A DNA stretch of 64,000 nt, from contig NZ_JACHOV010000002.1 in assembly GCF_014200045.1 (NCBI RefSeq), positions 248,001 to 312,000 of the forward strand, given 5' to 3'. The stretch's first letter is position 1. Every line of letters begins with the position of its first letter. Below are positions 1 through 64,000 of the stretch, piece by piece. A program made the position numbers and the translations under genes. This DNA comes from Rhizorhapis suberifaciens. GTDB lineage: Bacteria > Pseudomonadota > Alphaproteobacteria > Sphingomonadales > Sphingomonadaceae. Below the pieces are notes generated by a model, which worked only from the letters and a program-made list of their open reading frames with translations, was not told where the DNA came from and did not search any database.

Positions 1-2328
1 GCCGATCTGGCCATGCACATAGTGCTCCCCGAAGTCGACGGACGGCTATTTGCCGGTGTGGCGAGTTTCAAGCAAACAGCTATCATCGATGCCGATCTGG
101 AATATGCGCGGTCGGAGCATCGGGCGGAACCATCACGGATCAATGCCATAGTCGAACGGATCACTGCCTGGGTAAGGCTGGGGCAGAAGGCTGCGGATCA
201 ACGGCGGTTGGCGCTGATTCTTTCAACCTATCCCGGCAAGGACCATCAGATGGCCCATGCGGTCGGCCTTGACGCTTTGGCATCTGCTAAAGCGATTTTG
301 CATGATCTGTCTTGCGCAGGTTATGTAACGGATGATCGCGAGAACCTCGCCATTGCGCTTCAGACGGATCGATTGAGCTGGTCGCTGGAGGAATATCGCG
401 AGGCGCTGAAATGCGTGCCGGATACTTTGCGCGCGGAACTGTCCGCGGCTTGGGGGGAACCCGAGGACGACCCCTCAGCCCTCGACGGCAAATTTATATT
501 CGCGGCATTGCAAGCGGGGGCAGTCACGATTGCGCTGCAGCCGGAGCGCGGCATGCCCCACACGCGTGGCGATGATTATCATGATCTGTCGCGCTTGCCG
601 CGCCATGCCTATGTCGCCTTTTATCTCTGGCTGCGGGAGCAGGGGATCGATGCACTGCTGCATATCGGCGCGCACGGCACGCTGGAATGGCTGCCCGGCA
701 AATCGGTCGCCCTGTCGGACACCTGCTGGCCGGAGATACTCTTGGGGCCGACGCCCGTGATCTACCCCTTCATTGTCAACGATCCGGGCGAAGCTGCGCA
801 AGCCAAGCGCCGCATCGGGGCCGTGACGCTGGGGCATGTGCCGCCGCCGATGAAGGTGGCGGAAGGCGGCATGGGTCTGGCGCGTATAGAAGCGCTATTG
901 GACGAATTTTCCAATGCCGACGGACTTGATCCAGCCCGGCGCAACCGGTTGCAGTCCGACATCCGTTCCGAGGCGCAGGCGCTTGGGCTGGAAGAGGAAC
1001 TTGGTCTCGACAGCGCCACCACGACGATTGAAGCTATCTCCCGCATCGACAGGTTTGTTTGCGACGTGAAGGAAAGCCAGTTCGGCGACGGTTTGCATAT
1101 TTTCGGCCGGGGCGAGCATGGTGATGCGGAACGCAACGGGCTTCTGACGGCGCTTGCGGGGCGGCGCATCGCGCCGGGTCCGTCTGGCTCGCCCTTTCGC
1201 GGGCGGTCCGATGTACTGCCTACGGGCCGCAATCTATACACTATCGACCCACGCGCCGTGCCATCCCGCGCGGCCCATGAACAAGGCGTCAAGGTGGCGG
1301 AAGAACTCATCCGGCGGCACTTGCAGGATCATGGCGATTATCCCCGCAGACTGGTGGTGGACCTATGGGGCTCGGCTACGATGCGAACCGCGGGCGAAGA
1401 GTTCGCCATGGCTTTGCATCTATTGGGGGCGAAGCCCGTTTGGGATATGACATCAGAGCGAGTGTCGGGCGTGGAGATTCTGCCGCTTGTGCTGTTCGAC
1501 CGTCCCCGCATAGATGTGACGCTGCGGGTGTCCGGGCTGTTCCGGGACGCCTTTCCGACGCTTCCCGCGCTCTTCGGACAGGCGGTGCGGGCGTTGTGTG
1601 CACGCGATGAACCGCCGGAATGGAACCCCTTTGCCGGCCGCGCCGTCGCCCCGCGTGTCTATGGACCGCAACCGGGAAGTTATGGCCTGAACGTCGATTC
1701 TGGCGCTTTTAGCGTGCAGGATCGATTGGCGGCGGGCAGGGCCTGGCTTGCGGCGTCCAGCCATGCATTGGACATGGGGTCGGAACAGTTCGATCCTGAC
1801 GGCCTGCGGCTTCGCGTGGCGTCGGCGGACGCCTTTGTTCATTTGCAGGACCTTCCTGAAACGGACCTTCTGCTAGCTGCGGACTATGCGGCGCATGAGG
1901 CGGGGTTTGCCGCCGCGCAACTTGTGACGGGCGGATCGGCCAGCCTCTATCACCTGGACGCCCGTAATCCTGAGCAAGTCAGCGCGCGGACCCTGACAGA
2001 GGAAATTGCGCGTGTGGTGCGCGCCCGCGCTGCGCACCCCGACTGGGTGGCGGGCATGATGCGTCATGGGTTTCGTGGCGGAGCCGAACTGGCGGCAACG
2101 CTCGACCATCTAGGCATGTTTGCCCATCTCGCCGGGGCTGTGCCATCGCATCTCATCGACCTTTACCATGACGCGACCATGGGTCGGGAAGAGGTGCGCG
2201 ATTTCCTGACACGCGAAAATCCTGGTGCTTTGGCGGCCATGCAGGCTGGTTTTTCCGCGTTGCACGCAGCCGGGCTGTGGCGAACGCGCCGCAACTCCAT
2301 TCTCGCCAGCTTGGAAAGCCAGGCATGA
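1..2328 (+). CDS. cobN: Cobaltochelatase large subunit CobN, 3' part
   Basis: C-terminal 775 residues of the large subunit of the aerobic cobaltochelatase, which with CobS and CobT inserts Co2+ into hydrogenobyrinic acid a,c-diamide using ATP. The frame is open from base 1, so the true start lies outside the window; CobN proteins are usually about 1,100-1,300 residues, so several hundred are missing. The conserved core motif GAHGTLEWLPGK lies near residue 225 of the fragment, followed by the long chelatase domain shared with the magnesium chelatase H subunit. It ends in an ATGA overlap with cobG, indicating translational coupling. The identity is from family sequence and operon position. Confidence 0.95.
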   Translation, partial: ADLAMHIVLPEVDGRLFAGVASFKQTAIIDADLEYARSEHRAEPSRINAIVERITAWVRLGQKAADQRRLALILSTYPGKDHQMAHAVGLDALASAKAILHDLSCAGYVTDDRENLAIALQTDRLSWSLEEYREALKCVPDTLRAELSAAWGEPEDDPSALDGKFIFAALQAGAVTIALQPERGMPHTRGDDYHDLSRLPRHAYVAFYLWLREQGIDALLHIGAHGTLEWLPGKSVALSDTCWPEILLGPTPVIYPFIVNDPGEAAQAKRRIGAVTLGHVPPPMKVAEGGMGLARIEALLDEFSNADGLDPARRNRLQSDIRSEAQALGLEEELGLDSATTTIEAISRIDRFVCDVKESQFGDGLHIFGRGEHGDAERNGLLTALAGRRIAPGPSGSPFRGRSDVLPTGRNLYTIDPRAVPSRAAHEQGVKVAEELIRRHLQDHGDYPRRLVVDLWGSATMRTAGEEFAMALHLLGAKPVWDMTSERVSGVEILPLVLFDRPRIDVTLRVSGLFRDAFPTLPALFGQAVRALCARDEPPEWNPFAGRAVAPRVYGPQPGSYGLNVDSGAFSVQDRLAAGRAWLAASSHALDMGSEQFDPDGLRLRVASADAFVHLQDLPETDLLLAADYAAHEAGFAAAQLVTGGSASLYHLDARNPEQVSARTLTEEIARVVRARAAHPDWVAGMMRHGFRGGAELAATLDHLGMFAHLAGAVPSHLIDLYHDATMGREEVRDFLTRENPGALAAMQAGFSALHAAGLWRTRRNSILASLESQA

Positions 2329-3470
2329 GCAGCAACCCCCGCATGAGCGCCTCAATCAAAGGCTGGTGCCCCAATGCATGGCGTCCAATGATGGCCGGAG
2401 ACGGGCTGCTGGTGCGAGTGCGGCCGCGGGTGGGTCGTCTTACCCGTGCTCAAACCATCGGCTTGTGTGAAGCCGCCCTGGCCCATGGTTCAGGGTTGAT
2501 CGACTTGACCAGTCGCGCCAACCTTCAGATTCGCGGCGTAAGCGAAAGCGCTTGGCCGGCATTGATTGCCATCCTCGTGGATCTCGGTCTTGTCGACCCT
2601 GATCCTGTCACCGAGGCAAGGCGCAACATTTTGGTCGCGCCCGATTGGGTGCCGGGAGATGGAACTGAACGCATCGCGACCGCCCTGATGGAGCGGCTCG
2701 ACGATTTGCCGGAACTGCCCGCAAAAGTCGGATTTGCGATTGATGCGGGCCTGTCTTCGGCTCTGAGCCAGGATCCTGGTGATTTCCGGATTGAGCGGGG
2801 CCAATCAGGCGGTTTGATCCTGAGGGCGGACGGGCGCGATACCGGCGTCGCTATTGCCCTTGGGACAGAAGCCGACGCCCTTATTGGTTTAGCGCACTGG
2901 TTTGTGGAATCTGGCGGCGTCCGTGCGGGACGGATGGCGCGCCACGAGGCGCTTCTTCCAGACTGGGCATTGGGAGAAGAATATCCGGCGGCTGCAGCAT
3001 TGCGTTCTCAACCGGGAAAGCATCCTTGTGGTGCGGCATATGGCTTGCCCTTCGGTCGGATTGAGGCGCAGGCCCTGATCAATTTGATGCTGTCCAGCAG
3101 CGCAGAGGCGTTGCGGATCACCCCTTGGCGCATAGTAATTTTGGAAGGTGCCGATTCGGGCGAAGCAGACGGCTTTGTTCACGATCCTGCCAACGCTGCG
3201 ATTCGGGTGGATGCCTGCCCCGGAGCACCCTCCTGTCCGCAGGCAACGGTAGAAACGCGTGATATCGCCAACCGCCTTATGCCCCATATCGCCGGCCGAT
3301 TGCACGTGTCGGGTTGCGCAAAGGGTTGTGCCCGCGCCCAGCCTGCCGATGTCACCCTGACGGGATGCAACGGTCTTTTCGATTTGGCCTTTCATGCCCG
3401 TGCTGGGGAGCCGCCCGCCCTGTCGGGGCTGAGCGCTGCCCAGACGCTTAATCTTTTTGGAGCCACTTGA
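2325..3470 (+). CDS. cobG: Precorrin-3B synthase CobG
   Basis: 381-residue member of the nitrite/sulfite reductase ferredoxin-like family; CobG uses O2 to convert precorrin-3A to precorrin-3B and marks the aerobic cobalamin route. The C-terminal half has the Fe-S cysteine pattern of the family: C-x5-C in ACPGAPSCPQ and C-x3-C in SGCAKGCARAQ. The start is the ATG overlapping the cobN stop (ATGA); an upstream GTG/TTG extension would run into cobN. The stop overlaps the cobH start by one base. Catalysis is assigned from the family, not shown here. Confidence 0.95.
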   Translation: MSSNPRMSASIKGWCPNAWRPMMAGDGLLVRVRPRVGRLTRAQTIGLCEAALAHGSGLIDLTSRANLQIRGVSESAWPALIAILVDLGLVDPDPVTEARRNILVAPDWVPGDGTERIATALMERLDDLPELPAKVGFAIDAGLSSALSQDPGDFRIERGQSGGLILRADGRDTGVAIALGTEADALIGLAHWFVESGGVRAGRMARHEALLPDWALGEEYPAAAALRSQPGKHPCGAAYGLPFGRIEAQALINLMLSSSAEALRITPWRIVILEGADSGEADGFVHDPANAAIRVDACPGAPSCPQATVETRDIANRLMPHIAGRLHVSGCAKGCARAQPADVTLTGCNGLFDLAFHARAGEPPALSGLSAAQTLNLFGAT

Positions 3471-4099
3471 TGCCACATATCTATGAAACCGATGGCACGG
3501 CGATCTACCGTCAATCCTTTGGAATCATTCGCGCAGAAGCCGATCTTGCGCGCTTCTCCCCGGATGAAGAACAGGTCGCCGTTCGAATGATCCATGCCGC
3601 CGGGGTCGTGGAACTTGCCTCGAAGATCCACTTTTCCACCGATTTTGTCCGGGTGGCCCGCGCGACGCTCGAAAACGGTGCGCCCATTCTGTGCGATGCG
3701 CGTATGGTGACGGAGGGCATCACTCGTGCGCGCCTGCCGGCCGACAACGCATTAATCTGCACGCTGCACGCTCCCCAGGTGGCGGAGCTGGCCCAATCGA
3801 TGTCCAACACTCGCTCTGCCGCTGCACTGGAGCTTTGGCGTCCGCATCTGGCCGGCGCCCTCGTTGCAATTGGAAATGCGCCCACGGCGTTATTTCACCT
3901 GCTGAACATGCTGGAGGACCCCGATTGTCCCCGACCAGCAGCAATCATCGGCTGCCCCGTCGGCTTTGTAGGCGCAGTCGAATCCAAAGCGGCACTGTGG
4001 TCGGCGCAGCCCGTGCCCTCCTGCATTGTCGAGGGCCGGATGGGCGGCAGCGCGATTACCGTTGCTGCGATCAATGCCATTGCGAGCCGTGCGGAATGA
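3470..4099 (+). CDS. cobH: Precorrin-8X methylmutase CobH
   Basis: 209 residues, the usual length for the family. CobH moves the C11 methyl group to C12, turning precorrin-8X into hydrogenobyrinic acid. The conserved catalytic histidine is at residue 42 in RMIHAAG, and the family motifs VTEGITR and GCPVGFVGAVESK are present. The ATG at 3470 is taken as start, overlapping the cobG stop by one base; a TTG three bases upstream is less likely. The stop overlaps the cobI ATG. Confidence 0.96.
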   Translation: MPHIYETDGTAIYRQSFGIIRAEADLARFSPDEEQVAVRMIHAAGVVELASKIHFSTDFVRVARATLENGAPILCDARMVTEGITRARLPADNALICTLHAPQVAELAQSMSNTRSAAALELWRPHLAGALVAIGNAPTALFHLLNMLEDPDCPRPAAIIGCPVGFVGAVESKAALWSAQPVPSCIVEGRMGGSAITVAAINAIASRAE

Positions 4100-4821
4100 A
4101 GCCCGGCGTGGTTCACGGGGTAGGGCTGGGTCCGGGTTCACAAGATCTGCTCAGCGTCCGGGCGGACCGGCTGGTGCGTGGGGCGCGTCATGTCGCCTAT
4201 TTCCGCAAAGCCGGAAAGCCGGGGCAGGCGCGGCGGATCGTTGAGGGAATGCTGCGCGCCGATGTGGTCGAACTGCCCATGGAATATCCGGTAACCACGG
4301 AAATTCCGGTGGCCGATCCGCGCTACAATGGTTGCCTTTCGACATTTTATGCCGACTGCACTCGCCACCTGGCGACACTCGCCCGCGCGGGTGAGGACGT
4401 TGTCGTCCTGTGCGAAGGCGATCCGTTTTTCTACGGCTCGTTCATGCATCTGTACACGCGGCTTTGGGATCAGGTGCCGGTAGAGGTTGTGCCCGGCATT
4501 ACCGGCATGTCGGGCGCGTGGACGGCAACGGGCATCCCCATGACCTGGGGCGATGATGTGCTCACGGTGCTGACGGCTACCCTTCCCGAAGAGAATCTTG
4601 CACGCCGTATCCGCGATACCGACGCACTGGTGGTCATGAAGATCGGCCGCAATCTCGACAAGCTTCGCCGAGCGGTCACCGCCGCCGGACGGGATCATGA
4701 GGCATGGTTGGTGGAATATGCGGCCATGGCAGGTCAGCGCGTCACGCGACTGAGCGAAGCCGACGCGGTAGCTCCTTATTTCTCGATCCTGCTGATTCAT
4801 GGCCAGGGACGGCGGCCATGA
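4096..4821 (+). CDS. cobI: Precorrin-2 C20-methyltransferase CobI
   Basis: 241-residue SAM-dependent tetrapyrrole methyltransferase that makes precorrin-3A from precorrin-2. The N-terminal glycine loop GVGLGPGSQDLL, the mid-protein CEGDPFFYGS and the substrate-cleft VVPGITGMSGAW are all typical of the CobI/CbiL branch. The frame stays open upstream but that part only shadows cobH; the ATG at 4096 overlaps the cobH stop in ATGA fashion and gives a normal-length protein. It is followed by another 4-nt overlap into cobJ. Confidence 0.95.
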   Translation: MKPGVVHGVGLGPGSQDLLSVRADRLVRGARHVAYFRKAGKPGQARRIVEGMLRADVVELPMEYPVTTEIPVADPRYNGCLSTFYADCTRHLATLARAGEDVVVLCEGDPFFYGSFMHLYTRLWDQVPVEVVPGITGMSGAWTATGIPMTWGDDVLTVLTATLPEENLARRIRDTDALVVMKIGRNLDKLRRAVTAAGRDHEAWLVEYAAMAGQRVTRLSEADAVAPYFSILLIHGQGRRP

Positions 4822-5567
4822 GCGGCTGGATCGCCATTGCGGGATTAGGGCCGGGCGATGAAGCGCTGACCACGCCAGAGGTTGAGGCAGCTTTGGCGCA
4901 GGCGACAGACGTCGTCGGCTATATTCCCTATGTCGCCCGGGTAATGCCGCGCCCCGGACTGACGCTGCACAGTTCCGACAACCGGGTGGAAGTGGACCGC
5001 GCAATCCATGCCCTGGAAATGGCGGCGGCTGGACGCAAGGTAGTTGTGGTTTCGTCGGGCGATCCTGGCATCTTCGCGATGGCGGCGGCGGTGTTCGAAG
5101 CGCTGGAGACTGATCCCGACAAGTGGCGCGATCTCGACATCCGCGTGCTGCCAGGCATAACAGCCATGCTGGCCGCGAGCGCCCGGGCTGGCGCGCCGCT
5201 GGGGCACGATTTCTGCGTCATTAACCTGTCCGATAATTTGAAGCCCTGGGCGTTGATCGAACGTCGCTTGCGCCTGGCGGCGGAAGCTGACTTTGCCATC
5301 GCCATCTATAATCCGCGATCGAAAGCGCGACCCGAGGGGTTCACCAATGCCCTGGCTCTGCTGCGCGACATTTGTCAGGATGACCGTCCGGTTCTATTCG
5401 CCCGTGCCGTTACCACCCCACAGGAATGTTTGCGGATAACGCCTTTGTCGGATGCGCGGTCCGATATGGCGGACATGCGTACGCTGGTGATTATCGGTTC
5501 CAGCAAGACTCGGCTGATCGAACGCCCGGGCGGCTCAATCCTCTATACCCCCCGGTGGGCGTCATGA
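4818..5567 (+). CDS. cobJ: Precorrin-3B C17-methyltransferase CobJ
   Basis: 249-residue SAM-dependent methyltransferase that methylates C17 of precorrin-3B with ring contraction to give precorrin-4. Motifs visible are IAGLGPGDEALTTP at the N-terminus, VSSGDPGIFAMA and IYNPRSKARP, the last being characteristic of the CobJ/CbiH branch. The start is the ATG overlapping the cobI stop; the open frame upstream is cobI antiphase. Its last 25 bases overlap, tail to tail, the 3' end of cobK on the other strand. Confidence 0.95.
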   Translation: MSGWIAIAGLGPGDEALTTPEVEAALAQATDVVGYIPYVARVMPRPGLTLHSSDNRVEVDRAIHALEMAAAGRKVVVVSSGDPGIFAMAAAVFEALETDPDKWRDLDIRVLPGITAMLAASARAGAPLGHDFCVINLSDNLKPWALIERRLRLAAEADFAIAIYNPRSKARPEGFTNALALLRDICQDDRPVLFARAVTTPQECLRITPLSDARSDMADMRTLVIIGSSKTRLIERPGGSILYTPRWAS

Positions 5568-6292
5568 TTCAGCCAGCGCACCACTTCCTCAACGTCATTC
5601 GTCTCCAGTCTTGGCGGCAGGACGGGGCGGTCGATGATGATCACCGGAAGGCCCAGTCGGCGCGCGGCGATCAATTTGGCCTCGGCTCCATGGCCCCCGG
5701 CATTCTTGCAAATCACTATGTCGATGGCGTGAGTCTGCATCAGCCTCGTGTCGCCATCGGCGGTGAAGGGTCCTCGCTCGACCACGAGGCTGTGATGCGG
5801 CAGGAGCGGAGTATTTCCAGACGCATCCACGAAGCGCAAAAGATAATGATGCTGAGGCTGCGTGGCAAAAGCATCCACATGCATGCGCCCCAAAGCCAGC
5901 ATGACACGGCGCGAAGGGCCCGCCAGGACCCCCACCGCCGCGTCGACATTGCCCACCGCCTGCCACCGGTCCCCGGCGACGGGTCTCCAAGGTGGACGGG
6001 TGAGGGCGATATGCGCAATGCGCGCCTTACCCGCGGCGATAACCGCATTGGTGCTGATCGTGGCGGCGAATGGGTGAGTGGCATCCACCAGATGCGTCAC
6101 TTCATTGTCGCGCAGGTAGTGCGCGAGGCCATCGGCTCCGCCAAAGCCCCCTATACGGATCGGCACCGGCTGCGCCTTTGGGTGTTCGACCCGTCCTGCA
6201 TAGCTCAAGGTCGTGCGTATGCTGCGCTGGGCAAGGACCGCAACCAGCGCGCTTGCCTCCGTAGTACCTCCCAGGACAAGGACGTTTGGAAT
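5543..6292 (-). CDS. cobK: Precorrin-6A reductase CobK, probable ATT start
   Basis: NADPH-dependent reductase of precorrin-6A to dihydroprecorrin-6Y (precorrin-6B). Motifs: VDATHPFAA, LALGRMH and ICKNAGG. The conventional start at 6208 (TTG) would cut off the conserved N-terminus; reading further upstream in frame gives NVLVLGGTTEAS, the expected nucleotide-binding start of CobK. No ATG, GTG or TTG precedes that motif in the part of the antisense frame I read across cobL (to about 6420). An ATT at 6292 would give 249 residues, the normal family length, so it is used here provisionally. The gene is the only one reversed in the operon and would overlap cobL head to head by 2 bases and cobJ tail to tail by 25. 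Confidence 0.88.
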   Translation of the reverse strand: MPNVLVLGGTTEASALVAVLAQRSIRTTLSYAGRVEHPKAQPVPIRIGGFGGADGLAHYLRDNEVTHLVDATHPFAATISTNAVIAAGKARIAHIALTRPPWRPVAGDRWQAVGNVDAAVGVLAGPSRRVMLALGRMHVDAFATQPQHHYLLRFVDASGNTPLLPHHSLVVERGPFTADGDTRLMQTHAIDIVICKNAGGHGAEAKLIAARRLGLPVIIIDRPVLPPRLETNDVEEVVRWLNHDAHRGV

Positions 6293-7499
6293 GTCTGATG
6301 CTCCTGATGCGGCGTGGCTGACGATTGTAGGGCTGGGTGAAGACGGCCCGTCGGGCCTTTCCCTAGCAAGCCGCGAAGCGCTGGCGCAAGCCGAACTGGT
6401 GGCAGGTGCCGTGCGCCATCTGCTGCTGCTGCCGGATATTGCCTGCGAAACGATGGAATGGCCGGCGCCCTTCGATCAGGGAATTGCTCAGCTTTTGCAG
6501 CACCGGGGCCGGCGGGTGGTTATGCTGGCGTCAGGCGATCCTTTCTGGTTTGGCGCGGGTTCGGTGGTCGCTAAGCATCTCACCCCTGGCGAATGGGTCG
6601 CTTATCCCGCTCCTTCGACATTTAGCCTTGCCGCATCCCGGCTTGGTTGGGCACTCGATGAAACGGCCTGTCTGGGGCTGCACGCGGCTTCCTTTTCGCG
6701 GCTACGCCCACATCTTGCACCGGGTCAACGTCTGCTTGTGTTGGTACGGGATGGTAAGGCGGTGGCTGAACTCGCCGATTATCTGAGCGGTTGCGGCTTC
6801 GGAACATCGAAATTGCATGTGCTCGAAGCCCTGGGCGGCCCTCGCGAACGGATATGTGAGACAAGAGCCGAAGCGCCTGCGTGGGAAGATATCGCTCATC
6901 CCGTTGCCGTGGGCATCGAATGTGCAGGGGAGGGGGCCGTCCTCTCCCGCGTTTCTGGCATAAGCAATGCCCTGTTCGACCATGATGGACAGATCAGCAA
7001 GCAACCGGTGCGGGCTCTCACCCTATCCGCGCTGGCGCCTCGGCCGGGCGAAACCTTGTGGGATATCGGCGCGGGGTCGGGATCGGTCGGCATCGAATGG
7101 TTGCTCTCGCATCCCACGACACAGGCGATCGCGTTTGAGAGCGATCCAGTTCGTGCCGCGCGGGCGACAGCCAATGCGGAGGCGCTGGGCGTCGACCGGC
7201 TGAACGTGATCCTTGGTTCGGCACCGCAGATATTGGAAGGGCACCGTGCCCCGGACGCGGTATTTATCGGCGGCGGCTTGTCGCAGTCATTGCTGGAAAT
7301 ATTGTGGTCGCGACTAACCGTCGGCACCCGTTTGGTGGCGAACGCGGTGACGCTTGAATCTGAAGCGCTGCTTTCCCAATGGCATGCCTTGAAAGGCGGC
7401 AATCTCCTGCGGATCGAACTATCCGAAGCTGCTCCGCTCGGCGCCCGGCGTGGCTGGCGCGCTCATTATCCGATTGTGCAATGGAGCGTGGTTCTTTGA
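6291..7499 (+). CDS. cobL: Precorrin-6Y C5,15-methyltransferase CobL
   Basis: 402-residue two-domain enzyme that methylates C5 and C15 and decarboxylates the ring C acetate to give precorrin-8X. The N-terminal half is a tetrapyrrole methyltransferase (IVGLGEDGPSGLS, ASGDPFWFGAG); the C-terminal half is a CbiT-like class I methyltransferase with the SAM motif WDIGAGSGSVGIEWLL at about residue 260. The fusion of both halves is normal for the aerobic CobL. The ATG at 6291 is used; the frame upstream is only antisense cobK. The 3' end overlaps cobE by 19 bases. Confidence 0.95.
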   Translation: MSDAPDAAWLTIVGLGEDGPSGLSLASREALAQAELVAGAVRHLLLLPDIACETMEWPAPFDQGIAQLLQHRGRRVVMLASGDPFWFGAGSVVAKHLTPGEWVAYPAPSTFSLAASRLGWALDETACLGLHAASFSRLRPHLAPGQRLLVLVRDGKAVAELADYLSGCGFGTSKLHVLEALGGPRERICETRAEAPAWEDIAHPVAVGIECAGEGAVLSRVSGISNALFDHDGQISKQPVRALTLSALAPRPGETLWDIGAGSGSVGIEWLLSHPTTQAIAFESDPVRAARATANAEALGVDRLNVILGSAPQILEGHRAPDAVFIGGGLSQSLLEILWSRLTVGTRLVANAVTLESEALLSQWHALKGGNLLRIELSEAAPLGARRGWRAHYPIVQWSVVL

Positions 7500-7861
7500 T
7501 TGTGGCAGGCTTTGGCTTTCGGAAGGCAGCCGACCTTTCCTCTCTCCGGGCGGCGCTGGCATTGGCGCAAGCAGGAAATCCGCCTGTGTCCGCGCTCGCT
7601 GCGCCGGACGACAAGGCTCCGGCGCTTGCCACTCTGGCTGAGCTTTTGGGCCTGCCGCTGATCGCCGTCTCACAGGAGGCGTTGAGGGCAGCGCCCACCC
7701 AAACTCAATCTGCTGCAAGCCTGGGTGCCCGCGCGACCGGTAGCGTCGCCGAGGCGGCGGCTCTGGCCGCGGCAGGTCCGAGCGCACGCCTGATCACTAG
7801 CCGTCATATTTCGCCCGATCGAATGGCAAGCTGTGCCATCGCCCAAGGAACCCTCTCATGA
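7481..7861 (+). CDS. cobE: CobE / CbiG C-terminal domain protein
   Basis: 126-residue protein matching the small CobE family, equivalent to the C-terminal domain of the anaerobic-pathway CbiG. The pattern is an N-terminal [12 protein letters not shown] strand, then [13 protein letters not shown] and a C-terminal [14 protein letters not shown] stretch. CobE is found in aerobic cobalamin operons, but its exact function in the aerobic route is unsettled. The ATG at 7481 gives the family N-terminus; a longer frame upstream merely shadows cobL. Overlaps cobL by 19 bases and cobM by 4. Confidence 0.88.
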
Positions 7862-8640
7862 CCGTCCATTTCATAGGTGCTGGCCCTGGCGCTCCCGATC
7901 TTTTGACCTTGCGCGGCCGCGATCTGATCGCTTCATGCCAAGTGTGCCTCTATGCCGGTTCGCTGGTTCCGGCCGCCATATTGGACCACTGTCCGCCCGG
8001 CGCGCATATTGTCGATAGTGCGCCTATGTCTCTCGACGACATCATGGCGGAAATCCGGGCAGCCCATGCCGCCGGGCACGATGTCGCTCGGCTGCATTCG
8101 GGGGATCTGTCCATCTGGTCGGCCATGGGGGAGCAACTGCGTCGTTTGCGGGCAATGGGGGTGCCGTACACGGTAACGCCCGGCATCCCTGCCTTCGCCG
8201 CGGCCGCAGCTGCGCTTCAGGTGGAACTGACCCTACCAGAGCTGGCGCAATCAGTCGTTCTCACTCGCACGCCCGGGCGGGCCAGCACCATGCCGCCGGA
8301 TGAAAGCTTGACCAAATTCGCGGCGACCGGCGCTACGCTGGCTATCCATCTATCGATTCACAATCTCGATCATGTGATCTCCAGCCTGGTCCCGGCCTAT
8401 GGCCATGACTGCCCAGTTGCGGTGGTGTGGCGGGCGAGTTGGCCCGATCAGCAGATCGTGCGCGCTACCCTTGCGACCGTTCAGGAGGCGGTTGCCGACA
8501 GCATGGAGCGCACCGCGCTAATTCTGGTAGGCCGCGTACTGACGGCAGAAGCCTTTGCCGAAAGTAGCCTTTACGCCCCCGATTATGACCGCCGCTTTCG
8601 ACCCCGGGCGGGTTCTTCTTTCTTTAGGGCTCCAGAATGA
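7858..8640 (+). CDS. cobM: Precorrin-4 C11-methyltransferase CobM
   Basis: 260-residue SAM-dependent methyltransferase that makes precorrin-5 from precorrin-4. Family motifs: [16 protein letters not shown] at the N-terminus, [13 protein letters not shown] and [13 protein letters not shown], then the LTRTPGRAS segment common in the CobM/CbiF branch. The start ATG overlaps the cobE stop and the stop overlaps the cobB ATG, both by 4 bases. Confidence 0.96.
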
Positions 8641-9947
8641 GCAATCCTGGATTGATGATCGCCGCGCCCGCATCGGGCACAGGCAAGACGACTGTCATGC
8701 TGGGCCTATTACGGGCGCTAACGGAGGAGGGGCTGGCAGTGCAGCCCTTCAAGAGCGGCCCGGACTATATCGATCCCGCCTTTCATCGGGTCGCCTGTGG
8801 CCGTGCCTCTTTCAATCTGGATAGCTGGGCGATGAACGGCGCTCTTCTGGACAGGATCGCGGCGGAGGCTGCGGATGCCGACTTTGTGGTCGCTGAAGGT
8901 TCGATGGGCCTTTATGATGGCGTGGCTCAGCGCGGAGCCGTAGGTAACGGAGCCAGCGCAGAGATCGCGCGGCGCATGGGCTGGCCGGTGGTGCTGGTGG
9001 TCGATGTTTCCGGTCAGGCGCAATCGGCGGCAGCCACCGCTTTGGGTTTTGCGCATTATGATCCCGAACTGCCCTTTGCCGGAGTGATCCTGAACCGGGT
9101 TGCCAGTCCCAGGCATGAACGCCTTGCGCGAAGGGGCATGGAAGCGTCTGGAATCACGGTACTAGGCGCACTTCCCCGGCGAGGTGATCTGGTTTTGCCC
9201 GAACGCCATTTGGGTCTTGTTCAGGCAGCCGAGCATCCCGACCTGGATGCTGCTATCGCCGACTATGCCGCCTTCATGCGGGCGCATGCCGATTTGACCG
9301 CTATCAAGAGGGCGGCCGCCGCCCTTCCGAGTCCGTCCTCGACTAGCCCTCTGCCGCGCCCTCCCGCCCAACGTATCGCATTGGCGCAGGATGCCGCCTT
9401 TTCCTTCGTCTATCCCCACATGCTGGAGGGTTGGCGTCGCGCCGGAGCGGAGATTCTGCCTTTTTCACCGTTGGCCGATGAGGGGCCTGATCCCGATGCC
9501 GATCTGGTATGGCTGCCGGGAGGTTATCCGGAGCTTCATGCCGGGCGGCTTGCCGCTGCTGAAAATTTTCATGCCCGCTTGAAGCGCCATGCCGAAACGC
9601 GGCCGGTGCATGGGGAATGCGGCGGGTACATGGCTCTGGGCGCGGCGTTGATCGACAAGGACGGCACGCGACACCGCATGGCCGGTCTTTTGGGGCTGGT
9701 CACCAGCTATGAACAGCGGCGCATGCACCTGGGCTATCGGCACGCTGAACTTGTGGCGCCGATGGCGGGCTTTTCTGCCGGCGATAAGCTGCGCGGACAT
9801 GAATTTCATTATTCGACGATTCTGGAACAGCCCGATCCGCCGCTCGCCCGCGTGACCGATGCCGAGGGGATGGGCGTTTCGGAAACGGGATCGCGTCGTG
9901 ACCATGTGACCGGCACTTTCTTTCACTTGATAGCGCCAGCGTCATGA
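8637..9947 (+). CDS. cobB: Hydrogenobyrinic acid a,c-diamide synthase CobB
   Basis: 436-residue glutamine-dependent amidotransferase that amidates the a and c acetate side chains ahead of cobalt insertion. The N-terminal dethiobiotin-synthetase-like ATPase domain has a P-loop in [10 protein letters not shown] (residues 7-16) and EGSMGLYDG; the C-terminal class I glutaminase-like domain has the nucleophile cysteine in [11 protein letters not shown] near residue 326. Both domains are full length. ATGA overlaps link it to cobM and cobF. In this aerobic operon hydrogenobyrinic acid is the expected substrate rather than cobyrinic acid. Confidence 0.94.
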
Positions 9948-10717
9948 CTCAGTTGGTCAACCTTCACCTCATCGGGATTGGCACCGGCAATCCTGACCAT
10001 TTGACGCAAGAGGCGGTGAAGGCAATGAACGCTGCCGACCTCATCCTGCTTCCTTGCAAAGGTGATAGGAAATCGGATCTGATCGATCTGCGACGTGCAA
10101 TTTGCAGAACGGTGCTGACGGGGCCAAGGCGGGTCGTGGAGTTCGATCTGCCGGTGCGGGCGCAAACCCCGGACTATCTGGACGCTGTCAACCGCTGGCA
10201 TGATGAGATTGCCGAAGCTTGGGCACGGCAGATCAAGGAACATCTTCCCACTGGCGGCTCATTGGCTTTGCTGGTCTGGGGAGATCCCTCGCTTTATGAC
10301 AGCACCCTGCGCATTGCCGAGCGGCTGGGGGCTATGGAGCTGCCTTGCCAGCTTCGCGTTGTGCCGGGAATTACCAGTATTCAGGCGCTCACCTCAGCTC
10401 ATGCAATTCCGCTCAATGCTTTGGCCGAGCCGGTTTTGATCACGACAGGACGCCGTTTGCGCAACGATGGCTGGCCGGACGATGTCGACAGCTTGGTCGT
10501 AATGCTCGACAGCGGTTGCGCCTTCGATGTGCTGGCCCCAGAGGGAATCAGTATCTGGTGGGGCGCTTATTTGGGTATGCCGCATGAAGCGCTGGTTCAC
10601 GGCCAACTAGCGGACGTCAGCGCCCTGATCAGAGAACGGCGCGCGGAATTGCGGGCGCGGCATGGCTGGATCATGGATGTTTATTTGATGCGCAGGAATC
10701 ACGGCGATGAAGTCTGA
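9944..10717 (+). CDS. cobF: Precorrin-6A synthase (deacetylating) CobF
   Basis: 257-residue SAM-dependent methyltransferase that methylates C1 of precorrin-5 with loss of acetate. CobF is specific to the aerobic pathway and, with CobG, fixes the pathway type. Motifs: LIGIGTGNPDHLTQEAV, the CobF-specific LPCKGDRKSDLIDLRR and VWGDPSLYDSTLRI. Starts in a 4-base overlap with cobB; the 3' end overlaps bluB by 11 bases. Confidence 0.95.
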   Translation: MTQLVNLHLIGIGTGNPDHLTQEAVKAMNAADLILLPCKGDRKSDLIDLRRAICRTVLTGPRRVVEFDLPVRAQTPDYLDAVNRWHDEIAEAWARQIKEHLPTGGSLALLVWGDPSLYDSTLRIAERLGAMELPCQLRVVPGITSIQALTSAHAIPLNALAEPVLITTGRRLRNDGWPDDVDSLVVMLDSGCAFDVLAPEGISIWWGAYLGMPHEALVHGQLADVSALIRERRAELRARHGWIMDVYLMRRNHGDEV

Positions 10718-11381
10718 CGCCGACCGATCAAACGGCGCTGGCTCTGTCCCCCTGTTCGATGCCGCCTTTCAGGCGCAACTGGAATCCCTGCTGCTTTGGC
10801 GACGGGATGTGCGGCATTTTCAGCGTCGGGCTTTGCCTGAGTTGGACATGCAGTATCTGTTGCAGTCGGCATGCCTTGCCCCCTCCGTCGGCAATGCCCA
10901 GCCATGGCGTTTCATTCGCATTCGCTCGGCCGCTTTGCGTGAAAGGCTGGCGGATCATGTGGATGCCGAGAGCAGTCGGGCCGCAAATCTCTATACAGAT
11001 GACGATCTTCGCGCCCGATACCGGTCTTTAAAGCTCCACGGCATAAGAGAAGCGCCGGAGCTGCTGGCGATATTGTCCGACGATCATCCGCAGGCCGGCC
11101 ACCGGCTTGGCATCGCTACAATGCCCGAGATGCTGCGCTATTCGACGGTCATGGCGATTCACAGCCTGTGGCTGGCGGCGCGGGCAAAGGGGATTGGCGT
11201 GGGATGGGTTTCTATCCTCGATCCTCATTACGTCACCGGCTTGCTTGAAGCGCCGGATAACTGGACGCTGATCGCCCTGCTATGCATCGGCTATCCCCAG
11301 GAAATGTCCGATAAGCCGGAACTGGCGCGGCGCGGCTGGCAACAGCGTGAGCCCTTGGCCGACCGCGTGATTGAGCGATGA
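10707..11381 (+). CDS. bluB: 5,6-dimethylbenzimidazole synthase BluB
   Basis: 224-residue flavin destructase of the nitroreductase fold that cleaves reduced FMN with O2 to form 5,6-dimethylbenzimidazole, the lower ligand of B12. Typical stretches are WRRDVRHF near the N-terminus (FMN phosphate contacts), LAPSVGNAQPWRF and the C-terminal GVGWVSILDP. Its presence means the organism probably makes true B12 rather than relying on an imported base. The start ATG lies 11 bases inside cobF, so it belongs to the same transcript. Confidence 0.94.
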   Translation: MKSDADRSNGAGSVPLFDAAFQAQLESLLLWRRDVRHFQRRALPELDMQYLLQSACLAPSVGNAQPWRFIRIRSAALRERLADHVDAESSRAANLYTDDDLRARYRSLKLHGIREAPELLAILSDDHPQAGHRLGIATMPEMLRYSTVMAIHSLWLAARAKGIGVGWVSILDPHYVTGLLEAPDNWTLIALLCIGYPQEMSDKPELARRGWQQREPLADRVIER

Positions 11382-11430
11382 TGGACGGGCGGCGGGTGTC
11401 TTCCAAACAATCGAGAATGGATGTGAAGCG

Positions 11431-11838
11431 ATGTTGAAATCTGTTGAAGACGGTCCCGCAATTGTCGCCTGCAACACTTGCCGCCATTCGGCCGAGGAAC
11501 GCGAAGACGGCATGGGCATGCGTGGCGGCGCAAGGCTGGTGGAGGCGCTTCGGAAGGTGAAGGCAAGCGATGATCGCTATAGCGACATTGCCGTGCAGGA
11601 AATGCCATGTCTGTTTGCCTGTACCGAACATTGCACCGTGCATCTGCGCGCGCCCGATAAGGTCGCCTATATACTGGGCCGCTTTACGCCCGACACCGAC
11701 GCAGCGCGCGCGATCCTCGACTATGCGGTTCTGTATGCAGAGAGCGATCATGGCCGCGTGCCGTTTGGGCAATGGCCGCAAGGCGTAAAGGGCCATTTTA
11801 TCACACGCACTCCCCCGCCGGGGTTCGTCGTTGAATGA
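11431..11838 (+). CDS. DUF1636 putative metal-binding protein
   Basis: 135-residue protein of the DUF1636 family. It has paired cysteines at the N-terminus (CNTCRHSAEE) and a second cluster in the middle (CLFACTEHCTVHL), a layout resembling thioredoxin-like 2Fe-2S or metal-carrying proteins. Family members often sit with cobalamin genes, and this one ends the cob operon, which suggests a role in cobalt or Fe-S handling; that is inference. The ATG at 11431 is used; an in-frame TTG at 11371 overlapping the bluB end is possible. Confidence 0.78.
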   Translation: MLKSVEDGPAIVACNTCRHSAEEREDGMGMRGGARLVEALRKVKASDDRYSDIAVQEMPCLFACTEHCTVHLRAPDKVAYILGRFTPDTDAARAILDYAVLYAESDHGRVPFGQWPQGVKGHFITRTPPPGFVVE

Positions 11839-11848
11839 TCGCTATCCC

Positions 11849-12178
11849 TTATGACTTCAGCATTGAATTTCCTAGAAATCCTAACAGGGGCGTAAAGCCA
11901 TCGATCACATGAGGTGCGCGGTTGGCGAAGGTTTGGGCAGCCCAAATATCTCGCGTTGCAAGTCCGGTCGTTACCCCGACCCCGATCGCACCGGCGACCC
12001 GGGCCATTCGCGTTTCCAGAAACGGATCGTCGCGAAGAACGACGATCATCATATGATCGTCGGGCACATATAGCCCTGCGGCGCGCAGGCTTTTCGCGTA
12101 GGCGGCCGGCGGATTGGCGGAGCCATTGGTGAAGACGCGGAAGGGCACGCCAAGCGCGCGGAGCCGCTCCCCCGGCAG
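11849..12178 (-). pseudogene. HAD-hydrolase C-terminal fragment
   Basis: Open frame of about 109 codons reading like the C-terminal two thirds of a HAD-superfamily (subfamily IIA-like) hydrolase: VFTNGSANPP resembles HAD motif II and VGVTTGLATRDIWAAQTF resembles the distal motif region. The N-terminal part with the nucleophile DxD is absent. Upstream the frame runs into the biotin-carboxylase fragment and tRNA-Leu sequence, so there is no plausible native start. I read it as a decaying remnant; a short expressed protein cannot be excluded. Confidence 0.6.
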
Positions 12179-12183
12179 CGCAC

Positions 12184-12350
12184 GAGCTCCTCCAATTGGC
12201 GCTGAATGGAGCAGTCGCGCGTGCCCAGATGAATGACGATCGTCCCGTCGCCAAGGATCTGGACCTCCACATGTCGGCCATGGGGGATATAAGGCTCCAC
12301 ATAGATACGCGCCTCGCCGAAGGCCGCCTGCGCCTCGGGGGCGAAAATCA
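12184..12350 (-). pseudogene. Biotin carboxylase ATP-grasp fragment
   Basis: A run of about 55 codons in a different frame from the HAD fragment matches the ATP-grasp core of biotin carboxylase subunits: AFGEARIYVEPYIPHGRHVE, then VQILGDGTIVIHLGTRDCSI. No start, biotin-binding region or remainder of the roughly 450-residue enzyme is present. It begins about 20 bases from the 3' end of tRNA-Leu and abuts the HAD fragment, so the stretch looks like a deletion or recombination scar joining parts of two genes. Confidence 0.65.
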
Positions 12351-12369
12351 GTGTTTGCTTCTGATTGTT

Positions 12370-12456
12370 TGGTGCGGTCGAGAAGACTCGAACTTCCACG
12401 GCCTTTCGGCCACAACGACCTCAACGTTGCGCGTCTACCAGTTCCGCCACGACCGC
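12370..12456 (-). tRNA. tRNA-Leu (anticodon GAG)
   Basis: 87-nt type II tRNA on the minus strand. The acceptor arms GCGGTCG and CGACCGC pair fully, followed by discriminator A and an encoded CCA (12370-12373). The anticodon stem AACG/CGTT closes a TTGAGGT loop giving GAG; the extra arm GGCC-GAAA-GGCC and the T-arm GTTCGAGTC are intact. It reads CUC/CUU leucine codons. The 3' side abuts the two gene fragments. Confidence 0.96.
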
Positions 12457-12581
12457 ACACAAAGAACTGCCGGGCAAGCCGGCATCTGGTAGGCCGGTGC
12501 CATTAGCAAAGCGGATAGGGCAGCGCAACTGATGAAAGGCGGCCTTGAACAAATTTTCCCTTAAAGCTGGAAATTGTTCGC

Positions 12582-13340
12582 TCAAGCGCCGCTGTCGGCA
12601 AAGGTAAGGGTCAGGTTTCTGGCCTTTTTGGGGATGTCTATGCGGCTTTCATGAAAGCTCGCCTGATCGCCAGGTCCCAGTTCCTTGACCGGCGGACGGA
12701 TAGTCCAGCCGAAGACCAGCCGATCCTGCTCGTCCCGCATTTCCACCAAAATTGGGGGAACAGAAAGGGTGCGGTCGCTGGCATTTACGATGCGGCCCGA
12801 GAAAGCGAAATATTCGTCGCCAGAAGGGAGCTGCCGCCGTTCTGGCTTGCGCGGCATATCCAGCAACAGGTCCGGGTCAGTGGCCTCCGGTAACAGCCCG
12901 ATATTCACTGCCCAGCCGGGCGTGCCCCAATAATAGAAGGCGCCGCCAAGAGCGGCAATGGCAAGGGCAAAAGCGACCGCCGCCAACGTCCATAGCTTTG
13001 CCGGATTGCGACGGGCACGGAATGGCGGTTCATGCGCAAAGCTGCTTGTCGACGGCTCGTCCACAACCGGCTCCGGTTCGGGCGCGCGACGCTCATAATG
13101 CATCGTGGGCGGAGCCGGCGCCGGGCTGGCTGCTTCGCTTGCAGGCGCGGCGGTGGCCGCGACGTCCCCCGCGGCTGCCCCGGCCATCACGGGCACCGCT
13201 TCCTCGCGAGGCGGCAATACGGGACCTTCCTGGAACCAGCTATGTTTGCAGGCGGCGCACCTGACCGATCGTCCCCCAGGACCTATAGCACTGTCGGGCA
13301 CAATGTAGCGCGTAGCGCATTGCGGGCAGACAAGGATCAT
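12582..13340 (-). CDS. MJ0042-type zinc-ribbon membrane protein (DUF3426-like)
   Basis: 252 residues. The N-terminus holds a CxxC zinc ribbon of the MJ0042 type (LVCPQCATRYIV, then RCAACKHSW) found in many alphaproteobacteria. A low-complexity Ala/Pro/Glu linker follows, then one transmembrane helix (LWTLAAVAFALAIAALGG) and a C-terminal domain of about 100 residues resembling DUF3426. It is probably an inner-membrane protein with the ribbon in the cytoplasm. Function is unknown. It is divergent from ftsE, separated by about 135 bases. The ATG at 13340 starts just before the ribbon; a GTG at 13355 is the alternative. Confidence 0.78.
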   Translation of the reverse strand: MILVCPQCATRYIVPDSAIGPGGRSVRCAACKHSWFQEGPVLPPREEAVPVMAGAAAGDVAATAAPASEAASPAPAPPTMHYERRAPEPEPVVDEPSTSSFAHEPPFRARRNPAKLWTLAAVAFALAIAALGGAFYYWGTPGWAVNIGLLPEATDPDLLLDMPRKPERRQLPSGDEYFAFSGRIVNASDRTLSVPPILVEMRDEQDRLVFGWTIRPPVKELGPGDQASFHESRIDIPKKARNLTLTFADSGA

Positions 13341-13476
13341 TCCGCTTCTAACCACAGCTTGGGCGGCAAGAGCAAGCTTTCAAGATGGGACAGCTTCTTT
13401 TCCCCGCTTTACGTGCAATGCGTCCCTGTGCGATGGCGTAAATGATTAAGGGGTGGAAAAAGGAGCGGGCGGACCC

Positions 13477-14202
13477 TTGTCCAGCATCGTCCAGTTTGAA
13501 AATGTCGGACTGCGCTATGGTTTGGGCGCGGAAATACTGTCCGATGTCAACTTCACCTTGAACAAGGGTGCATTTTATTTTCTTACGGGCGCGTCCGGTG
13601 CGGGGAAGACGTCGCTGCTGAAACTGCTTTATCTGGCGCAACGGCCCAGCCGGGGGTTGATCCGCATGTTCGGGGAAGATGTCGTCACGCTGCCACGCGC
13701 GCGGCTTCCCGGTTTTCGCAGGCGTATCGGCGTTGTCTTTCAGGATTTCCGGCTGGTGCCGCATCTTTCCGCCTTTGACAATATCGCCCTGCCGCTTCGG
13801 GTTTCCGGGGTTTCGGAAAAGGATCTGGAAACACCGGTCAGTGAACTGCTAGGCTGGGTAGGCCTGGCGGACAGGGCAAGCGCGCGCCCCGCGACCCTTT
13901 CCGGTGGAGAGCAGCAACGCGTGGCAATCGCCCGCGCCGTCATCGGCAGGCCCGAGATATTGGTTGCGGACGAACCCACGGGCAATGTCGATCCCGACAT
14001 GGCACAGCGATTGCTGCATTTGTTCGAGGCGCTGAACAAGCTGGGCACGACCGTGGTGGTCGCCACCCATGACGTTCACCTGCTCAGCCGCTTGCCGGAC
14101 GCACATATGATGCGGTTGGACAAGGGGCGTCTTTCCGATCCCACCGGTTCGCTCCGTTTTCCGCCGCGTCAGCAGGCCTCTGGCGTACAGGAGGGCCGCT
14201 GA
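13477..14202 (+). CDS. ftsE: Cell-division ABC ATPase FtsE
   Basis: ATPase of the FtsEX complex, which couples the divisome to periplasmic peptidoglycan hydrolase activation. Contains Walker A (GASGAGKTS), the ABC signature LSGGEQQRVAIARA and Walker B ILVADEPTGNVD. The start is uncertain: a TTG at 13477 has AGGAG 11 bases upstream and gives the family N-terminus SSIVQFENVGLRYG, whereas a GTG at 13453 adds eight residues. The TTG start gives 241 residues. ftsX follows after 2 bases, so the two are co-transcribed. Confidence 0.93.
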   Translation: MSSIVQFENVGLRYGLGAEILSDVNFTLNKGAFYFLTGASGAGKTSLLKLLYLAQRPSRGLIRMFGEDVVTLPRARLPGFRRRIGVVFQDFRLVPHLSAFDNIALPLRVSGVSEKDLETPVSELLGWVGLADRASARPATLSGGEQQRVAIARAVIGRPEILVADEPTGNVDPDMAQRLLHLFEALNKLGTTVVVATHDVHLLSRLPDAHMMRLDKGRLSDPTGSLRFPPRQQASGVQEGR

Positions 14203-14204
14203 GC

Positions 14205-15089
14205 ATGCGAAGTGTCGGCAGGAATGTCGCAATCCGGCGCGTACTGCCCGAAGGACGGCTTTCCGGGCCGATGCCGTGGGTGATCGCCATCATGATGTTC
14301 CTCACTATTTTGGCGGCAGCGGCGGGTCTTGGCCTTGACCACGCGGCGCGGTCGCTACGAGCCGATCTCGCCGGTCGGGCGACGGTGCAGATTGTCGAAG
14401 CCAATGCGGAGATCAGGGAGGAGCAGGCGGGGAGGGTCATGACTGAGCTTCGTGGCCTGCCTTCGATAAGGGGCGTAACGCGGGTGAGCAATGTCGAGCT
14501 GGAGGCGGCGCTACGTCCCTGGCTTGGCGAAGACCTGTTGCGCGGTGATCTGCCAATTCCCGCCATGATCGATCTCGATCTTGCGCCAGGAGCCGACATT
14601 GGTGCGCTTCGCGACACGATCGCCGCCATCGCTCCCTCTTCCAGGGTCGAGCCACACGCCGCCTTTCTGGGACCGCTGGCGCAATTGCTGCAAGCTTTAA
14701 AATGGCTGGCCGTTGCACTGGTGCTGCTGATGATGCTGGCGACCGCTGCAATCGTGGTTCTTGCCGCACGGGCTGCACATAATAGTCATAGAACGACTAT
14801 AGAGGTGCTGCACCTCATGGGTGCAACCGATGTCCAGATTGCCCGGCTTTTCCAGCGACGCATCGCTCTGGACGCATTGTTTGGCGGTCTTTTGGGGCTT
14901 GTCGCAGGCGGGCTGGTGCTCGGGGCGCTGGCAATGCTGGTGCAGGACATCGGGTCGGATATCATGGAGTCCGCCGCCATTCCCGATTATGGCTGGGGCG
15001 TATTGCTTTTGTTGCCGGCAGGCGGGGTGCTCCTGGCGATGTTGACGGCGCGATCCACCGTGCTCAGGGCATTGAGGCGGTCGATATGA
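14205..15089 (+). CDS. ftsX: Cell-division membrane protein FtsX
   Basis: 294-residue inner-membrane partner of FtsE. A cytoplasmic N-terminus of about 20 residues leads to TM1 (PMPWVIAIMMFLTILAAAAG), then a periplasmic domain of about 120 residues and three closely spaced helices in the C-terminal half (around 170-190, 225-250 and 265-285), the FtsX topology. Periplasmic targets in this lineage are not identifiable here, although an AmiC-type amidase is encoded at 29.6-30.9 kb. The stop overlaps the next start by 4 bases. Confidence 0.92.
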   Translation: MRSVGRNVAIRRVLPEGRLSGPMPWVIAIMMFLTILAAAAGLGLDHAARSLRADLAGRATVQIVEANAEIREEQAGRVMTELRGLPSIRGVTRVSNVELEAALRPWLGEDLLRGDLPIPAMIDLDLAPGADIGALRDTIAAIAPSSRVEPHAAFLGPLAQLLQALKWLAVALVLLMMLATAAIVVLAARAAHNSHRTTIEVLHLMGATDVQIARLFQRRIALDALFGGLLGLVAGGLVLGALAMLVQDIGSDIMESAAIPDYGWGVLLLLPAGGVLLAMLTARSTVLRALRRSI

Positions 15090-15619
15090 TCCGCCGTTTC
15101 GTTTCTTTTCTCCTGCTCGCCTGGCTGCTGGGTTTTGCATGGTTCGCCTTGCTGCTACCGCAACCGCTAGGTCCGGCGCGCAAGACCGACGCGATTGTGG
15201 TACTGACGGGAGCACCTGGGCGCATCGGACGCGGACTGGAGCTTATCGAGGCCAGGGCAGCCCATGCAATGCTGATTTCAGGCGTTGACCGCGACGTGCG
15301 CCCGTCCGAACTAGCCCTGGCCTATGATGCGCCAGAGCGACTGTTCGAATGCTGCGTGACGCTGGGGCATGAGGCGGTCGACACCCGATCCAATGGCATC
15401 GAAACGGCGCACTGGATCGAGCGCCGCAAGTTCAAGTCGGTCCGGCTCATCACAACGGACTGGCATATGCGCCGGGCGCGGTTCGAACTTGATCAGGCCT
15501 TGTCGTCGGGTGTCACGATCGAAGCCGACGCCGTGAGCAGCCGCCCAAGCCTCAGCATGCTGTTCAAGGAATATAACAAATATCTGCTGCGGCGGGCAGC
15601 CGGGCTGCTGGGAATTTAA
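15086..15619 (+). CDS. YdcF/SanA family (DUF218) protein
   Basis: 177 residues with an N-terminal membrane anchor (FLLLAWLLGFAWFALLLP) and a DUF218 domain: DAIVVLTGAPGRIGRGLEL, then ISGVDRDVRPSELAL and the conserved RLITTDWHMRRARFEL. Members such as SanA and ElyC act at the inner membrane in envelope homeostasis; the chemical activity is not established. It overlaps ftsX by 4 bases and precedes plsC by 6, placing it in an ftsEX-envelope operon. Confidence 0.85.
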   Translation: MIRRFVSFLLLAWLLGFAWFALLLPQPLGPARKTDAIVVLTGAPGRIGRGLELIEARAAHAMLISGVDRDVRPSELALAYDAPERLFECCVTLGHEAVDTRSNGIETAHWIERRKFKSVRLITTDWHMRRARFELDQALSSGVTIEADAVSSRPSLSMLFKEYNKYLLRRAAGLLGI

Positions 15620-15625
15620 AGCTGC

Positions 15626-16321
15626 ATGACGTTGTTCCGCTCGATTTTATATGTAGCCATTTTTTATCCGCTGAGCTTTTTTTATGTAGCGTTCGCGTCC
15701 CTTTTGTTGCCGCTGGGCCAACCGGCGATGATCTTTGCGGCGCGAAGCTGGGCCTGGTTCCACCGGTTTTGCATAACCGTGCTGCTGGGACAGAAGGTGC
15801 GAGTCATAGGAAAGATGCCCGAAGGCCCCTTTCTTTACGTCTTCAAACATGAATCCATGTTCGAAACGATCGATATGCTGTGTCTTTTTCGGCAGCCGGC
15901 GATTGTGGCAAAGGCGGAGCTGACCAGAATTCCGCTCTGGGGCAGGCTTGCTGTGGCCCATGGCATCATTCCGGTGGAACGGCAGGCAGGGGCAAGGGCG
16001 CTGCGAGCCATGATGAAGGCCGCGACCCAGGCTCTGGCCGACGGCAGGCCGATCTGTCTGTTTCCGGAAGGAACGCGGACTACCCATGGCGAACGGCCCC
16101 CGCTGCGTTCGGGCTTTGCCGGTTTATACAAGATGCTGAAGGTTCCCGTCATACCCGTGGCGGTGGACAGCGGGCGGCTATCCCCCCGGGGCAAATTCAT
16201 GAAGCGGCCGGGCCTCATCACATTTCATGTGGGTGAGACCATCCCTCCAGGTCTGCCGCGTGAAGAGGCCGAGGCGCGAGTGCATGCCGCCATCAACGCG
16301 ATCAACCGCCGCCCACTATAA
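15626..16321 (+). CDS. 1-acyl-sn-glycerol-3-phosphate acyltransferase (PlsC family)
   Basis: 231 residues, with an N-terminal membrane helix (FYPLSFFYVAFASLLLPLG) and the PlsC domain. The catalytic block reads KHESMFETID, where the usual H-x4-D has glutamate in the acid position (H-x4-E), a variant found in alphaproteobacterial members. FPEGTRT is the glycerol-phosphate binding motif. It probably makes phosphatidic acid from lysophosphatidic acid at the inner membrane; acyl preference cannot be read from sequence. Last gene of the ftsEX run. Confidence 0.86.
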   Translation: MTLFRSILYVAIFYPLSFFYVAFASLLLPLGQPAMIFAARSWAWFHRFCITVLLGQKVRVIGKMPEGPFLYVFKHESMFETIDMLCLFRQPAIVAKAELTRIPLWGRLAVAHGIIPVERQAGARALRAMMKAATQALADGRPICLFPEGTRTTHGERPPLRSGFAGLYKMLKVPVIPVAVDSGRLSPRGKFMKRPGLITFHVGETIPPGLPREEAEARVHAAINAINRRPL

Positions 16322-16324
16322 ATC

Positions 16325-16415
16325 GGTCATTCCCCACGAAAGAGGAACCAAAGCCGCCACAAAAGCTAAAGCTGAACCAGGCGGGGAGATGGGCTCCCGC
16401 TGGCGCGGGAATACG
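16325..16415. repeat. REP-like palindromic element (degenerate)
   Basis: Between plsC and metX, TCATTCCCCACGAAAG-type sequence is followed about 65 bases later by CTCCCGCTGGCGCGGGAAT. Both resemble the widespread proteobacterial TCATTCCCGCGAAAGCGGGAATCC palindrome, and similar units recur at 25.7 and 55.3 kb. It is decayed relative to those copies. Confidence 0.5.
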
Positions 16416-16516
16416 AACAGGCAGTTTTACAAAAGGCAGCGGCACCCCTTGTTTCGAAAGCGCCCCTACCCGCCGCATTGACAAGCCAAGGCAATCCGCC
16501 CTAGCGCCTGTGACTT

Positions 16517-17653
16517 ATGGCGACGCTCAGTCCTTCTAACGACAGCCGTTTCGGCCTTGCCCGGCAGATTGCTTTGCCGGGGCCGTTAAAGCTGGATTGC
16601 GGTGCGGACCTGGCCCCGGTCGAGTTCGCCTATGAAACCTATGGAACTCTCGATGCATCGGGTTCCAATGCTATTCTCATCTGCCATGCACTGACGCTTG
16701 ACCAGTATGTTGCCTCCACACACCCAAAAACCGGAAAGGAAGGTTGGTGGACGCGGATGGTGGGGCAAGGGAAGCCTATCGATCCTGACCGACATTTCAT
16801 TATCTGCATCAATGTGCTTGGCAGTTGCATGGGCTCTTCCGGACCCGCGAGCCTTAACCCGTTGAATAAGACGCCCTATGGCATGTCCTTCCCGGTTATC
16901 ACCATTGCGGACATGGTACGGGCGCAGGCGATGCTTCTCGATCATTTGAACATTCGCCGGCTTCGCGCGGTGGTCGGCGGCTCAATGGGCGGAATGCAGG
17001 TTTTGAACTGGCCGAGCCTGTTCCCTGAACGCGTGGAATCCGCGATCATCATCGCTTCAACCGCGCGGCATAGCGCCCAGAATATCGCTTTCCATGAGGT
17101 TGGCCGGCAAGCCATCATGGCTGATCCGCGCTGGCGGAGCGGCGACTATTATAGTGTGGGCGACCCGCCTTCGGCCGGATTGGCTGTGGCGCGGATGGCG
17201 GCGCACATCACTTATCTTTCCGAGGCGGGACTGACGGAAAAGTTCGGTCGTCGGCTGCAGGCCAGGGACGCCAAGAGCTTTGGGTTTGACGCGGACTTTC
17301 AGGTGGAAAGCTATTTGCGGCATCAGGGGATCAGTTTCGTCGAACGCTTCGACGCCAACAGCTATCTCTACATAACACGGGCAATGGATTATTTCGACCT
17401 GGCGGAAGATCATGGCGGAAGCCTCGCAGCAGCCTTCATGAAGAACAAAGCGCGCTTTTGCGTCATCAGTTTCGATACCGACTGGCTTTATCCGACCGCT
17501 GAATCCCGCAATATCGTTCACGCCCTGAACGCGGCAGGGGCGGAGGCAAGCTTTGTTGAGCTATCCAGCCCCTTTGGCCATGATGCGTTTCTGCTCGATG
17601 TTCCCGAACTCAACCGGGTTGTGGATGGCTTTTTAAGAGCCATGGAAGCATGA
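16517..17653 (+). CDS. metX: Homoserine O-acyltransferase MetX
   Basis: 378-residue alpha/beta-hydrolase-fold enzyme that acylates homoserine for methionine synthesis. The nucleophile serine lies in [15 protein letters not shown]; the acid and base are in [10 protein letters not shown] and SPFGHDAFL near the C-terminus. The N-terminal region carries the family motif [12 protein letters not shown]. MetX proteins may use acetyl- or succinyl-CoA, and MetXW pairs in proteobacteria are often succinyl-type, so the acyl donor is left open. metW overlaps its end by 4 bases. Confidence 0.92.
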
Positions 17654-18237
17654 CGCTTCGTCCCGACCTCGCGCTTATTGCGAATAATATTGCGCCCGGC
17701 GCACGCGTGCTGGACATTGGCTGCGGCGACGGCGCGCTGATGGCGGCCTTGCGCGACGACCGTGGGGCCGATGCACGCGGGCTGGAAATCGATCCGGCCA
17801 ATGTCGCCGCCGCCATGGCGCGCGGGCTGTCTGTGGTGCAGGGGGATGCTGACGCCGATCTTGGCTACTATCAGGATGACAGCTTCGATTATGCGATCCT
17901 CAGCCAGACGTTGCAGACAACCAAGCGGCCGGACCTTGTCATAGGCCATTTGCTCCGTATTGGCCGGCAGGCCTTCGTCAGTTTTCCCAATTTTGCTCAT
18001 TGGCGCTCCCGCATGTCCTTGCTGTGGGAAGGCAAGATGCCGGTGACGCGGCACTTGCCGATCAGATGGTTCGACACGCCCAATATTCACCATCTAACGA
18101 TCAGCGATTTTCGTGAACTGGTGAGGGGCAAGGGCTATCGGATCGAGGGACAATGGTTCCTCACGGGCGACCGGCAAACTGGCTCAGCCAAGGCCAATTT
18201 GATGGCTGAACATGCGGTGTTTTTGCTCCGCCGGTAG
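17650..18237 (+). CDS. metW: Methionine biosynthesis protein MetW
   Basis: 195-residue SAM-fold protein with the glycine motif [15 protein letters not shown]. MetW is regularly paired with MetX and is required for its activity in proteobacteria; the pairing here is an ATGA overlap. Family motifs [10 protein letters not shown] and [10 protein letters not shown] are present. It probably forms a complex with MetX. Confidence 0.9.
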
Positions 18238-18323
18238 CTGTATTATACGGGCAATACGGCTTTTTGCTTGAATCCGGATACGTTCGCCGCCACATTGCGG
18301 ACGTCCCTGCGATGGAGAGCGAT

Positions 18324-19532
18324 ATGGCGACCAGCGTAACCGACGTCAAGAAAGAGGGTCTTGTTCTGACTCCGCCCGAGCCTGTGACACCGGTGACCAA
18401 GGAAAACGCCGAGGGGCTGGTTCCCATTGATGACCAAAAGAAGTCGAAGCTCGATGAAAAGGTCGATGTTTTTATCCAGGGCCTGGTGGCACAAGATGCC
18501 AGCAGTCCGGAATTCGGCGCTCGGGTCGATCAGATCGTCAATATGGGCCGCAAGGAAATTGCCGATGCCGCCGGGCAATCGAACCGCTTCCTGGATCGAC
18601 CGGTCCGAGCCATGGACGCCGATAACAGCGTCGGCGCTGACCTTGCCGAGCTTCGCCGCGTGATCGAGGATCTGGACCCTGGCAGCAAGGGCGACCTGTT
18701 CGCCAGGAAGAGGCTGTTTGGCCTCATTCCGTTCGGCAACCGCATGCGCGACTATTTCGACGGCTACAAGAGCGCGCAAAGCCATATCCGATCCATCCTG
18801 AACAATCTAGCCAGCGGCAAGGACGAACTGATCAAGGACAATGCCGCCGTCGATGTGGAGCGGCAGAATCTCTGGGCGGCCATGGGACGGCTGGAGCAGA
18901 TGATCCATATTTCCAAGACCATGGACACGCGGTTGGAGGCAAAAGCGCTGGAGTTGGATTCAACCGACCCGACCAAGGCCAAGGCCATTCGGGAAACCGC
19001 GCTGTTTTACGTTCGGCAACGCAGCCAGGATCTGCTGACGCAGATGGCGGTAACGGTACAGGGCTATCTCGCCCTGGATCTGGTTAAGAAGAATAATATC
19101 GAATTGGTGAAGGGCGTCGACCGGGCGTCCACCACTACGGTATCGGCATTGCGCACCGCCGTTACCGTGGCACAGGCGCTCACCAATCAGAAGCTGGTGC
19201 TGGAACAAATCACAGCGCTCAATACGACAACCGCCAACATCATCGATTCGACTGGCGAGATGTTGAAGAATCAGACGGCGCGGATCCATGAGCAAGCGGC
19301 GTCGAGCACCATACCGATGGAGACGCTGAAGCGCGCGTTCCAGAATATCTATGACACGATGGACAGTATCGATGCCTTTAAGCTGAAGGCGCTGGAATCC
19401 ATGAAGACCACAGTCGACACGCTTTCCACCGAAGTGGAAAAGTCCAAGGGCTATATCGCTCGTGCCGAAGGGGCAGCGCAGGCGCAGCTTACCGGCGGGA
19501 CCACCAGCCCATTGAGTGCGCTGGAAACGTGA
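18324..19532 (+). CDS. TelA-type toxic anion resistance protein
   Basis: 402 residues, mostly alpha-helical, matching the TelA family. Some members were linked to tellurite or other toxic-compound resistance but the mechanism is unknown. Recognisable segments include GDLFARKRLFGLIPFGNRM, the AVDVERQNLW stretch and a C-terminal helical repeat region. The ATG at 18324 has GGAGAG a few bases upstream and is preferred; an ATG at 18312 and a TTG at 18264 are also in frame. The XpaC-like gene follows after 22 bases, a known pairing in other bacteria. Confidence 0.82.
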   Translation: MATSVTDVKKEGLVLTPPEPVTPVTKENAEGLVPIDDQKKSKLDEKVDVFIQGLVAQDASSPEFGARVDQIVNMGRKEIADAAGQSNRFLDRPVRAMDADNSVGADLAELRRVIEDLDPGSKGDLFARKRLFGLIPFGNRMRDYFDGYKSAQSHIRSILNNLASGKDELIKDNAAVDVERQNLWAAMGRLEQMIHISKTMDTRLEAKALELDSTDPTKAKAIRETALFYVRQRSQDLLTQMAVTVQGYLALDLVKKNNIELVKGVDRASTTTVSALRTAVTVAQALTNQKLVLEQITALNTTTANIIDSTGEMLKNQTARIHEQAASSTIPMETLKRAFQNIYDTMDSIDAFKLKALESMKTTVDTLSTEVEKSKGYIARAEGAAQAQLTGGTTSPLSALET

Positions 19533-19554
19533 TGAGCGGGTGCGTTGAATTCCT

Positions 19555-20262
19555 ATGAGCCGGTCCGACCGAATTCTTGCCGACGCCGAAGCGCTACTCC
19601 ATCGCTATAGCGCTCGGGGGCGAAGCTTAAGACGCCGCCGCAGAGAGCTTGGCGACGGCTTGCATAAGGTTAGGCGCATCGTGATCGCGGCACTGGTAAT
19701 TGTCGCGGCGGCGGCGGTATGGGGCTTTGTCACGCCCTTGGGTGCTAACGGTTTGCTTATCGTGCTGGGCCTGATCATCCTGTCCACATTGTTCTTCTCA
19801 GTGCTTCCGGCCGCGCAGGAGGTGAAGAGGGAAAAGCTGAGCCAGGCTGACCTGAAGACGCTGCCGCTGCACACGGAGATCTGGCTCGAAAGCCAGCGAA
19901 AGGCGTTGCCAGCGCCGGCAGTGCGACTGGTGGATTCAATTGGTATGAAACTTGAAGCTTTGGCTCCGCAATTACTGCGGATCGATCAGAACGAGCCGGC
20001 AGCCCTTGAGGTCCGGCGACTGCTGGCGGATCATCTGCCGGAGCTGGTGGCGGGCTATCAGAATATTCCAGAGCCGCTGAGGCGACAGGAACATAATGGG
20101 CGAGTTCCAGACACGCAGCTCGTAGAGGGTTTGGAGGTCATCGACCGGGAGATTGGATCGATGACTGAGAATTTAGCTGCGGGCAATCTCGACAAGCTGG
20201 CGACACATAATCGGTTCCTCGAACTCAAATATAAGGAAGCCAAGGAGTTGGGGCAGGGCTGA
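19555..20262 (+). CDS. XpaC-like membrane protein, TelA partner
   Basis: 235 residues: a basic N-terminus (GRSLRRRRREL), two closely spaced transmembrane helices (IVIAALVIVAAAAVWGFV and LLIVLGLIILSTLFFSVL), then a long helical cytoplasmic region. This layout and the position directly behind telA match the XpaC (5-bromo-4-chloroindolyl phosphate hydrolysis) family; the name describes an old phenotype rather than a mechanism. The two genes probably work together at the membrane. Confidence 0.68.
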   Translation: MSRSDRILADAEALLHRYSARGRSLRRRRRELGDGLHKVRRIVIAALVIVAAAAVWGFVTPLGANGLLIVLGLIILSTLFFSVLPAAQEVKREKLSQADLKTLPLHTEIWLESQRKALPAPAVRLVDSIGMKLEALAPQLLRIDQNEPAALEVRRLLADHLPELVAGYQNIPEPLRRQEHNGRVPDTQLVEGLEVIDREIGSMTENLAAGNLDKLATHNRFLELKYKEAKELGQG

Positions 20263-20267
20263 TCGCC

Positions 20268-21032
20268 CTATTTAGCATGTCCAGTGAAGGTCCGCAGGCG
20301 CGGATCGGTGTGGTCCGGCATCGCCAACGCAGCCTGAACGCCCGGTCGAGCGTTCATGCGGGCGATCCAATCAGCAAGGCGTGGAGCGCGTCGGGCGATA
20401 TTCATTTCCGGAAACATGCGGTTCACCATCATCCCGCAGTGGCAGAAGAAATTGATATCGGCGAGTGTATATATGTCGCCCGCAAGCCACGGCGTCCCTG
20501 CTAGTTGCTGTTCGACCTTGTCCACCGCAGCCTCAATCTTGCGCGTGGCGTTCGCCAGATCCGCTTCGCTAAAGCCGGAACGGGCGGTTTTCCACTTTTC
20601 CCGCTGTTCGTGCAGGGGGATGCGCTCCAATAGCTTATCGAATGCGCCCTCCTCCAGGCTGCGAGCGACCACGCTCACCATCCTATGCCAGCCATGCATC
20701 GAGACATAATTCATCACATGCTCGTCGACGAACTTGTTCCAATAGCGCATCCGCGCCTTGCCTGCCGGATCGGCTGGGCGGAGGGGCGGGGCCTCGGGGA
20801 AAGCATCCTCAAGATACTCGTTGATGACCGTGCTGTGAGTGATGATATTGCCGTCGTGCACTAGGACGGGAACCTGCCCTTCCGGGTTGATTTCCAGGAA
20901 TGCTGCTTCGTGCTGTTCGAATTTGTGAAGGTCGACATACCGGCTTTCGAAATCCAGGCCCTTTTCCTTCAAAGGAATCATGCTCTTCAGCGAATTCGCC
21001 GCAGGCTCTGCGTGATAATAGATTAGCGGCAT
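20268..21032 (-). CDS. LigF-like glutathione S-transferase
   Basis: 254-residue GST-fold protein. The N-terminal thioredoxin-like domain has NSLKSMIPLKEKGLDFE, DLHKFEQHEAAFLEINPEGQ (the cis-Pro loop comes just after, QVPVL) and THSTVINEYLEDAFPE, a series that closely follows sphingomonad LigF beta-aryl etherase. LigF splits lignin beta-O-4 ketone dimers with glutathione. Actual substrate is unknown and it may be a paralogue with another role. It is convergent with the XpaC-like gene, ending 6 bases from it. Confidence 0.78.
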   Translation of the reverse strand: MPLIYYHAEPAANSLKSMIPLKEKGLDFESRYVDLHKFEQHEAAFLEINPEGQVPVLVHDGNIITHSTVINEYLEDAFPEAPPLRPADPAGKARMRYWNKFVDEHVMNYVSMHGWHRMVSVVARSLEEGAFDKLLERIPLHEQREKWKTARSGFSEADLANATRKIEAAVDKVEQQLAGTPWLAGDIYTLADINFFCHCGMMVNRMFPEMNIARRAPRLADWIARMNARPGVQAALAMPDHTDPRLRTFTGHAK

Positions 21033-21168
21033 GTTCCTTCTCCTTTGATCTTTGCAGGCAAGGTAACAAAGCCCGATCAGGGAAGGAAGTATGCTTTACA
21101 TACAATTTTCGGTCTGCGGAAAATGCGGGCCGGCTCAGGAAATCCTGACGCCGGCCCGCCAAAGGAGA

Positions 21169-21687
21169 TTAGCGGTCCCGGTGACGTCGTTCCATCCGGC
21201 CGGACCGGTCGCGATCCCCCAACTGGCCTCGGTCCTGCCGCCTTTGCAGCCATTCGCTCCGTTGTTCCTGGCGGCTTTCCCGCCATTCCTTACGATTTTC
21301 TCGTCGGTCCGAGCGCCATTCGCGGCGGTCGTCGCGGCGTTCTTGACGCCATTCCCGTCCATTGTCGCGGCGGCCTTCCCGCCATTCACGTGAACGGTGT
21401 CCGTCATGATGCTGCCGACGTCCCTCCCAGTGGCGGCGGTGATTGTCGCTCCAGCGATGCCGTTTGCCATGGCGATCAAAGACATAATAGCCACTGCCGG
21501 GATAATAGAACCCGTCGTACCAGCCGTAATAGCCGTCATACCAAGGGTCATAATAGCGGCTTGCGCCATAGCCTACGGATACGCCACCATATCCGTAGCC
21601 ATCGTCATAGGCTGAGCAACCGCCAAGAGCCAAAAGGCCCGCCGTGGCGGCGATCAGGGCGCGCGAGAAGGGCGCTGCCATATTCAT
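21169..21687 (-). CDS. Gly/Tyr- and Arg-rich exported lipoprotein
   Basis: 172 residues. The first 24 form a lipoprotein signal (GLLALGGCSAYDDG, lipobox LGGC). A Gly/Tyr-rich stretch (YGYGGVSVGYGASRYYDPW) follows, then an Arg/Trp/Glu-rich tail with repeated units of the type REWRQERRDDR and REWRSDRRENR. No enzyme domain is visible. The tail suggests binding to an anionic surface or polymer. Several long frames on the other strand are shadows of its biased composition. Confidence 0.7.
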   Translation of the reverse strand: MNMAAPFSRALIAATAGLLALGGCSAYDDGYGYGGVSVGYGASRYYDPWYDGYYGWYDGFYYPGSGYYVFDRHGKRHRWSDNHRRHWEGRRQHHDGHRSREWREGRRDNGREWRQERRDDRREWRSDRRENRKEWRESRQEQRSEWLQRRQDRGQLGDRDRSGRMERRHRDR

Positions 21688-21817
21688 CTCCTGAAATGAG
21701 TTGTGTCATACAGGAAGGGTAAAACGAGGGAGTTGAATTGGGTCTGAACGTGCTGTTCCGTCCCAAGTTGATTTGCTAGCTCATCCTATTTTATCCATTG
21801 TCGAGCCTTCTATGTGG

Positions 21818-21832
21818 AACTGTGGCACAGTT
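21818..21832. promoter_or_regulatory. 15-base palindrome AACTGTGGCACAGTT
   Basis: Perfect 7-base inverted repeat with one central base (AACTGTG-g-CACAGTT), preceded by GG. It looks like an operator for a dimeric regulator. Its partner and target are unknown; it lies upstream of the possible small RNA and about 310 bases before the AraC gene. Confidence 0.4.
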
Positions 21833-21839
21833 GCATCAG

Positions 21840-21987
21840 AATTAGTGAGCCGATGTCGATTCTGTCCAATAAATCAACCGCCGAATCATCGTAGTAGCAA
21901 GGTGCGACCCGAAGGGCTCTTGTCGGACGACTGAGAGACCTTTTCCTAAATGGCCTGGCCGGATTTCCGCCCAGGCCATTCTTTTAC
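21840..21987 (+). ncRNA. Possible small RNA with intrinsic terminator
   Basis: About 110 bases of non-coding sequence end in a textbook terminator although no gene on this strand ends upstream. That is the expected picture of a stand-alone small RNA. The 5' end is unmapped and no known RNA family was recognised, so the start shown is arbitrary. Confidence 0.3.
21949..21987 (+). terminator. Intrinsic terminator upstream of the AraC gene
   Basis: AATGGCCTGG and CCAGGCCATT form a perfect 10-bp stem with a 12-base loop, followed by CTTTTA. There is no plus-strand gene directly upstream; the nearest annotated genes on that side are on the minus strand. Confidence 0.75.
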
Positions 21988-21989
21988 AT

Positions 21990-22006
21990 TGCAAAACCTG
22001 CAAAAC
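21990..22006 (+). promoter_or_regulatory. Direct repeat TGCAAAAC upstream of the AraC gene
   Basis: Two copies of TGCAAAAC nine bases apart, about 135 bases before the AraC-family start. Direct repeats near one helical turn are typical AraC-type binding sites, so autoregulation is possible; this is inference. Confidence 0.3.
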
Positions 22007-22142
22007 TTGCCACAACTTTGTCTTAAGGTGCGGATTTTGCTAAGGTCCGCAGAATAGGGGGCCACGGTGGCGAGTGTCTTTGCGAGGACTCGGCATGCGC
22101 AAAAGTTCATAGCCTGTCTGTTGGTTTTGGCGGGCCTTTGTC

Positions 22143-23018
22143 ATGTTGCATGATTATCCCGCCCCCAATGAGGCAGGGACTGTAGCTCTCCGTTATTATG
22201 AGCCTCCGGTCGACCTCTCGGAACTGGTGGGATCAATATATCTTTTCACAGCCAACCTGCCTTATGTGACAGATACCACGCGCGCAGATTTTGCGCAGTT
22301 GCGGTTCATGCTGTCGGGCGTTGGCCATTATACTTTTCATGATGGCCGCCAGATGGAAACGCCGAACGTCTGTCTGCTCGGACCTACCACGTCCTCGATC
22401 CATTTTGATGTGGATGGTCCATTGCAGGCTCTGGGAGTGGCACTCTTGCCGCTGGGCTGGTATGCGCTCACGCAACTTGACGCCAGCGATCATGCCGATT
22501 CTCTGTGCGACTGTACCACCTTTTGTTCGGACTATTCCGACATCCTGGGCACGTTGCGAGAGATCGATAATCCGGACGATGGTATTGAATTGCTTTGGAA
22601 CTTTCTCCGTAGCCGCTTTCAGCCGGTGAGCAAGGCCATGCGTGAATTCGTGCTGGCGGCTGATCATTGGCTGGCTGGGGAAAGCTCGCCTCGACTAGAG
22701 ACGCTGGTTGAAGCTACTGGCCTTTCCGCACGTCAGGTCGCCCGCTTAACGAATCGGTTTTACGGGGCCCCACCGAAGTTGCTGGCTCGAAAATATCGGG
22801 CGTTGCGCGTGGCCTCCATTATTGCATCAACCGATGAAGACTGGCGGGACATTATCGGCGAGGCCTTCTACGACCAATCTCATTTTATCCGGGAGCTAAA
22901 GCATTTTGTGGGAGCGACCCCCCACCAAATCAAAAATAAACTCAGCATCGTGCCTCGGCTAACCCTGCTGCGGCGTCGCCTTGAGGGGCGCTTTCCGCAT
23001 ATCACCAAGATAAGCTGA
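22143..23018 (+). CDS. AraC-family transcriptional regulator
   Basis: 291 residues. The N-terminal 150 or so form a beta-rich sensor-like region with no recognised ligand motif (LGPTTSSIHFDVDG). The C-terminal portion carries two helix-turn-helix units: LETLVEATGLSARQVARLTN and, further on, EAFYDQSHFIRELKHFVGAT with P-H-Q. No ligand can be assigned. The ATG at 22143 starts the conserved region. It is followed 8 bases later by the convergent MaiA-type gene. Confidence 0.82.
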   Translation: MLHDYPAPNEAGTVALRYYEPPVDLSELVGSIYLFTANLPYVTDTTRADFAQLRFMLSGVGHYTFHDGRQMETPNVCLLGPTTSSIHFDVDGPLQALGVALLPLGWYALTQLDASDHADSLCDCTTFCSDYSDILGTLREIDNPDDGIELLWNFLRSRFQPVSKAMREFVLAADHWLAGESSPRLETLVEATGLSARQVARLTNRFYGAPPKLLARKYRALRVASIIASTDEDWRDIIGEAFYDQSHFIRELKHFVGATPHQIKNKLSIVPRLTLLRRRLEGRFPHITKIS

Positions 23019-23026
23019 ACGGCGCT

Positions 23027-23668
23027 TCAATCCGCGTCGGGCTGAAGCTCCGGATCGGCGGCGGCAATGGCAGGAACGGCTCTCGCTGCAGCAGCGGCGG
23101 CGGCAATCGCGGGGAATGGGGACAAGTCGATCCCGAATCGTTCGGCCCCATAGACCTGGGGCAGCAGATGACAATCTGCCAATGTGGGCGTGTCGCCAAA
23201 GGCAAAGCCGCGGCCATGTTGTGCCACCATCAGTTCCAGTGCAGAAAAGCCGGCGCTGATCCACCGCGCTCTCCAACCGTCGATCTGGGCTTGTGTAGCG
23301 CCAAATTGGTGCTTCAGTTCCTGCAATACGCGCAAATTATTCACTGGATGGATGTCGCACGCCACTATTCCGCACATTGCGCGGACAATGACACGGTTTT
23401 CGAGTTTTGAAGGCAGCAGCGGGGGATCGGGATAGGCTTCCTCCAGCCATTCCAGGATGGCAATGCTCTGGGTAAACAACCCTGACGAGGTTTCAAGCGC
23501 CGGCACCAGCCCCTGCGGATTTAAAGCCCTGTACGCGGCGCTATGCTGTTCGCCCTTCCGGAGATCCACTGTCGTCTGAGCGTAACTTAACCCCTTGAGA
23601 TTCAGCGCGATGCGGGTTCGGTAGGAGGTGCCGGATCGCGAATAGCCATGAAGTACAAGATCACCCAT
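23027..23668 (-). CDS. maiA: Maleylacetoacetate isomerase-type zeta GST
   Basis: 213-residue zeta-class GST. The N-terminal glutathione-site stretch reads YSRSGTSYRTRIALNLKGL, and the mid-protein CDIHPVNNLRVLQEL is the signature of maleylacetoacetate/maleylpyruvate isomerases. The enzyme isomerises maleylacetoacetate to fumarylacetoacetate in tyrosine or gentisate-type aromatic breakdown. No partner hydrolase is beside it, so the pathway cannot be fixed. The usual Ser-Ser-Cys near the active site is replaced by Ser-Gly-Thr-Ser. Confidence 0.8.
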   Translation of the reverse strand: MGDLVLHGYSRSGTSYRTRIALNLKGLSYAQTTVDLRKGEQHSAAYRALNPQGLVPALETSSGLFTQSIAILEWLEEAYPDPPLLPSKLENRVIVRAMCGIVACDIHPVNNLRVLQELKHQFGATQAQIDGWRARWISAGFSALELMVAQHGRGFAFGDTPTLADCHLLPQVYGAERFGIDLSPFPAIAAAAAAARAVPAIAAADPELQPDAD

Positions 23669-23710
23669 GCCGATCTCCTTATATGCGTTGCAGAGAACTC
23701 ATCCGAGAAT

Positions 23711-24475
23711 CTATTCTTGCGCCGTTCCTCGCCTGTTTCCGGGATCCTTGCGCTTGACACTGCAAGCGATGATATCCTGGGGAGCCGGGCGGTTTCCACT
23801 GATAGTGAACCGGGCCATATAGCCCCCGGCCGATGGTTTCGGGGTGAGCGCCAGCAAACGGTAGCCGACGGCCTCAAACTCGCATTTCAGCAGGCGCGGG
23901 GGCGTGCCATGCTGATCCGTGGGCCGATCGGCGTCAACCACTACCACCTCCCCTGAAAGCTTCAGCGCCGGATAAAGACGCCAGAGAAATGCATAGGGTT
24001 CGGTGATCTCATGATACATATGAACCATGAAGATCCGGTCGAAACTGCGTTCCGGCAGTCTGGGATCGTCGCCCGCGCCCAGTTTGACACTGACGTTTTC
24101 AAGATTTTCCCTCGACACGCGCATCGCCAGGCTATCGCGCACCTCTGGCAGGATATCTTGCGCCAGCACGCGGCCGTTGTCTCCGACGCGGCGGGCGAGG
24201 CGAACGGTATAATAGCCTTCGCCAGCGCCGATATCGGCGACGGTCATGCCGGGTTCGATGCCGGCGCGGTCCATTACCTCATCGGCCTCATTCACCCGAT
24301 CGCGACTTTCTTCATCGGACCAGCGCGTGGATTCTATCAGCGCTACGGGCCGGTCGGCACGCGGAAAATCACGCGCGGTTTCTGGCCGGTTGCGATCCGG
24401 ATCCGGCATAAACTGATCGCAGCCAGCCAGGGGCAGTATGGCAAAGGCGAATAAAGCCTGCGCCCCTATGTGCAT
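23711..24475 (-). CDS. Lipoprotein-type class I SAM methyltransferase
   Basis: 254 residues with a signal ending in a lipobox (LPLAGCDQ), then a class I methyltransferase domain: motif I VADIGAGEGYYTVRLARRVG at about residue 80 and a later DRIFMVHMYHEITEPYAFLW. Methyltransferases need cytosolic SAM, so export through a lipoprotein signal is odd; the domain may have lost activity or bind another ligand. Its ATG overlaps the prfB stop by one base (TAATG), so it is co-translated after prfB. Confidence 0.75.
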   Translation of the reverse strand: MHIGAQALFAFAILPLAGCDQFMPDPDRNRPETARDFPRADRPVALIESTRWSDEESRDRVNEADEVMDRAGIEPGMTVADIGAGEGYYTVRLARRVGDNGRVLAQDILPEVRDSLAMRVSRENLENVSVKLGAGDDPRLPERSFDRIFMVHMYHEITEPYAFLWRLYPALKLSGEVVVVDADRPTDQHGTPPRLLKCEFEAVGYRLLALTPKPSAGGYMARFTISGNRPAPQDIIACSVKRKDPGNRRGTAQE

Positions 24476-25602
24476 TAGTCGACGTCTTCCACTTCGACGG
24501 TCTCGCCAGTCACCCGCTGGGACAGTGCGGAGGCCATGAAAGGGTCCAGCGCACCATCAAGCACATCGTCAGGAGAAGTCGATACGACGCCAGTGCGCAG
24601 ATCCTTCACCATCTGATAGGGTTGAAGCACATAGGAACGGATCTGATGACCCCAGCCAATGTCGGATTTGGAGGCATGGGTGGCGCTCGCCTCCTCCTCA
24701 CGCCGCTGTAGCTCGGCTTCGTACATGCGAGCCTTCAGCATGTTCATCGCCTCTGCCTTGTTCTTGTGCTGGGAACGCTGATTCTGGCAGGCAACGATGA
24801 TCCCGGTCGGGACGTGGGTGATCCGTACCGCGGAGTCGGTGGTGTTGATGTGCTGACCACCGGCGCCCGACGCGCGGTAGGTATCGATCTTCAGGTCGCT
24901 TTCATTGATCTCGATGTCGATATTGTCATCGATGACCGGGTAGACCCAAACCGACGAGAAGCTCGTATGCCGCCGGGCCGAACTGTCATAGGGCGAAATA
25001 CGGACCAGCCTGTGCACGCCGCTTTCCGTCTTGGCATAGCCATAGGCATTCTCGCCCTTCAGCAGCAGCGTGGCGGATTTTATACCGGCCTGTTCGCCGG
25101 CATGATAATCGACCACTTCCACCTTCATGCCCCGACGTTCGGCCCAGCGCATATACATCCGCTGGAGCATTTCCGCCCAATCCTGGCTTTCGGTTCCGCC
25201 CGCGCCTGCGTGAATTTCCAGATAAGTATCGTTACCGTCGGCTTCGCCCGCCAGCAGGGCCTTCACCTTGTCCTCGTCGGCGCGTTCGGCAAGGGCCGCC
25301 AGTTGCGTCACGCCCTCGTCGACCAGCGCATTGTCGCCCTCGGCTTCGGCCATTTCCATGAGTTCGACAGTGTCGTCCATTTCCTGCTGAATGGCCTTGG
25401 TCGCGCCAATCGCCTGATCGAGGCGGGTGCGCTCGCGCATGACCTCCTGCGCTTGGCGGGGATCATCCCACAGCGTCGGGTCCTCGACGCGAGCGTTCAG
25501 CTCGTCCAGCCGCCGAAGCGCGCGGTCCCAATCGAGGAACCGGCGCAGCAGTTCCAGCGCAGCTTGAATACGATCAACATGTTGCTGCGCTTCGGCGCGC
25601 AT
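24475..25602 (-). CDS. prfB: Peptide chain release factor 2
   Basis: 375-residue RF2, which recognises UAA and UGA and triggers peptidyl-tRNA hydrolysis. The catalytic GGQ is in GAGGQHINTTDSAVR. The anticodon-mimicking tripeptide reads SPY in HRLVRISPYDSSARRHTSF instead of SPF. The frame has no internal UGA near the N-terminus, so there is no programmed frameshift as in E. coli. The start at 25602 gives the family N-terminus (RAEAQQHVDRIQ); the open frame upstream runs through repeat sequence and is not coding. Confidence 0.95.
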   Translation of the reverse strand: MRAEAQQHVDRIQAALELLRRFLDWDRALRRLDELNARVEDPTLWDDPRQAQEVMRERTRLDQAIGATKAIQQEMDDTVELMEMAEAEGDNALVDEGVTQLAALAERADEDKVKALLAGEADGNDTYLEIHAGAGGTESQDWAEMLQRMYMRWAERRGMKVEVVDYHAGEQAGIKSATLLLKGENAYGYAKTESGVHRLVRISPYDSSARRHTSFSSVWVYPVIDDNIDIEINESDLKIDTYRASGAGGQHINTTDSAVRITHVPTGIIVACQNQRSQHKNKAEAMNMLKARMYEAELQRREEEASATHASKSDIGWGHQIRSYVLQPYQMVKDLRTGVVSTSPDDVLDGALDPFMASALSQRVTGETVEVEDVD

Positions 25603-25683
25603 GTTCGTTCTCCAGTAGAAGGCTTTGCCCGTCCGATATAGGCATCTTGCGCCTTTGGCAAAGGCTGTTGAAGATGGCGCTGC

Positions 25684-25782
25684 CATTCCCGTTGTCGTCA
25701 GCCTCGCGAAAGCGGGGATCCCAGTTGCCTGCAGTTCTGTCGCCCCAAGAATGACAAATGGGTTCCCCTTTTTGCGGGAAGG
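25684..25782. repeat. REP-like palindromic pair upstream of the TA pair
   Basis: CATTCCCGTTGTCGTCAGCC-TCGCGAAAGCGGGGATCCC and, after about 25 bases, AAGAATGACAAATGGGTTCCCC-TTTTTGCGGGAA are two inverted copies of the same palindromic repeat type as at 16.3 and 55.3 kb. It lies between prfB and the toxin-antitoxin genes. Confidence 0.55.
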
Positions 25783-25866
25783 CGGAAGCGGAGATGGCTC
25801 GTGATTTTCCGCTGTTTCAAAATTATGTGTGGGAAGCCAGCGCCTGATCTGGTTATACGTGGGCAT

Positions 25867-26571
25867 ATGACGAGACAGGCAGATTACGGCATTGGCATCT
25901 ATACGGCTCCTGAAGCCGCGAGGATGGTGGGGATGGGAGCACAAACCCTTCGCCGTTGGCTACTTGGCTATGATCACAATAACAAGGATGCGCAAATTCG
26001 TCACGAACCGGCACTATGGCGTCCTCAGTATGACCCTGAGGCATCTGACGGCGTGTTGCTCGGTTTCCGTGATTTGATTGAGACGCGAATTGTTAACGCG
26101 CTCCGTAAGAAGCGCATCGGGCTTCCGACGATCCGCATTTGTATGGACCGCGCGCGCGAGATCATAGGTCAAGACCATCCATTCTCCACTTCTCAGTTCA
26201 AAACTGATGGGAAATTGATTTTCCTTGAGATTACGCGCGATTTGGATGAACCCGAGCTTATTGACCTGAAACACAAGCAGGGCGTGTTCCGGCGCGTTGT
26301 AGAACCCAGCTTGGCCGACCTTGATTTCGGTCCCGATGGTGCTGAGCGTTGGTGGTTACTTCATGGGAAGAAGACCATAGTTGCCGACCCTGAGCGATCA
26401 TTCGGCCGTCCTATTGTGGCTGAGTATGGGATTTCGACGGCGGTTTTGGCTCAGGCGATAAAGGCCGAAGGATCAATAGAGAAAGTGGCGCGACTCTATG
26501 AGATAAGGCCGCGGTTAGTGCGCGACGCGCTAGCCTATGAAGTTCAGTTAGGTCTGCGCAAAGCTGCGTGA
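25867..26571 (+). CDS. Probable antitoxin with MerR-like HTH and DUF433
   Basis: 234 residues. The N-terminal part resembles a MerR-type winged helix (YTAPEAARMVGMGAQTLRRW), a central region is alpha/beta, and the C-terminal segment matches DUF433 (FGRPIVAEYGISTAVLAQAI, then SIEKVARLYEIRPRLVRDAL). This is the VapB45-like antitoxin layout. The ATG at 25867 is used because the frame upstream is repeat sequence. The stop overlaps the toxin GTG by 4 bases (GTGA). The gene and its partner are visibly more AT-rich than neighbours, consistent with transfer. Confidence 0.72.
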   Translation: MTRQADYGIGIYTAPEAARMVGMGAQTLRRWLLGYDHNNKDAQIRHEPALWRPQYDPEASDGVLLGFRDLIETRIVNALRKKRIGLPTIRICMDRAREIIGQDHPFSTSQFKTDGKLIFLEITRDLDEPELIDLKHKQGVFRRVVEPSLADLDFGPDGAERWWLLHGKKTIVADPERSFGRPIVAEYGISTAVLAQAIKAEGSIEKVARLYEIRPRLVRDALAYEVQLGLRKAA

Positions 26572-26960
26572 AGCTGCTGGTCGATAACAATCTGCCTCCG
26601 CGTCTCGCCCGCGGTCTAGCTGCGCTCTTCGAGGGAGATCACCACGTTATCCACATTCGCGATAAGTTTGGCACCGGGAGCCTGCCAGATGCTGGATGGA
26701 TCGAGCGACTTGGGAAGGAAGGTGGCTGGAGCGTTCTCTCTGGCGATCGCCGCATCGCAAAGCAAAAACCTTCGCGCGAGCTGTTTTTGCGCGCAGGCCT
26801 AGTTGGCTTCTTTCCTCTTCCAGCCGTGATGCAGTTGAAGCTTCATGACATGACGGCACGGATTTTGTTCGCATGGCCAGCGATGACGATCATTTCCGAG
26901 ACCATAGCACAGGGCTGCTTTGAGTTACCTGTTAAAGGTAAGTTGCGCCAGATGGCGTGA
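26568..26960 (+). CDS. PIN-like toxin (VapC45/DUF5615 type)
   Basis: 130 residues with an N-terminal KLLVDNNLPPRLARGLAAL, matching the PIN-like (DUF5615/VapC45) start with a conserved aspartate at residue 5. GAGWIERLGK-type sequence and WSVLSGDRRIAKQK follow, the latter resembling the central acidic part of PIN nucleases. PIN toxins cleave RNA. The GTG start overlaps the antitoxin stop, the usual coupling for such pairs. Target is unknown. Confidence 0.68.
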   Translation: MKLLVDNNLPPRLARGLAALFEGDHHVIHIRDKFGTGSLPDAGWIERLGKEGGWSVLSGDRRIAKQKPSRELFLRAGLVGFFPLPAVMQLKLHDMTARILFAWPAMTIISETIAQGCFELPVKGKLRQMA

Positions 26961-27008
26961 ATTGCCGCTCTCAACGGTCATTTCAGCTTCGCTGAATGCA
27001 GTCTCCGA

Positions 27009-29516
27009 TCAGTAAATCCCGCCTTCGCGTTGCAGGAAGTCGCTATCGCTTGCTTTTCGGCCTGCCGAGCCGTCCGTTTCCTCGCCTGTCCCCTGTCGGA
27101 TGACGATTTCTTCGCGGCGGATGGTGCGGCGGGGTTCGGTTTCGGGCTTGAAGGCTTCCCAGATGACTGCCGCCTTGGGGTCGTCCGTCGGCCAGGTGCC
27201 ATAGACGCGGCGGCCGCTGCGGCGGTCGATGCGGACTAGGCGCATTCCGGCGGGCGCCACGAAGGGCCGCTTGGGCATTTTGTCGAGGATGGGTTCCATC
27301 GCCTGGCGCCACATCGGGGCCGCTGTATTGCCGCCCTGGACATAACCACCAAGCGGACGTGGCTGGTCGTAGCCGAGGTAGACGCCAGCGACGAGATCGG
27401 GCGATCCGCCGATGAACCAGGCATTGGTCGGGCCATTGGTCGTCCCGGTCTTGCCGAATAACGGCCGGTTCATGTCGCGCAGCCGCTGGGCTGTGCCGCG
27501 GGTGATGACGCCTTCGCCGATATGCACGACTTGATATGCGGTCATCGGGTTCATCAGCTGCCGTCCGGACGGGCGGAAGCGCGGCATCGGCTTTCCGTCC
27601 CAGTCGGGCAGGTTGCAATCATCGCAAGGTCGCCATTTTTCAGGCCAGATGACTTTGCCGCGACGGTCCTGGACGAGGTCGATTACCTTGGGTTTCAATT
27701 CGCGGCCGTGATTGACCAGCATCGAGTAAGCGTTGACCATTCGTTCGACGGTGGTTTCGCCGGCGCCGAGGGCGAAAGACAGATAAGGCGTATAGTCGCC
27801 GATGCCCATGTTCCGGAAGGTCTTGACGACCCGATCCATCCCCGTCTGGGAAGCAGTGCGCACCGTCATCAGGTTGCGTGACTGTTCGACGCCCCAGCGC
27901 ATGGTCTGCGGCCCGGCGTTTTTGCCGGAGAAGTTCCGAAAGCATTTCTGACCCAGACGGACCGACTGGAACACGCAGAAAGGGCCGTCGACGATGATTG
28001 AGGCCGGAGTCATGCCGCTGTCCAGGGCGGCGGCATAGACAAAGGGCTTGATCGTGGAACCGGGCTGCCGTTCCGCCTGGGTGGCGCGGTTGAAGGAGCT
28101 GAGGCGCGAATCAAATCCGCCCTGCATGGCGTAGATGCGGCCATTGTGGGGGTTTTCGATCACCATGCCACCCGATACGCCGGGTATGTTGCGCAATTGC
28201 CAGCCGCTTCCCTGCGGCCGCACGGCAATCAGGTCGCCCGTGTGAAGCGCATCGAAGGCAGGTCCTCCCGTCTTGCGATAGGGCATGGACGCGGCGCTTT
28301 CCGGCAGGGTTCCGGTCGAGCCGTCGGCAAAGCCAATGGTCGCGCCGTTGCCGGACTTGCTGATGACCACCGCAATTTTCCAGTCGGCATAATCAATGCC
28401 GATAGCGGTGGAGGCGAGCCGCTGCGCCCATTTGTCGTCGACTTCGATAGTGTTGACCGGCCCCGACCAACCCTTGCCTTGATCATAGCGGACGAGCCCG
28501 GTGCGCAGTGCCTTGCGCGCCAGTTCCTGCATGTCGGTGTCGAGCGGCGTCCGGACCCAAAGGCCGCCGGCATAGACGCTATGGGGGCCGTCCTTGGCGG
28601 TTTCCCCAAAACTTTCCAGCAAGCGGCGGCGTACTTCCTCGATATAATAGCCGCCCACCCGCTCGAAGCGGGCCGCACTTTGTTGACGCACGGCTCCCAG
28701 CGGCTGGGCCACGGCCTCGTCATATTGCGCGCGATTGATCCAGCCATTCTTGCGCATTTCATTCAGCACCCAGTTCCGCCGTTCGATCGCGCGGTCATAA
28801 TGGACCTCCGGGCGGTAATTGGATGGACCCTTTGGCAAAATGGCAAGATAGGCCATTTCCTGCAGCTTCAGATCGCCGACATCCTTGTCGAAATAGGCAC
28901 GAGCGGCCGCCTGAACCCCATAGGCATTGCGGCCAAGGAAGATCTGGTTGAGGTACAACTCCAATATCTGCTGCTTGGTCATCACTGATTCGATGCGATA
29001 GGCGAGGATGGCTTCCTTCGCCTTGCGCACATAGCTGACCTCATTGGTGAGCAGCAGGTTCTTGGCCACCTGCTGCGTGATGGTGGACGCGCCCACCGGG
29101 CGGCCGCCTCTCGTCAGATTGGTGATGACGGCAGCGATAATGCCGGGGTAATCCAGGCCATGATGCTGGAAAAAGGTGCGGTCCTCCGCCGCCATATAGG
29201 CACGGATCAGGAGCGGGGGATAATCGGCATATTGCAGTTGAACGCGCCGTTCGCGAGCGTAGCTCTGCACCGGTTCGCCATTCACGTCCCGCACTATCGT
29301 GGGCAGCGGCGGTTCATATTCCAGCAGGGCGTCCGCATTGGGCAGGTTGCGCGCGAATATCAGCCAGATGAAAAGCAGCAGAGCTACGGCCGCGCCAAAG
29401 GACCAGGCGAATAGCCTGAACCACCACTTCCGCCACATTCTCTGGAAAAAAGCAGCGATTCCGCCTGCGTTGCGTTGCAGCTTGAACCGCAAATTCGTTT
29501 CTTCGGCCTCGACCAT
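27009..29516 (-). CDS. mrcA: Penicillin-binding protein 1A
   Basis: 835-residue class A PBP, the bifunctional glycosyltransferase/transpeptidase of peptidoglycan synthesis. One N-terminal anchor (LFAWSFGAAVALLLFIWLIF) is followed by GT51 motifs AEDRTFFQHHGLDYPGI and ASTITQQVAKNLLL. The transpeptidase has SxxK in STIKPF, a Ser-x-Asn in SRN and KTGTTNGPTNAWF. There is an ODP-type insertion between the two domains, as in PBP1a of this class. The ATG at 29516 is used; a TTG at 29534 adds six residues. Confidence 0.95.
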   Translation of the reverse strand: MVEAEETNLRFKLQRNAGGIAAFFQRMWRKWWFRLFAWSFGAAVALLLFIWLIFARNLPNADALLEYEPPLPTIVRDVNGEPVQSYARERRVQLQYADYPPLLIRAYMAAEDRTFFQHHGLDYPGIIAAVITNLTRGGRPVGASTITQQVAKNLLLTNEVSYVRKAKEAILAYRIESVMTKQQILELYLNQIFLGRNAYGVQAAARAYFDKDVGDLKLQEMAYLAILPKGPSNYRPEVHYDRAIERRNWVLNEMRKNGWINRAQYDEAVAQPLGAVRQQSAARFERVGGYYIEEVRRRLLESFGETAKDGPHSVYAGGLWVRTPLDTDMQELARKALRTGLVRYDQGKGWSGPVNTIEVDDKWAQRLASTAIGIDYADWKIAVVISKSGNGATIGFADGSTGTLPESAASMPYRKTGGPAFDALHTGDLIAVRPQGSGWQLRNIPGVSGGMVIENPHNGRIYAMQGGFDSRLSSFNRATQAERQPGSTIKPFVYAAALDSGMTPASIIVDGPFCVFQSVRLGQKCFRNFSGKNAGPQTMRWGVEQSRNLMTVRTASQTGMDRVVKTFRNMGIGDYTPYLSFALGAGETTVERMVNAYSMLVNHGRELKPKVIDLVQDRRGKVIWPEKWRPCDDCNLPDWDGKPMPRFRPSGRQLMNPMTAYQVVHIGEGVITRGTAQRLRDMNRPLFGKTGTTNGPTNAWFIGGSPDLVAGVYLGYDQPRPLGGYVQGGNTAAPMWRQAMEPILDKMPKRPFVAPAGMRLVRIDRRSGRRVYGTWPTDDPKAAVIWEAFKPETEPRRTIRREEIVIRQGTGEETDGSAGRKASDSDFLQREGGIY

Positions 29517-29617
29517 CACGCTTGGCTCTACCAATTTTTCCGCGGATTGCCAGCGGGGAAGTGGATGCGATGTAAAGGCGGACGGTTTATGGAGCTTATG
29601 TAGCCACTTACGTTAAA

Positions 29618-30871
29618 TCAATTCTGCGCCAATTGCCGCGCAAAATGGATTTCGACGGCCTTTGCCACGCCCTTTGCGATCCGTGATTGCCCGTCTGACG
29701 AACTAAGGAACCGTACATCGTCGGCGTTGGTGATATAGCCGGTTTCAAGCAGCACCGAGGGCGTGTCGGGCGCTTTTAGCACCACCAGCGAAGCAAAGCG
29801 GTGATAGGCGGTGCGGAAGGCGACATACGGTGCCGCTTCCCTTTGCAACAGCTTGGCGAAACTCGCCGATATGTTCATCGTTTCGCGCTGGGTGAGGTCG
29901 ATCAGGATCGAGGAGACGTCGTTGCTCTGTCCACCAAGATTGATGCCGTTGATGATATCGGCTTTGTTTTCGCGGGCGGCGAGGCGTGCCGCTTCCCGGT
30001 CGGAGGCGACCTCCGACAGAGTATAAATGGTAGCGCCTTTGGCTTCCTCATTTTCGGCGGCATCGGCATGAACGGAAATGAAGAGGTCGGCTTTCATCCG
30101 CCGCGCAATGCCATAGCGTTCCTCCAGCACCAGGAAGCGATCATCGTCACGGGTCAGCGCCACGCGGACACGGCCGGATTTCAGCAACTCGCGCTTGATG
30201 GATCTGGCGACGGCGAGAGTGATGTCCTTTTCGCGTGCGCCCAGTTCCTTGTTGAGCGCGCCTGGGTCATGGCCACCATGCCCCGCATCGATGACGACCA
30301 GCGGTCGGCTGTCATCGGGTGGTCCGGACACGCGCGGGAGGTCTATGCCTTTTGCCGGTTCGGGGATGGGGATCGTTATGCCGTGGGTGCGCCTGGGAGG
30401 CTTGGCGGCGTCGCTGGCGGGCGTGCTGAAGATGCTGCGTCCTCGCGCCAGCGCCATTCGGAAGTCGCCCGCATCCGCATCCTTGAGGGAAAGGGTCAGC
30501 GTGCTGCCGTCCGGAGCGAATTCCGCGCCTGATATTACAGCAGGACGGGCAAGGTCGAACACAACGCGCGCTGTCGCTGAATCGAACTGGCCTTGTCGGA
30601 TGGCGGCAATGGGACCTTCGGCGACACCGCCGGACCCCGGCCGGGCTCCAGCGATGTCGAGCGCGATCCGACGCGGGCTGTCCAGGAGGAACGCGGAGGC
30701 TCCCTTCACGCTGCCGTCAAATTGCAAGATTACCTTGCCGCCCTGAACCTGCACGCCGCTGATACTGCCGGCCTGAGCGGGTGTGGAAAGCAACATTGCG
30801 GTACAAGCGAGGAGAAAGGACATGGGCGCATATTTGCGTTCCGCCAGCCCCCAGGTCCAGCCGATTTTCAT
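29618..30871 (-). CDS. amiC: N-acetylmuramoyl-L-alanine amidase (AmiC type)
   Basis: 417 residues. A signal peptide ending in STPAQAG leads to an AMIN domain (about 40-130) and an Amidase_3 domain (about 190-410). Zinc ligands and catalytic glutamates are visible in VIDAGHGGHDPGA, VLEERYGIARRM, LFISVHADAAE and LLETGYITN. It cleaves peptidoglycan at daughter-cell separation, and FtsEX-EnvC-like activation is known for such enzymes elsewhere. Divergent from rne, with the mrcA gene behind it on the same strand. Confidence 0.92.
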   Translation of the reverse strand: MKIGWTWGLAERKYAPMSFLLACTAMLLSTPAQAGSISGVQVQGGKVILQFDGSVKGASAFLLDSPRRIALDIAGARPGSGGVAEGPIAAIRQGQFDSATARVVFDLARPAVISGAEFAPDGSTLTLSLKDADAGDFRMALARGRSIFSTPASDAAKPPRRTHGITIPIPEPAKGIDLPRVSGPPDDSRPLVVIDAGHGGHDPGALNKELGAREKDITLAVARSIKRELLKSGRVRVALTRDDDRFLVLEERYGIARRMKADLFISVHADAAENEEAKGATIYTLSEVASDREAARLAARENKADIINGINLGGQSNDVSSILIDLTQRETMNISASFAKLLQREAAPYVAFRTAYHRFASLVVLKAPDTPSVLLETGYITNADDVRFLSSSDGQSRIAKGVAKAVEIHFARQLAQN

Positions 30872-31341
30872 AAGGTCGCCTTCTGCCGATGTGATACCGG
30901 AGAAGGCAGGGTTAAGAATTGCGTCATGTGCCCCCCATAAAGCGGGATGGTAAACGCACGGTTAACCCCATTTTGTTCCATCGCCACGCAATAATTTTAG
31001 CGGAGACATTGCTCGCTCCCGCATCCGGTGCTAGCCATAGGGTGCTCGGCATCTCCACCGGACGTGGCGGGCATTTAGAATCGCTATTTCCATGGCGATC
31101 AGACCAGGTTGACGCTGCATGAGGCATTTTTCATCCATAACCCAAAGGCTTTCGAAAGGCCTTGGTGCATGGATGCGCGTGTCGCGGCCGGGCGAAATAG
31201 CCGGCCATGCCTTTGCAGTAGAGGCACATTCATATCTTCAAACCCCGGCGGATGACCGGCGCCAAGCGCCGCGTTCGCCTTTTTCATATCGCGTGGCGCC
31301 CCGTCGCGGGTCGGTGGGCCGCCACGCATGGAGTATCATTA
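30872..31341. other. 470-base amiC-rne intergenic region
   Basis: Contains the two divergent upstream regions. The rne side is unusually long, consistent with a structured leader as in RNase E genes that regulate themselves. Self-complementary spots include CTTTCGAAAG near 31150 and GCCGGGCGAAATAGCCGGC near 31186. The rne start has GGAG 9 bases upstream. I saw no coding frame with convincing character. Confidence 0.5.
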
Positions 31342-33921
31342 ATGACAATGCGCATGCTGATCGACGCGCGCCACCGGGAAGAAACCCGGGTAGCCGTCGT
31401 CAAGGGAAACCGGATCGAGGAATTTGATTTCGAATCTGCCGAGCACAAGCAGCTCAAAGGCAATATCTATCTAGCCAAGGTCACGCGGGTCGAACCGTCG
31501 CTTCAGGCGGCGTTCGTCGACTATGGCGGCAATCGCCATGGCTTTTTGGCCTTTTCGGAAATTCATCCTGATTATTACCAGATCCCGAAGGAAGACCGGG
31601 AGGCATTGCTCGCCGAAGAGGCCGAGCATGCGGCTGAGGAAGCCGCGCTTCGTGCCGAGGCGGAGGAAATGGACGGCGATGTCGAAGACATGGGTGCTCC
31701 CGCCGCGATGGAGGATGAGGAAGGCGAAGAAGGCCATGAGGGTGAAGCTGCGCCCCGGCCCAAAGTTCGCAACAAGGACGCTGCTGCCGACGATCTGCGC
31801 CACAAGCGTATGGCCCTGCGCCGCCGCTACAAAATTCAGGATGTCATTCGCCGCCGTCAGGTGATGCTGGTGCAGGTGGTGAAGGAAGAGCGCGGAAATA
31901 AAGGCGCGGCGCTCACCACCTATCTGAGCCTCGCGGGCCGCTATTGCGTGCTGATGCCGAACACCAGCCATGGTGGCGGAATTTCGCGCAAGATCAGCAA
32001 TGCGGCGGATCGCAAGCGCCTCAAGACCATCATTTCGGAACTCAAGCTGCCCAGCACCATGGGCTGCATCGTCCGCACCGCTGGTCTGCAGCGCACCAAG
32101 CCGGAGATCAAGCGCGACTTCGACTATCTCGCGCGGCTTTGGGACGAAATTCGCGAAAATACCTTGAAGGCCGCCGCGCCTGCACTGATTCATAATGACA
32201 GCGACCTCATCAAGCGCGCCATCCGCGATATCTATAATCGCGACATCGAGGAAGTTTTGGTCGAAGGCGAGGACGGCTATAAGGCTGCCAAGGACTTCAT
32301 GAAGCTGCTGATGCCCAGCCACGCCAGGCGGGTGAGGCAATATGCCGATGCCGTGTCGCTGTTCCAGCGCTTTGGCGTCGAGGACCAGTTGGCGGCGATG
32401 TACCATCCGGTGGTGCAGTTGAAGTCGGGGGGCTATCTGGTCATCAATCCGACCGAAGCGCTGGTGTCCATCGACATCAATTCCGGCCGATCAACGCGCG
32501 AGCATGGCATTGAGCAGACCGCCGTAGCCACTAACCTTGAGGCCGCCCGAGAGATCGCCCGTCAGTTGAAGCTGCGCGATATGGCGGGGTTGGTTGTCAT
32601 CGACTTCATCGACATGGAGAACAACTCCAACATCCGTAAGGTCGAAAAAGCCATGAAGGAGGCGCTGAAGGACGACCGCGCCCGTATTCAGGTCGGACGG
32701 ATTTCGGGCTTCGGGCTTATGGAAATGAGCCGGCAGCGGCTGCGGACCGGCGTGCTGGAAGCTTCGACTCGTGAATGTCCGCATTGCGAAGGCACGGGCC
32801 TTGTTCGAACCGCGTCGTCGGCCGGCTTGTCAGCGCTTCGCCTGCTGGAGGAAGAGGCCGCGCGCGGGCGCGGCAGCATCGTTACCCTGCGCGCGAGCCA
32901 GGAAGCCGCCTTTTATGTCCTCAACAACAAGCGCGGCGAGATTGATGAGATCGAAACCCGCTATGGGGTGACGATCACCATATTGCCCGATGGCGAGACC
33001 GAAGGCGCGCGGATGTCAGTCGAGGCCACGGGTCCGCGACCGGCCAATGTGGTAACCTATGCTCCCATCATCGAAGACGAAGAGGAGGTCGTCGAGGATG
33101 AACTGGACGAAGAGGTAGAGGCCGAGATTGAGCAGGAACATGCGGCGCAGCGTGGCGAGCGCGAAGACCATGAAGGCGGACGTCGCCGCCGCCGTCGCCG
33201 CCGGGGCCGCAAAGGCCGCCGGGAGGATGCCCCCGCGCATGCAGATCAGGAAGGCGCAGCTCAGACTGAAGCCGTCGAGGACACTGAAGAAGCGCCTGAG
33301 CGTCAGGAGTTTGCTGAAACCGACACATCTGGTGAAGGCGAGGGTGAACGTCGCCGCAGCCGCCGTGGCCGTCGCGGTGGACGCCGTCGGCGCGGAGGCG
33401 AGCATGCGGGGCCTGAGGACCAGCATCTAGAGGAGGTAGTGACCGAAACACTTCCCATGGAGACGGAAACCGAAGTGCCTATGGTTGAGACCGCGGAGGC
33501 TCCGGAAGAGGCGGAAGCGGTACCCAAGAAAACCCGCCGCCGGCCGCGCGCGCGTAAGGACGAGGTAGCAGAGGTTCCGACCGCCGAAGCCACGTCCGAA
33601 GCGGGTGAGGAAGCGGCTGTGGTGGAAAAGCCCAAGCGTACCCGTCGCAAGGCCGCTGCCAAGGCTGACTCAGCGGCTCCGACGGTAGCTGAGCCCCAAG
33701 CCGATGGGGCCGAGGCTGTAGCGGAAAAGCCCAAGCGGACGCGGCGGAAAAAGGCGGAAGTTGAAGTCGCGGAGGCTGAGCCCGTGGCTGCAGCAACTAT
33801 TGCGGAGGCTCCTTCCGTAGCTGAAACCGAACCGTCGCCGGCCAATGACGCCAATGGCGAGGAGTTCGACGACGAGGGCACGCCACGAAGAGGCTGGTGG
33901 CAACGCACCTTCGGCAATTGA
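31342..33921 (+). CDS. rne: Ribonuclease E
   Basis: 859-residue RNase E/G-family endoribonuclease that starts mRNA decay and processes rRNA. The N-terminal S1 domain (GNIYLAKVTRVEPSLQAAF) carries an acidic insert around residues 90-150 before the RNase core. Catalytic aspartates are in VSIDINSGRST and VVIDFIDMENN, and CPHCEGTG is the zinc-link. The C-terminal 250 residues are Arg/Glu-rich with repeated KPKRTRRK units and end in RRGWWQRTFGN. That tail is the likely degradosome scaffold. The ATG at 31342 is used; the frame upstream is leader. Confidence 0.94.
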   Translation: MTMRMLIDARHREETRVAVVKGNRIEEFDFESAEHKQLKGNIYLAKVTRVEPSLQAAFVDYGGNRHGFLAFSEIHPDYYQIPKEDREALLAEEAEHAAEEAALRAEAEEMDGDVEDMGAPAAMEDEEGEEGHEGEAAPRPKVRNKDAAADDLRHKRMALRRRYKIQDVIRRRQVMLVQVVKEERGNKGAALTTYLSLAGRYCVLMPNTSHGGGISRKISNAADRKRLKTIISELKLPSTMGCIVRTAGLQRTKPEIKRDFDYLARLWDEIRENTLKAAAPALIHNDSDLIKRAIRDIYNRDIEEVLVEGEDGYKAAKDFMKLLMPSHARRVRQYADAVSLFQRFGVEDQLAAMYHPVVQLKSGGYLVINPTEALVSIDINSGRSTREHGIEQTAVATNLEAAREIARQLKLRDMAGLVVIDFIDMENNSNIRKVEKAMKEALKDDRARIQVGRISGFGLMEMSRQRLRTGVLEASTRECPHCEGTGLVRTASSAGLSALRLLEEEAARGRGSIVTLRASQEAAFYVLNNKRGEIDEIETRYGVTITILPDGETEGARMSVEATGPRPANVVTYAPIIEDEEEVVEDELDEEVEAEIEQEHAAQRGEREDHEGGRRRRRRRRGRKGRREDAPAHADQEGAAQTEAVEDTEEAPERQEFAETDTSGEGEGERRRSRRGRRGGRRRRGGEHAGPEDQHLEEVVTETLPMETETEVPMVETAEAPEEAEAVPKKTRRRPRARKDEVAEVPTAEATSEAGEEAAVVEKPKRTRRKAAAKADSAAPTVAEPQADGAEAVAEKPKRTRRKKAEVEVAEAEPVAAATIAEAPSVAETEPSPANDANGEEFDDEGTPRRGWWQRTFGN

Positions 33922-33924
33922 AGA

Positions 33925-33955
33925 GAGAGGCGGGCTGGTCCCGCCTCTTTTTTTT
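33925..33955 (+). terminator. Intrinsic terminator of rne
   Basis: GAGGCGGG-CTGGT-CCCGCCTC stem (8 bp) directly followed by eight T. It starts a few bases after the rne stop and points to a defined transcript end. Confidence 0.92.
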
Positions 33956-34124
33956 GGGTTTAGGTTGCCCCTGGGATAAGGGCTATTCAGCCCTCTCTAT
34001 TGGCAACCCGCCGCTTCGAGGCGTATGATGAGTCGATTAGCGCCGGCATTGGTACAAGAGCCTGTCGCTTGGCAGCTTCGGCATCCGGCGCGCGCCGAAA
34101 GGGCGTGATAGCAGGAGAATTGCC

Positions 34125-34607
34125 ATGTCCATCGCACCACGTTTGCGCCAATATCTGGAGCAGCAGCAAGCCCGGTTTGAAGTGGTTCAGCACATGCCAA
34201 CCAGTTCTGCCATGCAGAGCGCGATTGCCTCCCGCGTCCCGGCGGATCAGATCGCCAAGGGCGTTCTGCTCGACACCGACGAGGGCTATCTGCTAGCGGT
34301 ATTGCCCGCCAATCACCGTATCATTCTGACCGACCTTGCGGAAGAATTCGGCTCGCGTCCGAATTTGGTGGAGGAAGAGGAATTGGACCGTGTCTTTCCC
34401 GATTGTGCTCTGGGGGCTATTCCTGCCCTGGGAGGCGGTTATGATGTGCCGGTGATTGTCGATGACAGTATCAACCGTCAGTCCGACGTCTATCTGGAAG
34501 CCGGCGATCACAAGAACCTCATCCACTTGACCCATGACGAGTTTGCCCGACTGACCGGAGACGCACGGCACGGGAGTTTTAGCGCGCATGAGGCGATGCT
34601 GCATTGA
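34125..34607 (+). CDS. YbaK/EbsC-domain aminoacyl-tRNA deacylase
   Basis: 160 residues of the YbaK/EbsC fold: SAIASRVPADQIAKGVLL, HRIILTDLAEEFGSRP and GAIPALGGGYDVPVIVDD follow the pattern of editing domains that hydrolyse mis-charged tRNAs. Which aminoacyl-tRNA it clears is not readable. AGGAG lies 7 bases upstream of the ATG. It precedes proA by about 60 bases. Confidence 0.8.
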   Translation: MSIAPRLRQYLEQQQARFEVVQHMPTSSAMQSAIASRVPADQIAKGVLLDTDEGYLLAVLPANHRIILTDLAEEFGSRPNLVEEEELDRVFPDCALGAIPALGGGYDVPVIVDDSINRQSDVYLEAGDHKNLIHLTHDEFARLTGDARHGSFSAHEAMLH

Positions 34608-34669
34608 ACGGGCATTGAACAAGGGCGGGGTGTCTTTTGCTCGATGCGCAAAAATGTTAGGGCGTGATC

Positions 34670-35935
34670 ATGAACGATATGACTCAAACGCCCGAAATGC
34701 TTATTTCCAACATGGCCCAGCGTGCGCGCCGGTCAGCGGCAGTGCTCGCTCAGGCGAGCGACGCCGAAAAAGCGCAGGCTTTGCGGCTTGCAGCGCAGGC
34801 GCTGCGCGAACGCGCGCAGGAGATTGCCGCAGCCAACGCCCGTGACATGGAAAACGCCGCATCGAACGGGCTTTCTTCGGCAATGCTGGATCGGCTTAAG
34901 CTTGACAGCGGCCGGATCGCAAGCATGGCCGATGCTGTGGAGGCGGTCGCGGGGCTCGCCGACCCGGTGGGCGCGATTATCGACCGGACAGAGCGGCCTA
35001 ATGGAATGGTGCTGCAACGGGTTCGCATTCCATTGGGAGTGATTGGCATCATTTATGAAAGCCGGCCCAACGTTACCGCCGACGCGGCCGCTCTCTGCCT
35101 CCGTTCCGGCAACGGCGTCATTTTGCGGGGTGGGACCGAAGCGGTTGAAAGCAACCGGACCATTCATGCGGCGATGGTGGAAGGGATCGTAGCTGCAGGG
35201 CTGCCCGCCGACTCCGTGCAATTAGTGCCCACTACCGATCGGGCGGCGGTTGGGGCCATGCTGAAGGCCGCCGGTCTGATCGACATCATCATTCCCCGGG
35301 GGGGCAAGGGATTGGTGGCGCGTGTTCAGGAAGAAGCGCGGGTGCCCGTGCTCGCGCATCTCGATGGTATCTGCCACACCTATGTACACCCCGCTGCGAA
35401 CGCGGAAATGGCGCAGAAGATCGTTCTTAATGCGAAGATGCGGCGGACCGGCATATGCGGCTCAATGGAAACGCTGTTGATCGACAAGGCTTTCGCCGAT
35501 CCTGCTCCTATCATTTCTTCGCTGCTGGAGGCCGGATGTGAAGTGCGGGGCGATGAGGCGCTGCAAGCGCTTGATGGGCGCGTAAAGGCTGCGGATGAGG
35601 CCGACTGGGACACGGAATATCTGGAGAGTATCGTATCCGCCCGCATTGTCGACGGTCTTGGGGAGGCGCTGGAGCACATCGATGCTCATAGCAGCCACCA
35701 TACGGATGCTATCATCACCGAAGACGCGGCCGCCGCGGAGAAATTTCTGAATAGCGTCGACAGCGCAATCGTAATGTGGAATGCGTCAACCCAGTTCGCC
35801 GACGGCGGCGAATTCGGCCTAGGGGCGGAGATCGGGATTTCCACCGGGAGAATTCATGCCAGGGGGCCCGTCGCGCTTGAGGGGCTGACCACTTATAAGT
35901 GGATCGTGCGAGGAACCGGTCAGATCCGTCCATAG
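34670..35935 (+). CDS. proA: Gamma-glutamyl phosphate reductase ProA
   Basis: 421-residue aldehyde-dehydrogenase-fold enzyme that reduces gamma-glutamyl phosphate to glutamate-5-semialdehyde in proline synthesis. The catalytic cysteine is in RRTGICGSMETLL; GVIGIIYESRPNVT and DGICHTYVH are family motifs. ATG 34670 has AGGG upstream; GTG at 34664 and ATG at 34679 are close alternatives. The proB gene is not in the window. Confidence 0.95.
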   Translation: MNDMTQTPEMLISNMAQRARRSAAVLAQASDAEKAQALRLAAQALRERAQEIAAANARDMENAASNGLSSAMLDRLKLDSGRIASMADAVEAVAGLADPVGAIIDRTERPNGMVLQRVRIPLGVIGIIYESRPNVTADAAALCLRSGNGVILRGGTEAVESNRTIHAAMVEGIVAAGLPADSVQLVPTTDRAAVGAMLKAAGLIDIIIPRGGKGLVARVQEEARVPVLAHLDGICHTYVHPAANAEMAQKIVLNAKMRRTGICGSMETLLIDKAFADPAPIISSLLEAGCEVRGDEALQALDGRVKAADEADWDTEYLESIVSARIVDGLGEALEHIDAHSSHHTDAIITEDAAAAEKFLNSVDSAIVMWNASTQFADGGEFGLGAEIGISTGRIHARGPVALEGLTTYKWIVRGTGQIRP

Positions 35936-35945
35936 GGCAGCAGGT

Positions 35946-35969
35946 CTTCGCGGTAACCTGTTACCGAAG
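35946..35969 (+). terminator. Stem-loop after proA, no T-run
   Basis: CTTC-gc-GGTAAC-ct-GTTACC-GAAG folds into a bulged hairpin 10 bases after the proA stop. There is no run of T, so it is a transcript-end candidate or an RNA-stability element. Confidence 0.35.
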
Positions 35970-36142
35970 CGGCGAGTAAGCCCATTGCTCCATCCTCCTG
36001 TGCGGGGTAGGATAGGCACGCCGGCTGTTCATGGTTGATGGTACGGAAAAGACGCCCGGCTGAACAAGGGCGCAAAAGATATGGCACGCCGGTTTGCAGG
36101 TGGTCTCACAAGGGCCGCCGTCAGCATGCGGAGAGGTGACAT

Positions 36143-36955
36143 ATGATCAGTACCCATCACGCGCATATGGACAGGGGCATTCCGGAAACCCGGATACGCA
36201 CATTGACGTTTGGAGATTTGCGGATTTCGTTGCGGCAGGGCTGGGATGATTTTCTGGACAAGCGGGGCGATCTCGTCTTCGTAGGCTTTATATATCCGAT
36301 CGTCGGTTTCTTTGCGATCGCTGTTGCACGCAATTGGGCGTTGCTGCCGATCATCTTTCCCTTGGTTGCTGGTTTGACGCTAATGGGTCCGGCGGTCGCA
36401 AGCGGTTTTTATGAACTGGCCCGGCGGCGCGAGCGCGGAATGAACGCCAGTTGGCGGCACTTCTTCCTGGAATTCAGAAGCCCCGCAATGCCATCCGTAG
36501 CGGCGCTGACGGCGATTCAATTCGGTATCTATGTACTGTGGCTGGCGGCCGCCTGGGCCGTTTATGCGGCGACATTGGGGCCGACGCAGCCGTCGGCCTG
36601 GACCATATTCCCGAACTCCTTTGGCGAGTTCCTAAGGGATGTGTTCACGACGCCGCAAGGCTGGGCGATGATCATCATCGGCAATCTGGTCGGCCTGATG
36701 TTCGCCATGGTGGTGCTCGCCATCAGCGTTGTGTCCTTCCCGATGCTGATAGATCGCCGTGCGGATGTCTATGAAGCGGTGCAAACTTCCGTGCGGGTGA
36801 CGATGCACAATCCCATGGTCATCCTGACCTGGGGCCTGATCGTTGCGGCGCTCCTTCTTTTGGGCGCTTTGCCTTTCTTCATTGGACTTGCGGTGGTGTT
36901 GCCGGTGCTCGGCTATGCCACCTGGCACCTCTATACCCGCGCTGTCGAGCGGTGA
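36143..36955 (+). CDS. DUF2189 integral membrane protein
   Basis: 270 residues with about six transmembrane helices (for example LVFVGFIYPIVGFFAIAVA and IVAALLLLGALPFFIGLAVV) and the cytoplasmic segment SFPMLIDRRADVYEAVQTSV, typical of DUF2189. Function is unknown. About 200 bases upstream separate it from proA and contain no gene. GGAGAGG precedes the ATG. Confidence 0.82.
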   Translation: MISTHHAHMDRGIPETRIRTLTFGDLRISLRQGWDDFLDKRGDLVFVGFIYPIVGFFAIAVARNWALLPIIFPLVAGLTLMGPAVASGFYELARRRERGMNASWRHFFLEFRSPAMPSVAALTAIQFGIYVLWLAAAWAVYAATLGPTQPSAWTIFPNSFGEFLRDVFTTPQGWAMIIIGNLVGLMFAMVVLAISVVSFPMLIDRRADVYEAVQTSVRVTMHNPMVILTWGLIVAALLLLGALPFFIGLAVVLPVLGYATWHLYTRAVER

Positions 36956-37039
36956 GGGTGGCCGGGCGTGCTCTACGGCGCGCCCGGTTTCAACCTATCC
37001 TTATTGTAACTTTTACCTGCAACCCCGATAGACGGTTGC

Positions 37040-37723
37040 ATGTACCGATCCGACAAGATCAGCGCCGCGACCCTGACAGGCCTGTTGGGCGGCTCCTTCA
37101 ATCCTGCACATGGCGGGCATAGGGCCATTTCACTTTTCGCGATGAAGGCGCTGGAACTGACCGAAATGTGGTGGCTCGTGTCGCCCGGTAACCCACTGAA
37201 AGCGGAATCCGGCATGGCGCCGCTGTCGGCTAGGCTAGCTTCGGCCGAACGTCAGGCGAGAGGAGCCCCCATCTACCCGACGGCGATAGAGGCGCAGTTG
37301 GGCACCCGCTTTACCGTCGACACCCTTCAAAAACTGGTTCGCCGCTACCCGAAACGTCGCTTCATCTGGATTATGGGAGCCGACAATCTGTTGCAATTCC
37401 ATCACTGGAGGCGCTGGCGCGATATCGCGCGGACAATGCCGATTGCAGTCATCGCCCGTCCGGGCTATGATAGCGCTGCCCGTGCGGCCGTCGCAATGGG
37501 CTGGCTGCGGCGCTTCGTCCGGCCCGCCAGTCACAAGACAAGATGGACGGATTGGAGACCGCCGGCGCTTGTGCTTTTGCGCTTTCGCCCAGATCCAAGA
37601 TCGGCAACCCTGCTACGGCGGGCTAACCCAAATTGGCATCATGACATGAACGGCCGCGTTCTGCGCGACCGTGTGACGCGTTTCTCGACACCGGCAAAGG
37701 AGGTAAATTGCCAAAACCCTTAG
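37040..37723 (+). CDS. nadD: Nicotinate-nucleotide adenylyltransferase NadD
   Basis: 227-residue nucleotidyltransferase that makes deamido-NAD from nicotinate mononucleotide and ATP. The N-terminal GGSFNPAHGGHRAIS is the nucleotide-binding motif (HxGH type: H-G-G-H), followed by WWLVSPGNPLK and WIMGADNLLQFHHW. The 3' end overlaps rsfS by 16 bases, a common nadD-rsfS operon. Confidence 0.93.
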   Translation: MYRSDKISAATLTGLLGGSFNPAHGGHRAISLFAMKALELTEMWWLVSPGNPLKAESGMAPLSARLASAERQARGAPIYPTAIEAQLGTRFTVDTLQKLVRRYPKRRFIWIMGADNLLQFHHWRRWRDIARTMPIAVIARPGYDSAARAAVAMGWLRRFVRPASHKTRWTDWRPPALVLLRFRPDPRSATLLRRANPNWHHDMNGRVLRDRVTRFSTPAKEVNCQNP

Positions 37724-38100
37724 CAGCCAACGACGCGGCTGATGACGCCGCTTCTGTTGAAGCCCTGCACCAAATGGTGCTCCAGTCGCTTGACGACGAT
37801 CAGGCGCAGGAAACCGTATCCATCCCGTTACAAGGCAAGAGCAGCATTGCCGATCACATGGTGATTGCGTCAGGCCGTTCGACCCGACAGGTCGCCTCCA
37901 TGGCGCACAAGCTTGCCGACCGCATCAAGCAGCAGACGGGACGCATCGCCCGCATTGAAGGCTTGCCAGCCGCCGACTGGGTGCTGATCGACGCGGGTGA
38001 CGTGATCGTCCACCTTTTCCGCCCGGAAGTGCGCAGCTTCTATAATCTAGAGCGGATGTGGGGATTTTCGGATACGCCTGCTCTGGCTGAAGCACGGTAG
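37708..38100 (+). CDS. rsfS: Ribosomal silencing factor RsfS
   Basis: 130-residue RsfS (Iojap/YbeB), which binds uL14 on the 50S subunit and blocks subunit joining under nutrient limitation. SSIADHMVIASGRSTRQV and DWVLIDAGDVIVHLF are the family motifs. It starts with TTG at 37708, strongly supported by AAAGGAGG about 5 bases upstream. Overlaps nadD by 16 bases. Confidence 0.92.
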   Translation: MPKPLAANDAADDAASVEALHQMVLQSLDDDQAQETVSIPLQGKSSIADHMVIASGRSTRQVASMAHKLADRIKQQTGRIARIEGLPAADWVLIDAGDVIVHLFRPEVRSFYNLERMWGFSDTPALAEAR

Positions 38101-38157
38101 GTTCGGGGCTCTTGCTTCGGCAGGAGCTATAGCAGAGCTGTATTCCTTGTGCCCAAG

Positions 38158-38174
38158 CTCCCGCGCTGCGGGAG
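38158..38174 (+). terminator. Stem-loop after rsfS, no T-run
   Basis: CTCCCGC-GCT-GCGGGAG, a perfect 7-bp stem in the 118-base gap between rsfS and the convergent CorC-type gene. No following T-run, so termination is unproven. Confidence 0.3.
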
Positions 38175-38218
38175 TGCAGGGATGTTGAGCGTTCATAAGG
38201 CGGCTCGTCGCGAGGACG

Positions 38219-39511
38219 TTATTCTTCGTTCACTAACAGCTTGTCGATCTTTCGCCCGTCCATATCGACGATCTCGAAACGCCAACCCTGATCATGGAAA
38301 TGCTCGCCCACCTGCGGCAAATGCTTCAGTACCCATAGGGCATGGCCGGCAACCGTGGCATAGTCGCGGTGCTCGGGCAGGGTGATCCCCAGCCGATCGG
38401 CCAGGGCGTCGGCCGGCATTTGGCCTGATATCAGCAAACTGCCATCCTCCCGTTCCACCAGGGCAGGTTCGGAACCGATATCCTGGTCGGATGCAAATTC
38501 GCCTGCAATCGCGGTGAGCAGGTCGGTCGGGGTCACAATACCTTCGAAATGGCCATATTCGTCATGGACCAGCAGCATCGGGACCTCTGCCTTGCGAAGG
38601 TGATCCAGCGCATCCATCGCGTCGAGCTGGTCCGGCACCACCTCCGCCCGCCGCATCAGTTGGCGCAGGTCCAGCGCTTCGCCCCGAAACTGCGCCGACA
38701 CGATATCGCGGGCCTGAACGACGCCGATTATGTCTTCCACCGATCCTTCCGCCACGGGCAGCCTCGTGTGCGGGCTTTCCTGCAACCTGGAGCGGATGGC
38801 GAGGTCATCGGCGTCGGCATCGATCCAATCGACCTCGGTGCGCGGCGTCATCACTTCGCGCACAGGCCGGTCGGCCAGGCGGACAACGCCCGAAATAATG
38901 GCGCGCTCGCTTTCCTCAATGACGCCCGATCTGCTGGCCTCCGCAACGATCAGATGCAGTTCCTCCGCCGTCACATGGCTTTGCGATTCACGATCCATGC
39001 CCAGCAGGCGGAAAATGAGAGCGCTGCTGCCGTCCAGGATCCATACGACGGGGGCCGTCAGGCGGGAGAGCCAAAGCATCGGCGTGGCCATCAATACGGC
39101 AATGCGCTCTGGCGCGCGCAATGCAAACTGCTTTGGCACTAACTCGCCAACAATCAGGGAGAAATAGGTGACCAATGTGATCACCAGCGCAAATCCCAGG
39201 TTTTCAGCCGTGTCCGGCTTCAGGCCCAGAAGCGCCATTCGCTCGGCCACAGGCTGGCCCAGGCTTGCTCCGGAATAGGCGCCCGCCAGGATGCCGATAA
39301 GCGTAATGCCGATTTGCACGGTGGACAGGAATTTTCCGGGATCCGCAGCCAGGTTCAACGCCGTGCGTGCGCCTCGCTTCCCTCCCTTTTCCAGGGCCTG
39401 AAGACGCTGCTTGCGTGATGAGACAATGGCGAGTTCGGACATGGCGAACAAGCCGTTGAGCGCGATCAGCGCCAATATGATCGCCACGTCGATCCACGGA
39501 AAGGGGGTCAT
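38219..39511 (-). CDS. CNNM/CBS transporter-associated protein (HlyC/CorC family)
   Basis: 430 residues: an N-terminal CNNM (DUF21) domain with membrane helices (IDVAIILALIALNGLFAMSE), two CBS domains between about 200 and 330 (REVMTPRTEVDWIDAD and HFEGIVTPTDLLTAIAGE) and a C-terminal CorC/HlyC domain. Related proteins take part in Mg2+ or Co2+ transport; some are annotated as hemolysins without good evidence. Ion specificity cannot be read. A possible link to cobalt supply is speculation. Confidence 0.85.
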   Translation of the reverse strand: MTPFPWIDVAIILALIALNGLFAMSELAIVSSRKQRLQALEKGGKRGARTALNLAADPGKFLSTVQIGITLIGILAGAYSGASLGQPVAERMALLGLKPDTAENLGFALVITLVTYFSLIVGELVPKQFALRAPERIAVLMATPMLWLSRLTAPVVWILDGSSALIFRLLGMDRESQSHVTAEELHLIVAEASRSGVIEESERAIISGVVRLADRPVREVMTPRTEVDWIDADADDLAIRSRLQESPHTRLPVAEGSVEDIIGVVQARDIVSAQFRGEALDLRQLMRRAEVVPDQLDAMDALDHLRKAEVPMLLVHDEYGHFEGIVTPTDLLTAIAGEFASDQDIGSEPALVEREDGSLLISGQMPADALADRLGITLPEHRDYATVAGHALWVLKHLPQVGEHFHDQGWRFEIVDMDGRKIDKLLVNEE

Positions 39512-39656
39512 GATCAGGCCTTATTGACCGGTTTCTTTCAATTTCACAACAAGCCTCTCATCCCAGGTTCAATTCGGATGTGGAACTAATCGACTTGCAG
39601 GACCGTTGCCTGCCGGTCCTCCTTCAACAGAGGAACGCTGAAAAAAGGAGCATTAA

Positions 39657-40337
39657 ATGCTTATTCGTTACAAGATTCTGGGTGCGGGAGCGATGGGCGC
39701 AATTTTGCTGACCGCCGCCTGCACCACTAATCCGGAAACCGGAAACAAGCGGATTTCCCGCGCTGCGATCGGCGGGGTCGCGGGCGCTGTCGGCGGCTAT
39801 TTCCTGGGCGATCTGATTGGCGGCAAGCGGGATCGGACCGAGAAGATAGTGGGCGCTGGCATTGGCGCGGTCGCGGGCGCCGGCATCGGGGCTTATATGG
39901 ACGCGCAGGAAAAGAAGCTGCGTCAGGAAACCGCAGGGAGCGGCGTGGACGTTATTCGCGAAGGCGATAATCTGATGCTGCGCATGCCATCGGGCATTAC
40001 CTTCGCCTATGATCGCGCCGAGGTTCAGCCGCAGTTCCAGCCGGTCCTCAACGACGTGGCGAAGGTGCTGAAGGATTATCCAAGTACCTATATCGACGTC
40101 TATGGACACACCGATAGCGATGGTTCCGACGCCTATAATCAGAGCCTGAGCGAACGGCGTGCCCAGTCGGTCGCCAATTATCTCGGTGTGCAAGGCGTGC
40201 AAACCGCGCGCATCGCCACTCGGGGTTTTGGTGAAACACAGCCGATTGGAAGCAATACCACTGCGGAGGGTAAGGCCCAGAACCGCCGCGTTGAGATCAA
40301 GATCGTACCTGTGACCCAAAGCGACGTCGCGGCTTGA
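39657..40337 (+). CDS. OmpA-domain outer-membrane lipoprotein
   Basis: 226 residues. The signal ends in the lipobox LTAACT. A glycine-zipper (AIGGVAGAVGGYFLGDLIGG and a second copy further on) is followed by an OmpA C-terminal domain with YGHTDSDGSDAYNQSLSERR and GEAQPIG-type sequence binding peptidoglycan. It tethers the outer membrane to the wall. AAAAGGAG lies upstream of the ATG. The OmpA box resembles the YiaD group. Confidence 0.87.
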   Translation: MLIRYKILGAGAMGAILLTAACTTNPETGNKRISRAAIGGVAGAVGGYFLGDLIGGKRDRTEKIVGAGIGAVAGAGIGAYMDAQEKKLRQETAGSGVDVIREGDNLMLRMPSGITFAYDRAEVQPQFQPVLNDVAKVLKDYPSTYIDVYGHTDSDGSDAYNQSLSERRAQSVANYLGVQGVQTARIATRGFGETQPIGSNTTAEGKAQNRRVEIKIVPVTQSDVAA

Positions 40338-40345
40338 TCTTCGCC

Positions 40346-40380
40346 ATTCTCCCTCTCCTTGCATTTAGGAGAGGGAGAAT
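40346..40380. terminator. Bidirectional stem-loop between OmpA lipoprotein and PhzF genes
   Basis: ATTCTCCCTCTCCT and AGGAGAGGGAGAAT form a perfect 14-bp stem with a 7-base loop. It covers the last codons of the phzF-type gene and sits 8 bases after the lipoprotein stop, suited to ending both convergent transcripts. T-runs are short on either side. Confidence 0.65.
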
Positions 40381-41153
40381 GTCCCTTCGATGATCGTCAC
40401 ACATTGTCCGCCCAGAATGGCGCGTTCGCCCGCTAGACGGCAATCCACATACCCACCCCGGGCGCTCGCCTGGTAAGCCGTGAAATTATCGCGTTCCAGC
40501 CGGTCCGTCCAATAAGGCGTCAGCAGGCAGTGGACCGATCCGGTCACCGGGTCCTCGTTTATACCAGCTCCTGGTGCGAAGACTCGGCTTACGATATCGG
40601 TCTTGAGGCCCGGCGCCGTCGCGATGAACAGGATGTCGCCCATTTCCCCCAGAGCGGTGAAATCGGGGCGAAGCGCCCGAACTTTCGTCTCGTTGTCATA
40701 AATGAGCAAGCTATATCCCCCGTCCCGCCAGCGGGTTTCCACGGGTTTGCTTCCCATGGCCGTCACGACCTCGGGAAGATCCTTGGGCGCACTTTCCCAG
40801 GCGGGCAGGTCCAGTTCATAACCTTGGGCCGTCCGGCGGACCTCCAATATACCCGCTTTGCGGGTCCGAAAGCGGATTGCATCGCTCTTGATCAGCACAT
40901 GGCCGCTGGCAAGCGTCGCATGGCCGCACAGCGCCACCTCCACCAGCGGAGTGAACCAGCGAAGCTCATAATCCGCTTCCGCATCATTCGCGGCCGGTAT
41001 GACAAATGCCGTTTCCGCCAGGTTGTTCTCTGCGGCAATTGCTTGCAACACGGGATCAGGCAGCCACTTATCAAGGGACATGACGGCTGCTGGATTTCCC
41101 GAAAAGGCACGGGAGGCAAAGGCGTCTACCTGGGTGAATGGGATCTGGGTCAT
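40365..41153 (-). CDS. PhzF-family isomerase
   Basis: 262 residues with the diaminopimelate-epimerase-like fold of PhzF. Signature segments are TQVDAFASRAFSGNPAAVM at the N-terminus, NLAETAFV, LCGHATLASGHV and GAGINEDPVTGSVHCLL. A catalytic glutamate in AETAFV is present as in PhzF enzymes. Without phenazine genes nearby the substrate is unknown; many family members act in unrelated metabolism. Confidence 0.83.
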   Translation of the reverse strand: MTQIPFTQVDAFASRAFSGNPAAVMSLDKWLPDPVLQAIAAENNLAETAFVIPAANDAEADYELRWFTPLVEVALCGHATLASGHVLIKSDAIRFRTRKAGILEVRRTAQGYELDLPAWESAPKDLPEVVTAMGSKPVETRWRDGGYSLLIYDNETKVRALRPDFTALGEMGDILFIATAPGLKTDIVSRVFAPGAGINEDPVTGSVHCLLTPYWTDRLERDNFTAYQASARGGYVDCRLAGERAILGGQCVTIIEGTFSLS

Positions 41154-41174
41154 GAAAACATCCTTGGGCAGAGC

Positions 41175-41401
41175 TCAGCTAAAACTTGCCTTCACGCCAT
41201 CGATGACAAACTGGGTTGCGAGCGCAGCCAGCAACACGCCCAGCAGCAGGTTGCGATGCCCACCGCGCGCATGGCCATCGAGCGGCGCTGAATAGCTGGC
41301 GCTTCGCGGGTGACGCTTGCATAGATGGGGGCGCAGCCGAGCGGGTCGATGACCACAAAGAATGTGATGAAGGCAGAGACGAAGAGTTCAAACAGGTTGA
41401 T
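41175..41401 (-). pseudogene. Remnant of a MarC-family membrane protein
   Basis: On the minus strand, NLFELFVSAFITFFVVIDPL and GCAPIYASVTREAPAIQRRS read as the N-terminus of a MarC-type protein (usually about 200 residues). After RAVGIA the sequence jumps, in another frame, to NLLLGVLLAALATQFVIDGV, matching the MarC C-terminus, and stops. More than 100 codons are missing and no normal start codon is present (an in-frame TGA lies just upstream). It is an internal-deletion pseudogene. Confidence 0.82.
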
Positions 41402-41500
41402 GTCTCCTCAGGCCGAAGAGGTAATTACCCCGCTCTCTTTTGGACGGGTCAGAGATATGGCCCGCCGTCACCCAATCAGTCACGCTAGGGCATTTCCCAG

Positions 41501-42394
41501 TTACAAACCCTCTGGCGCGGGTAACCCGCCTCGCTGGCAGGCAGCCACCAGCGTATTGCGCAAGAGGACCGCGATCGTCATTGGTCCAACGCCGCCAGGG
41601 ACCGGCGTAATGGCACGGACATGGCTCATGGCCTCCGACGTTGCGACGTCGCCCACCAGGCTGGTTTTGCCTTCGACCGGATCGACGACACGGTTGATGC
41701 CCACGTCGATGACAACCGCGTCCGGTTTTATCCAGTCGCCCTTGATCATTTCCGGTTGGCCCACAGCCGCGACAACGATGTCGGCCCGGTGTACGACGGA
41801 AGCGAGGTCGCGCGTCCGGCTGTGTGCCAAGGTAACGGTGCAGTTTTCCTTGAGCAAAAGCTGGGCCATCGGCTTCCCGACAATGTTGGATCGGCCCACG
41901 ATGACGGCTTCCAGTCCGTCCAGATCGCCCAGTTCGTCCTTCAGCAGCATCAGGCAGCCGAGCGGGGTGCACGGAACGAGCGCCTCTTCACCCACCGCAA
42001 GCTTGCCCGCGTTGACCACGTGAAAACCATCTACGTCTTTGGCCGGATCAATCGCCGCTATGACGGCCTTGTCGTCAATATGCTTGGGCAGGGGCAATTG
42101 CACCAATATGCCGTCGATGCGGTCATCGCCGTTCAGTTCTTCGACCAGCTCCAGCAGTTCATCCTGGCTGATCGTCGCGGGTCGTTTGAATTCGAAACTT
42201 TCCATGCCGGCGGCCAAGGTAGCCTTGCCTTTGCTGCGGACATAGACGCTGCTCGCTGGATCTTCTCCGACCAGAACCACGGCAAGGCCGGGCTTGCGCC
42301 CAGACTGCGCCGCGAAGGCCTTCACTCCGCCAGCCACCTGTTCCCGCAAGCGTGCGGCAAAGGCTTTTCCATCGATGATTCGTCCAACTTTCAT
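41501..42394 (-). CDS. folD: Methylenetetrahydrofolate dehydrogenase/cyclohydrolase FolD
   Basis: 297-residue bifunctional enzyme of one-carbon metabolism. Motifs: [46 protein letters not shown] and [16 protein letters not shown]. The stop end is intact and the ATG overlaps the YggU stop by 4 bases, so these genes form an operon (YggT, YggU, folD reading right to left). Confidence 0.95.
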
Positions 42395-42708
42395 CTACCA
42401 CCTGTTAATGTCTGGAGCTTGGCCGCGATGGCATCGTCCGGGCCAACAATGCGCACCCGCTTTAGCCGCGATGTATCACCAGATTCCAGCAAAATCGCCG
42501 CAGGAGCCATGTTCAGCGCTTTTGCGAGCAATTTTATGAGCGCCGCATTGGCCTTGCCCTTCTCTGGAACTGATCGGACTGTAGCGCGAAGCCATAAAGC
42601 GCCGTGAGCGTCCTCCCAGCTTCCGCCGATGGCTTCCACCGCCGAGCGGGGGGTTAGCCTGATCGACAGAATGATATCTTTGTTATCCAGGCGCCATGGC
42701 CGGGACAA
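42391..42708 (-). CDS. YggU-family (DUF167) protein
   Basis: 105 residues matching DUF167: [36 protein letters not shown] and [18 protein letters not shown]. Biochemical function is unknown, but it is widely conserved beside YggT and folD or proC. Sits between YggT (3-base gap) and folD (4-base overlap). Confidence 0.85.
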
Positions 42709-42711
42709 AGA

Positions 42712-43005
42712 TCAGGCCACGGCGTAATAGATTTGCGGCAAAATGACCTGCTGGATAATATATATTCCAAGCAGCACGACCAGCGGCGAGAGGTCGAGTG
42801 CGCCCAGATCCGGCATGATCCGGCGGATGGGCCGGTATATTGGGGCTGTGATCTTATCGAGCGCGTAGAGTATGTTGCGCACGAAATCATTATAGGTGTT
42901 GATCACATTGAACGCGATCAACCAGGACAGAATGGCCTGAATGATGATGATCCACCAGATGACGTTGAGCAGGATATTGATGATCTGAATAATCGCGACC
43001 AGCAT
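42712..43005 (-). CDS. YggT-family membrane protein
   Basis: 97 residues with two hydrophobic segments (ILLNVIWWIIIIQAILSWL and LSPLVVLLGIYIIQQVI) and the family motif DKITAPIYRPIRRIMP. Function unknown; YggT relatives affect envelope stress and cation handling. The leading gene of the yggT-yggU-folD run. Confidence 0.87.
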   Translation of the reverse strand: MLVAIIQIINILLNVIWWIIIIQAILSWLIAFNVINTYNDFVRNILYALDKITAPIYRPIRRIMPDLGALDLSPLVVLLGIYIIQQVILPQIYYAVA

Positions 43006-43056
43006 CGATTTCTCCGTCCGGTTTGGATTTGCTGTATTGTAGAGATAAGGCGCTTG

Positions 43057-43959
43057 TCAAACGCGGACGAGCGTGCCTGCCCCCCGTTTGGTAAAGACTT
43101 CGAGCAGCATGGCGTGCGGCACGCGTCCGTCCAGTATGACAGCGGCGTCCACGCCACCCTCCACTGCCTGAACGCAGGTTTCCAATTTCGGTATCATACC
43201 GCCTGAGATGGTCCCATCCTTGCGAAGGGTTCCGATGTCCGCAGGCGACAGATCGGTTAGCAGATCGCCCTGCTTGTCCAGCACACCTGGAACATCGGTC
43301 AGCAGGAATAGGCGTGATGCCCCCATGGCCGCCGCAATGGCGCCCGCCATCGTGTCCGCATTGATATTATAGGTATGCCCATCCTCGCCAATGCCGATCG
43401 GCGCGACTACCGGAATCATGCCTGCAGCGCTTATAGTGTCGAGGAGGCTCCGGTCGATGTGGCTTGGTTCCCCCACAAAGCCCAGATCCACAATTCGCTC
43501 TATATTGCTGTCTGGATCCTTCTGCGTCCGCCGTACCTTTGTGGCGGTGACAAAGCCGCCATCCTTGCCGGAAATGCCAACCGCGCGGCCCCCGGCCTGG
43601 CCGATCCAGCTCACCAATTCCTTGTTGATCGCGCCGGAAAGCACCATTTCGGCGATCCGCGCTGTTTCACTGTCGGTGACGCGCAAACCGTCCACGAATT
43701 CCGATTCGACGTCCAGCTGTTTCAACATCGCGCCAATCTGCGGGCCGCCGCCATGAACGACGACCGGATTGATGCCCACCGCTTTCAATAAGACAACGTC
43801 TTCAGCAAAATCCCGTGCAAGTTCCGGATCGCCCATGGCATGGCCGCCATATTTGACGACGAAGGTCTTGCCCGCATAGCGCTGCATATAGGGCAGGGCC
43901 TCGGTCAGGGTTTCGGCCTTGGCGAGAAGCGCGGGATCGGGGGCGTGTTTCTGGCTCAT
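43057..43959 (-). CDS. argB: Acetylglutamate kinase ArgB
   Basis: 300-residue amino-acid kinase that phosphorylates N-acetylglutamate in arginine synthesis. [26 protein letters not shown] and [19 protein letters not shown] are family motifs. Arginine feedback inhibition is common for such kinases, but was not assessed here. It lies about 50 bases upstream of the yggT gene. Confidence 0.95.
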
Positions 43960-44086
43960 TGCGCTTCCCTATCGCGACCGCACGTAATGGCAAGCATGAT
44001 GTGCATTTGCGAGAATTTCCCTGCCTTCAACAGAAAACGCGCCCTGTGGCCAAGGCGCGTTCCATTCTGTTCCGAACTTTAAAAGC

Positions 44087-44434
44087 TTACATCAGCTTCC
44101 AGGTCAGCGGAAGGACAACCGAAGCCGCACCGCCGGCGGGTGCAGGGAACTTGCCAACCTTCGCAGGAAGGGCAAGCGCTTCGCGATCAAGCACCGACGA
44201 GCCCGAGGGAGCGACCAGCTCCACATTGGACACCGAGCCATCTGCGCCGACCGTCAGCTTCACCTTGACCGTGCCTTCATCACCACGCATTTGCGCGGCG
44301 CGGGGATAGGTCTGCTTGGCGGCGACCAGCTTGGCAACAGTACGCTGCCAATCGGCGCTCTGCGCGAAAGCGGGAGTGGAAAGCGCAACCGCACCGGCGG
44401 CTGCAATCAGGCTGGCAAACAATTTCTTGGACAT
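44087..44434 (-). CDS. Exported TonB C-terminal-domain protein
   Basis: 115 residues with a signal peptide (ALSTPAFAQS) and a TonB-type domain (GTVKVKLTVGADGSVSNVEL, then the last beta strand LPLTWKLM). There is no N-terminal transmembrane anchor or Pro-rich spacer, so it is not a full energy transducer; it may be a small periplasmic TonB-like adapter. Stand-alone gene. Confidence 0.75.
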   Translation of the reverse strand: MSKKLFASLIAAAGAVALSTPAFAQSADWQRTVAKLVAAKQTYPRAAQMRGDEGTVKVKLTVGADGSVSNVELVAPSGSSVLDREALALPAKVGKFPAPAGGAASVVLPLTWKLM

Positions 44435-44539
44435 TCGTGACCTCGTCTTCCTTATAATGTCCCCATTGTCAGTAGGGGAAGTGCTAGTGTTCGTTGATTA
44501 AGATCGGCTATTTTGATGTGGTTAATTTGACTTCATTCT

Positions 44540-46372
44540 TCAGAAATCCTCCCATTCGTCTTCCTGCGTCTTCAGCGCCAGGTTTCCGTGTTGCCTTGGC
44601 AAAGCGGCCTTAGCCGCCGGTTTCGGCTGAGACTGCCTTTCGGCCCGGCCCAGTTCGAAGAAAGACAGTTGTTCAAACAACCGCTCGGTCTCGGCGGACA
44701 GGTTGCGTGCGCCGGCAGTGCTTTCTTCCACCATCGCTGCATTTTGTTGCGTGACCGTATCCATGGACGCGACCGTCGCGCTGATCTCGTGAAGACCGCT
44801 TGCCTGTTGTTCGGCGGCTGTGGCGATTTCTTCCATCAAGCCTGACACGTGCGTCACTTCAGCCACGATCTGCTTCAGTGCCTCGCCCGAATTCTCCACC
44901 AGCGCTACGCCGTTAGCAACTTGCGCGCCGGACGTGGCCACGAGGCCACGGATCTTGGCTGCTGCCTCCGCGGAACCCTGCGCAAGCAGGCGTACTTCCG
45001 CAGCGACAACGCCAAAGCCCGCACCCGCATCGCCCGCCCGCGCTGCCTCCACGCCGGCGTTCAGGGCCAGCAGGTTGGTCTGGAAGGCGAGGGCGTCGAT
45101 GGTCGAGATGATAGCGTTCATTTCGTTGCTCGACGCTTCGATATGACGCATTGCCTCGATCGCATGCTTGGCAGTGGCGTCCACCTGTTCGGCCGATTTG
45201 CGGGCATTACCCACGCGAACGCTGGTCTGGCGGGCGTTGTCGGCAGCCAGTTTGACCGACGATGTGAACTGCTCAAGCGTTGTTGAGGTGCGTGCCAGCG
45301 ATTCGGCCTGCCGTTCCGTCCGGCGCGACAGGTCGTCAGAAGCCTGGGCGATCTCGCCTGTCCCGATGCGAATGGTGTTGCAGCCATCGACGATCTCGCT
45401 CAGCGCGGCAAGAAGATGGCTGACCGCCTCATTGAAATCGACATGCAGCTTAGCAAGCGGACCCGACGCATTGTCCGACACCTTGTAGGTAAGGTCGCCT
45501 TGCGCCAGAGCCGACAATCCAGCGCCGATGGCGTCGATTGTAGCCTGAGTCTGGCGATTGCGTTCCAGTTCCGCTTCGGCGCGCTCCTTGTCGGCGGCGA
45601 ACAGTGCCTTGAAGCTGTCCAACGCTTTGGCCAGCTGGCCAATTTCGTCGCTGCGTTCCCTGCCGGGGACCTCGACGTCGAGGTCGCCGTCAACGACCCG
45701 CGAAATCACCTGGCTCATACGTTTCAGCGGATGCGCAATGATTCGCATCATCAGCCCGCTGAGCAGGAAGGACAGGATCAGGGCGGCGCCGAGCGAAGCA
45801 AGAATCATTGTCCGCGACTTTTTGAAGATCGCATCGCTTTCCGCGGAGTTGGCGTTGCCAGCCTTCACGTTCAAATCGACGAGCTGGAGAATATCGTCTT
45901 CGACCATGTAGAACATGTCGAGCGCTTCGCCCTTGAACAGCTCAGTGGCACCCGCGGTGTCGCCGGCATTGGACAAAGCGACCATTTGCCCGGTCAACTT
46001 GCCATATTGGGCCCAGTTGATCGTCACATTGCTGTAGAGCGCCTTCTGCTCCGGAGTGGCCACGTGGGGCTTGTAGTCGTTCAATAGTCCCGAAATAGCC
46101 GTACTGGCGTTTTTCAGCTGAATTTCGGCCTTACGCATGCTGCCCGGATCGCTGGCCATAACGACGCCGCTCTGCGCAATCCGATATTGAGACGTGTACG
46201 CGTGCAGATCACCAATGAGCTGCGTCGCCGGAAGCCAGCGTGTCCGCATTTGCGCCGACAATTCGTTTACTTCCGCGATCTTGATGACCGCGAAAACCCC
46301 GGTCCCGGCGATCATGGCCAGAAGACCGGCAAAGGCCAGCATCATCTTGGCTGATATGCTTAGATTTTTCAT
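44540..46372 (-). CDS. Methyl-accepting chemotaxis protein
   Basis: 610 residues: TM1 near residue 10-30, a periplasmic four-helix-bundle sensor of about 150 residues, TM2 (ILASLGAALILSFLLSGLMM), HAMP and a long methylation/signalling domain with the tip GVEAARAGDAGAGFGVVAAE. The C-terminus EDEWEDF is a CheR/CheB-docking pentapeptide type (xWxxF). The ligand is unknown. The sigma-54 activator gene is divergent, about 310 bases away. Confidence 0.93.
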   Translation of the reverse strand: MKNLSISAKMMLAFAGLLAMIAGTGVFAVIKIAEVNELSAQMRTRWLPATQLIGDLHAYTSQYRIAQSGVVMASDPGSMRKAEIQLKNASTAISGLLNDYKPHVATPEQKALYSNVTINWAQYGKLTGQMVALSNAGDTAGATELFKGEALDMFYMVEDDILQLVDLNVKAGNANSAESDAIFKKSRTMILASLGAALILSFLLSGLMMRIIAHPLKRMSQVISRVVDGDLDVEVPGRERSDEIGQLAKALDSFKALFAADKERAEAELERNRQTQATIDAIGAGLSALAQGDLTYKVSDNASGPLAKLHVDFNEAVSHLLAALSEIVDGCNTIRIGTGEIAQASDDLSRRTERQAESLARTSTTLEQFTSSVKLAADNARQTSVRVGNARKSAEQVDATAKHAIEAMRHIEASSNEMNAIISTIDALAFQTNLLALNAGVEAARAGDAGAGFGVVAAEVRLLAQGSAEAAAKIRGLVATSGAQVANGVALVENSGEALKQIVAEVTHVSGLMEEIATAAEQQASGLHEISATVASMDTVTQQNAAMVEESTAGARNLSAETERLFEQLSFFELGRAERQSQPKPAAKAALPRQHGNLALKTQEDEWEDF

Positions 46373-46682
46373 TGGGAAGCCCTCTTGCCCTTTTCTCCTG
46401 GCGGTAGAACGGCTGACAGCCCGGCGGATTAAATGGAAAATTCAAAGTGCGCGGCGCAGGTGAAGCGCTTGGTCATCGCAATGACAAATTATGGTCTTCG
46501 AATAGACTAATAACCCGCCTGAATGGCTTCATCCCGCCGTGCGTTTGCACATCTGCACGCCCAACCGCGCACAGAGCGGCTACAAAGCGGTTGCAAACAA
46601 ACAGTTTTTCGGGATGTTGGACGACGAGTGTGTCCGCAACAGTTTTCGATGCGAGCATGCAGGGGGCAAATATAATTCTCAC
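46373..46682. other. 310-base divergent intergenic region
   Basis: Separates the chemoreceptor and the sigma-54 activator genes. AT-rich spots near 46480-46510 and TATAATT just before the activator start could be promoter elements, but no clear -35/-10 pair or sigma-54 box was identified. No gene seen. Confidence 0.4.
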
Positions 46683-47738
46683 ATGACGATATCTTGGAAA
46701 CCAGATGCGGTGGCGGGGGCGTCACTGGACCAGATTGTGATAGGCGAGAGTGAAGCGATTTGCAGGGTCAGGGAATTGATCCGGCAAGTTGCGGCTTCCG
46801 ATGCCTCTGTGATGATCACAGGACCATCGGGTAGCGGCAAGGAAATCGTCGCCAACGCCATTCATCACGAAAGCCTGAGGGCACGAAACCGATTCATCGC
46901 CGTCAATTGCGGCGCAATTCCACGTGATCTGCTGGAATCAGAGTTGTTTGGACATGAAAAGGGCAGCTTCACCGGCGCTATCGCGCAGCGGCGGGGCCGC
47001 TTCGAGGACGCGCATAAGGGAACGCTTTTTCTAGACGAGATCGGCGATATGCCGCCGGAAATGCAGGTAAAGCTGCTCAGAGTTCTGGAATCCCGCCAAG
47101 TCGAGCGAGTGGGCGGCAGCGGCTCGATCGACGTCGACACGCGGATTATTTCGGCCACACACCAGAATCTGGAAGACCGGATCGAACGCGGATTGTTCCG
47201 GGAGGACCTGTTTTACCGCCTTGGCGTCTTTCCCATTCAACTCCCTCCGCTCAAAGACCGTCCGGAGGACATAGCGCCCCTGATAAAATTCTTCCTGCGC
47301 CGGATGTGCGCGCCTGACACCGTTCTAGGCTTTACGCCTGGCGCCATGGCGCGGCTCCTCATGCATGAATGGCGGGGCAATGTGCGTGAGCTTCGCAATG
47401 TTGTGGAGCGGGCCATCATCCTTTTTCCCAACATGCAGATTAGCTCCGATCAGGTCGATACCCTCTTCCGTCGCCGCTACAGCAACGCGCCGACCACCCA
47501 GAGCGCGGCCGAACCGTCACGTTATAGCGCTACGACGTCTGACTGCGCTCTGGATGACAAGGGCATCGACCTTAAGCAGCATCTCGCCGATATCGAGCGG
47601 CAATATATCGAAGCCGCGCTTGCGAAGGCGGAAGGCGTGATAGCTGATGCCGCGCGCCTGCTGTCGATGCAGCGGACCACATTCATCGAAAAAATGAAAC
47701 GGCTGGATGTTCAAAAGGAAGTTCGATTGGTCGCCTGA
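46683..47738 (+). CDS. Sigma-54-dependent activator without receiver domain (FleQ-like)
   Basis: 351 residues: a central AAA+ domain with Walker A (GPSGSGKE, residues 47-54), GSFTGA (94-99, the RpoN contact loop, usually GAFTGA) and Walker B LFLDEIGDM, then a C-terminal Fis-type HTH (KAEGVIADAARLLSMQRTTF). It lacks the N-terminal receiver of NtrC types. Flagellar regulators of the FleQ/FlbD group resemble it; the target genes are not here. The frame is open upstream, but the ATG at 46683 begins the conserved region. Confidence 0.85.
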   Translation: MTISWKPDAVAGASLDQIVIGESEAICRVRELIRQVAASDASVMITGPSGSGKEIVANAIHHESLRARNRFIAVNCGAIPRDLLESELFGHEKGSFTGAIAQRRGRFEDAHKGTLFLDEIGDMPPEMQVKLLRVLESRQVERVGGSGSIDVDTRIISATHQNLEDRIERGLFREDLFYRLGVFPIQLPPLKDRPEDIAPLIKFFLRRMCAPDTVLGFTPGAMARLLMHEWRGNVRELRNVVERAIILFPNMQISSDQVDTLFRRRYSNAPTTQSAAEPSRYSATTSDCALDDKGIDLKQHLADIERQYIEAALAKAEGVIADAARLLSMQRTTFIEKMKRLDVQKEVRLVA

Positions 47739-47833
47739 GGTCATCCGGCCGTGAGCGCAGTCTAGGGACGCTGGCCAGGTTCAACCATGTCTCGACGTCG
47801 CTCGACAAGAACGGGGTGAGTAGTCCGAGATAA

Positions 47834-48259
47834 TCATGCTGTAGCTGTCGCTGAAAGCTCCACAATGCGCTCAAACTCCTTTGCTGTCAGGGGGGCGACC
47901 GACAACCGTCCCTGACGCAGCGTTTTCATGTCGGCCAGCGCAGCATCGGCCTTCATCTCCTTTAGCGACACGCCCCTTGGCAGCTTCTTTTTGGGGGCGA
48001 CGTGGACTGCCACCCACCTCCCGGAATCATCGGTGCTGTCGGGTTTCGCTTCTTCAACAACTTCCATTATGCCGACGGCCTCCAGCCCCGTCTGGCTATG
48101 GTAGAAGAGCGCAAGATCACCCTTCTTCATCGCCTTCATGTTGTTTGCGGCCTGAGCGTTGCGAACGCCATCCCATTCGGCCTTGCCCTTTGCGACCAGA
48201 TCGTCCCAGGAAAAGCAGTCCGGTTCGGACTTCATCAGCCAATATCGATGTTCGCTCAT
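47834..48259 (-). CDS. EVE-domain protein
   Basis: 141 residues of the EVE family (thymocyte nuclear protein 1-like): YWLMKSEPDCFSWDDL, RNAQAANNMKAMKKGDLALF and GLEAVGIMEVV are hallmarks. EVE domains bind modified bases in DNA or RNA in other systems; target unknown. The start at 48259 has GGAGG 8 bases upstream, favouring it over the in-frame ATG at 48286. Confidence 0.88.
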   Translation of the reverse strand: MSEHRYWLMKSEPDCFSWDDLVAKGKAEWDGVRNAQAANNMKAMKKGDLALFYHSQTGLEAVGIMEVVEEAKPDSTDDSGRWVAVHVAPKKKLPRGVSLKEMKADAALADMKTLRQGRLSVAPLTAKEFERIVELSATATA

Positions 48260-48336
48260 TGCGCTCGCCTCCATATCTGCCGACATAATCTATCGGCATT
48301 TTCCATTACGAGATAGCGCAAGTAGAAGGAGCCTGT

Positions 48337-49281
48337 ATGTCGCCCGTGATTCTTGAACAGGTTCCCGCCCTTTCCATGGCGGAGGGAGCTACTCCTGAGT
48401 TCGCCCGCGTTCTCGGGGCATCTTTCGAGCGTTTCGGCTTTGCGATGGTATGCGATCATGGCCTGGCCCCAGTGTTGGTCGAGCAGGGCTGGGCGATGGC
48501 AAAGGCCTTCTTCGCATTGCCCGATGCGGTGAAGCGCCACTACCATATTTCCGGCGGTGGCGGACAACGCGGCTATACGCCTTTCGGGACGGAAATCGCA
48601 AAGAATGCCAATGAGAACGACCTGAAGGAATTTTGGCATATCGGGCGGGATCTATCTGCAGGACATCCGTTTTCGGATCGAATGCCGGGGAATGTCTGGC
48701 CCGCGGAGATGCCGGATTTCCAAACCTGCATGCAGCAGCTTTTCAGGGACTTCGATCGGGTCGGAGGACAACTTCTTTCAGCCATTGCGCTTTATCTAGG
48801 GCTGCCGGCCCATTGGTTTGAAGATGCCGTGCGCGATGGCAACAGCATATTGCGGCTTCTGCATTATCCGCCGATCTCATCAGATGCCAAAGGCATGAGA
48901 GCTGGCGCGCATGAGGATATCAATCTCATCACCTTGTTGCTGGGCGCCGAGGAGGCTGGCCTGGAACTGCTCGATCGCGGCGGGAATTGGCTTTCAGTCA
49001 ACCCGCCCGCCGGAGCATTGGTGGTGAATGTTGGCGACATGCTTCAGCGCCTTACCAATCATCGTCTGCCATCCACTACGCATCGCGTTTCAAATCCGCC
49101 GTCCGAACGCCGCAGCCATTCGCGTTATTCCATGCCATTTTTCCTGCACCTGCGGCCGGATTTCCTGATTGAGACCATGGCGGAGTGCATTGATGAAGGC
49201 CACCCTGACCGCTACCCTCAGCCGATCACGGCCGATGCTTATCTCATGGAGCGGTTGCGGGAGATCGGTCTTGTCACCTGA
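48337..49281 (+). CDS. Isopenicillin N synthase-like 2OG-Fe(II) oxygenase
   Basis: 314 residues of the IPNS/2-oxoglutarate oxygenase family. The DIOX_N region is at the N-terminus (FERFGFAMVCDHGL). Fe ligands sit in GAHEDINLITLLLG (H-x-D) and TTHRVSNP (H), with Arg in RSHSRYSMPFFL. It probably hydroxylates or desaturates a small substrate. No beta-lactam gene is nearby. Confidence 0.84.
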   Translation: MSPVILEQVPALSMAEGATPEFARVLGASFERFGFAMVCDHGLAPVLVEQGWAMAKAFFALPDAVKRHYHISGGGGQRGYTPFGTEIAKNANENDLKEFWHIGRDLSAGHPFSDRMPGNVWPAEMPDFQTCMQQLFRDFDRVGGQLLSAIALYLGLPAHWFEDAVRDGNSILRLLHYPPISSDAKGMRAGAHEDINLITLLLGAEEAGLELLDRGGNWLSVNPPAGALVVNVGDMLQRLTNHRLPSTTHRVSNPPSERRSHSRYSMPFFLHLRPDFLIETMAECIDEGHPDRYPQPITADAYLMERLREIGLVT

Positions 49282-49346
49282 TCTTTTTTGCGGTTCGGCA
49301 ATCATTATTTCCAGATTGGTAACCAGCGTTGGGCCAATGCGTGGCT

Positions 49347-50376
49347 ATGACATTGGTTTTGCAGCCAAAGCAGCGATTGCAGGAACTGGACGCGTTGCGC
49401 GGGCTGGCGGCACTGGCTGTGGTGATTTTCCACTACAGCGTTCGTTTCCATCAGCTATTCCCCTCGGTCGGGCATGTGCCTTTCGCCTTTGCTGGAGGTA
49501 ACTACCGAGTCTATCTTTTCTTTGCCATTTCCGGGTTCGCGATCTTCTTCACGCTGGAAAAGGTGAAGTCGGCTGGAGACTTCGTCATTGCACGGGCGGC
49601 GCGCCTTTATCCCGCTTATTGGACGGCCATATTATTGACGCTGGCGGCTGAATATCTCGGTGATATCAGGGCGCTTGAAATTCCCTACTCCGCGGTTGCG
49701 GCTAACTTCACGATGTTTCAGGGCTTCGCATTCCTGCCCGCCGTCGATGGAGCTTATTGGACGCTGACGGTCGAACTGGCCTTTTATATGTGCATTTGCC
49801 CTATGGACGGCATGCGGTCTTCAGCGGATGGAATGGTTGCTTGCCGGCTGGTTGGTGGCCAAATGGCTGTGGTGGGCAATGCCGGAAATTCCTGAGCGTA
49901 TCGTGATGATTTTGCTGCTGCGCTATGTTTGCTTTTTTGGCATTGGCATCATCGCTTATCGGATCTGGTCCGGCAAGCGGAGCTGGGCTCAGCAAGTCCC
50001 CATTCTGGGGCTGCTGTTATTTACCTGCTTCAAGCTCGATGGCGTTGATCTGTCTTTGATCGCCGTGGCGCTGATAGCGCTTTTCTTCGCCTTGTTGAAG
50101 GGATGGCTTCAGTTCCTTTGCCTGCGTCCGCTATTATGGCTCGGAACCATTTCCTATTCACTCTACCTCGTCCACCAGCATATCGGCTTCGTCATCATGT
50201 TGAAGGCGGACGCGATGGGATTGGCGCCAGGCTGTGGTTTTGGACTGGCGATTGCAGTGGCGCTGACTCTCGCGTTGATGATCAACCGCCTGGTCGAGCA
50301 ACCCGCCAATCGTCTGATCCGCCGATGGTGGAAGCAACGGAGCCTGCGGAGAGCGGATCTGGCCCCTGCGGCTTGA
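49347..50376 (+). pseudogene. Acyltransferase 3 family protein, frameshifted
   Basis: Two frames together make one acyltransferase 3 protein of about 340 residues. The first (49347-49787) has ELDALRGLAALAVVIFHYSV and the VEL motif WTLTVELAFY; the second continues from ALWTACGLQRMEWLL to the C-terminal helices and RLVEQPANRLIRRW. The switch is by one base near 49788, after FY. A sequencing error or a real pseudogene are both possible; the intact protein would acylate a surface polysaccharide or small molecule at the inner membrane. Confidence 0.82.
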
Positions 50377-50377
50377 T

Positions 50378-50800
50378 TCAGACCAGAACCGCTTCTCCGG
50401 CTTCTTCGCGAATGACTTTACCTGCCGCAGCTTGGTGAATCAGGCGAATAAGGTCGTTGGCGGCGCTGAAGATGTGGGATTTGTTGAAACAGGCTGCCGC
50501 ACCGCGCTCAAGGCATTCGGCACGAATGCGTTCGCCCCGGACTGCCAGGCTGGAAAGCATGATCACCGGGCGACGTTTCCTTGCGATGATCCGGTCAAGC
50601 AGTTCCAGCCCATCCATGCCCGGCATCTTGATGTCCAGGGTTATGACGTCGGGGTTGGTGATCGCGATCAAATGCTCCGCCCGCTCTGCATTGGAGGCGA
50701 TGCCGACAATATCAAGTCGCCGGTCCTGTTCCAGCACCGTTTCAATCATGGCCCTGATCGTTACCGAATCGTCCACTACCAATATGCGTGTGCGTTTCAT
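50378..50800 (-). CDS. Single-domain response regulator (CheB receiver-like)
   Basis: 140 residues, a receiver domain with VVDDSVTIR at the N-terminus (the acidic pair), the phosphorylation Asp in ITLDIKMPGMDGL and a conserved Lys in CFNKSHIF. The SSL in VIMLSSLAVRGE is characteristic of CheB-type receivers, but no methylesterase domain follows. A chemotaxis or stress-signalling role is inferred. Convergent with the frameshifted acyltransferase gene, with a 1-base gap. Confidence 0.8.
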   Translation of the reverse strand: MKRTRILVVDDSVTIRAMIETVLEQDRRLDIVGIASNAERAEHLIAITNPDVITLDIKMPGMDGLELLDRIIARKRRPVIMLSSLAVRGERIRAECLERGAAACFNKSHIFSAANDLIRLIHQAAAGKVIREEAGEAVLV

Positions 50801-50983
50801 GTCAGCCTCTTTGTGGTCCGCCTCATAAACGAGGCATGCTGTGCGCCATGCAAACGACGGATGGGGACTTTGTTTTAATCGCCGTGCAGAAGGCGCGGAT
50901 TACCGAGAGTCCGGCCCACTCCCCAACTTGTCCATGCAATGCTATGGTCATCAGCTATTGGCATCGACAAACAGGTGCGGGCA

Positions 50984-51898
50984 ATGATGGGGACGGACCG
51001 GTCCTTTCATTTCAAAGCGAGCGACAAGAGCGCGCAAGGTGCGATCAGACGCGTTGCTCTAGGGCAGATTGACTCTGCCCTGGATGAGATCGGCAATAGC
51101 GATCTGACTTCTGAAAAAATCGTCCATCAAGTGCGAAAGCGCTGCAAGAAAGTGCGGGCCTTGATCCGGCTGGTGCGACCGGGATTTGCCGAATATGAAC
51201 ACGAAAATGCCAGCTTTCGCGATTTGGCGAGAACTTTGGGCGGTTTTCGCGATCAGGATGTGCTGATCCAGACCTGCGACAAAATCATGGCGCATTATGT
51301 CAAGGATGCAGATGACGACGCCATGGCATGTGTGCGCGAAAGGCTAGTTGCAGATAGACGACAGCTTGACCCTGGCGCTCCCGAAGAAATATTTGCGGCC
51401 TTCCGCAGCGGCATGACGCAAGCGCGGCAACGGGTGCAGATGTGGGTGGTCGAGGGCCATGGATATGCCGCATTTTCAGGAGGGCTGGCCCAAGTGCTAA
51501 GGCGCGCTCACAAGGCGATGGATGAGGCGAAATCCCATGCTATGCCGGAGCCGATGCATGAGTGGCGCAAAGCGGTGAAGTATCATGGCTATCATGCGCG
51601 GCTGCTACGCGAAATATGGCCTGAGGCGATGCTGTCCAATATAACGCTGACCTCGCAGCTGGCAGAGTTGCTGGGCGATTATCACGATCTCGCGGTGCTG
51701 CAACGAAGCTTGGCTGAGCAGCCGGAGCATTATGGCGGCGTGGAAGTCACACGATTGATTGGCGGCTTGGCGGACCGCCGCAAGAAAGAATTGGCGCAGG
51801 ATGCCTTCCGACAAGGTGCGTTATTGTTCGCGGAACGTCCAACAGCGCTTGCGAGACGCTGGGGCTGCTATTGGCAAATATGGCGTGGGGGAGATTGA
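50984..51898 (+). CDS. CHAD-domain protein
   Basis: 304 residues, all alpha-helical, with the conserved histidine/lysine/arginine patches of CHAD: HQVRKRCKKVRALIRLVR, RTLGGFRDQDVLI and HEWRKAVKYHGYHARLL. CHAD domains bind polyphosphate. The ATG at 50984 gives the family N-terminus FHFKASDK. CYTH follows after 8 bases, so the two halves usually fused in CYTH-CHAD proteins are separate here. Confidence 0.85.
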   Translation: MMGTDRSFHFKASDKSAQGAIRRVALGQIDSALDEIGNSDLTSEKIVHQVRKRCKKVRALIRLVRPGFAEYEHENASFRDLARTLGGFRDQDVLIQTCDKIMAHYVKDADDDAMACVRERLVADRRQLDPGAPEEIFAAFRSGMTQARQRVQMWVVEGHGYAAFSGGLAQVLRRAHKAMDEAKSHAMPEPMHEWRKAVKYHGYHARLLREIWPEAMLSNITLTSQLAELLGDYHDLAVLQRSLAEQPEHYGGVEVTRLIGGLADRRKKELAQDAFRQGALLFAERPTALARRWGCYWQIWRGGD

Positions 51899-51906
51899 GC
51901 ACCCCC

Positions 51907-52386
51907 ATGGGACAGGAGATCGAGCGTAAGTTTCTGGTTTCGGGGGACGGTTGGCGCAGCGAACCGGGCAAAGAGACCGAGATCGTTCAAGGCTATATTG
52001 CGGTTGGCGATAAGGCGCAGGTGCGGGTTCGCATATTGAACGGCACATCAGCCGTGATCACGATCAAGGATTGCAAGCAAGAGCTTGTACGTCAGGAATT
52101 TGAATATCCCATTCCTTTGTCTGATGCGCGGGCCATGCTCGCGCTGCGCACCGGGAATCTCATTGAAAAGACGCGCAGGCGCATTCAACGGGATGGCGTT
52201 TTGTGGGAGATCGACTGTTTCCGCGGCGAACTCGACGGCCTAATCCTGGCCGAAGTGGAATTGGATGTTCCTGAGAAGACAATCTCATTGCCTGATTGGC
52301 TCGGACGAGAGGTGACCGGGGACCCGAACTACTACAACGTCATGCTGGCGCTCGGTCCTGAAGCGATTCGGTTCAAGTCGGATTAA
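51907..52386 (+). CDS. CYTH-domain triphosphatase
   Basis: 159 residues of the triphosphate tunnel metalloenzyme (CYTH) fold. The N-terminal EIERKFLVSG carries the ExExK signature; GTSAVITIKDCKQ and LAEVELDVPEK provide further metal and phosphate-binding charges. It probably hydrolyses inorganic triphosphate or a polyphosphate-like substrate. It is encoded just after the CHAD gene, suggesting a functional unit on polyphosphate. The ATG at 51907 is preferred because upstream sequence overlaps the CHAD gene. Confidence 0.88.
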   Translation: MGQEIERKFLVSGDGWRSEPGKETEIVQGYIAVGDKAQVRVRILNGTSAVITIKDCKQELVRQEFEYPIPLSDARAMLALRTGNLIEKTRRRIQRDGVLWEIDCFRGELDGLILAEVELDVPEKTISLPDWLGREVTGDPNYYNVMLALGPEAIRFKSD

Positions 52387-52957
52387 CGGTCAGCCATCCC
52401 TGCAATTCCGCGATCATCCAGATGCCCAGCGCTAGAAACAGCGCCGCTGCGGCGAGGTGCATTACCCTCATCGGAATGCGTTTAACCAGGGTGTCCCCTA
52501 ATAGGACGGCAGGAACATTGGCGATCATCATGCCGAGGGTTGTGCCCGTGGTGACCCAGACGACGGAGCCGAATTGGGCCCCCAGTGCAATAGTGGCGAC
52601 CTGCGTCTTGTCGCCCATTTCCACGATGAAGAAGGCAATAAGGGTGGTGACGAACGCCCCGAAACGGGCTGGTTTGTTTCCGTCATCGTCCATCTTGTCG
52701 GGAATGAGCGTCCAGATCGCCATGGCGATGAAGCCTGCGGCGACCGCATAGCGGAATGCTTCGCTGTCCAGCAGGCTCGCGATCTGCTGTCCGGCGAGCG
52801 CGGCAAGGAAATGATTGGCAAGCGTTGCGCCCAATATTCCCAATGAAATGGGTAGGGGCTTGCGAAAACGGCTGGCGAGCAGGATCGCCAGCAATTGCGT
52901 CTTGTCACCCATTTCGGCGAGAGCGACAATCGCTGTTGAAGTGAGAAACGCATCCAT
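52373..52957 (-). CDS. GDT1/TMEM165 (UPF0016) family cation exporter
   Basis: 194 residues with six helices arranged as two repeats, each with the family motif EMGDKTQ (ALAEMGDKTQLLAILLA and VEMGDKTQVATIALG). Members export Mn2+ (sometimes Ca2+). Only 23 bases separate it from the precorrin-2 dehydrogenase start upstream, so there is no room for a yybP-ykoY riboswitch. It overlaps the CYTH gene by 14 bases tail to tail. Confidence 0.88.
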   Translation of the reverse strand: MDAFLTSTAIVALAEMGDKTQLLAILLASRFRKPLPISLGILGATLANHFLAALAGQQIASLLDSEAFRYAVAAGFIAMAIWTLIPDKMDDDGNKPARFGAFVTTLIAFFIVEMGDKTQVATIALGAQFGSVVWVTTGTTLGMMIANVPAVLLGDTLVKRIPMRVMHLAAAALFLALGIWMIAELQGWLTVNPT

Positions 52958-52980
52958 CGGCGTCCGTTACAGCCGTCGCT

Positions 52981-53751
52981 TCAGACGCGCCATCCCAGAA
53001 AGAGCGACAGCCCCGGCTTGGGATGGGCCGGGGGAGCCGGCGTTTCCACCCGAGCCGCATCGGCGCGGGCGCGGTCGACGATGACCGCTGGAACGCCAGG
53101 AGCATAGTAAATCGTGTCGGCCCAGCCCAGCAGTCGCGCGGAACGGAGGGTGAGATCGTCGGGATCAGGCGAGGTAAGGACGATTTCGATCAGCTGTGGG
53201 ACTGTGGTTGTATCTGGCCGGGCAAGCCACTCCTGCACCGCTTCGGGCCTGTCGGGTGCAAAGGGATCAAGCGGTCCGCCAGGGCTCAGCGCCGCATCGA
53301 TGGCACGCCGCCGCTCGTTCGCATTGGGCCAGCGCGCCTTCATGGCTACCCTGGCACCACCTAACCTCCGCGCCAAAAGGCCAAGGCTCGTAGGCAGCAA
53401 ATTTTCCAGCCGCTGCCTGATCGTCTTCGCCAGCCCCGCCGAAGCGCCTCCGGTACCAATGGCGATCAGTACGGGATCGCGATCGATGATGGCCGGAAGG
53501 GTAAAGTCGCAATGATCCGGCCGATCCACCGCGTTCACCAATATGCCCCGCTTCTTCAGCTGGCCGATGACGGCCAGGGCGATCGCCTCGTCCTCGACCG
53601 CAACTATGGCTAGTTGCGCCTCGTCGGATTCACCGACAATGCGCGCGCCCGCCCGCTCCAGCAGCCGCGCCTTTGCCTGTGCTGCTTCGCCTTGGCCGAC
53701 CAGAATGACCGGTCGATCCTTCAGGCGAACATACAGCGGCAGGCTGTGCAT
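52981..53751 (-). CDS. Precorrin-2 dehydrogenase with vestigial SUMT half-domain
   Basis: 256 residues. The N-terminal Rossmann domain (PVILVGQGEAAQAKARLLER) and NAVDRPDHCDFTLPAI with IGTGGASAGLAKTIRQRLE match the precorrin-2 dehydrogenase/sirohydrochlorin ferrochelatase part of CysG. After about residue 188 a segment reads SPDPDDLTLRSARLLGWADT and PAVIVDRARADAAR, like the N-terminal quarter of uroporphyrinogen-III methyltransferase but with the glycine-rich SAM loop changed, ending after only about 50 residues. The enzyme would oxidise precorrin-2 for siroheme and draw on the same precursor as the cob operon. Confidence 0.85.
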   Translation of the reverse strand: MHSLPLYVRLKDRPVILVGQGEAAQAKARLLERAGARIVGESDEAQLAIVAVEDEAIALAVIGQLKKRGILVNAVDRPDHCDFTLPAIIDRDPVLIAIGTGGASAGLAKTIRQRLENLLPTSLGLLARRLGGARVAMKARWPNANERRRAIDAALSPGGPLDPFAPDRPEAVQEWLARPDTTTVPQLIEIVLTSPDPDDLTLRSARLLGWADTIYYAPGVPAVIVDRARADAARVETPAPPAHPKPGLSLFLGWRV

Positions 53752-53752
53752 C

Positions 53753-55015
53753 TTACCGGGCCCAGTCCGGGATCACATCGCCTTCGATCAGCGCCTCGAT
53801 CGGCGGACGTTTTCTTACGACCGCCCATTTGTCGCCTGATACCAGGACCTCAGGCGTCAGCGCCCGGCTGTTGTAGGTGTTGGCCATGGTCGCACCATAG
53901 GCCCCGGCAGTCATGAAGGCGACCAGATCACCGGGCTTCACGACATCCAGGTCACGATTGCGTGCGAAGGTGTCGCCTGTCTCGCATACCGGACCAACCA
54001 CTGTCGCTTCAGCACGCTTGCCGCGCGGCTTCACCGCCCGAATGTCATGCCAGGCATCGTAAAGGCTCGGCCGAAGCAGGTCGTTCATCGCTGCATCGAC
54101 AATGACGAAGGGTTGCGTCGCGCCCTGCTTCACCCGAATAACCCGTGACAGAAGTGCGCCCGCATTGCCGACGATAACCCGGCCGGGCTCAAAGACCAGC
54201 CGAACATTCCACCCAGACGTTACCTGCTTCACCATTTCCCCATAAGCGGTGGGGCTAGGGGGAACGGGCAGGGCTGGATCATAAGGAACGCCAAGCCCGC
54301 CGCCAAGATCGGCCGTGCGAATATTATGTCCTTCATCGCGCAATGCTTCGATCAGCATGCCGACCTTTGTAAAGGCGGATTGCAGCGGAGCCAGATCGGT
54401 AAGCTGGCTGCCGATGTGAACGGCAATGCCCTGAACGTCGAGCCCCGCCAACTGCGCTGCCCGATCATAGCTCGCGATCGCTCGATCATAGGGGATGCCA
54501 AACTTGTTTTCAGACTTTCCGGTCGAAATTTTCTCATGCGTGCCGGCATCGACGTCGGGATTGATCCGATAGGCGACCGCTGCGACCTTGCCCATGGAAA
54601 GAGCAACTTCCGAAAGCATTTCCGCTTCAGGTTCGCTTTCAAGGTTGAACTGGAAAATTCCTAGTTCAAGGGCAAGGCGCATTTCCTCTTCGGTCTTGCC
54701 GACGCCCGAAAAAACAATTTTGCCAGGCGCGACGCCGGCGAAAACCGCCCGCCGCAGCTCGCCGCCCGATACGACGTCGGCGCCCAGGCCAAGACGCGCC
54801 AGCGTCGCCAGTACCGCGCCATTGGGATTGGCCTTGACGGCAAAGGCTACGAGCGGATCGGGAAGCGGTTCCAGAGCTTCCCTGAAGACGCGAACATGTC
54901 GTTCCAGCGTAGCCGTGGAATAGATATAAACAGGCGTGCCGACAGCCTCGGCTATGGCCGTCATCGGCACTTGCTCGACATGCATTAGGCCGTCTTGATA
55001 TTGGAAGTGGTCCAT
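53753..55015 (-). CDS. lysA: Diaminopimelate decarboxylase LysA
   Basis: 420-residue PLP enzyme, last step of lysine synthesis from meso-diaminopimelate. AFAVKANPNGAVLATLARL carries the PLP lysine, and CETGDTFARNRDL is the C-terminal catalytic cysteine motif. The ATG at 55015 gives the conserved N-terminus (DHFQYQDG); an ATG at 55057 is possible. It ends one base from the precorrin-2 dehydrogenase start, and lptM lies upstream. Confidence 0.95.
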   Translation of the reverse strand: MDHFQYQDGLMHVEQVPMTAIAEAVGTPVYIYSTATLERHVRVFREALEPLPDPLVAFAVKANPNGAVLATLARLGLGADVVSGGELRRAVFAGVAPGKIVFSGVGKTEEEMRLALELGIFQFNLESEPEAEMLSEVALSMGKVAAVAYRINPDVDAGTHEKISTGKSENKFGIPYDRAIASYDRAAQLAGLDVQGIAVHIGSQLTDLAPLQSAFTKVGMLIEALRDEGHNIRTADLGGGLGVPYDPALPVPPSPTAYGEMVKQVTSGWNVRLVFEPGRVIVGNAGALLSRVIRVKQGATQPFVIVDAAMNDLLRPSLYDAWHDIRAVKPRGKRAEATVVGPVCETGDTFARNRDLDVVKPGDLVAFMTAGAYGATMANTYNSRALTPEVLVSGDKWAVVRKRPPIEALIEGDVIPDWAR

Positions 55016-55071
55016 TGGGACTCCAGGGTAGAAAGGCTTAAAGGGCCAAATCAGCAAATCGTAAAAGGGTA

Positions 55072-55317
55072 TCAGCCCGGTGGCGGCAGCTCAAATTCGT
55101 CCTGTTCGCGTTTTTCCGATTGTTTGCGAAGTTCATCGGTTCGGCTTGGTCGCGACTGGGGCGATGGTTCCATCAGTTCCTCCGGCGTCGGAGCTTCCGG
55201 CGCGGCCAGCGACTTGGGCGGCAGGCTTTTTCCCTCGGGCGGCGTAAGGGGCGTGCGGCTGCCGCAGGCTGCGAGGGCTAGGGCTGCCAGGGTTGGAACT
55301 ATGCTTTTTACCGTCAT
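55072..55317 (-). CDS. lptM: LptM-like small lipoprotein
   Basis: 81 residues: signal (VPTLAALALAACGSRTPLT, lipobox LAAC) followed by the proline-rich segment typical of LptM/YifL, which stabilises the LptDE lipopolysaccharide translocon. The location between argH and lysA is the conserved alphaproteobacterial arrangement. The ATG at 55317 is used since the longer frame upstream is translated palindromic repeat. Confidence 0.8.
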   Translation of the reverse strand: MTVKSIVPTLAALALAACGSRTPLTPPEGKSLPPKSLAAPEAPTPEELMEPSPQSRPSRTDELRKQSEKREQDEFELPPPG

Positions 55318-55402
55318 TCCCCCGGCAGCGCTGATCCATCTCCTGAGTCCAAAGCCAGACGCCAAGTAGTGGGATGAATCCCCGCCTTCGCGCGGATGAC
55401 GA
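55311..55402. repeat. REP-like inverted pair between lptM and argH
   Basis: CGTCATTCCCCCGGCAGCGC at the lptM edge and GGGATGAATCCCCGCCTTCG-CGCGGATGACG at the argH side are inverted copies of the palindrome. In one frame the second reads HPREGGDS, a known giveaway of this repeat. The lptM start codon sits at the inner edge of the element. Confidence 0.65.
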
Positions 55403-55421
55403 GTAAATAGAAGGTTGCTTA

Positions 55422-56795
55422 TCACTTCATCCCCAATGCAGTTTTGGCCGCCTTGACTTGTTCTGCCACCCGTTTGGGCGAGGTGCCGCCATGGCTCTGG
55501 CGGCTGGCGACCGACGCATCGACGGTCAGCACATCGAACACGCGATCATCGATCCGCGCATCTATGGACTGCAGCCTTTCAAAGGGCAGCTCTGCAAGCG
55601 GCTTGGCCTCCGTCTCGGCCAGCTTCACGGCGCGGCCTGTGATATGGTGAGCCTCTCGGAACGGGACGCCTGCTTCCCGCACCAACCAGTCGGCAAGATC
55701 AGTGGCGGTCGCAAAGCCGCTTTCCGCCAGCGCCCGCATCCGATCCGTACGGAACGTCACCTTCTCCACCATCCCGGTCATCGCCGCGATGGATAGACCA
55801 AGCAGGTCATGCGCCTCGAACAGTGGCGGCTTGTCGTCCTGCATGTCCTTGGAATAGGCGAGCGGCAGACCTTTCATGGTGATCACGAGCGCAGTCATGC
55901 ATCCCGCGATCCTTCCGGCATGACCGCGCACCAGCTCGGCCGCATCGGGATTGCGCTTTTGCGGCATGATCGAACTGCCGGTCGAATAGGCGTCGGGCAG
56001 CGACACGAAGCCGAAGGGTTGGCTGGCCCAGATGATGAACTCCTCCGCCAGCCGGGATAAATGAAGGCTGCATTGGGTAGCGGCCATCAGATAATCGAGC
56101 GCGAAGTCACGGTCCGATACGCTGTCCAGGCTGTTGTCTGTAGGGGCGTCAAAGCCCAGCGTCGCCGCCGTGGCATGGCGGTCAATGGGAAATCCCGTCC
56201 CGGCCAGTGCGGCGCTTCCCAGGGGACAACGGTTCATCCGCGCCCGCGCATCGGCAAAACGCGACCGGTCGCGACCGATCATTTCATAATAGGCCATCAG
56301 ATGATGGCCAAGCGTTACTGGTTGTGCGGATTGCAGATGCGTGAAACCGGGCATGACGCTGGTGGTCTCAGCCTCCGCACGAGTGACCAGCGAAATCTGA
56401 AGAGCCTTCAAGCCGGCATCCACCATGTCAATCGCGTCGCGTACCCAAAGGCGGAAGTCCGTGGCGACCTGGTCGTTGCGGGACCGCGCTGTATGTAGTC
56501 GGCCGGCCGTGGCACCGATGATTTCAGCCAGTCGAGATTCGACGTGCATATGGATGTCTTCAAGGTCCAAATCTTCCGGAACCCCGTTCGCCTTATATTC
56601 AGTGGCTATCTGGTCCAGCCCCTTGGCAATGACGGCGGCATCCTCAGCCGAAACGATGCCCTGCTTTCCCAGCATCGCAACATGCGCCTTTGACCCGGCG
56701 ATGTCCTGCTGCCACAAACGCTTGTCGAACGGGATAGAGGCATTTATCTCGCGCATCACCGAAGTCGGGCCTTCCGCAAAGCGCCCGCCCCACAT
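55422..56795 (-). CDS. argH: Argininosuccinate lyase ArgH
   Basis: 457 residues, cleaving argininosuccinate to arginine and fumarate. Family motifs: [11 protein letters not shown] at the N-terminus, [16 protein letters not shown] and the [19 protein letters not shown] signature. Serine in GSSIMPQ is catalytic. The start at 56795 is taken because family members begin at MWGGRF; the frame extends upstream as antisense of the divergent thioredoxin gene, whose longest form would share the same CATG. Confidence 0.94.
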
Positions 56796-56814
56796 GCTGT
56801 TGGAGCCTGCCGTC

Positions 56815-57396
56815 GTGCGATCCGTAATTGCCTGTCTCCTGCTTTTCACTCTGCCCATTGCACTTGCGGCTTGCGATAGGCAATCGGGCGTCAAGGAGCA
56901 AGAGAATGCCGCTCAAACCGGCGAAAAGACGCCGGGCGGGGAGCTGGGCTTCAACTTCAAGATCGATCGAAGCCATGCAGGAACTGCAGCGCCTGACTTC
57001 GCCTTTCAGGGGCCGGACGGCGGGGAGGTGACGCTGGCCGATTTCACGGGCAAGCCGCTGCTCGTCAATCTCTGGGCTACCTGGTGCGGCCCTTGCGTCA
57101 TTGAAATGCCCGCGCTGGACGGTCTGGCGGTACAGCGGAACGGAAAGCTGCAAGTGGTCGTGATTTCACAGGACAGCCAGGGCCGTGAAAAGGTCGACGC
57201 CTTCTTCAAGCAACGCAAGTTCACCGCGCTTCAGCCATATCTCGATCCGGAAAACCAGTTTGGCTTCCATTATGGATCAGGACTGTTGCCTACGACTGTG
57301 CTTTATAATGCCGAGGGTGAGGAAGTCGCCCGCGTTCTGGGCGCTATGGATTGGCAGGGTAAGGAAGCGGCGAAACTGATTGCAGAGGCGATGTAA
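56815..57396 (+). CDS. TlpA-family thioredoxin-like lipoprotein
   Basis: 193 residues. The signal peptide ([20 protein letters not shown]) ends in a lipobox-like LAAC, and a thioredoxin fold follows with the active site [15 protein letters not shown]. It is probably a periplasmic, membrane-anchored disulfide reductase like TlpA/ResA. The GTG at 56815 has GGAG nine bases upstream; an ATG at 56794 in the same frame would share the CATG with argH. Confidence 0.83.
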
Positions 57397-57420
57397 AATT
57401 GCTCCGGGTCTGAGTCGCGC

Positions 57421-58374
57421 CTAAGCCGCCGCCCGCTTCAAACGGTCATTTATTGCAACTCCCAGTCCTTCGTCAGCTATCGCAGCCACCGCTATCGCTG
57501 TGGCCTCGCTCGAGTCTGCCTGGTGCAGGGCGTCGAACAGCCGAGATGCGGCCTGTTCCATATTACCGTTTTCGCTCAGGTTGAAGTCGCATGGCATTTC
57601 GCCAAATCCAATCAGGAACTCGCCTTCGCGCGCTACTTCTGCGTGGAGCCGCAGCGGCTTTGAAGGCGCATAATGGCTCAGCATCTGCCCCGGCGATTCG
57701 ATCTTGCCTCCCGCCTCGGTGATCACAGAGCAACCTTGCGCCTGTTCCAGCATTTCCGCCGTTACCGGGCCGGGGCGCAGTAATCGGATGGCTTGCTCCT
57801 GCGGTGCGACAATGGTCGACTCAAGTCCCCGTTCGGTTGGTCCAGCATCGACGATCAGGGGAACCTGACCTCTAAGGCTCACGAGTACATGCTCGGCTCG
57901 CGTCGGGCTGATGGACCCGCTGGCATTGGCGGACGGAGCTGCCAAAGGACGGCCGCTTTCCCGAATCAAATCCTGCATGGCAGGATGCGCGGGGCAGCGT
58001 AGTGCGATCGTTTCAAGGCCGGCCGTCACCAGCGAAGCAATGCCGCTTTCCGGCCGTAGCGGCAGAACCATGGTCAAAGGCCCCGGCCAGAAGCGCAGGG
58101 CCAGCTCCTCGGCAAGCGGAGAGAAGCGGGCCATCCGCCGCGCCATGTCCATCGAGGCGACATGTACGATCAGCGGATTGAAGCTTGGCCGGCCCTTCGC
58201 GGCGTAAATGCGCGCCACAGCCTCTGCATTGGTCGCATCAGCCGCGAGGCCATAAACGGTCTCTGTGGGCATGGCGACCGTCTGTCCCGCCTGGATCAAC
58301 GCCACCGCTTCCTTAAGCGCGGCCTTGCCGTAAGAGCGGATGTGCGTGGGAAAGGGCGGAATTGAGCTGCTCAC
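57421..58374 (-). CDS. L-threonylcarbamoyladenylate synthase (Sua5/TsaC)
   Basis: 317 residues. The N-terminal YrdC domain has AMPTETVYGLAADATNAE, AAKGRPSFNPLIVHV and PLAAPSANASGSISPT; the last 110 residues form the Sua5 C-terminal domain (GQMLSHYAPSKPLRL). It makes threonylcarbamoyl-AMP for the t6A37 tRNA modification. GTG start (58374). It faces the TlpA gene tail to tail. Confidence 0.93.
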   Translation of the reverse strand: MSSSIPPFPTHIRSYGKAALKEAVALIQAGQTVAMPTETVYGLAADATNAEAVARIYAAKGRPSFNPLIVHVASMDMARRMARFSPLAEELALRFWPGPLTMVLPLRPESGIASLVTAGLETIALRCPAHPAMQDLIRESGRPLAAPSANASGSISPTRAEHVLVSLRGQVPLIVDAGPTERGLESTIVAPQEQAIRLLRPGPVTAEMLEQAQGCSVITEAGGKIESPGQMLSHYAPSKPLRLHAEVAREGEFLIGFGEMPCDFNLSENGNMEQAASRLFDALHQADSSEATAIAVAAIADEGLGVAINDRLKRAAA

Positions 58375-58440
58375 GGTCGAACGCTATACCTTTGGGGAAT
58401 CCGACGCGAAAGCGCAAATGCACGAAAGGGCTGGCCGGCC

Positions 58441-60183
58441 ATGGACTATAAAGCGCCAACGCGTGAGCAGCGCTTCGTTCTCGATCATGTTACCGGCATC
58501 GCGGAACTGTCTGGCCACAACGCTTTTGCGGCGGCAACGTCCGACATGATTGACGCCATAATAGAGGGGGCGGCTCAATTTGCAGAGGGAGAATATGCGC
58601 CGCTAAACCGCATCGGCGATCTGGAGGGAGCAAAATGGCAGGACGGTAGCGTGTCCTTGCCGCAAGGTTTTCGTGACGCATATCAGGCCTTCGTCGCTAA
58701 CGGATGGGGCAGTATCAACGGACCGGAGGCGTTCGGCGGGCAGGGCCTGCCTTTTTTCCTCTTCACGGTGGTGATGGAGGATCTGGGCAGCGCCAACATG
58801 GCTTTCTCGCTCATCAACATGCTGACGCCCGGCGCGATCGAGGCGCTGATTGCGCATGGCACGCCGGAACAGCAGGAGAAATGGCTGCCGAAGCTGGTAA
58901 GCGGCGAATGGAGCGGCACCATGAACCTAACCGAACCGCAGGCTGGCTCTGACGTAGGCGCGCTCCGCACCACCGCCACTCCCGTCGGCGACGGCACATA
59001 TCGCATCAAGGGCCAAAAGATTTTCATCACTTTTGGCGAACATGATCTTACCGACAATATCGTTCATCTTGTGCTTGCCCGCACACCTGGCGCCCCTGCC
59101 GGTACGAAAGGCATATCTCTTTTCATTGTGCCCAAATATCGCTTGAAGGAGGACGGCAGCCTTGGGCCTCTTAATGATGTCCGGTGCACCTCGATCGAAC
59201 ACAAATTGGGCATCCATGCTTCGCCGACCTGCGTCATGTCTTATGGCGATCAGGATGACTGCAAGGGCGAAATGATCGGGGCCGAGATGGGCGGCATGAA
59301 AGCGATGTTCACGATGATGAACCAGGCACGGCTGAATGTCGGCGGCCAGGGGGTTCAGATCGCAGAGCGCGCGACGCAGGCAGCCTTGGCTTATGCGGCC
59401 GAGCGAATCCAGTCGGCACGAGCGGATGGTTCGTCAGAGGGACCGGTCGCCATTATCGAGCACCCCGATGTTCGCCGCATGTTGTTCAGGATGAAAGCCC
59501 TGACGCAGGCGGCCCGTACGTTGATCTATTATGCCGCAGGGCAGGCGGACCGCGCTCATGTAGGTATTGAGAATGCGCAGGAGCGGCTGGATCTGTTGAC
59601 GCCGCTCGCTAAGGCCTATTGCACGGACATAGGCTGCGAGGTCGCTTCCCTGGGCGTGCAAGTGCATGGCGGCATGGGCTTCATCGAGGAAACCGGAGCC
59701 GCGCAATATTATCGCGATGTCCGCATCGCCCCAATTTACGAAGGGACGAACGGCATACAGGCTGCTGACTTGGTGGGTCGCAAGCTGACGAACAATGGCG
59801 GGGCGGAGCTGAAAGCCTTGCTCACCGAGGTCCGTACGGAGAGCTCGGAAGCCGCGCTCTTGACCTTGGTCGATGCCGTGGAGGAGGCCGTCGATTGGAT
59901 GCTTAGGGCGTGCGTGAATGACCGGCTGGCGGGCAGTTATCCTCTGCTTACCATGGTCGCGGTCGCGACTTGCGGATGGTTGATGGCCAGACAAGGGCGC
60001 ATTGCTCTGGAAATGCTGGCGCGAGGGGAGGGTGATGCGCTTTTCCTGAAGGCGAAGGCGGTCACCGCGAGCTATTATCTGAAGCACATCGTTCCTGAAG
60101 CCACTGGGCTTAAGGCACAGGCTATGGCTGGAGCTGAGGGGCTTTACGAACTGAGTACGGATGAACTGCTGGCGCTGGGATGA
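58441..60183 (+). CDS. Acyl-CoA dehydrogenase, long DmdC-like group
   Basis: 580 residues: N-terminal helical domain, flavin-binding middle region (TMNLTEPQAGSDVGALRTT), a catalytic-type YEGTNGIQAADL at about 435 and an extra C-terminal domain of 110 residues that marks the 3-methylmercaptopropionyl-CoA dehydrogenase-like group. Possible substrates are DMSP-derived thioesters or other acyl-CoA; none can be chosen from sequence. Divergent from the Sua5 gene by 66 bases. Confidence 0.86.
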   Translation: MDYKAPTREQRFVLDHVTGIAELSGHNAFAAATSDMIDAIIEGAAQFAEGEYAPLNRIGDLEGAKWQDGSVSLPQGFRDAYQAFVANGWGSINGPEAFGGQGLPFFLFTVVMEDLGSANMAFSLINMLTPGAIEALIAHGTPEQQEKWLPKLVSGEWSGTMNLTEPQAGSDVGALRTTATPVGDGTYRIKGQKIFITFGEHDLTDNIVHLVLARTPGAPAGTKGISLFIVPKYRLKEDGSLGPLNDVRCTSIEHKLGIHASPTCVMSYGDQDDCKGEMIGAEMGGMKAMFTMMNQARLNVGGQGVQIAERATQAALAYAAERIQSARADGSSEGPVAIIEHPDVRRMLFRMKALTQAARTLIYYAAGQADRAHVGIENAQERLDLLTPLAKAYCTDIGCEVASLGVQVHGGMGFIEETGAAQYYRDVRIAPIYEGTNGIQAADLVGRKLTNNGGAELKALLTEVRTESSEAALLTLVDAVEEAVDWMLRACVNDRLAGSYPLLTMVAVATCGWLMARQGRIALEMLARGEGDALFLKAKAVTASYYLKHIVPEATGLKAQAMAGAEGLYELSTDELLALG

Positions 60184-60226
60184 AGACGCACTACCATGTC
60201 GCGGTTCATCTGCTAAACCCCTGGCT

Positions 60227-61042
60227 ATGACCGACAAGCTTCTATCCCGCATTGCAGAGGCGCTGGAGCGTTTGGCGCCACTTCCGGCTCCGGCGACTGA
60301 CCTTCATGCATTTCCGGCCTATTTGTGGGACGGAGAGGCCATTCAGCCGATACAGGATTTTGCCCCAATCCCCTATGATCTTCTCACTGGTATCGACACG
60401 CAAAAACTGCAGCTTCTAGAAAACAGCCGCCGCCTCGCTGCCGGACATGCGGCTCATGACGTTCTGCTCTGGGGCGCGCGGGGTACTGGCAAGTCGGTCA
60501 GCATATCATCGGTTGTAGGCAAATTGCAGCAGGAGGGGCAGGACATCGCACTTGTCCAATTCGCTACCGATCGTCTCAAAACCTTGCCCGATCTCTTCAC
60601 ACTGCTCAGGGGGAAAAAGCGGCCTTTCATTCTTTTCATCGATGATCTCGGCTTCGACGATGCAGGGGGGGACGCCCGCGCCTTTCGTTCTTTGTTGCAG
60701 GGTTCGGCGACGGCGCGGCTCGATAATGTGAGGCTTTATGTCACATCCAATCGCCGTCACATCGTTCCCCGCAACATGGGTGAGCAGGACGATCCCATCA
60801 ACAAGCGCGACGTAGTCGACGACAAAATGGCGCTGTCCGACCGTTTCGGCCTTAGCCTTGGTTTCCACAATATCGATCAGGATGCCTATCTGGCGATCGT
60901 TTCCGGCTACGCCGCGCATTATAGTCTTCCCTTCGATCCGCAGGAGGCGGTGCAATGGGCTACTGTCCGGGGCAGCCGCTCGGGGCGTGTTGCCTGGCAA
61001 TATGTGGTTGAGTTGGCGGGGCGAAAGGGGATGAGAATCTAG
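60227..61042 (+). CDS. DUF815 AAA+ family ATPase
   Basis: 271 residues with a P-loop ([16 protein letters not shown]), Walker B ([15 protein letters not shown]) and a sensor-like [15 protein letters not shown], matching DUF815. Function unknown. The ATG at 60227 gives the conserved N-terminus; upstream frame overlaps the dehydrogenase end. hisG follows 50 bases later. Confidence 0.85.
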
Positions 61043-61092
61043 GGCAACCCTTGTTGCCCTTTTTCGCGCCCCCAAGTAAAGCGCGTCCCATC

Positions 61093-61755
61093 ATGTCAAA
61101 GCCGCTAATCATTGCCATCCCGAAGGGGCGCATTCTGGAAGAGGCGCTGCCCCTGCTCGCACGCGTGGGTATAGAGCCTGAGGCGGACTTTCATAACAAG
61201 CACAGCCGCGCGCTTAAATTCGCGACCAACCAGGACAATGTCTCGATCATTCGGGTGCGCGCCTTTGACGTGGCGACGTTTGTCGCCCATGGCGCGGCGC
61301 AGATCGGCATTGTTGGCTCCGACGTGGTCGAGGAGTTCAACTATTCGGAGCTTTACGCCCCGGTTGACCTTGACATCGGTCACTGCCGCCTTTCGGTTGC
61401 CGAGCCCAAAAACCTAGCGGCCGAGGACGAAAGCGCCATGAGCCACGTCCGCGTCGCCACCAAATATCCCGGCCTCACTCGTCGCCATTTCGAACGCCAG
61501 GGTATTCAGGCCGAATGCGTGAAGCTCAATGGCGCGATGGAGCTTGCGCCCTCCCTTGGCTTGTCGCGCCGCATAGTCGATCTTGTTTCTTCGGGCGCGA
61601 CCCTGAAGGCGAATGGTCTCGTTGAAACCAGCATCATCATGCACATTTCGGCTCGCCTGATTGTCAACCGCGCGGCCTTCAAGATGCGGTCCGACGAACT
61701 GGTTCCGCTGGTTGAGGCATTCCGCAAGGCTGTGGAGACGCGGGATGCAGCGTGA
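61093..61755 (+). CDS. hisG: ATP phosphoribosyltransferase, short form HisG
   Basis: 220 residues, first enzyme of histidine synthesis. [20 protein letters not shown] and [17 protein letters not shown] (the PRPP loop) are visible. It lacks the C-terminal regulatory domain of the long form and therefore needs a HisZ partner, not found in the window. The start at 61093 precedes [12 protein letters not shown]. Confidence 0.94.
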
Positions 61756-61765
61756 TGCAAATATT

Positions 61766-61896
61766 CCCCTCCCTTTCAAGGGAAGGGTCAGGGGCGGATG
61801 GCGAGCGCAGCGAGCCCTTCCACGCCCGAATTTCGGCTTTGCTGGCCATTGCCTTGCAACGGCACTCACCCCGACCCCTCTCCTGAAAGGGAGGGG
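61766..61896. repeat. Inverted-repeat (BIME-like) element between hisG and hisD
   Basis: CCCCTCCCTTTCAAGGGAAG opens the element and CTGAAAGGGAGGGG closes it 131 bases later; the two ends are inverted copies (rc of the right arm begins CCCCTCCCTTTCAG). GGTCAGGGGCGGATGG and CTCACCCCGACC also pair loosely. Internal GGCGAGCGCAGCGAGC resembles a REP core. The right arm supplies a GGGAGGGG just before the hisD GTG start. Confidence 0.68.
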
Positions 61897-61902
61897 CTAA
61901 TT

Positions 61903-63192
61903 GTGACCCTCCGTCTTTCAACTCAAGACGCAAGCTTTGCCGAAGCCTTCACGGCGCTCGTCAACGCGCGCCGTGAAGCCGATGAAGATGTGTCGCGAGA
62001 TGTCTCGGCCATCCTGAGGCGCGTGCGCGACGAAGGCGATGCGGCCGTTGCCGATTACACGCATCGTTTCGATCACCATGACCTGAACGTCAGTGGCTGG
62101 ACGGTTACCGCCGCCGAGCGGAAGGCAGCGCTTGATGGTCTTTCCAAAGAGCTGCGAGGAGCCCTTGAGCTCGCCGCGGAACGTATTGCCGCTTATCATG
62201 AAAAGCAGAGGCCACAGGACAGCGACAGCACGGATGCCGCTGGGGTGCGACTTGGCGCGCGCTGGCGTGCGGTCGATGCGGCGGGCCTTTATGTTCCCGG
62301 CGGCCGTGCGGCTTATCCCAGCTCCCTGCTGATGAACGCCATTCCCGCCAAGGTTGCCGGGGTCGAACGCATTGCGATGGTGACGCCCACTCCCAAGGGG
62401 GAAATCAATCCGCTCGTCCTCGCTGCAGCGGAAATTGCGGGCATAGAGGAAATCTGGCGTGTGGGTGGCGCGCAAGCGGTCGCGGCCCTCGCCTACGGCA
62501 CTGGACGCATAAGTCCGGTCGATGTCATCACTGGCCCCGGAAATGCGTGGGTGGCGGAGGCCAAACGGCAGCTATACGGGGTCGTCGGTATCGACATGGT
62601 CGCTGGTCCGTCAGAGATCGTCGTGGTCGCGGACAGCAAGAATGATCCGGAATGGCTCGCCGCTGACCTGCTCAGTCAATCCGAGCATGACCCCACGAGC
62701 CAGTCGATATTGTTCACAGACGATGCCGCCTTTGCCGATGCCGTGGCCGCTGCTGTCGACCGGCAGATACTAGAGCTGTCCACCAGCGCAGTTGCCCGCA
62801 CAAGCTGGGACGCCAATGGAGCGATCGTGGTCGTAACGGACCTCGCGGAGGCTCTGCCGCTGGTCGACCGTCTCGCCCCGGAGCATCTGGAATTGGCGGT
62901 GGACGATCCGCAGGCGTTTTTCGACCAGGTTCGTCATGCAGGCTCCGTGTTCATGGGCCGCATGACGCCTGAGGCCGTGGGCGACTATGTTGCCGGCCCC
63001 AATCATGTCCTGCCTACCGGCCGCCGTGCGCGTTTCTCCTCCGGACTTTCGGTGCTGGACTTCATGAAGCGAACCAGCTTCCTGGAATTGGACGACAGGG
63101 CGATCAAGGCTATCGGTCCGGCAGCAGTCGCGCTGGCGACGGCCGAGGGGCTGCCCGCGCATGCCTCTTCGGTGGCAAGAAGATTGAAATAG
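61903..63192 (+). CDS. hisD: Histidinol dehydrogenase HisD
   Basis: 429 residues, the last two oxidations of histidine synthesis. Motifs: YPSSLLMNAIPAKVAGV, TGPGNAWVAEAKRQLYG, SQSEHDPTSQ and YVAGPNHVLPTGRRARF carry zinc and substrate ligands. GTG start at 61903, 6 bases after a GGGAGGGG that lies in the repeat; the frame upstream is repeat sequence. hisG precedes it in the same orientation. Confidence 0.95.
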   Translation: MTLRLSTQDASFAEAFTALVNARREADEDVSRDVSAILRRVRDEGDAAVADYTHRFDHHDLNVSGWTVTAAERKAALDGLSKELRGALELAAERIAAYHEKQRPQDSDSTDAAGVRLGARWRAVDAAGLYVPGGRAAYPSSLLMNAIPAKVAGVERIAMVTPTPKGEINPLVLAAAEIAGIEEIWRVGGAQAVAALAYGTGRISPVDVITGPGNAWVAEAKRQLYGVVGIDMVAGPSEIVVVADSKNDPEWLAADLLSQSEHDPTSQSILFTDDAAFADAVAAAVDRQILELSTSAVARTSWDANGAIVVVTDLAEALPLVDRLAPEHLELAVDDPQAFFDQVRHAGSVFMGRMTPEAVGDYVAGPNHVLPTGRRARFSSGLSVLDFMKRTSFLELDDRAIKAIGPAAVALATAEGLPAHASSVARRLK

Positions 63193-63257
63193 CCATTTGT
63201 AACAGCACCGAGACATCTGCTTTCGGCGTGGGACAACAGGATGGCCATAAGGAATTT

Positions 63258-63704
63258 ATGAAAGAACGTTCAAAATCACGCTCTGCCGCCCGCCTTGCCG
63301 CGGTTCAGGCGCTCTATCAAAAGGACATGGAGGGCACGCCGCTTCCTGTCCTGTTGCATGAATTCCATGAACATCGTCTGGGCAAGACGATCGAGGACGT
63401 CACTTATGTGGAGGCGGAACGCGATTTCTTCGACGATGTTGTCGCGGGCGTGGACAAGCGCCGCGCGGAAATCGACGCGTTGATCGAAGCAAAGCTTTCG
63501 AAGGACTGGGCAATGGCGCGCCTCGACAAGCCGATGCTGCAGATCCTGCGCGCGGGTGCCTACGAATTGCTCGCCCGATTCGATGTGCCTACCGGCACGG
63601 TGATCAGCGAATATGTCGATGTCGCCAAAGCCTTTTACGACAAGCGCGAAAGCGGTTTCGTGAACGGACTTCTCGACGCTATCGGCAAAGAGGTGCGTAG
63701 CTGA
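63258..63704 (+). CDS. nusB: Transcription antitermination factor NusB
   Basis: 148-residue NusB, which with NusE forms the antitermination complex on boxA of rRNA operons. SAARLAAVQALYQKDMEG at the N-terminus and ILRAGAYELLARFDVPTGTV in the C-terminal half are typical. The ATG at 63258 has AAGGAA upstream; an ATG at 63228 is in frame but precedes no conserved sequence. Confidence 0.93.
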   Translation: MKERSKSRSAARLAAVQALYQKDMEGTPLPVLLHEFHEHRLGKTIEDVTYVEAERDFFDDVVAGVDKRRAEIDALIEAKLSKDWAMARLDKPMLQILRAGAYELLARFDVPTGTVISEYVDVAKAFYDKRESGFVNGLLDAIGKEVRS

Positions 63705-63762
63705 TATTACAACGCTCTGGGCCACCGGTTGGATATAGGTCAGCAGAGGCTAATTATTCCCA

Positions 63763-64000
63763 ATGACCAGCGAAACCGCCTTCATCGAAGCCTTGCGCGC
63801 CCTTGCGACGCATGAGGCGGCCCGCGGGCTTGTCGATGACGCGGCGGTGATCGAGATGGGCGGTGTTTCGTTCGTTCTCACCAGCGATACTATTGTTGCC
63901 GGCGTGCATTTCCTCGCCACCGACCCTCCCGAGGATGTCGGCTGGAAACTGGCCGCGGTTAATCTTTCCGACCTTGCCGCAAAGGGCGCGCGGCCGCTCG
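63763..64000 (+). CDS. thiL: Thiamine-monophosphate kinase ThiL, 5' part
   Basis: First 79 codons, cut by the window end. The N-terminus ETAFIEALRAL leads to DDAAVIEMGGVSFVLTSDTI and GWKLAAVNLSDLAAKGARP, the GHMP-like ThiL pattern with the metal-binding DDAA. It makes thiamine diphosphate. The nusB-thiL order is common in this class. Start ATG at 63763. Confidence 0.88.
   Translation, partial: MTSETAFIEALRALATHEAARGLVDDAAVIEMGGVSFVLTSDTIVAGVHFLATDPPEDVGWKLAAVNLSDLAAKGARPL

Follow-up and report, generated by a model that had tools for sequence, protein, structure and literature searches.

A presumed siroheme synthase of sphingomonads with a conserved, methyltransferase-dead half of a SUMT domain

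The window analysed in this work is a stretch of 64,000 nucleotides from Rhizorhapis suberifaciens. It hosts a gene at 52981..53751 on the minus strand, with an ATG at 53751 and a stop codon at 52981-52983, that encodes 256 amino acids. A preliminary description of this DNA had these coordinates right, and left out the strand. Judging by its sequence, the product is presumed to be a precorrin-2 dehydrogenase/sirohydrochlorin ferrochelatase with a partial, methyltransferase-dead domain of the uroporphyrinogen-III methyltransferase (SUMT) type, i.e. a half-SUMT siroheme synthase. Siroheme is a cofactor used in sulfate and nitrate assimilation. The upstream neighbour on the same strand (53753..55057), separated by one base, we take to be lysA (diaminopimelate decarboxylase). 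Of 56 named sphingomonad loci, 51 have a homologue of it upstream of the half-SUMT gene; we list it for its position and conserved adjacency, and not as part of the function. The membrane protein gene downstream (52373-52957) has no match in the same 56 loci. Two further genes of the window, which overlap (50939-51898 and 51871-52386), presumably encode a CHAD protein and a CYTH protein.

Residues 1-155 of the product make up the CysG_B precorrin-2 dehydrogenase/ferrochelatase region. The protein matches TIGR01470 (CysG_B) at 131.5 bits, over the cut-off of 62.3, and phmmer finds the CysG of the PDB at 1e-28, which bears out the CysG-B type domain that had been proposed before. Within this region, residues 1-118 (53398..53751; all features are on the minus strand) hold the Rossmann part and the start of the dimerisation domain, and residues 119-155 (53287..53397) form a dimerisation/helical region, placed by a structure match and by a CysG_dimeriser match (PF10414) of 16.9 bits, under the cut-off of 23. 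There follow a variable linker/helical region, residues 156-184 (53200..53286), which has a dN/dS of 0.26 against 0.09-0.14 in the adjoining regions, and finally the tail, residues 185-256 (52984..53199), with which this work is mainly concerned.

Searches with the tail alone give weak matches. It meets PF00590 (TP_methylase) over positions 11-49 with an E-value of 0.008 and 16.5 bits (PF00590 scores were 14.1 to 16.5 bits, under the curated cut-off of 27.8), and TIGR01469 (SUMT/CobA) at 11.6 bits where more than 185 are required. The CysG model NF007922 matches the tail over CysG 228-268 (E 3e-5) and the whole protein at 158 bits, under its cut-off of 400. A profile of 182 sphingomonad tails, on the other hand, was matched by hhalign to the SUMT domain of full CysG at 98.5% (E 2.3e-15, 47 columns), and all 20 column-shuffled controls stayed below 1.5%. 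Since the profile-profile match is strong and the shuffled controls fail, the homology between the tail and a part of SUMT's first lobe is real.

The features of a complete SUMT are absent. The loop that binds S-adenosylmethionine (SAM), GAGPGD in CysG, reads SPDPDD at residues 194-199 (53155..53172), as the preliminary description had claimed; A217 stands for D248 and A239 for K270; and the chain ends at the position of GGDP without having that motif. The same description had placed the SUMT-like stretch at residues 188-236 and had taken it for the start of the domain, with the rest missing. The likeness and the loss of the catalytic part both stand, while superposition extends the stretch to about 185-256, i.e. 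to the C-terminus, and a last strand (residues 248-254, 52990..53010) is also present where SUMT has its strand just ahead of GGDP. An alternative in which SUMT had been deleted internally and had retained its extreme end, with GLSLFLGWRV corresponding to PALIIVGRVV of CysG, was considered and dropped, as the structural alignment stops at about CysG 303, short of the remainder of the domain.

Structure prediction, which had been suggested as a check together with profile alignment to CysG, agrees with the profile match. The AlphaFold2 model has a mean pLDDT of 94.2 and a predicted order of strand-helix-strand-helix-strand-strand in residues 186-254. Residues 1-256 of the model superpose on residues 1-303 of Salmonella CysG (Z 17.4, 252 residues, 2.7 Å), which would make the half-SUMT coincide in position with the SUMT module in chain A of CysG; chain B fits worse (Foldseek TM about 0.58 versus about 0.8). 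Residues 182-256 by themselves superpose on SUMT and CbiF with a VIA Z of about 9 over about 70-76 residues, and Met8p and SirC have the same CysG_B fold (VIA Z 11.7 and 13.1). The model of a half form from another family (L125, 277 amino acids; pLDDT 90.1) has its elements in the same order and fits CysG over its whole length, with a Z of about 21 and an rmsd of 3.3-4.6 Å.

The half form is widespread in the family. A CysG match was found in 136 of 149 family genomes, and in 134 of these it has the half-SUMT form; named relatives that share it include Sphingomonas, Sphingobium, Blastomonas, Parasphingopyxis and others. Taking one locus per matching genome (136), there are 130 half-SUMT forms that are complete at that end, with 217-295 amino acids and a median of 258. 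In four genomes (G034, G113, G025 and G010) the half form lies in pieces at contig ends, and the two pieces that reach the half-SUMT (L278 and L279) have the same motif. The survey for longer versions, which had also been suggested, turned up full CysG (480-aa frames) only in G024 and G109 (L148 and L149; one genus). Because these group with Gammaproteobacteria in the tree described below, they look acquired, apparently in place of the half form. One genome, G084, has a second, shortened half-CysG paralogue (L178, G084:C4:357000-359200) of 203 amino acids with a proline-rich stretch, which is outside all counts. It had been asked whether the segment is a normal tail across all bacteria, and this fails: a complete SUMT is present in gammaproteobacterial relatives and in many of the alphaproteobacterial ones.

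In order to compare what has been kept and lost, residues were counted at E. coli CysG positions in four groups, namely full CysG (38), stand-alone CobA (36, after removal of the full CysG L292 and with 17 fused loci set aside), sphingomonad half forms (182) and other half forms (27). The sphingomonad set of 182 is made up of the query plus 181 further sequences, all distinct and 200-300 amino acids long, from the family genomes and 55 named loci; near relatives among them are not independent. Half-domain counts were made by alignment, an earlier regular expression having missed several true cases. Rows left out are duplicates (L039, L043, L055, L070, L072, L151 and L222), contig-end pieces (L169 and L275-L279), two frames that are short or broken within SUMT (L097 and L109), a 424-aa frame whose end is unlike SUMT (L172), and CysG_B-only or SirC-like frames of 157-196 amino acids (L170, L173 and L175-L177). 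L118 was excluded from the aligned set by its length, and L334 and L336 were added after alignment.

A point absent from the preliminary description is that the N-terminal Rossmann fold is about 28 residues short. The gap falls in the beta2-alphaB-beta3 region (residues 38-44, 53620..53640), where pairwise alignment sets residues 38 to 42 of the query against 39 to 71 of CysG. As a sphingomonad novelty this was dropped: the shortening occurs at that place in 181/182 sphingomonad forms, and also in 14/38 full CysG and 9/27 other half forms, and it is therefore older or recurrent.

Within the SUMT part the pattern is clear. The half forms lose residues that CobA keeps and keep those that CobA mostly loses, while full CysG keeps both sets. 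Residues of the first kind are G222, K270 and P304, each present in 38/38 full CysG and 36/36 CobA; G222 remains in 0/182 sphingomonad and 6/27 other half forms, K270 in 0/182 and 1/27, and P304 in 1/182 and 4/27. D248 is still Asp in 56/182 and 16/27, respectively. The second kind is represented by R260, found in 36/38 full CysG, 5/36 CobA and every half form aligned (182/182 and 27/27), and by reading in L334, L336 and L118 as well, which makes 30/30 non-sphingomonad half forms; and by D262, found in 35/38 full CysG, 8/36 CobA, 182/182 sphingomonad and 19/27 other half forms, the remaining eight having Glu. Both residues are present in all 130 complete family copies. In the query they are R229 and D231, within R227-A-R229-A-D231-A232 (53056..53073, equivalent to CysG 258-263).

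The residue between them behaves differently. R261 is kept in 36/38 full CysG, 2/36 CobA and 27/27 other half forms, and in 19/182 sphingomonad half forms. The pairs at positions 258 and 261 of the sphingomonad forms are R-A (162), R-R (14), L-R (5) and R-T (1), so that every sequence with Ala or Thr in place of R261 has Arg at position 258, one turn of the helix away, and in none of the 182 is Arg missing from both. The query follows the majority, with A230 in the place of R261 and an Arg at 227 instead.

According to Pennington et al. (2020, PMC7018833), R260, R261 and D262 of the SUMT domain form the back of the CysG_B dehydrogenase/chelatase pocket in Salmonella CysG, a feature absent from Met8p. 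Against an S128A background of 47.4 for the dehydrogenase and 203 for the chelatase, the values given there are 0 and 3.1 for R260A, 1.4 and 13.6 for R261A, and 20.3 and 4.7 for D262A. We think it probable, by analogy with these mutants, that the sphingomonad protein is a trimmed CysG whose half-SUMT has been retained as part of the dehydrogenase/chelatase pocket in a two-protein siroheme pathway.

Could the half-domain serve only to brace the dimer or the helical domain, with R229 and D231 paired in a salt bridge inside it and out of contact with the substrate? Residues of the fold have been retained too (A242 in 174, D243 in 178 and L231 in 179 of the 182 sphingomonad forms, and A242 in 25/27 other half forms and 38/38 full CysG), and the AlphaFold2 model is ordered throughout, both of which would suit a brace. 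However, the stand-alone CobAs keep A242 in 36/36 sequences and yet mostly lack R260 and D262, and the equivalents of R229 and D231 belong to a pocket in the Salmonella enzyme (PMC7018833). We regard a mere brace as unlikely.

The equivalents of D104, N101 and R175 are invariant in the 182 sphingomonad half forms, D104 being D76 here (53524..53526). The equivalent of P133, the proline platform of CysG, is A105 (53437..53439); Ala stands here in 182/182 sphingomonad forms, whereas Pro is found in 27/27 of the other half forms and in 38/38 of the full CysG sequences, and R137 is replaced by Lys in 153/182. Activity by analogy with CysG is therefore not assured, given that P133G and P133H variants have lower activity in Salmonella (PMC7018833).

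CysG and CobA (TIGR01469) occur together in 134 of 149 family genomes and are both absent from 12; CysG occurs without CobA in G022 and G025, and CobA without CysG in G082. Sulfite/nitrite reductase-type proteins (PF01077) were found in 137 of 149. Eleven of the 12 genomes without such a reductase are also without CysG and CobA, and the twelfth is G022, which is 67% complete; those with a reductase and no CysG match are G082 (66% complete) and G097 (about 660 contigs). The genome studied here has two CobA genes over the cut-off, on contigs other than that of the half-SUMT gene, in line with the earlier suggestion that methylation has passed to a stand-alone CobA. One adjoins a siroheme-type reductase (PF01077 over its cut-off, the NCBIfam nitrite/sulfite reductase models under theirs), with a CysH over its cut-off also beside it; the other lies directly after a molybdopterin oxidoreductase similar to assimilatory nitrate reductase, at scores under the models' cut-offs.

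It is conceivable that the half-SUMT protein is a dehydrogenase only, with iron inserted by another protein. The altered P133 and R137 equivalents could be read in this way, and alphaproteobacteria such as Paracoccus use CbiX (PMC4063343). In searches of the 149 family genomes, however, CbiK was found in none and CbiX in one, where it has an internal stop, even though 137 have a sulfite/nitrite reductase-type protein; and the D104 equivalent is invariant. A separate chelatase thus seems quite improbable to us. Because CbiX and CbiK are nearly absent while siroheme-type reductases are present, the half form is, as far as sequence can tell, the strongest candidate for the two steps, dehydrogenation and the insertion of iron, and probably performs both.

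The preliminary description regarded the tail as a possible relic of a full CysG. A remnant of SUMT without methyltransferase residues it is, but the idea of a functionless relic in decay, whose job has been taken by CobA, fares badly. We relied on dN/dS from 19 disjoint close pairs, which gave 0.089 for CysG_B, 0.124 for residues 119-155, 0.262 for the linker and 0.142 for the half-SUMT (185-235); a rough first set of 57 pairs, many of them far apart, had given 0.39 for the half-SUMT, 0.32 for CysG_B and 0.56 for the linker. The half-SUMT is under purifying selection. The last 21 residues do vary (0.329), as decay would predict, and the methyltransferase residues are gone. Nevertheless, R260 and D262 persist in every complete family copy and every distinct sequence, the domain is predicted to be ordered, and none of the extracted copies represents a family member that has deleted the tail and kept the siroheme enzymes. 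Recent decay was rejected on the dN/dS values and conservation, and we hold an idle relic to be very improbable. Equally hard to credit is a docking arm by which CobA would hand precorrin-2 over directly, an idea to which the co-occurrence of CysG and CobA and the adjacency of their genes in G040 lend something, given that the conserved residues correspond to those of a known pocket and that both CobA genes of this genome lie on contigs other than that of the half-SUMT gene.

Half forms are found beyond the family. In a class-level survey, 176 of 387 genomes had a match, and among the intermediate-size matches listed there are at least 27 half-form loci from at least 25 genomes of the class (268-353 amino acids where aligned). 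Two loci from Acetobacteraceae MAGs (L095 and L103) and one from Psychromonas, in the Gammaproteobacteria (L118), are further half forms. The Psychromonas locus (sp. MB-3u-54, about 3992-4930) encodes a protein of 313 amino acids in which the SAM loop is dead and RRDA remains. The degree of SUMT loss differs among the non-sphingomonad half forms. A TIGR01469 match was found in 24 of 25 class genomes with half forms, the exception being G240, and in some, e.g. G400, one such match is a full CysG.

A quick tree of 97 CysG_B domains, 27 of them from other half forms, places the sphingomonad forms in one clade. The labels full and half require 14 changes on this tree, at least three of them forced by well supported branches, with the provisos that the tree includes long rows, that its support stars are less reliable and that it does not distinguish gain from loss. 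Independent trimming of CysG to a half form is therefore likely, and several of the non-sphingomonad half forms probably arose in this way.

Based on these results, we propose the following. The ancestor would be a full CysG in which the SUMT module ceased to be catalytic and was cut back to a portion of its first lobe, of the order beta-alpha-beta-alpha-beta-beta. CobA, encoded elsewhere, would make precorrin-2, and the half-SUMT protein, presumably a homodimer like CysG, would oxidise it with NAD+ and then insert iron. The half-SUMT would have been kept because it carries R229 and D231, which would close the back of the tetrapyrrole pocket. Catalysis, dimerisation and the direction of change are inferred here, and the role of R229 and D231 from the Salmonella mutants. 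More generally, we lean towards the view that SUMT has two separable jobs in CysG, i.e. methylation and walling the chelatase pocket, and that several proteobacterial lineages independently gave methylation to CobA and kept a dead half-SUMT as the wall.

Some observations do not sit easily with a pocket wall. The reductase-linked CobA of this genome has RRDA at the R260-D262 positions, and 5/36 stand-alone CobAs have R260, so that fused enzymes are not alone in having the motif. The CysG_B part of E. coli CysG, in a gene dissection of 1994, was reportedly active by itself. One relative (L170) consists of CysG_B alone, with no half-SUMT, and its genome also holds a full-length frame of 464 amino acids. 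Met8p, too, works without a SUMT half. Finally, the Salmonella R260A, R261A and D262 variants retain some complementation in E. coli (PMC7018833).

If our proposal is correct, the surprise of the Salmonella mutants, that the chelatase needs SUMT residues, becomes a natural experiment that spans a bacterial family and extends to other lineages. Pennington et al. suggested that fusion in CysG gave the chelatase an advantage, and our proposal would lend weight to this. It also offers a reason why the fusion has lasted, and speaks against dismissing tails of this kind as junk. At 256 amino acids, the protein is also a small natural candidate siroheme dehydrogenase/chelatase for structural work. 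In organisms of this sort, the supply of precorrin-2 and the synthesis of siroheme would be separate. The present one has other tetrapyrrole methylases as well: a run of them lies in the window at about 4111-10618, with five PF00590 matches. It probably serves cobalamin synthesis, and precorrin-2 is therefore a likely branch point in this organism.

Three layouts of the siroheme pathway are set out in a 2020 review (PMC7242693): SirA, C and B; CobA or Met1p with Met8p; and CysG. Full CysG and stand-alone Met8p types are also named in PMC2674652. CobA with a half-SUMT CysG looks like a further layout, and our search, which was confined to the open-access literature, turned up no account of such a CysG.

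Each known system shares something with this one. The closest is CysG of E. coli and Salmonella (PIRSF036426, NF007922), which has the same domain order, the same CysG_B, the SUMT at the same position in the model and the R260, D262, D104 and N101 equivalents. The SUMT of the half-SUMT protein, in contrast, stops at the strand before GGDP and is without SAM and catalytic residues, its Rossmann fold is about 28 residues shorter, Ala stands for P133, and the second Arg is at 258 rather than 261. Met8p (PIRSF004999) and SirC likewise work with a separate SUMT partner and have the same CysG_B fold, but lack any SUMT part, whereas here a half-SUMT remains with its pocket residues. CobA (TIGR01469) is homologous to the tail in part of its first lobe; the tail has no SAM loop, K270 or GGDP, and does have the R260 and D262 that most CobAs miss. 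CbiX of alphaproteobacteria such as Paracoccus (PMC4063343) also completes siroheme in the class, although it is a type II chelatase of a different family, with no match in 148 of the 149 family genomes.
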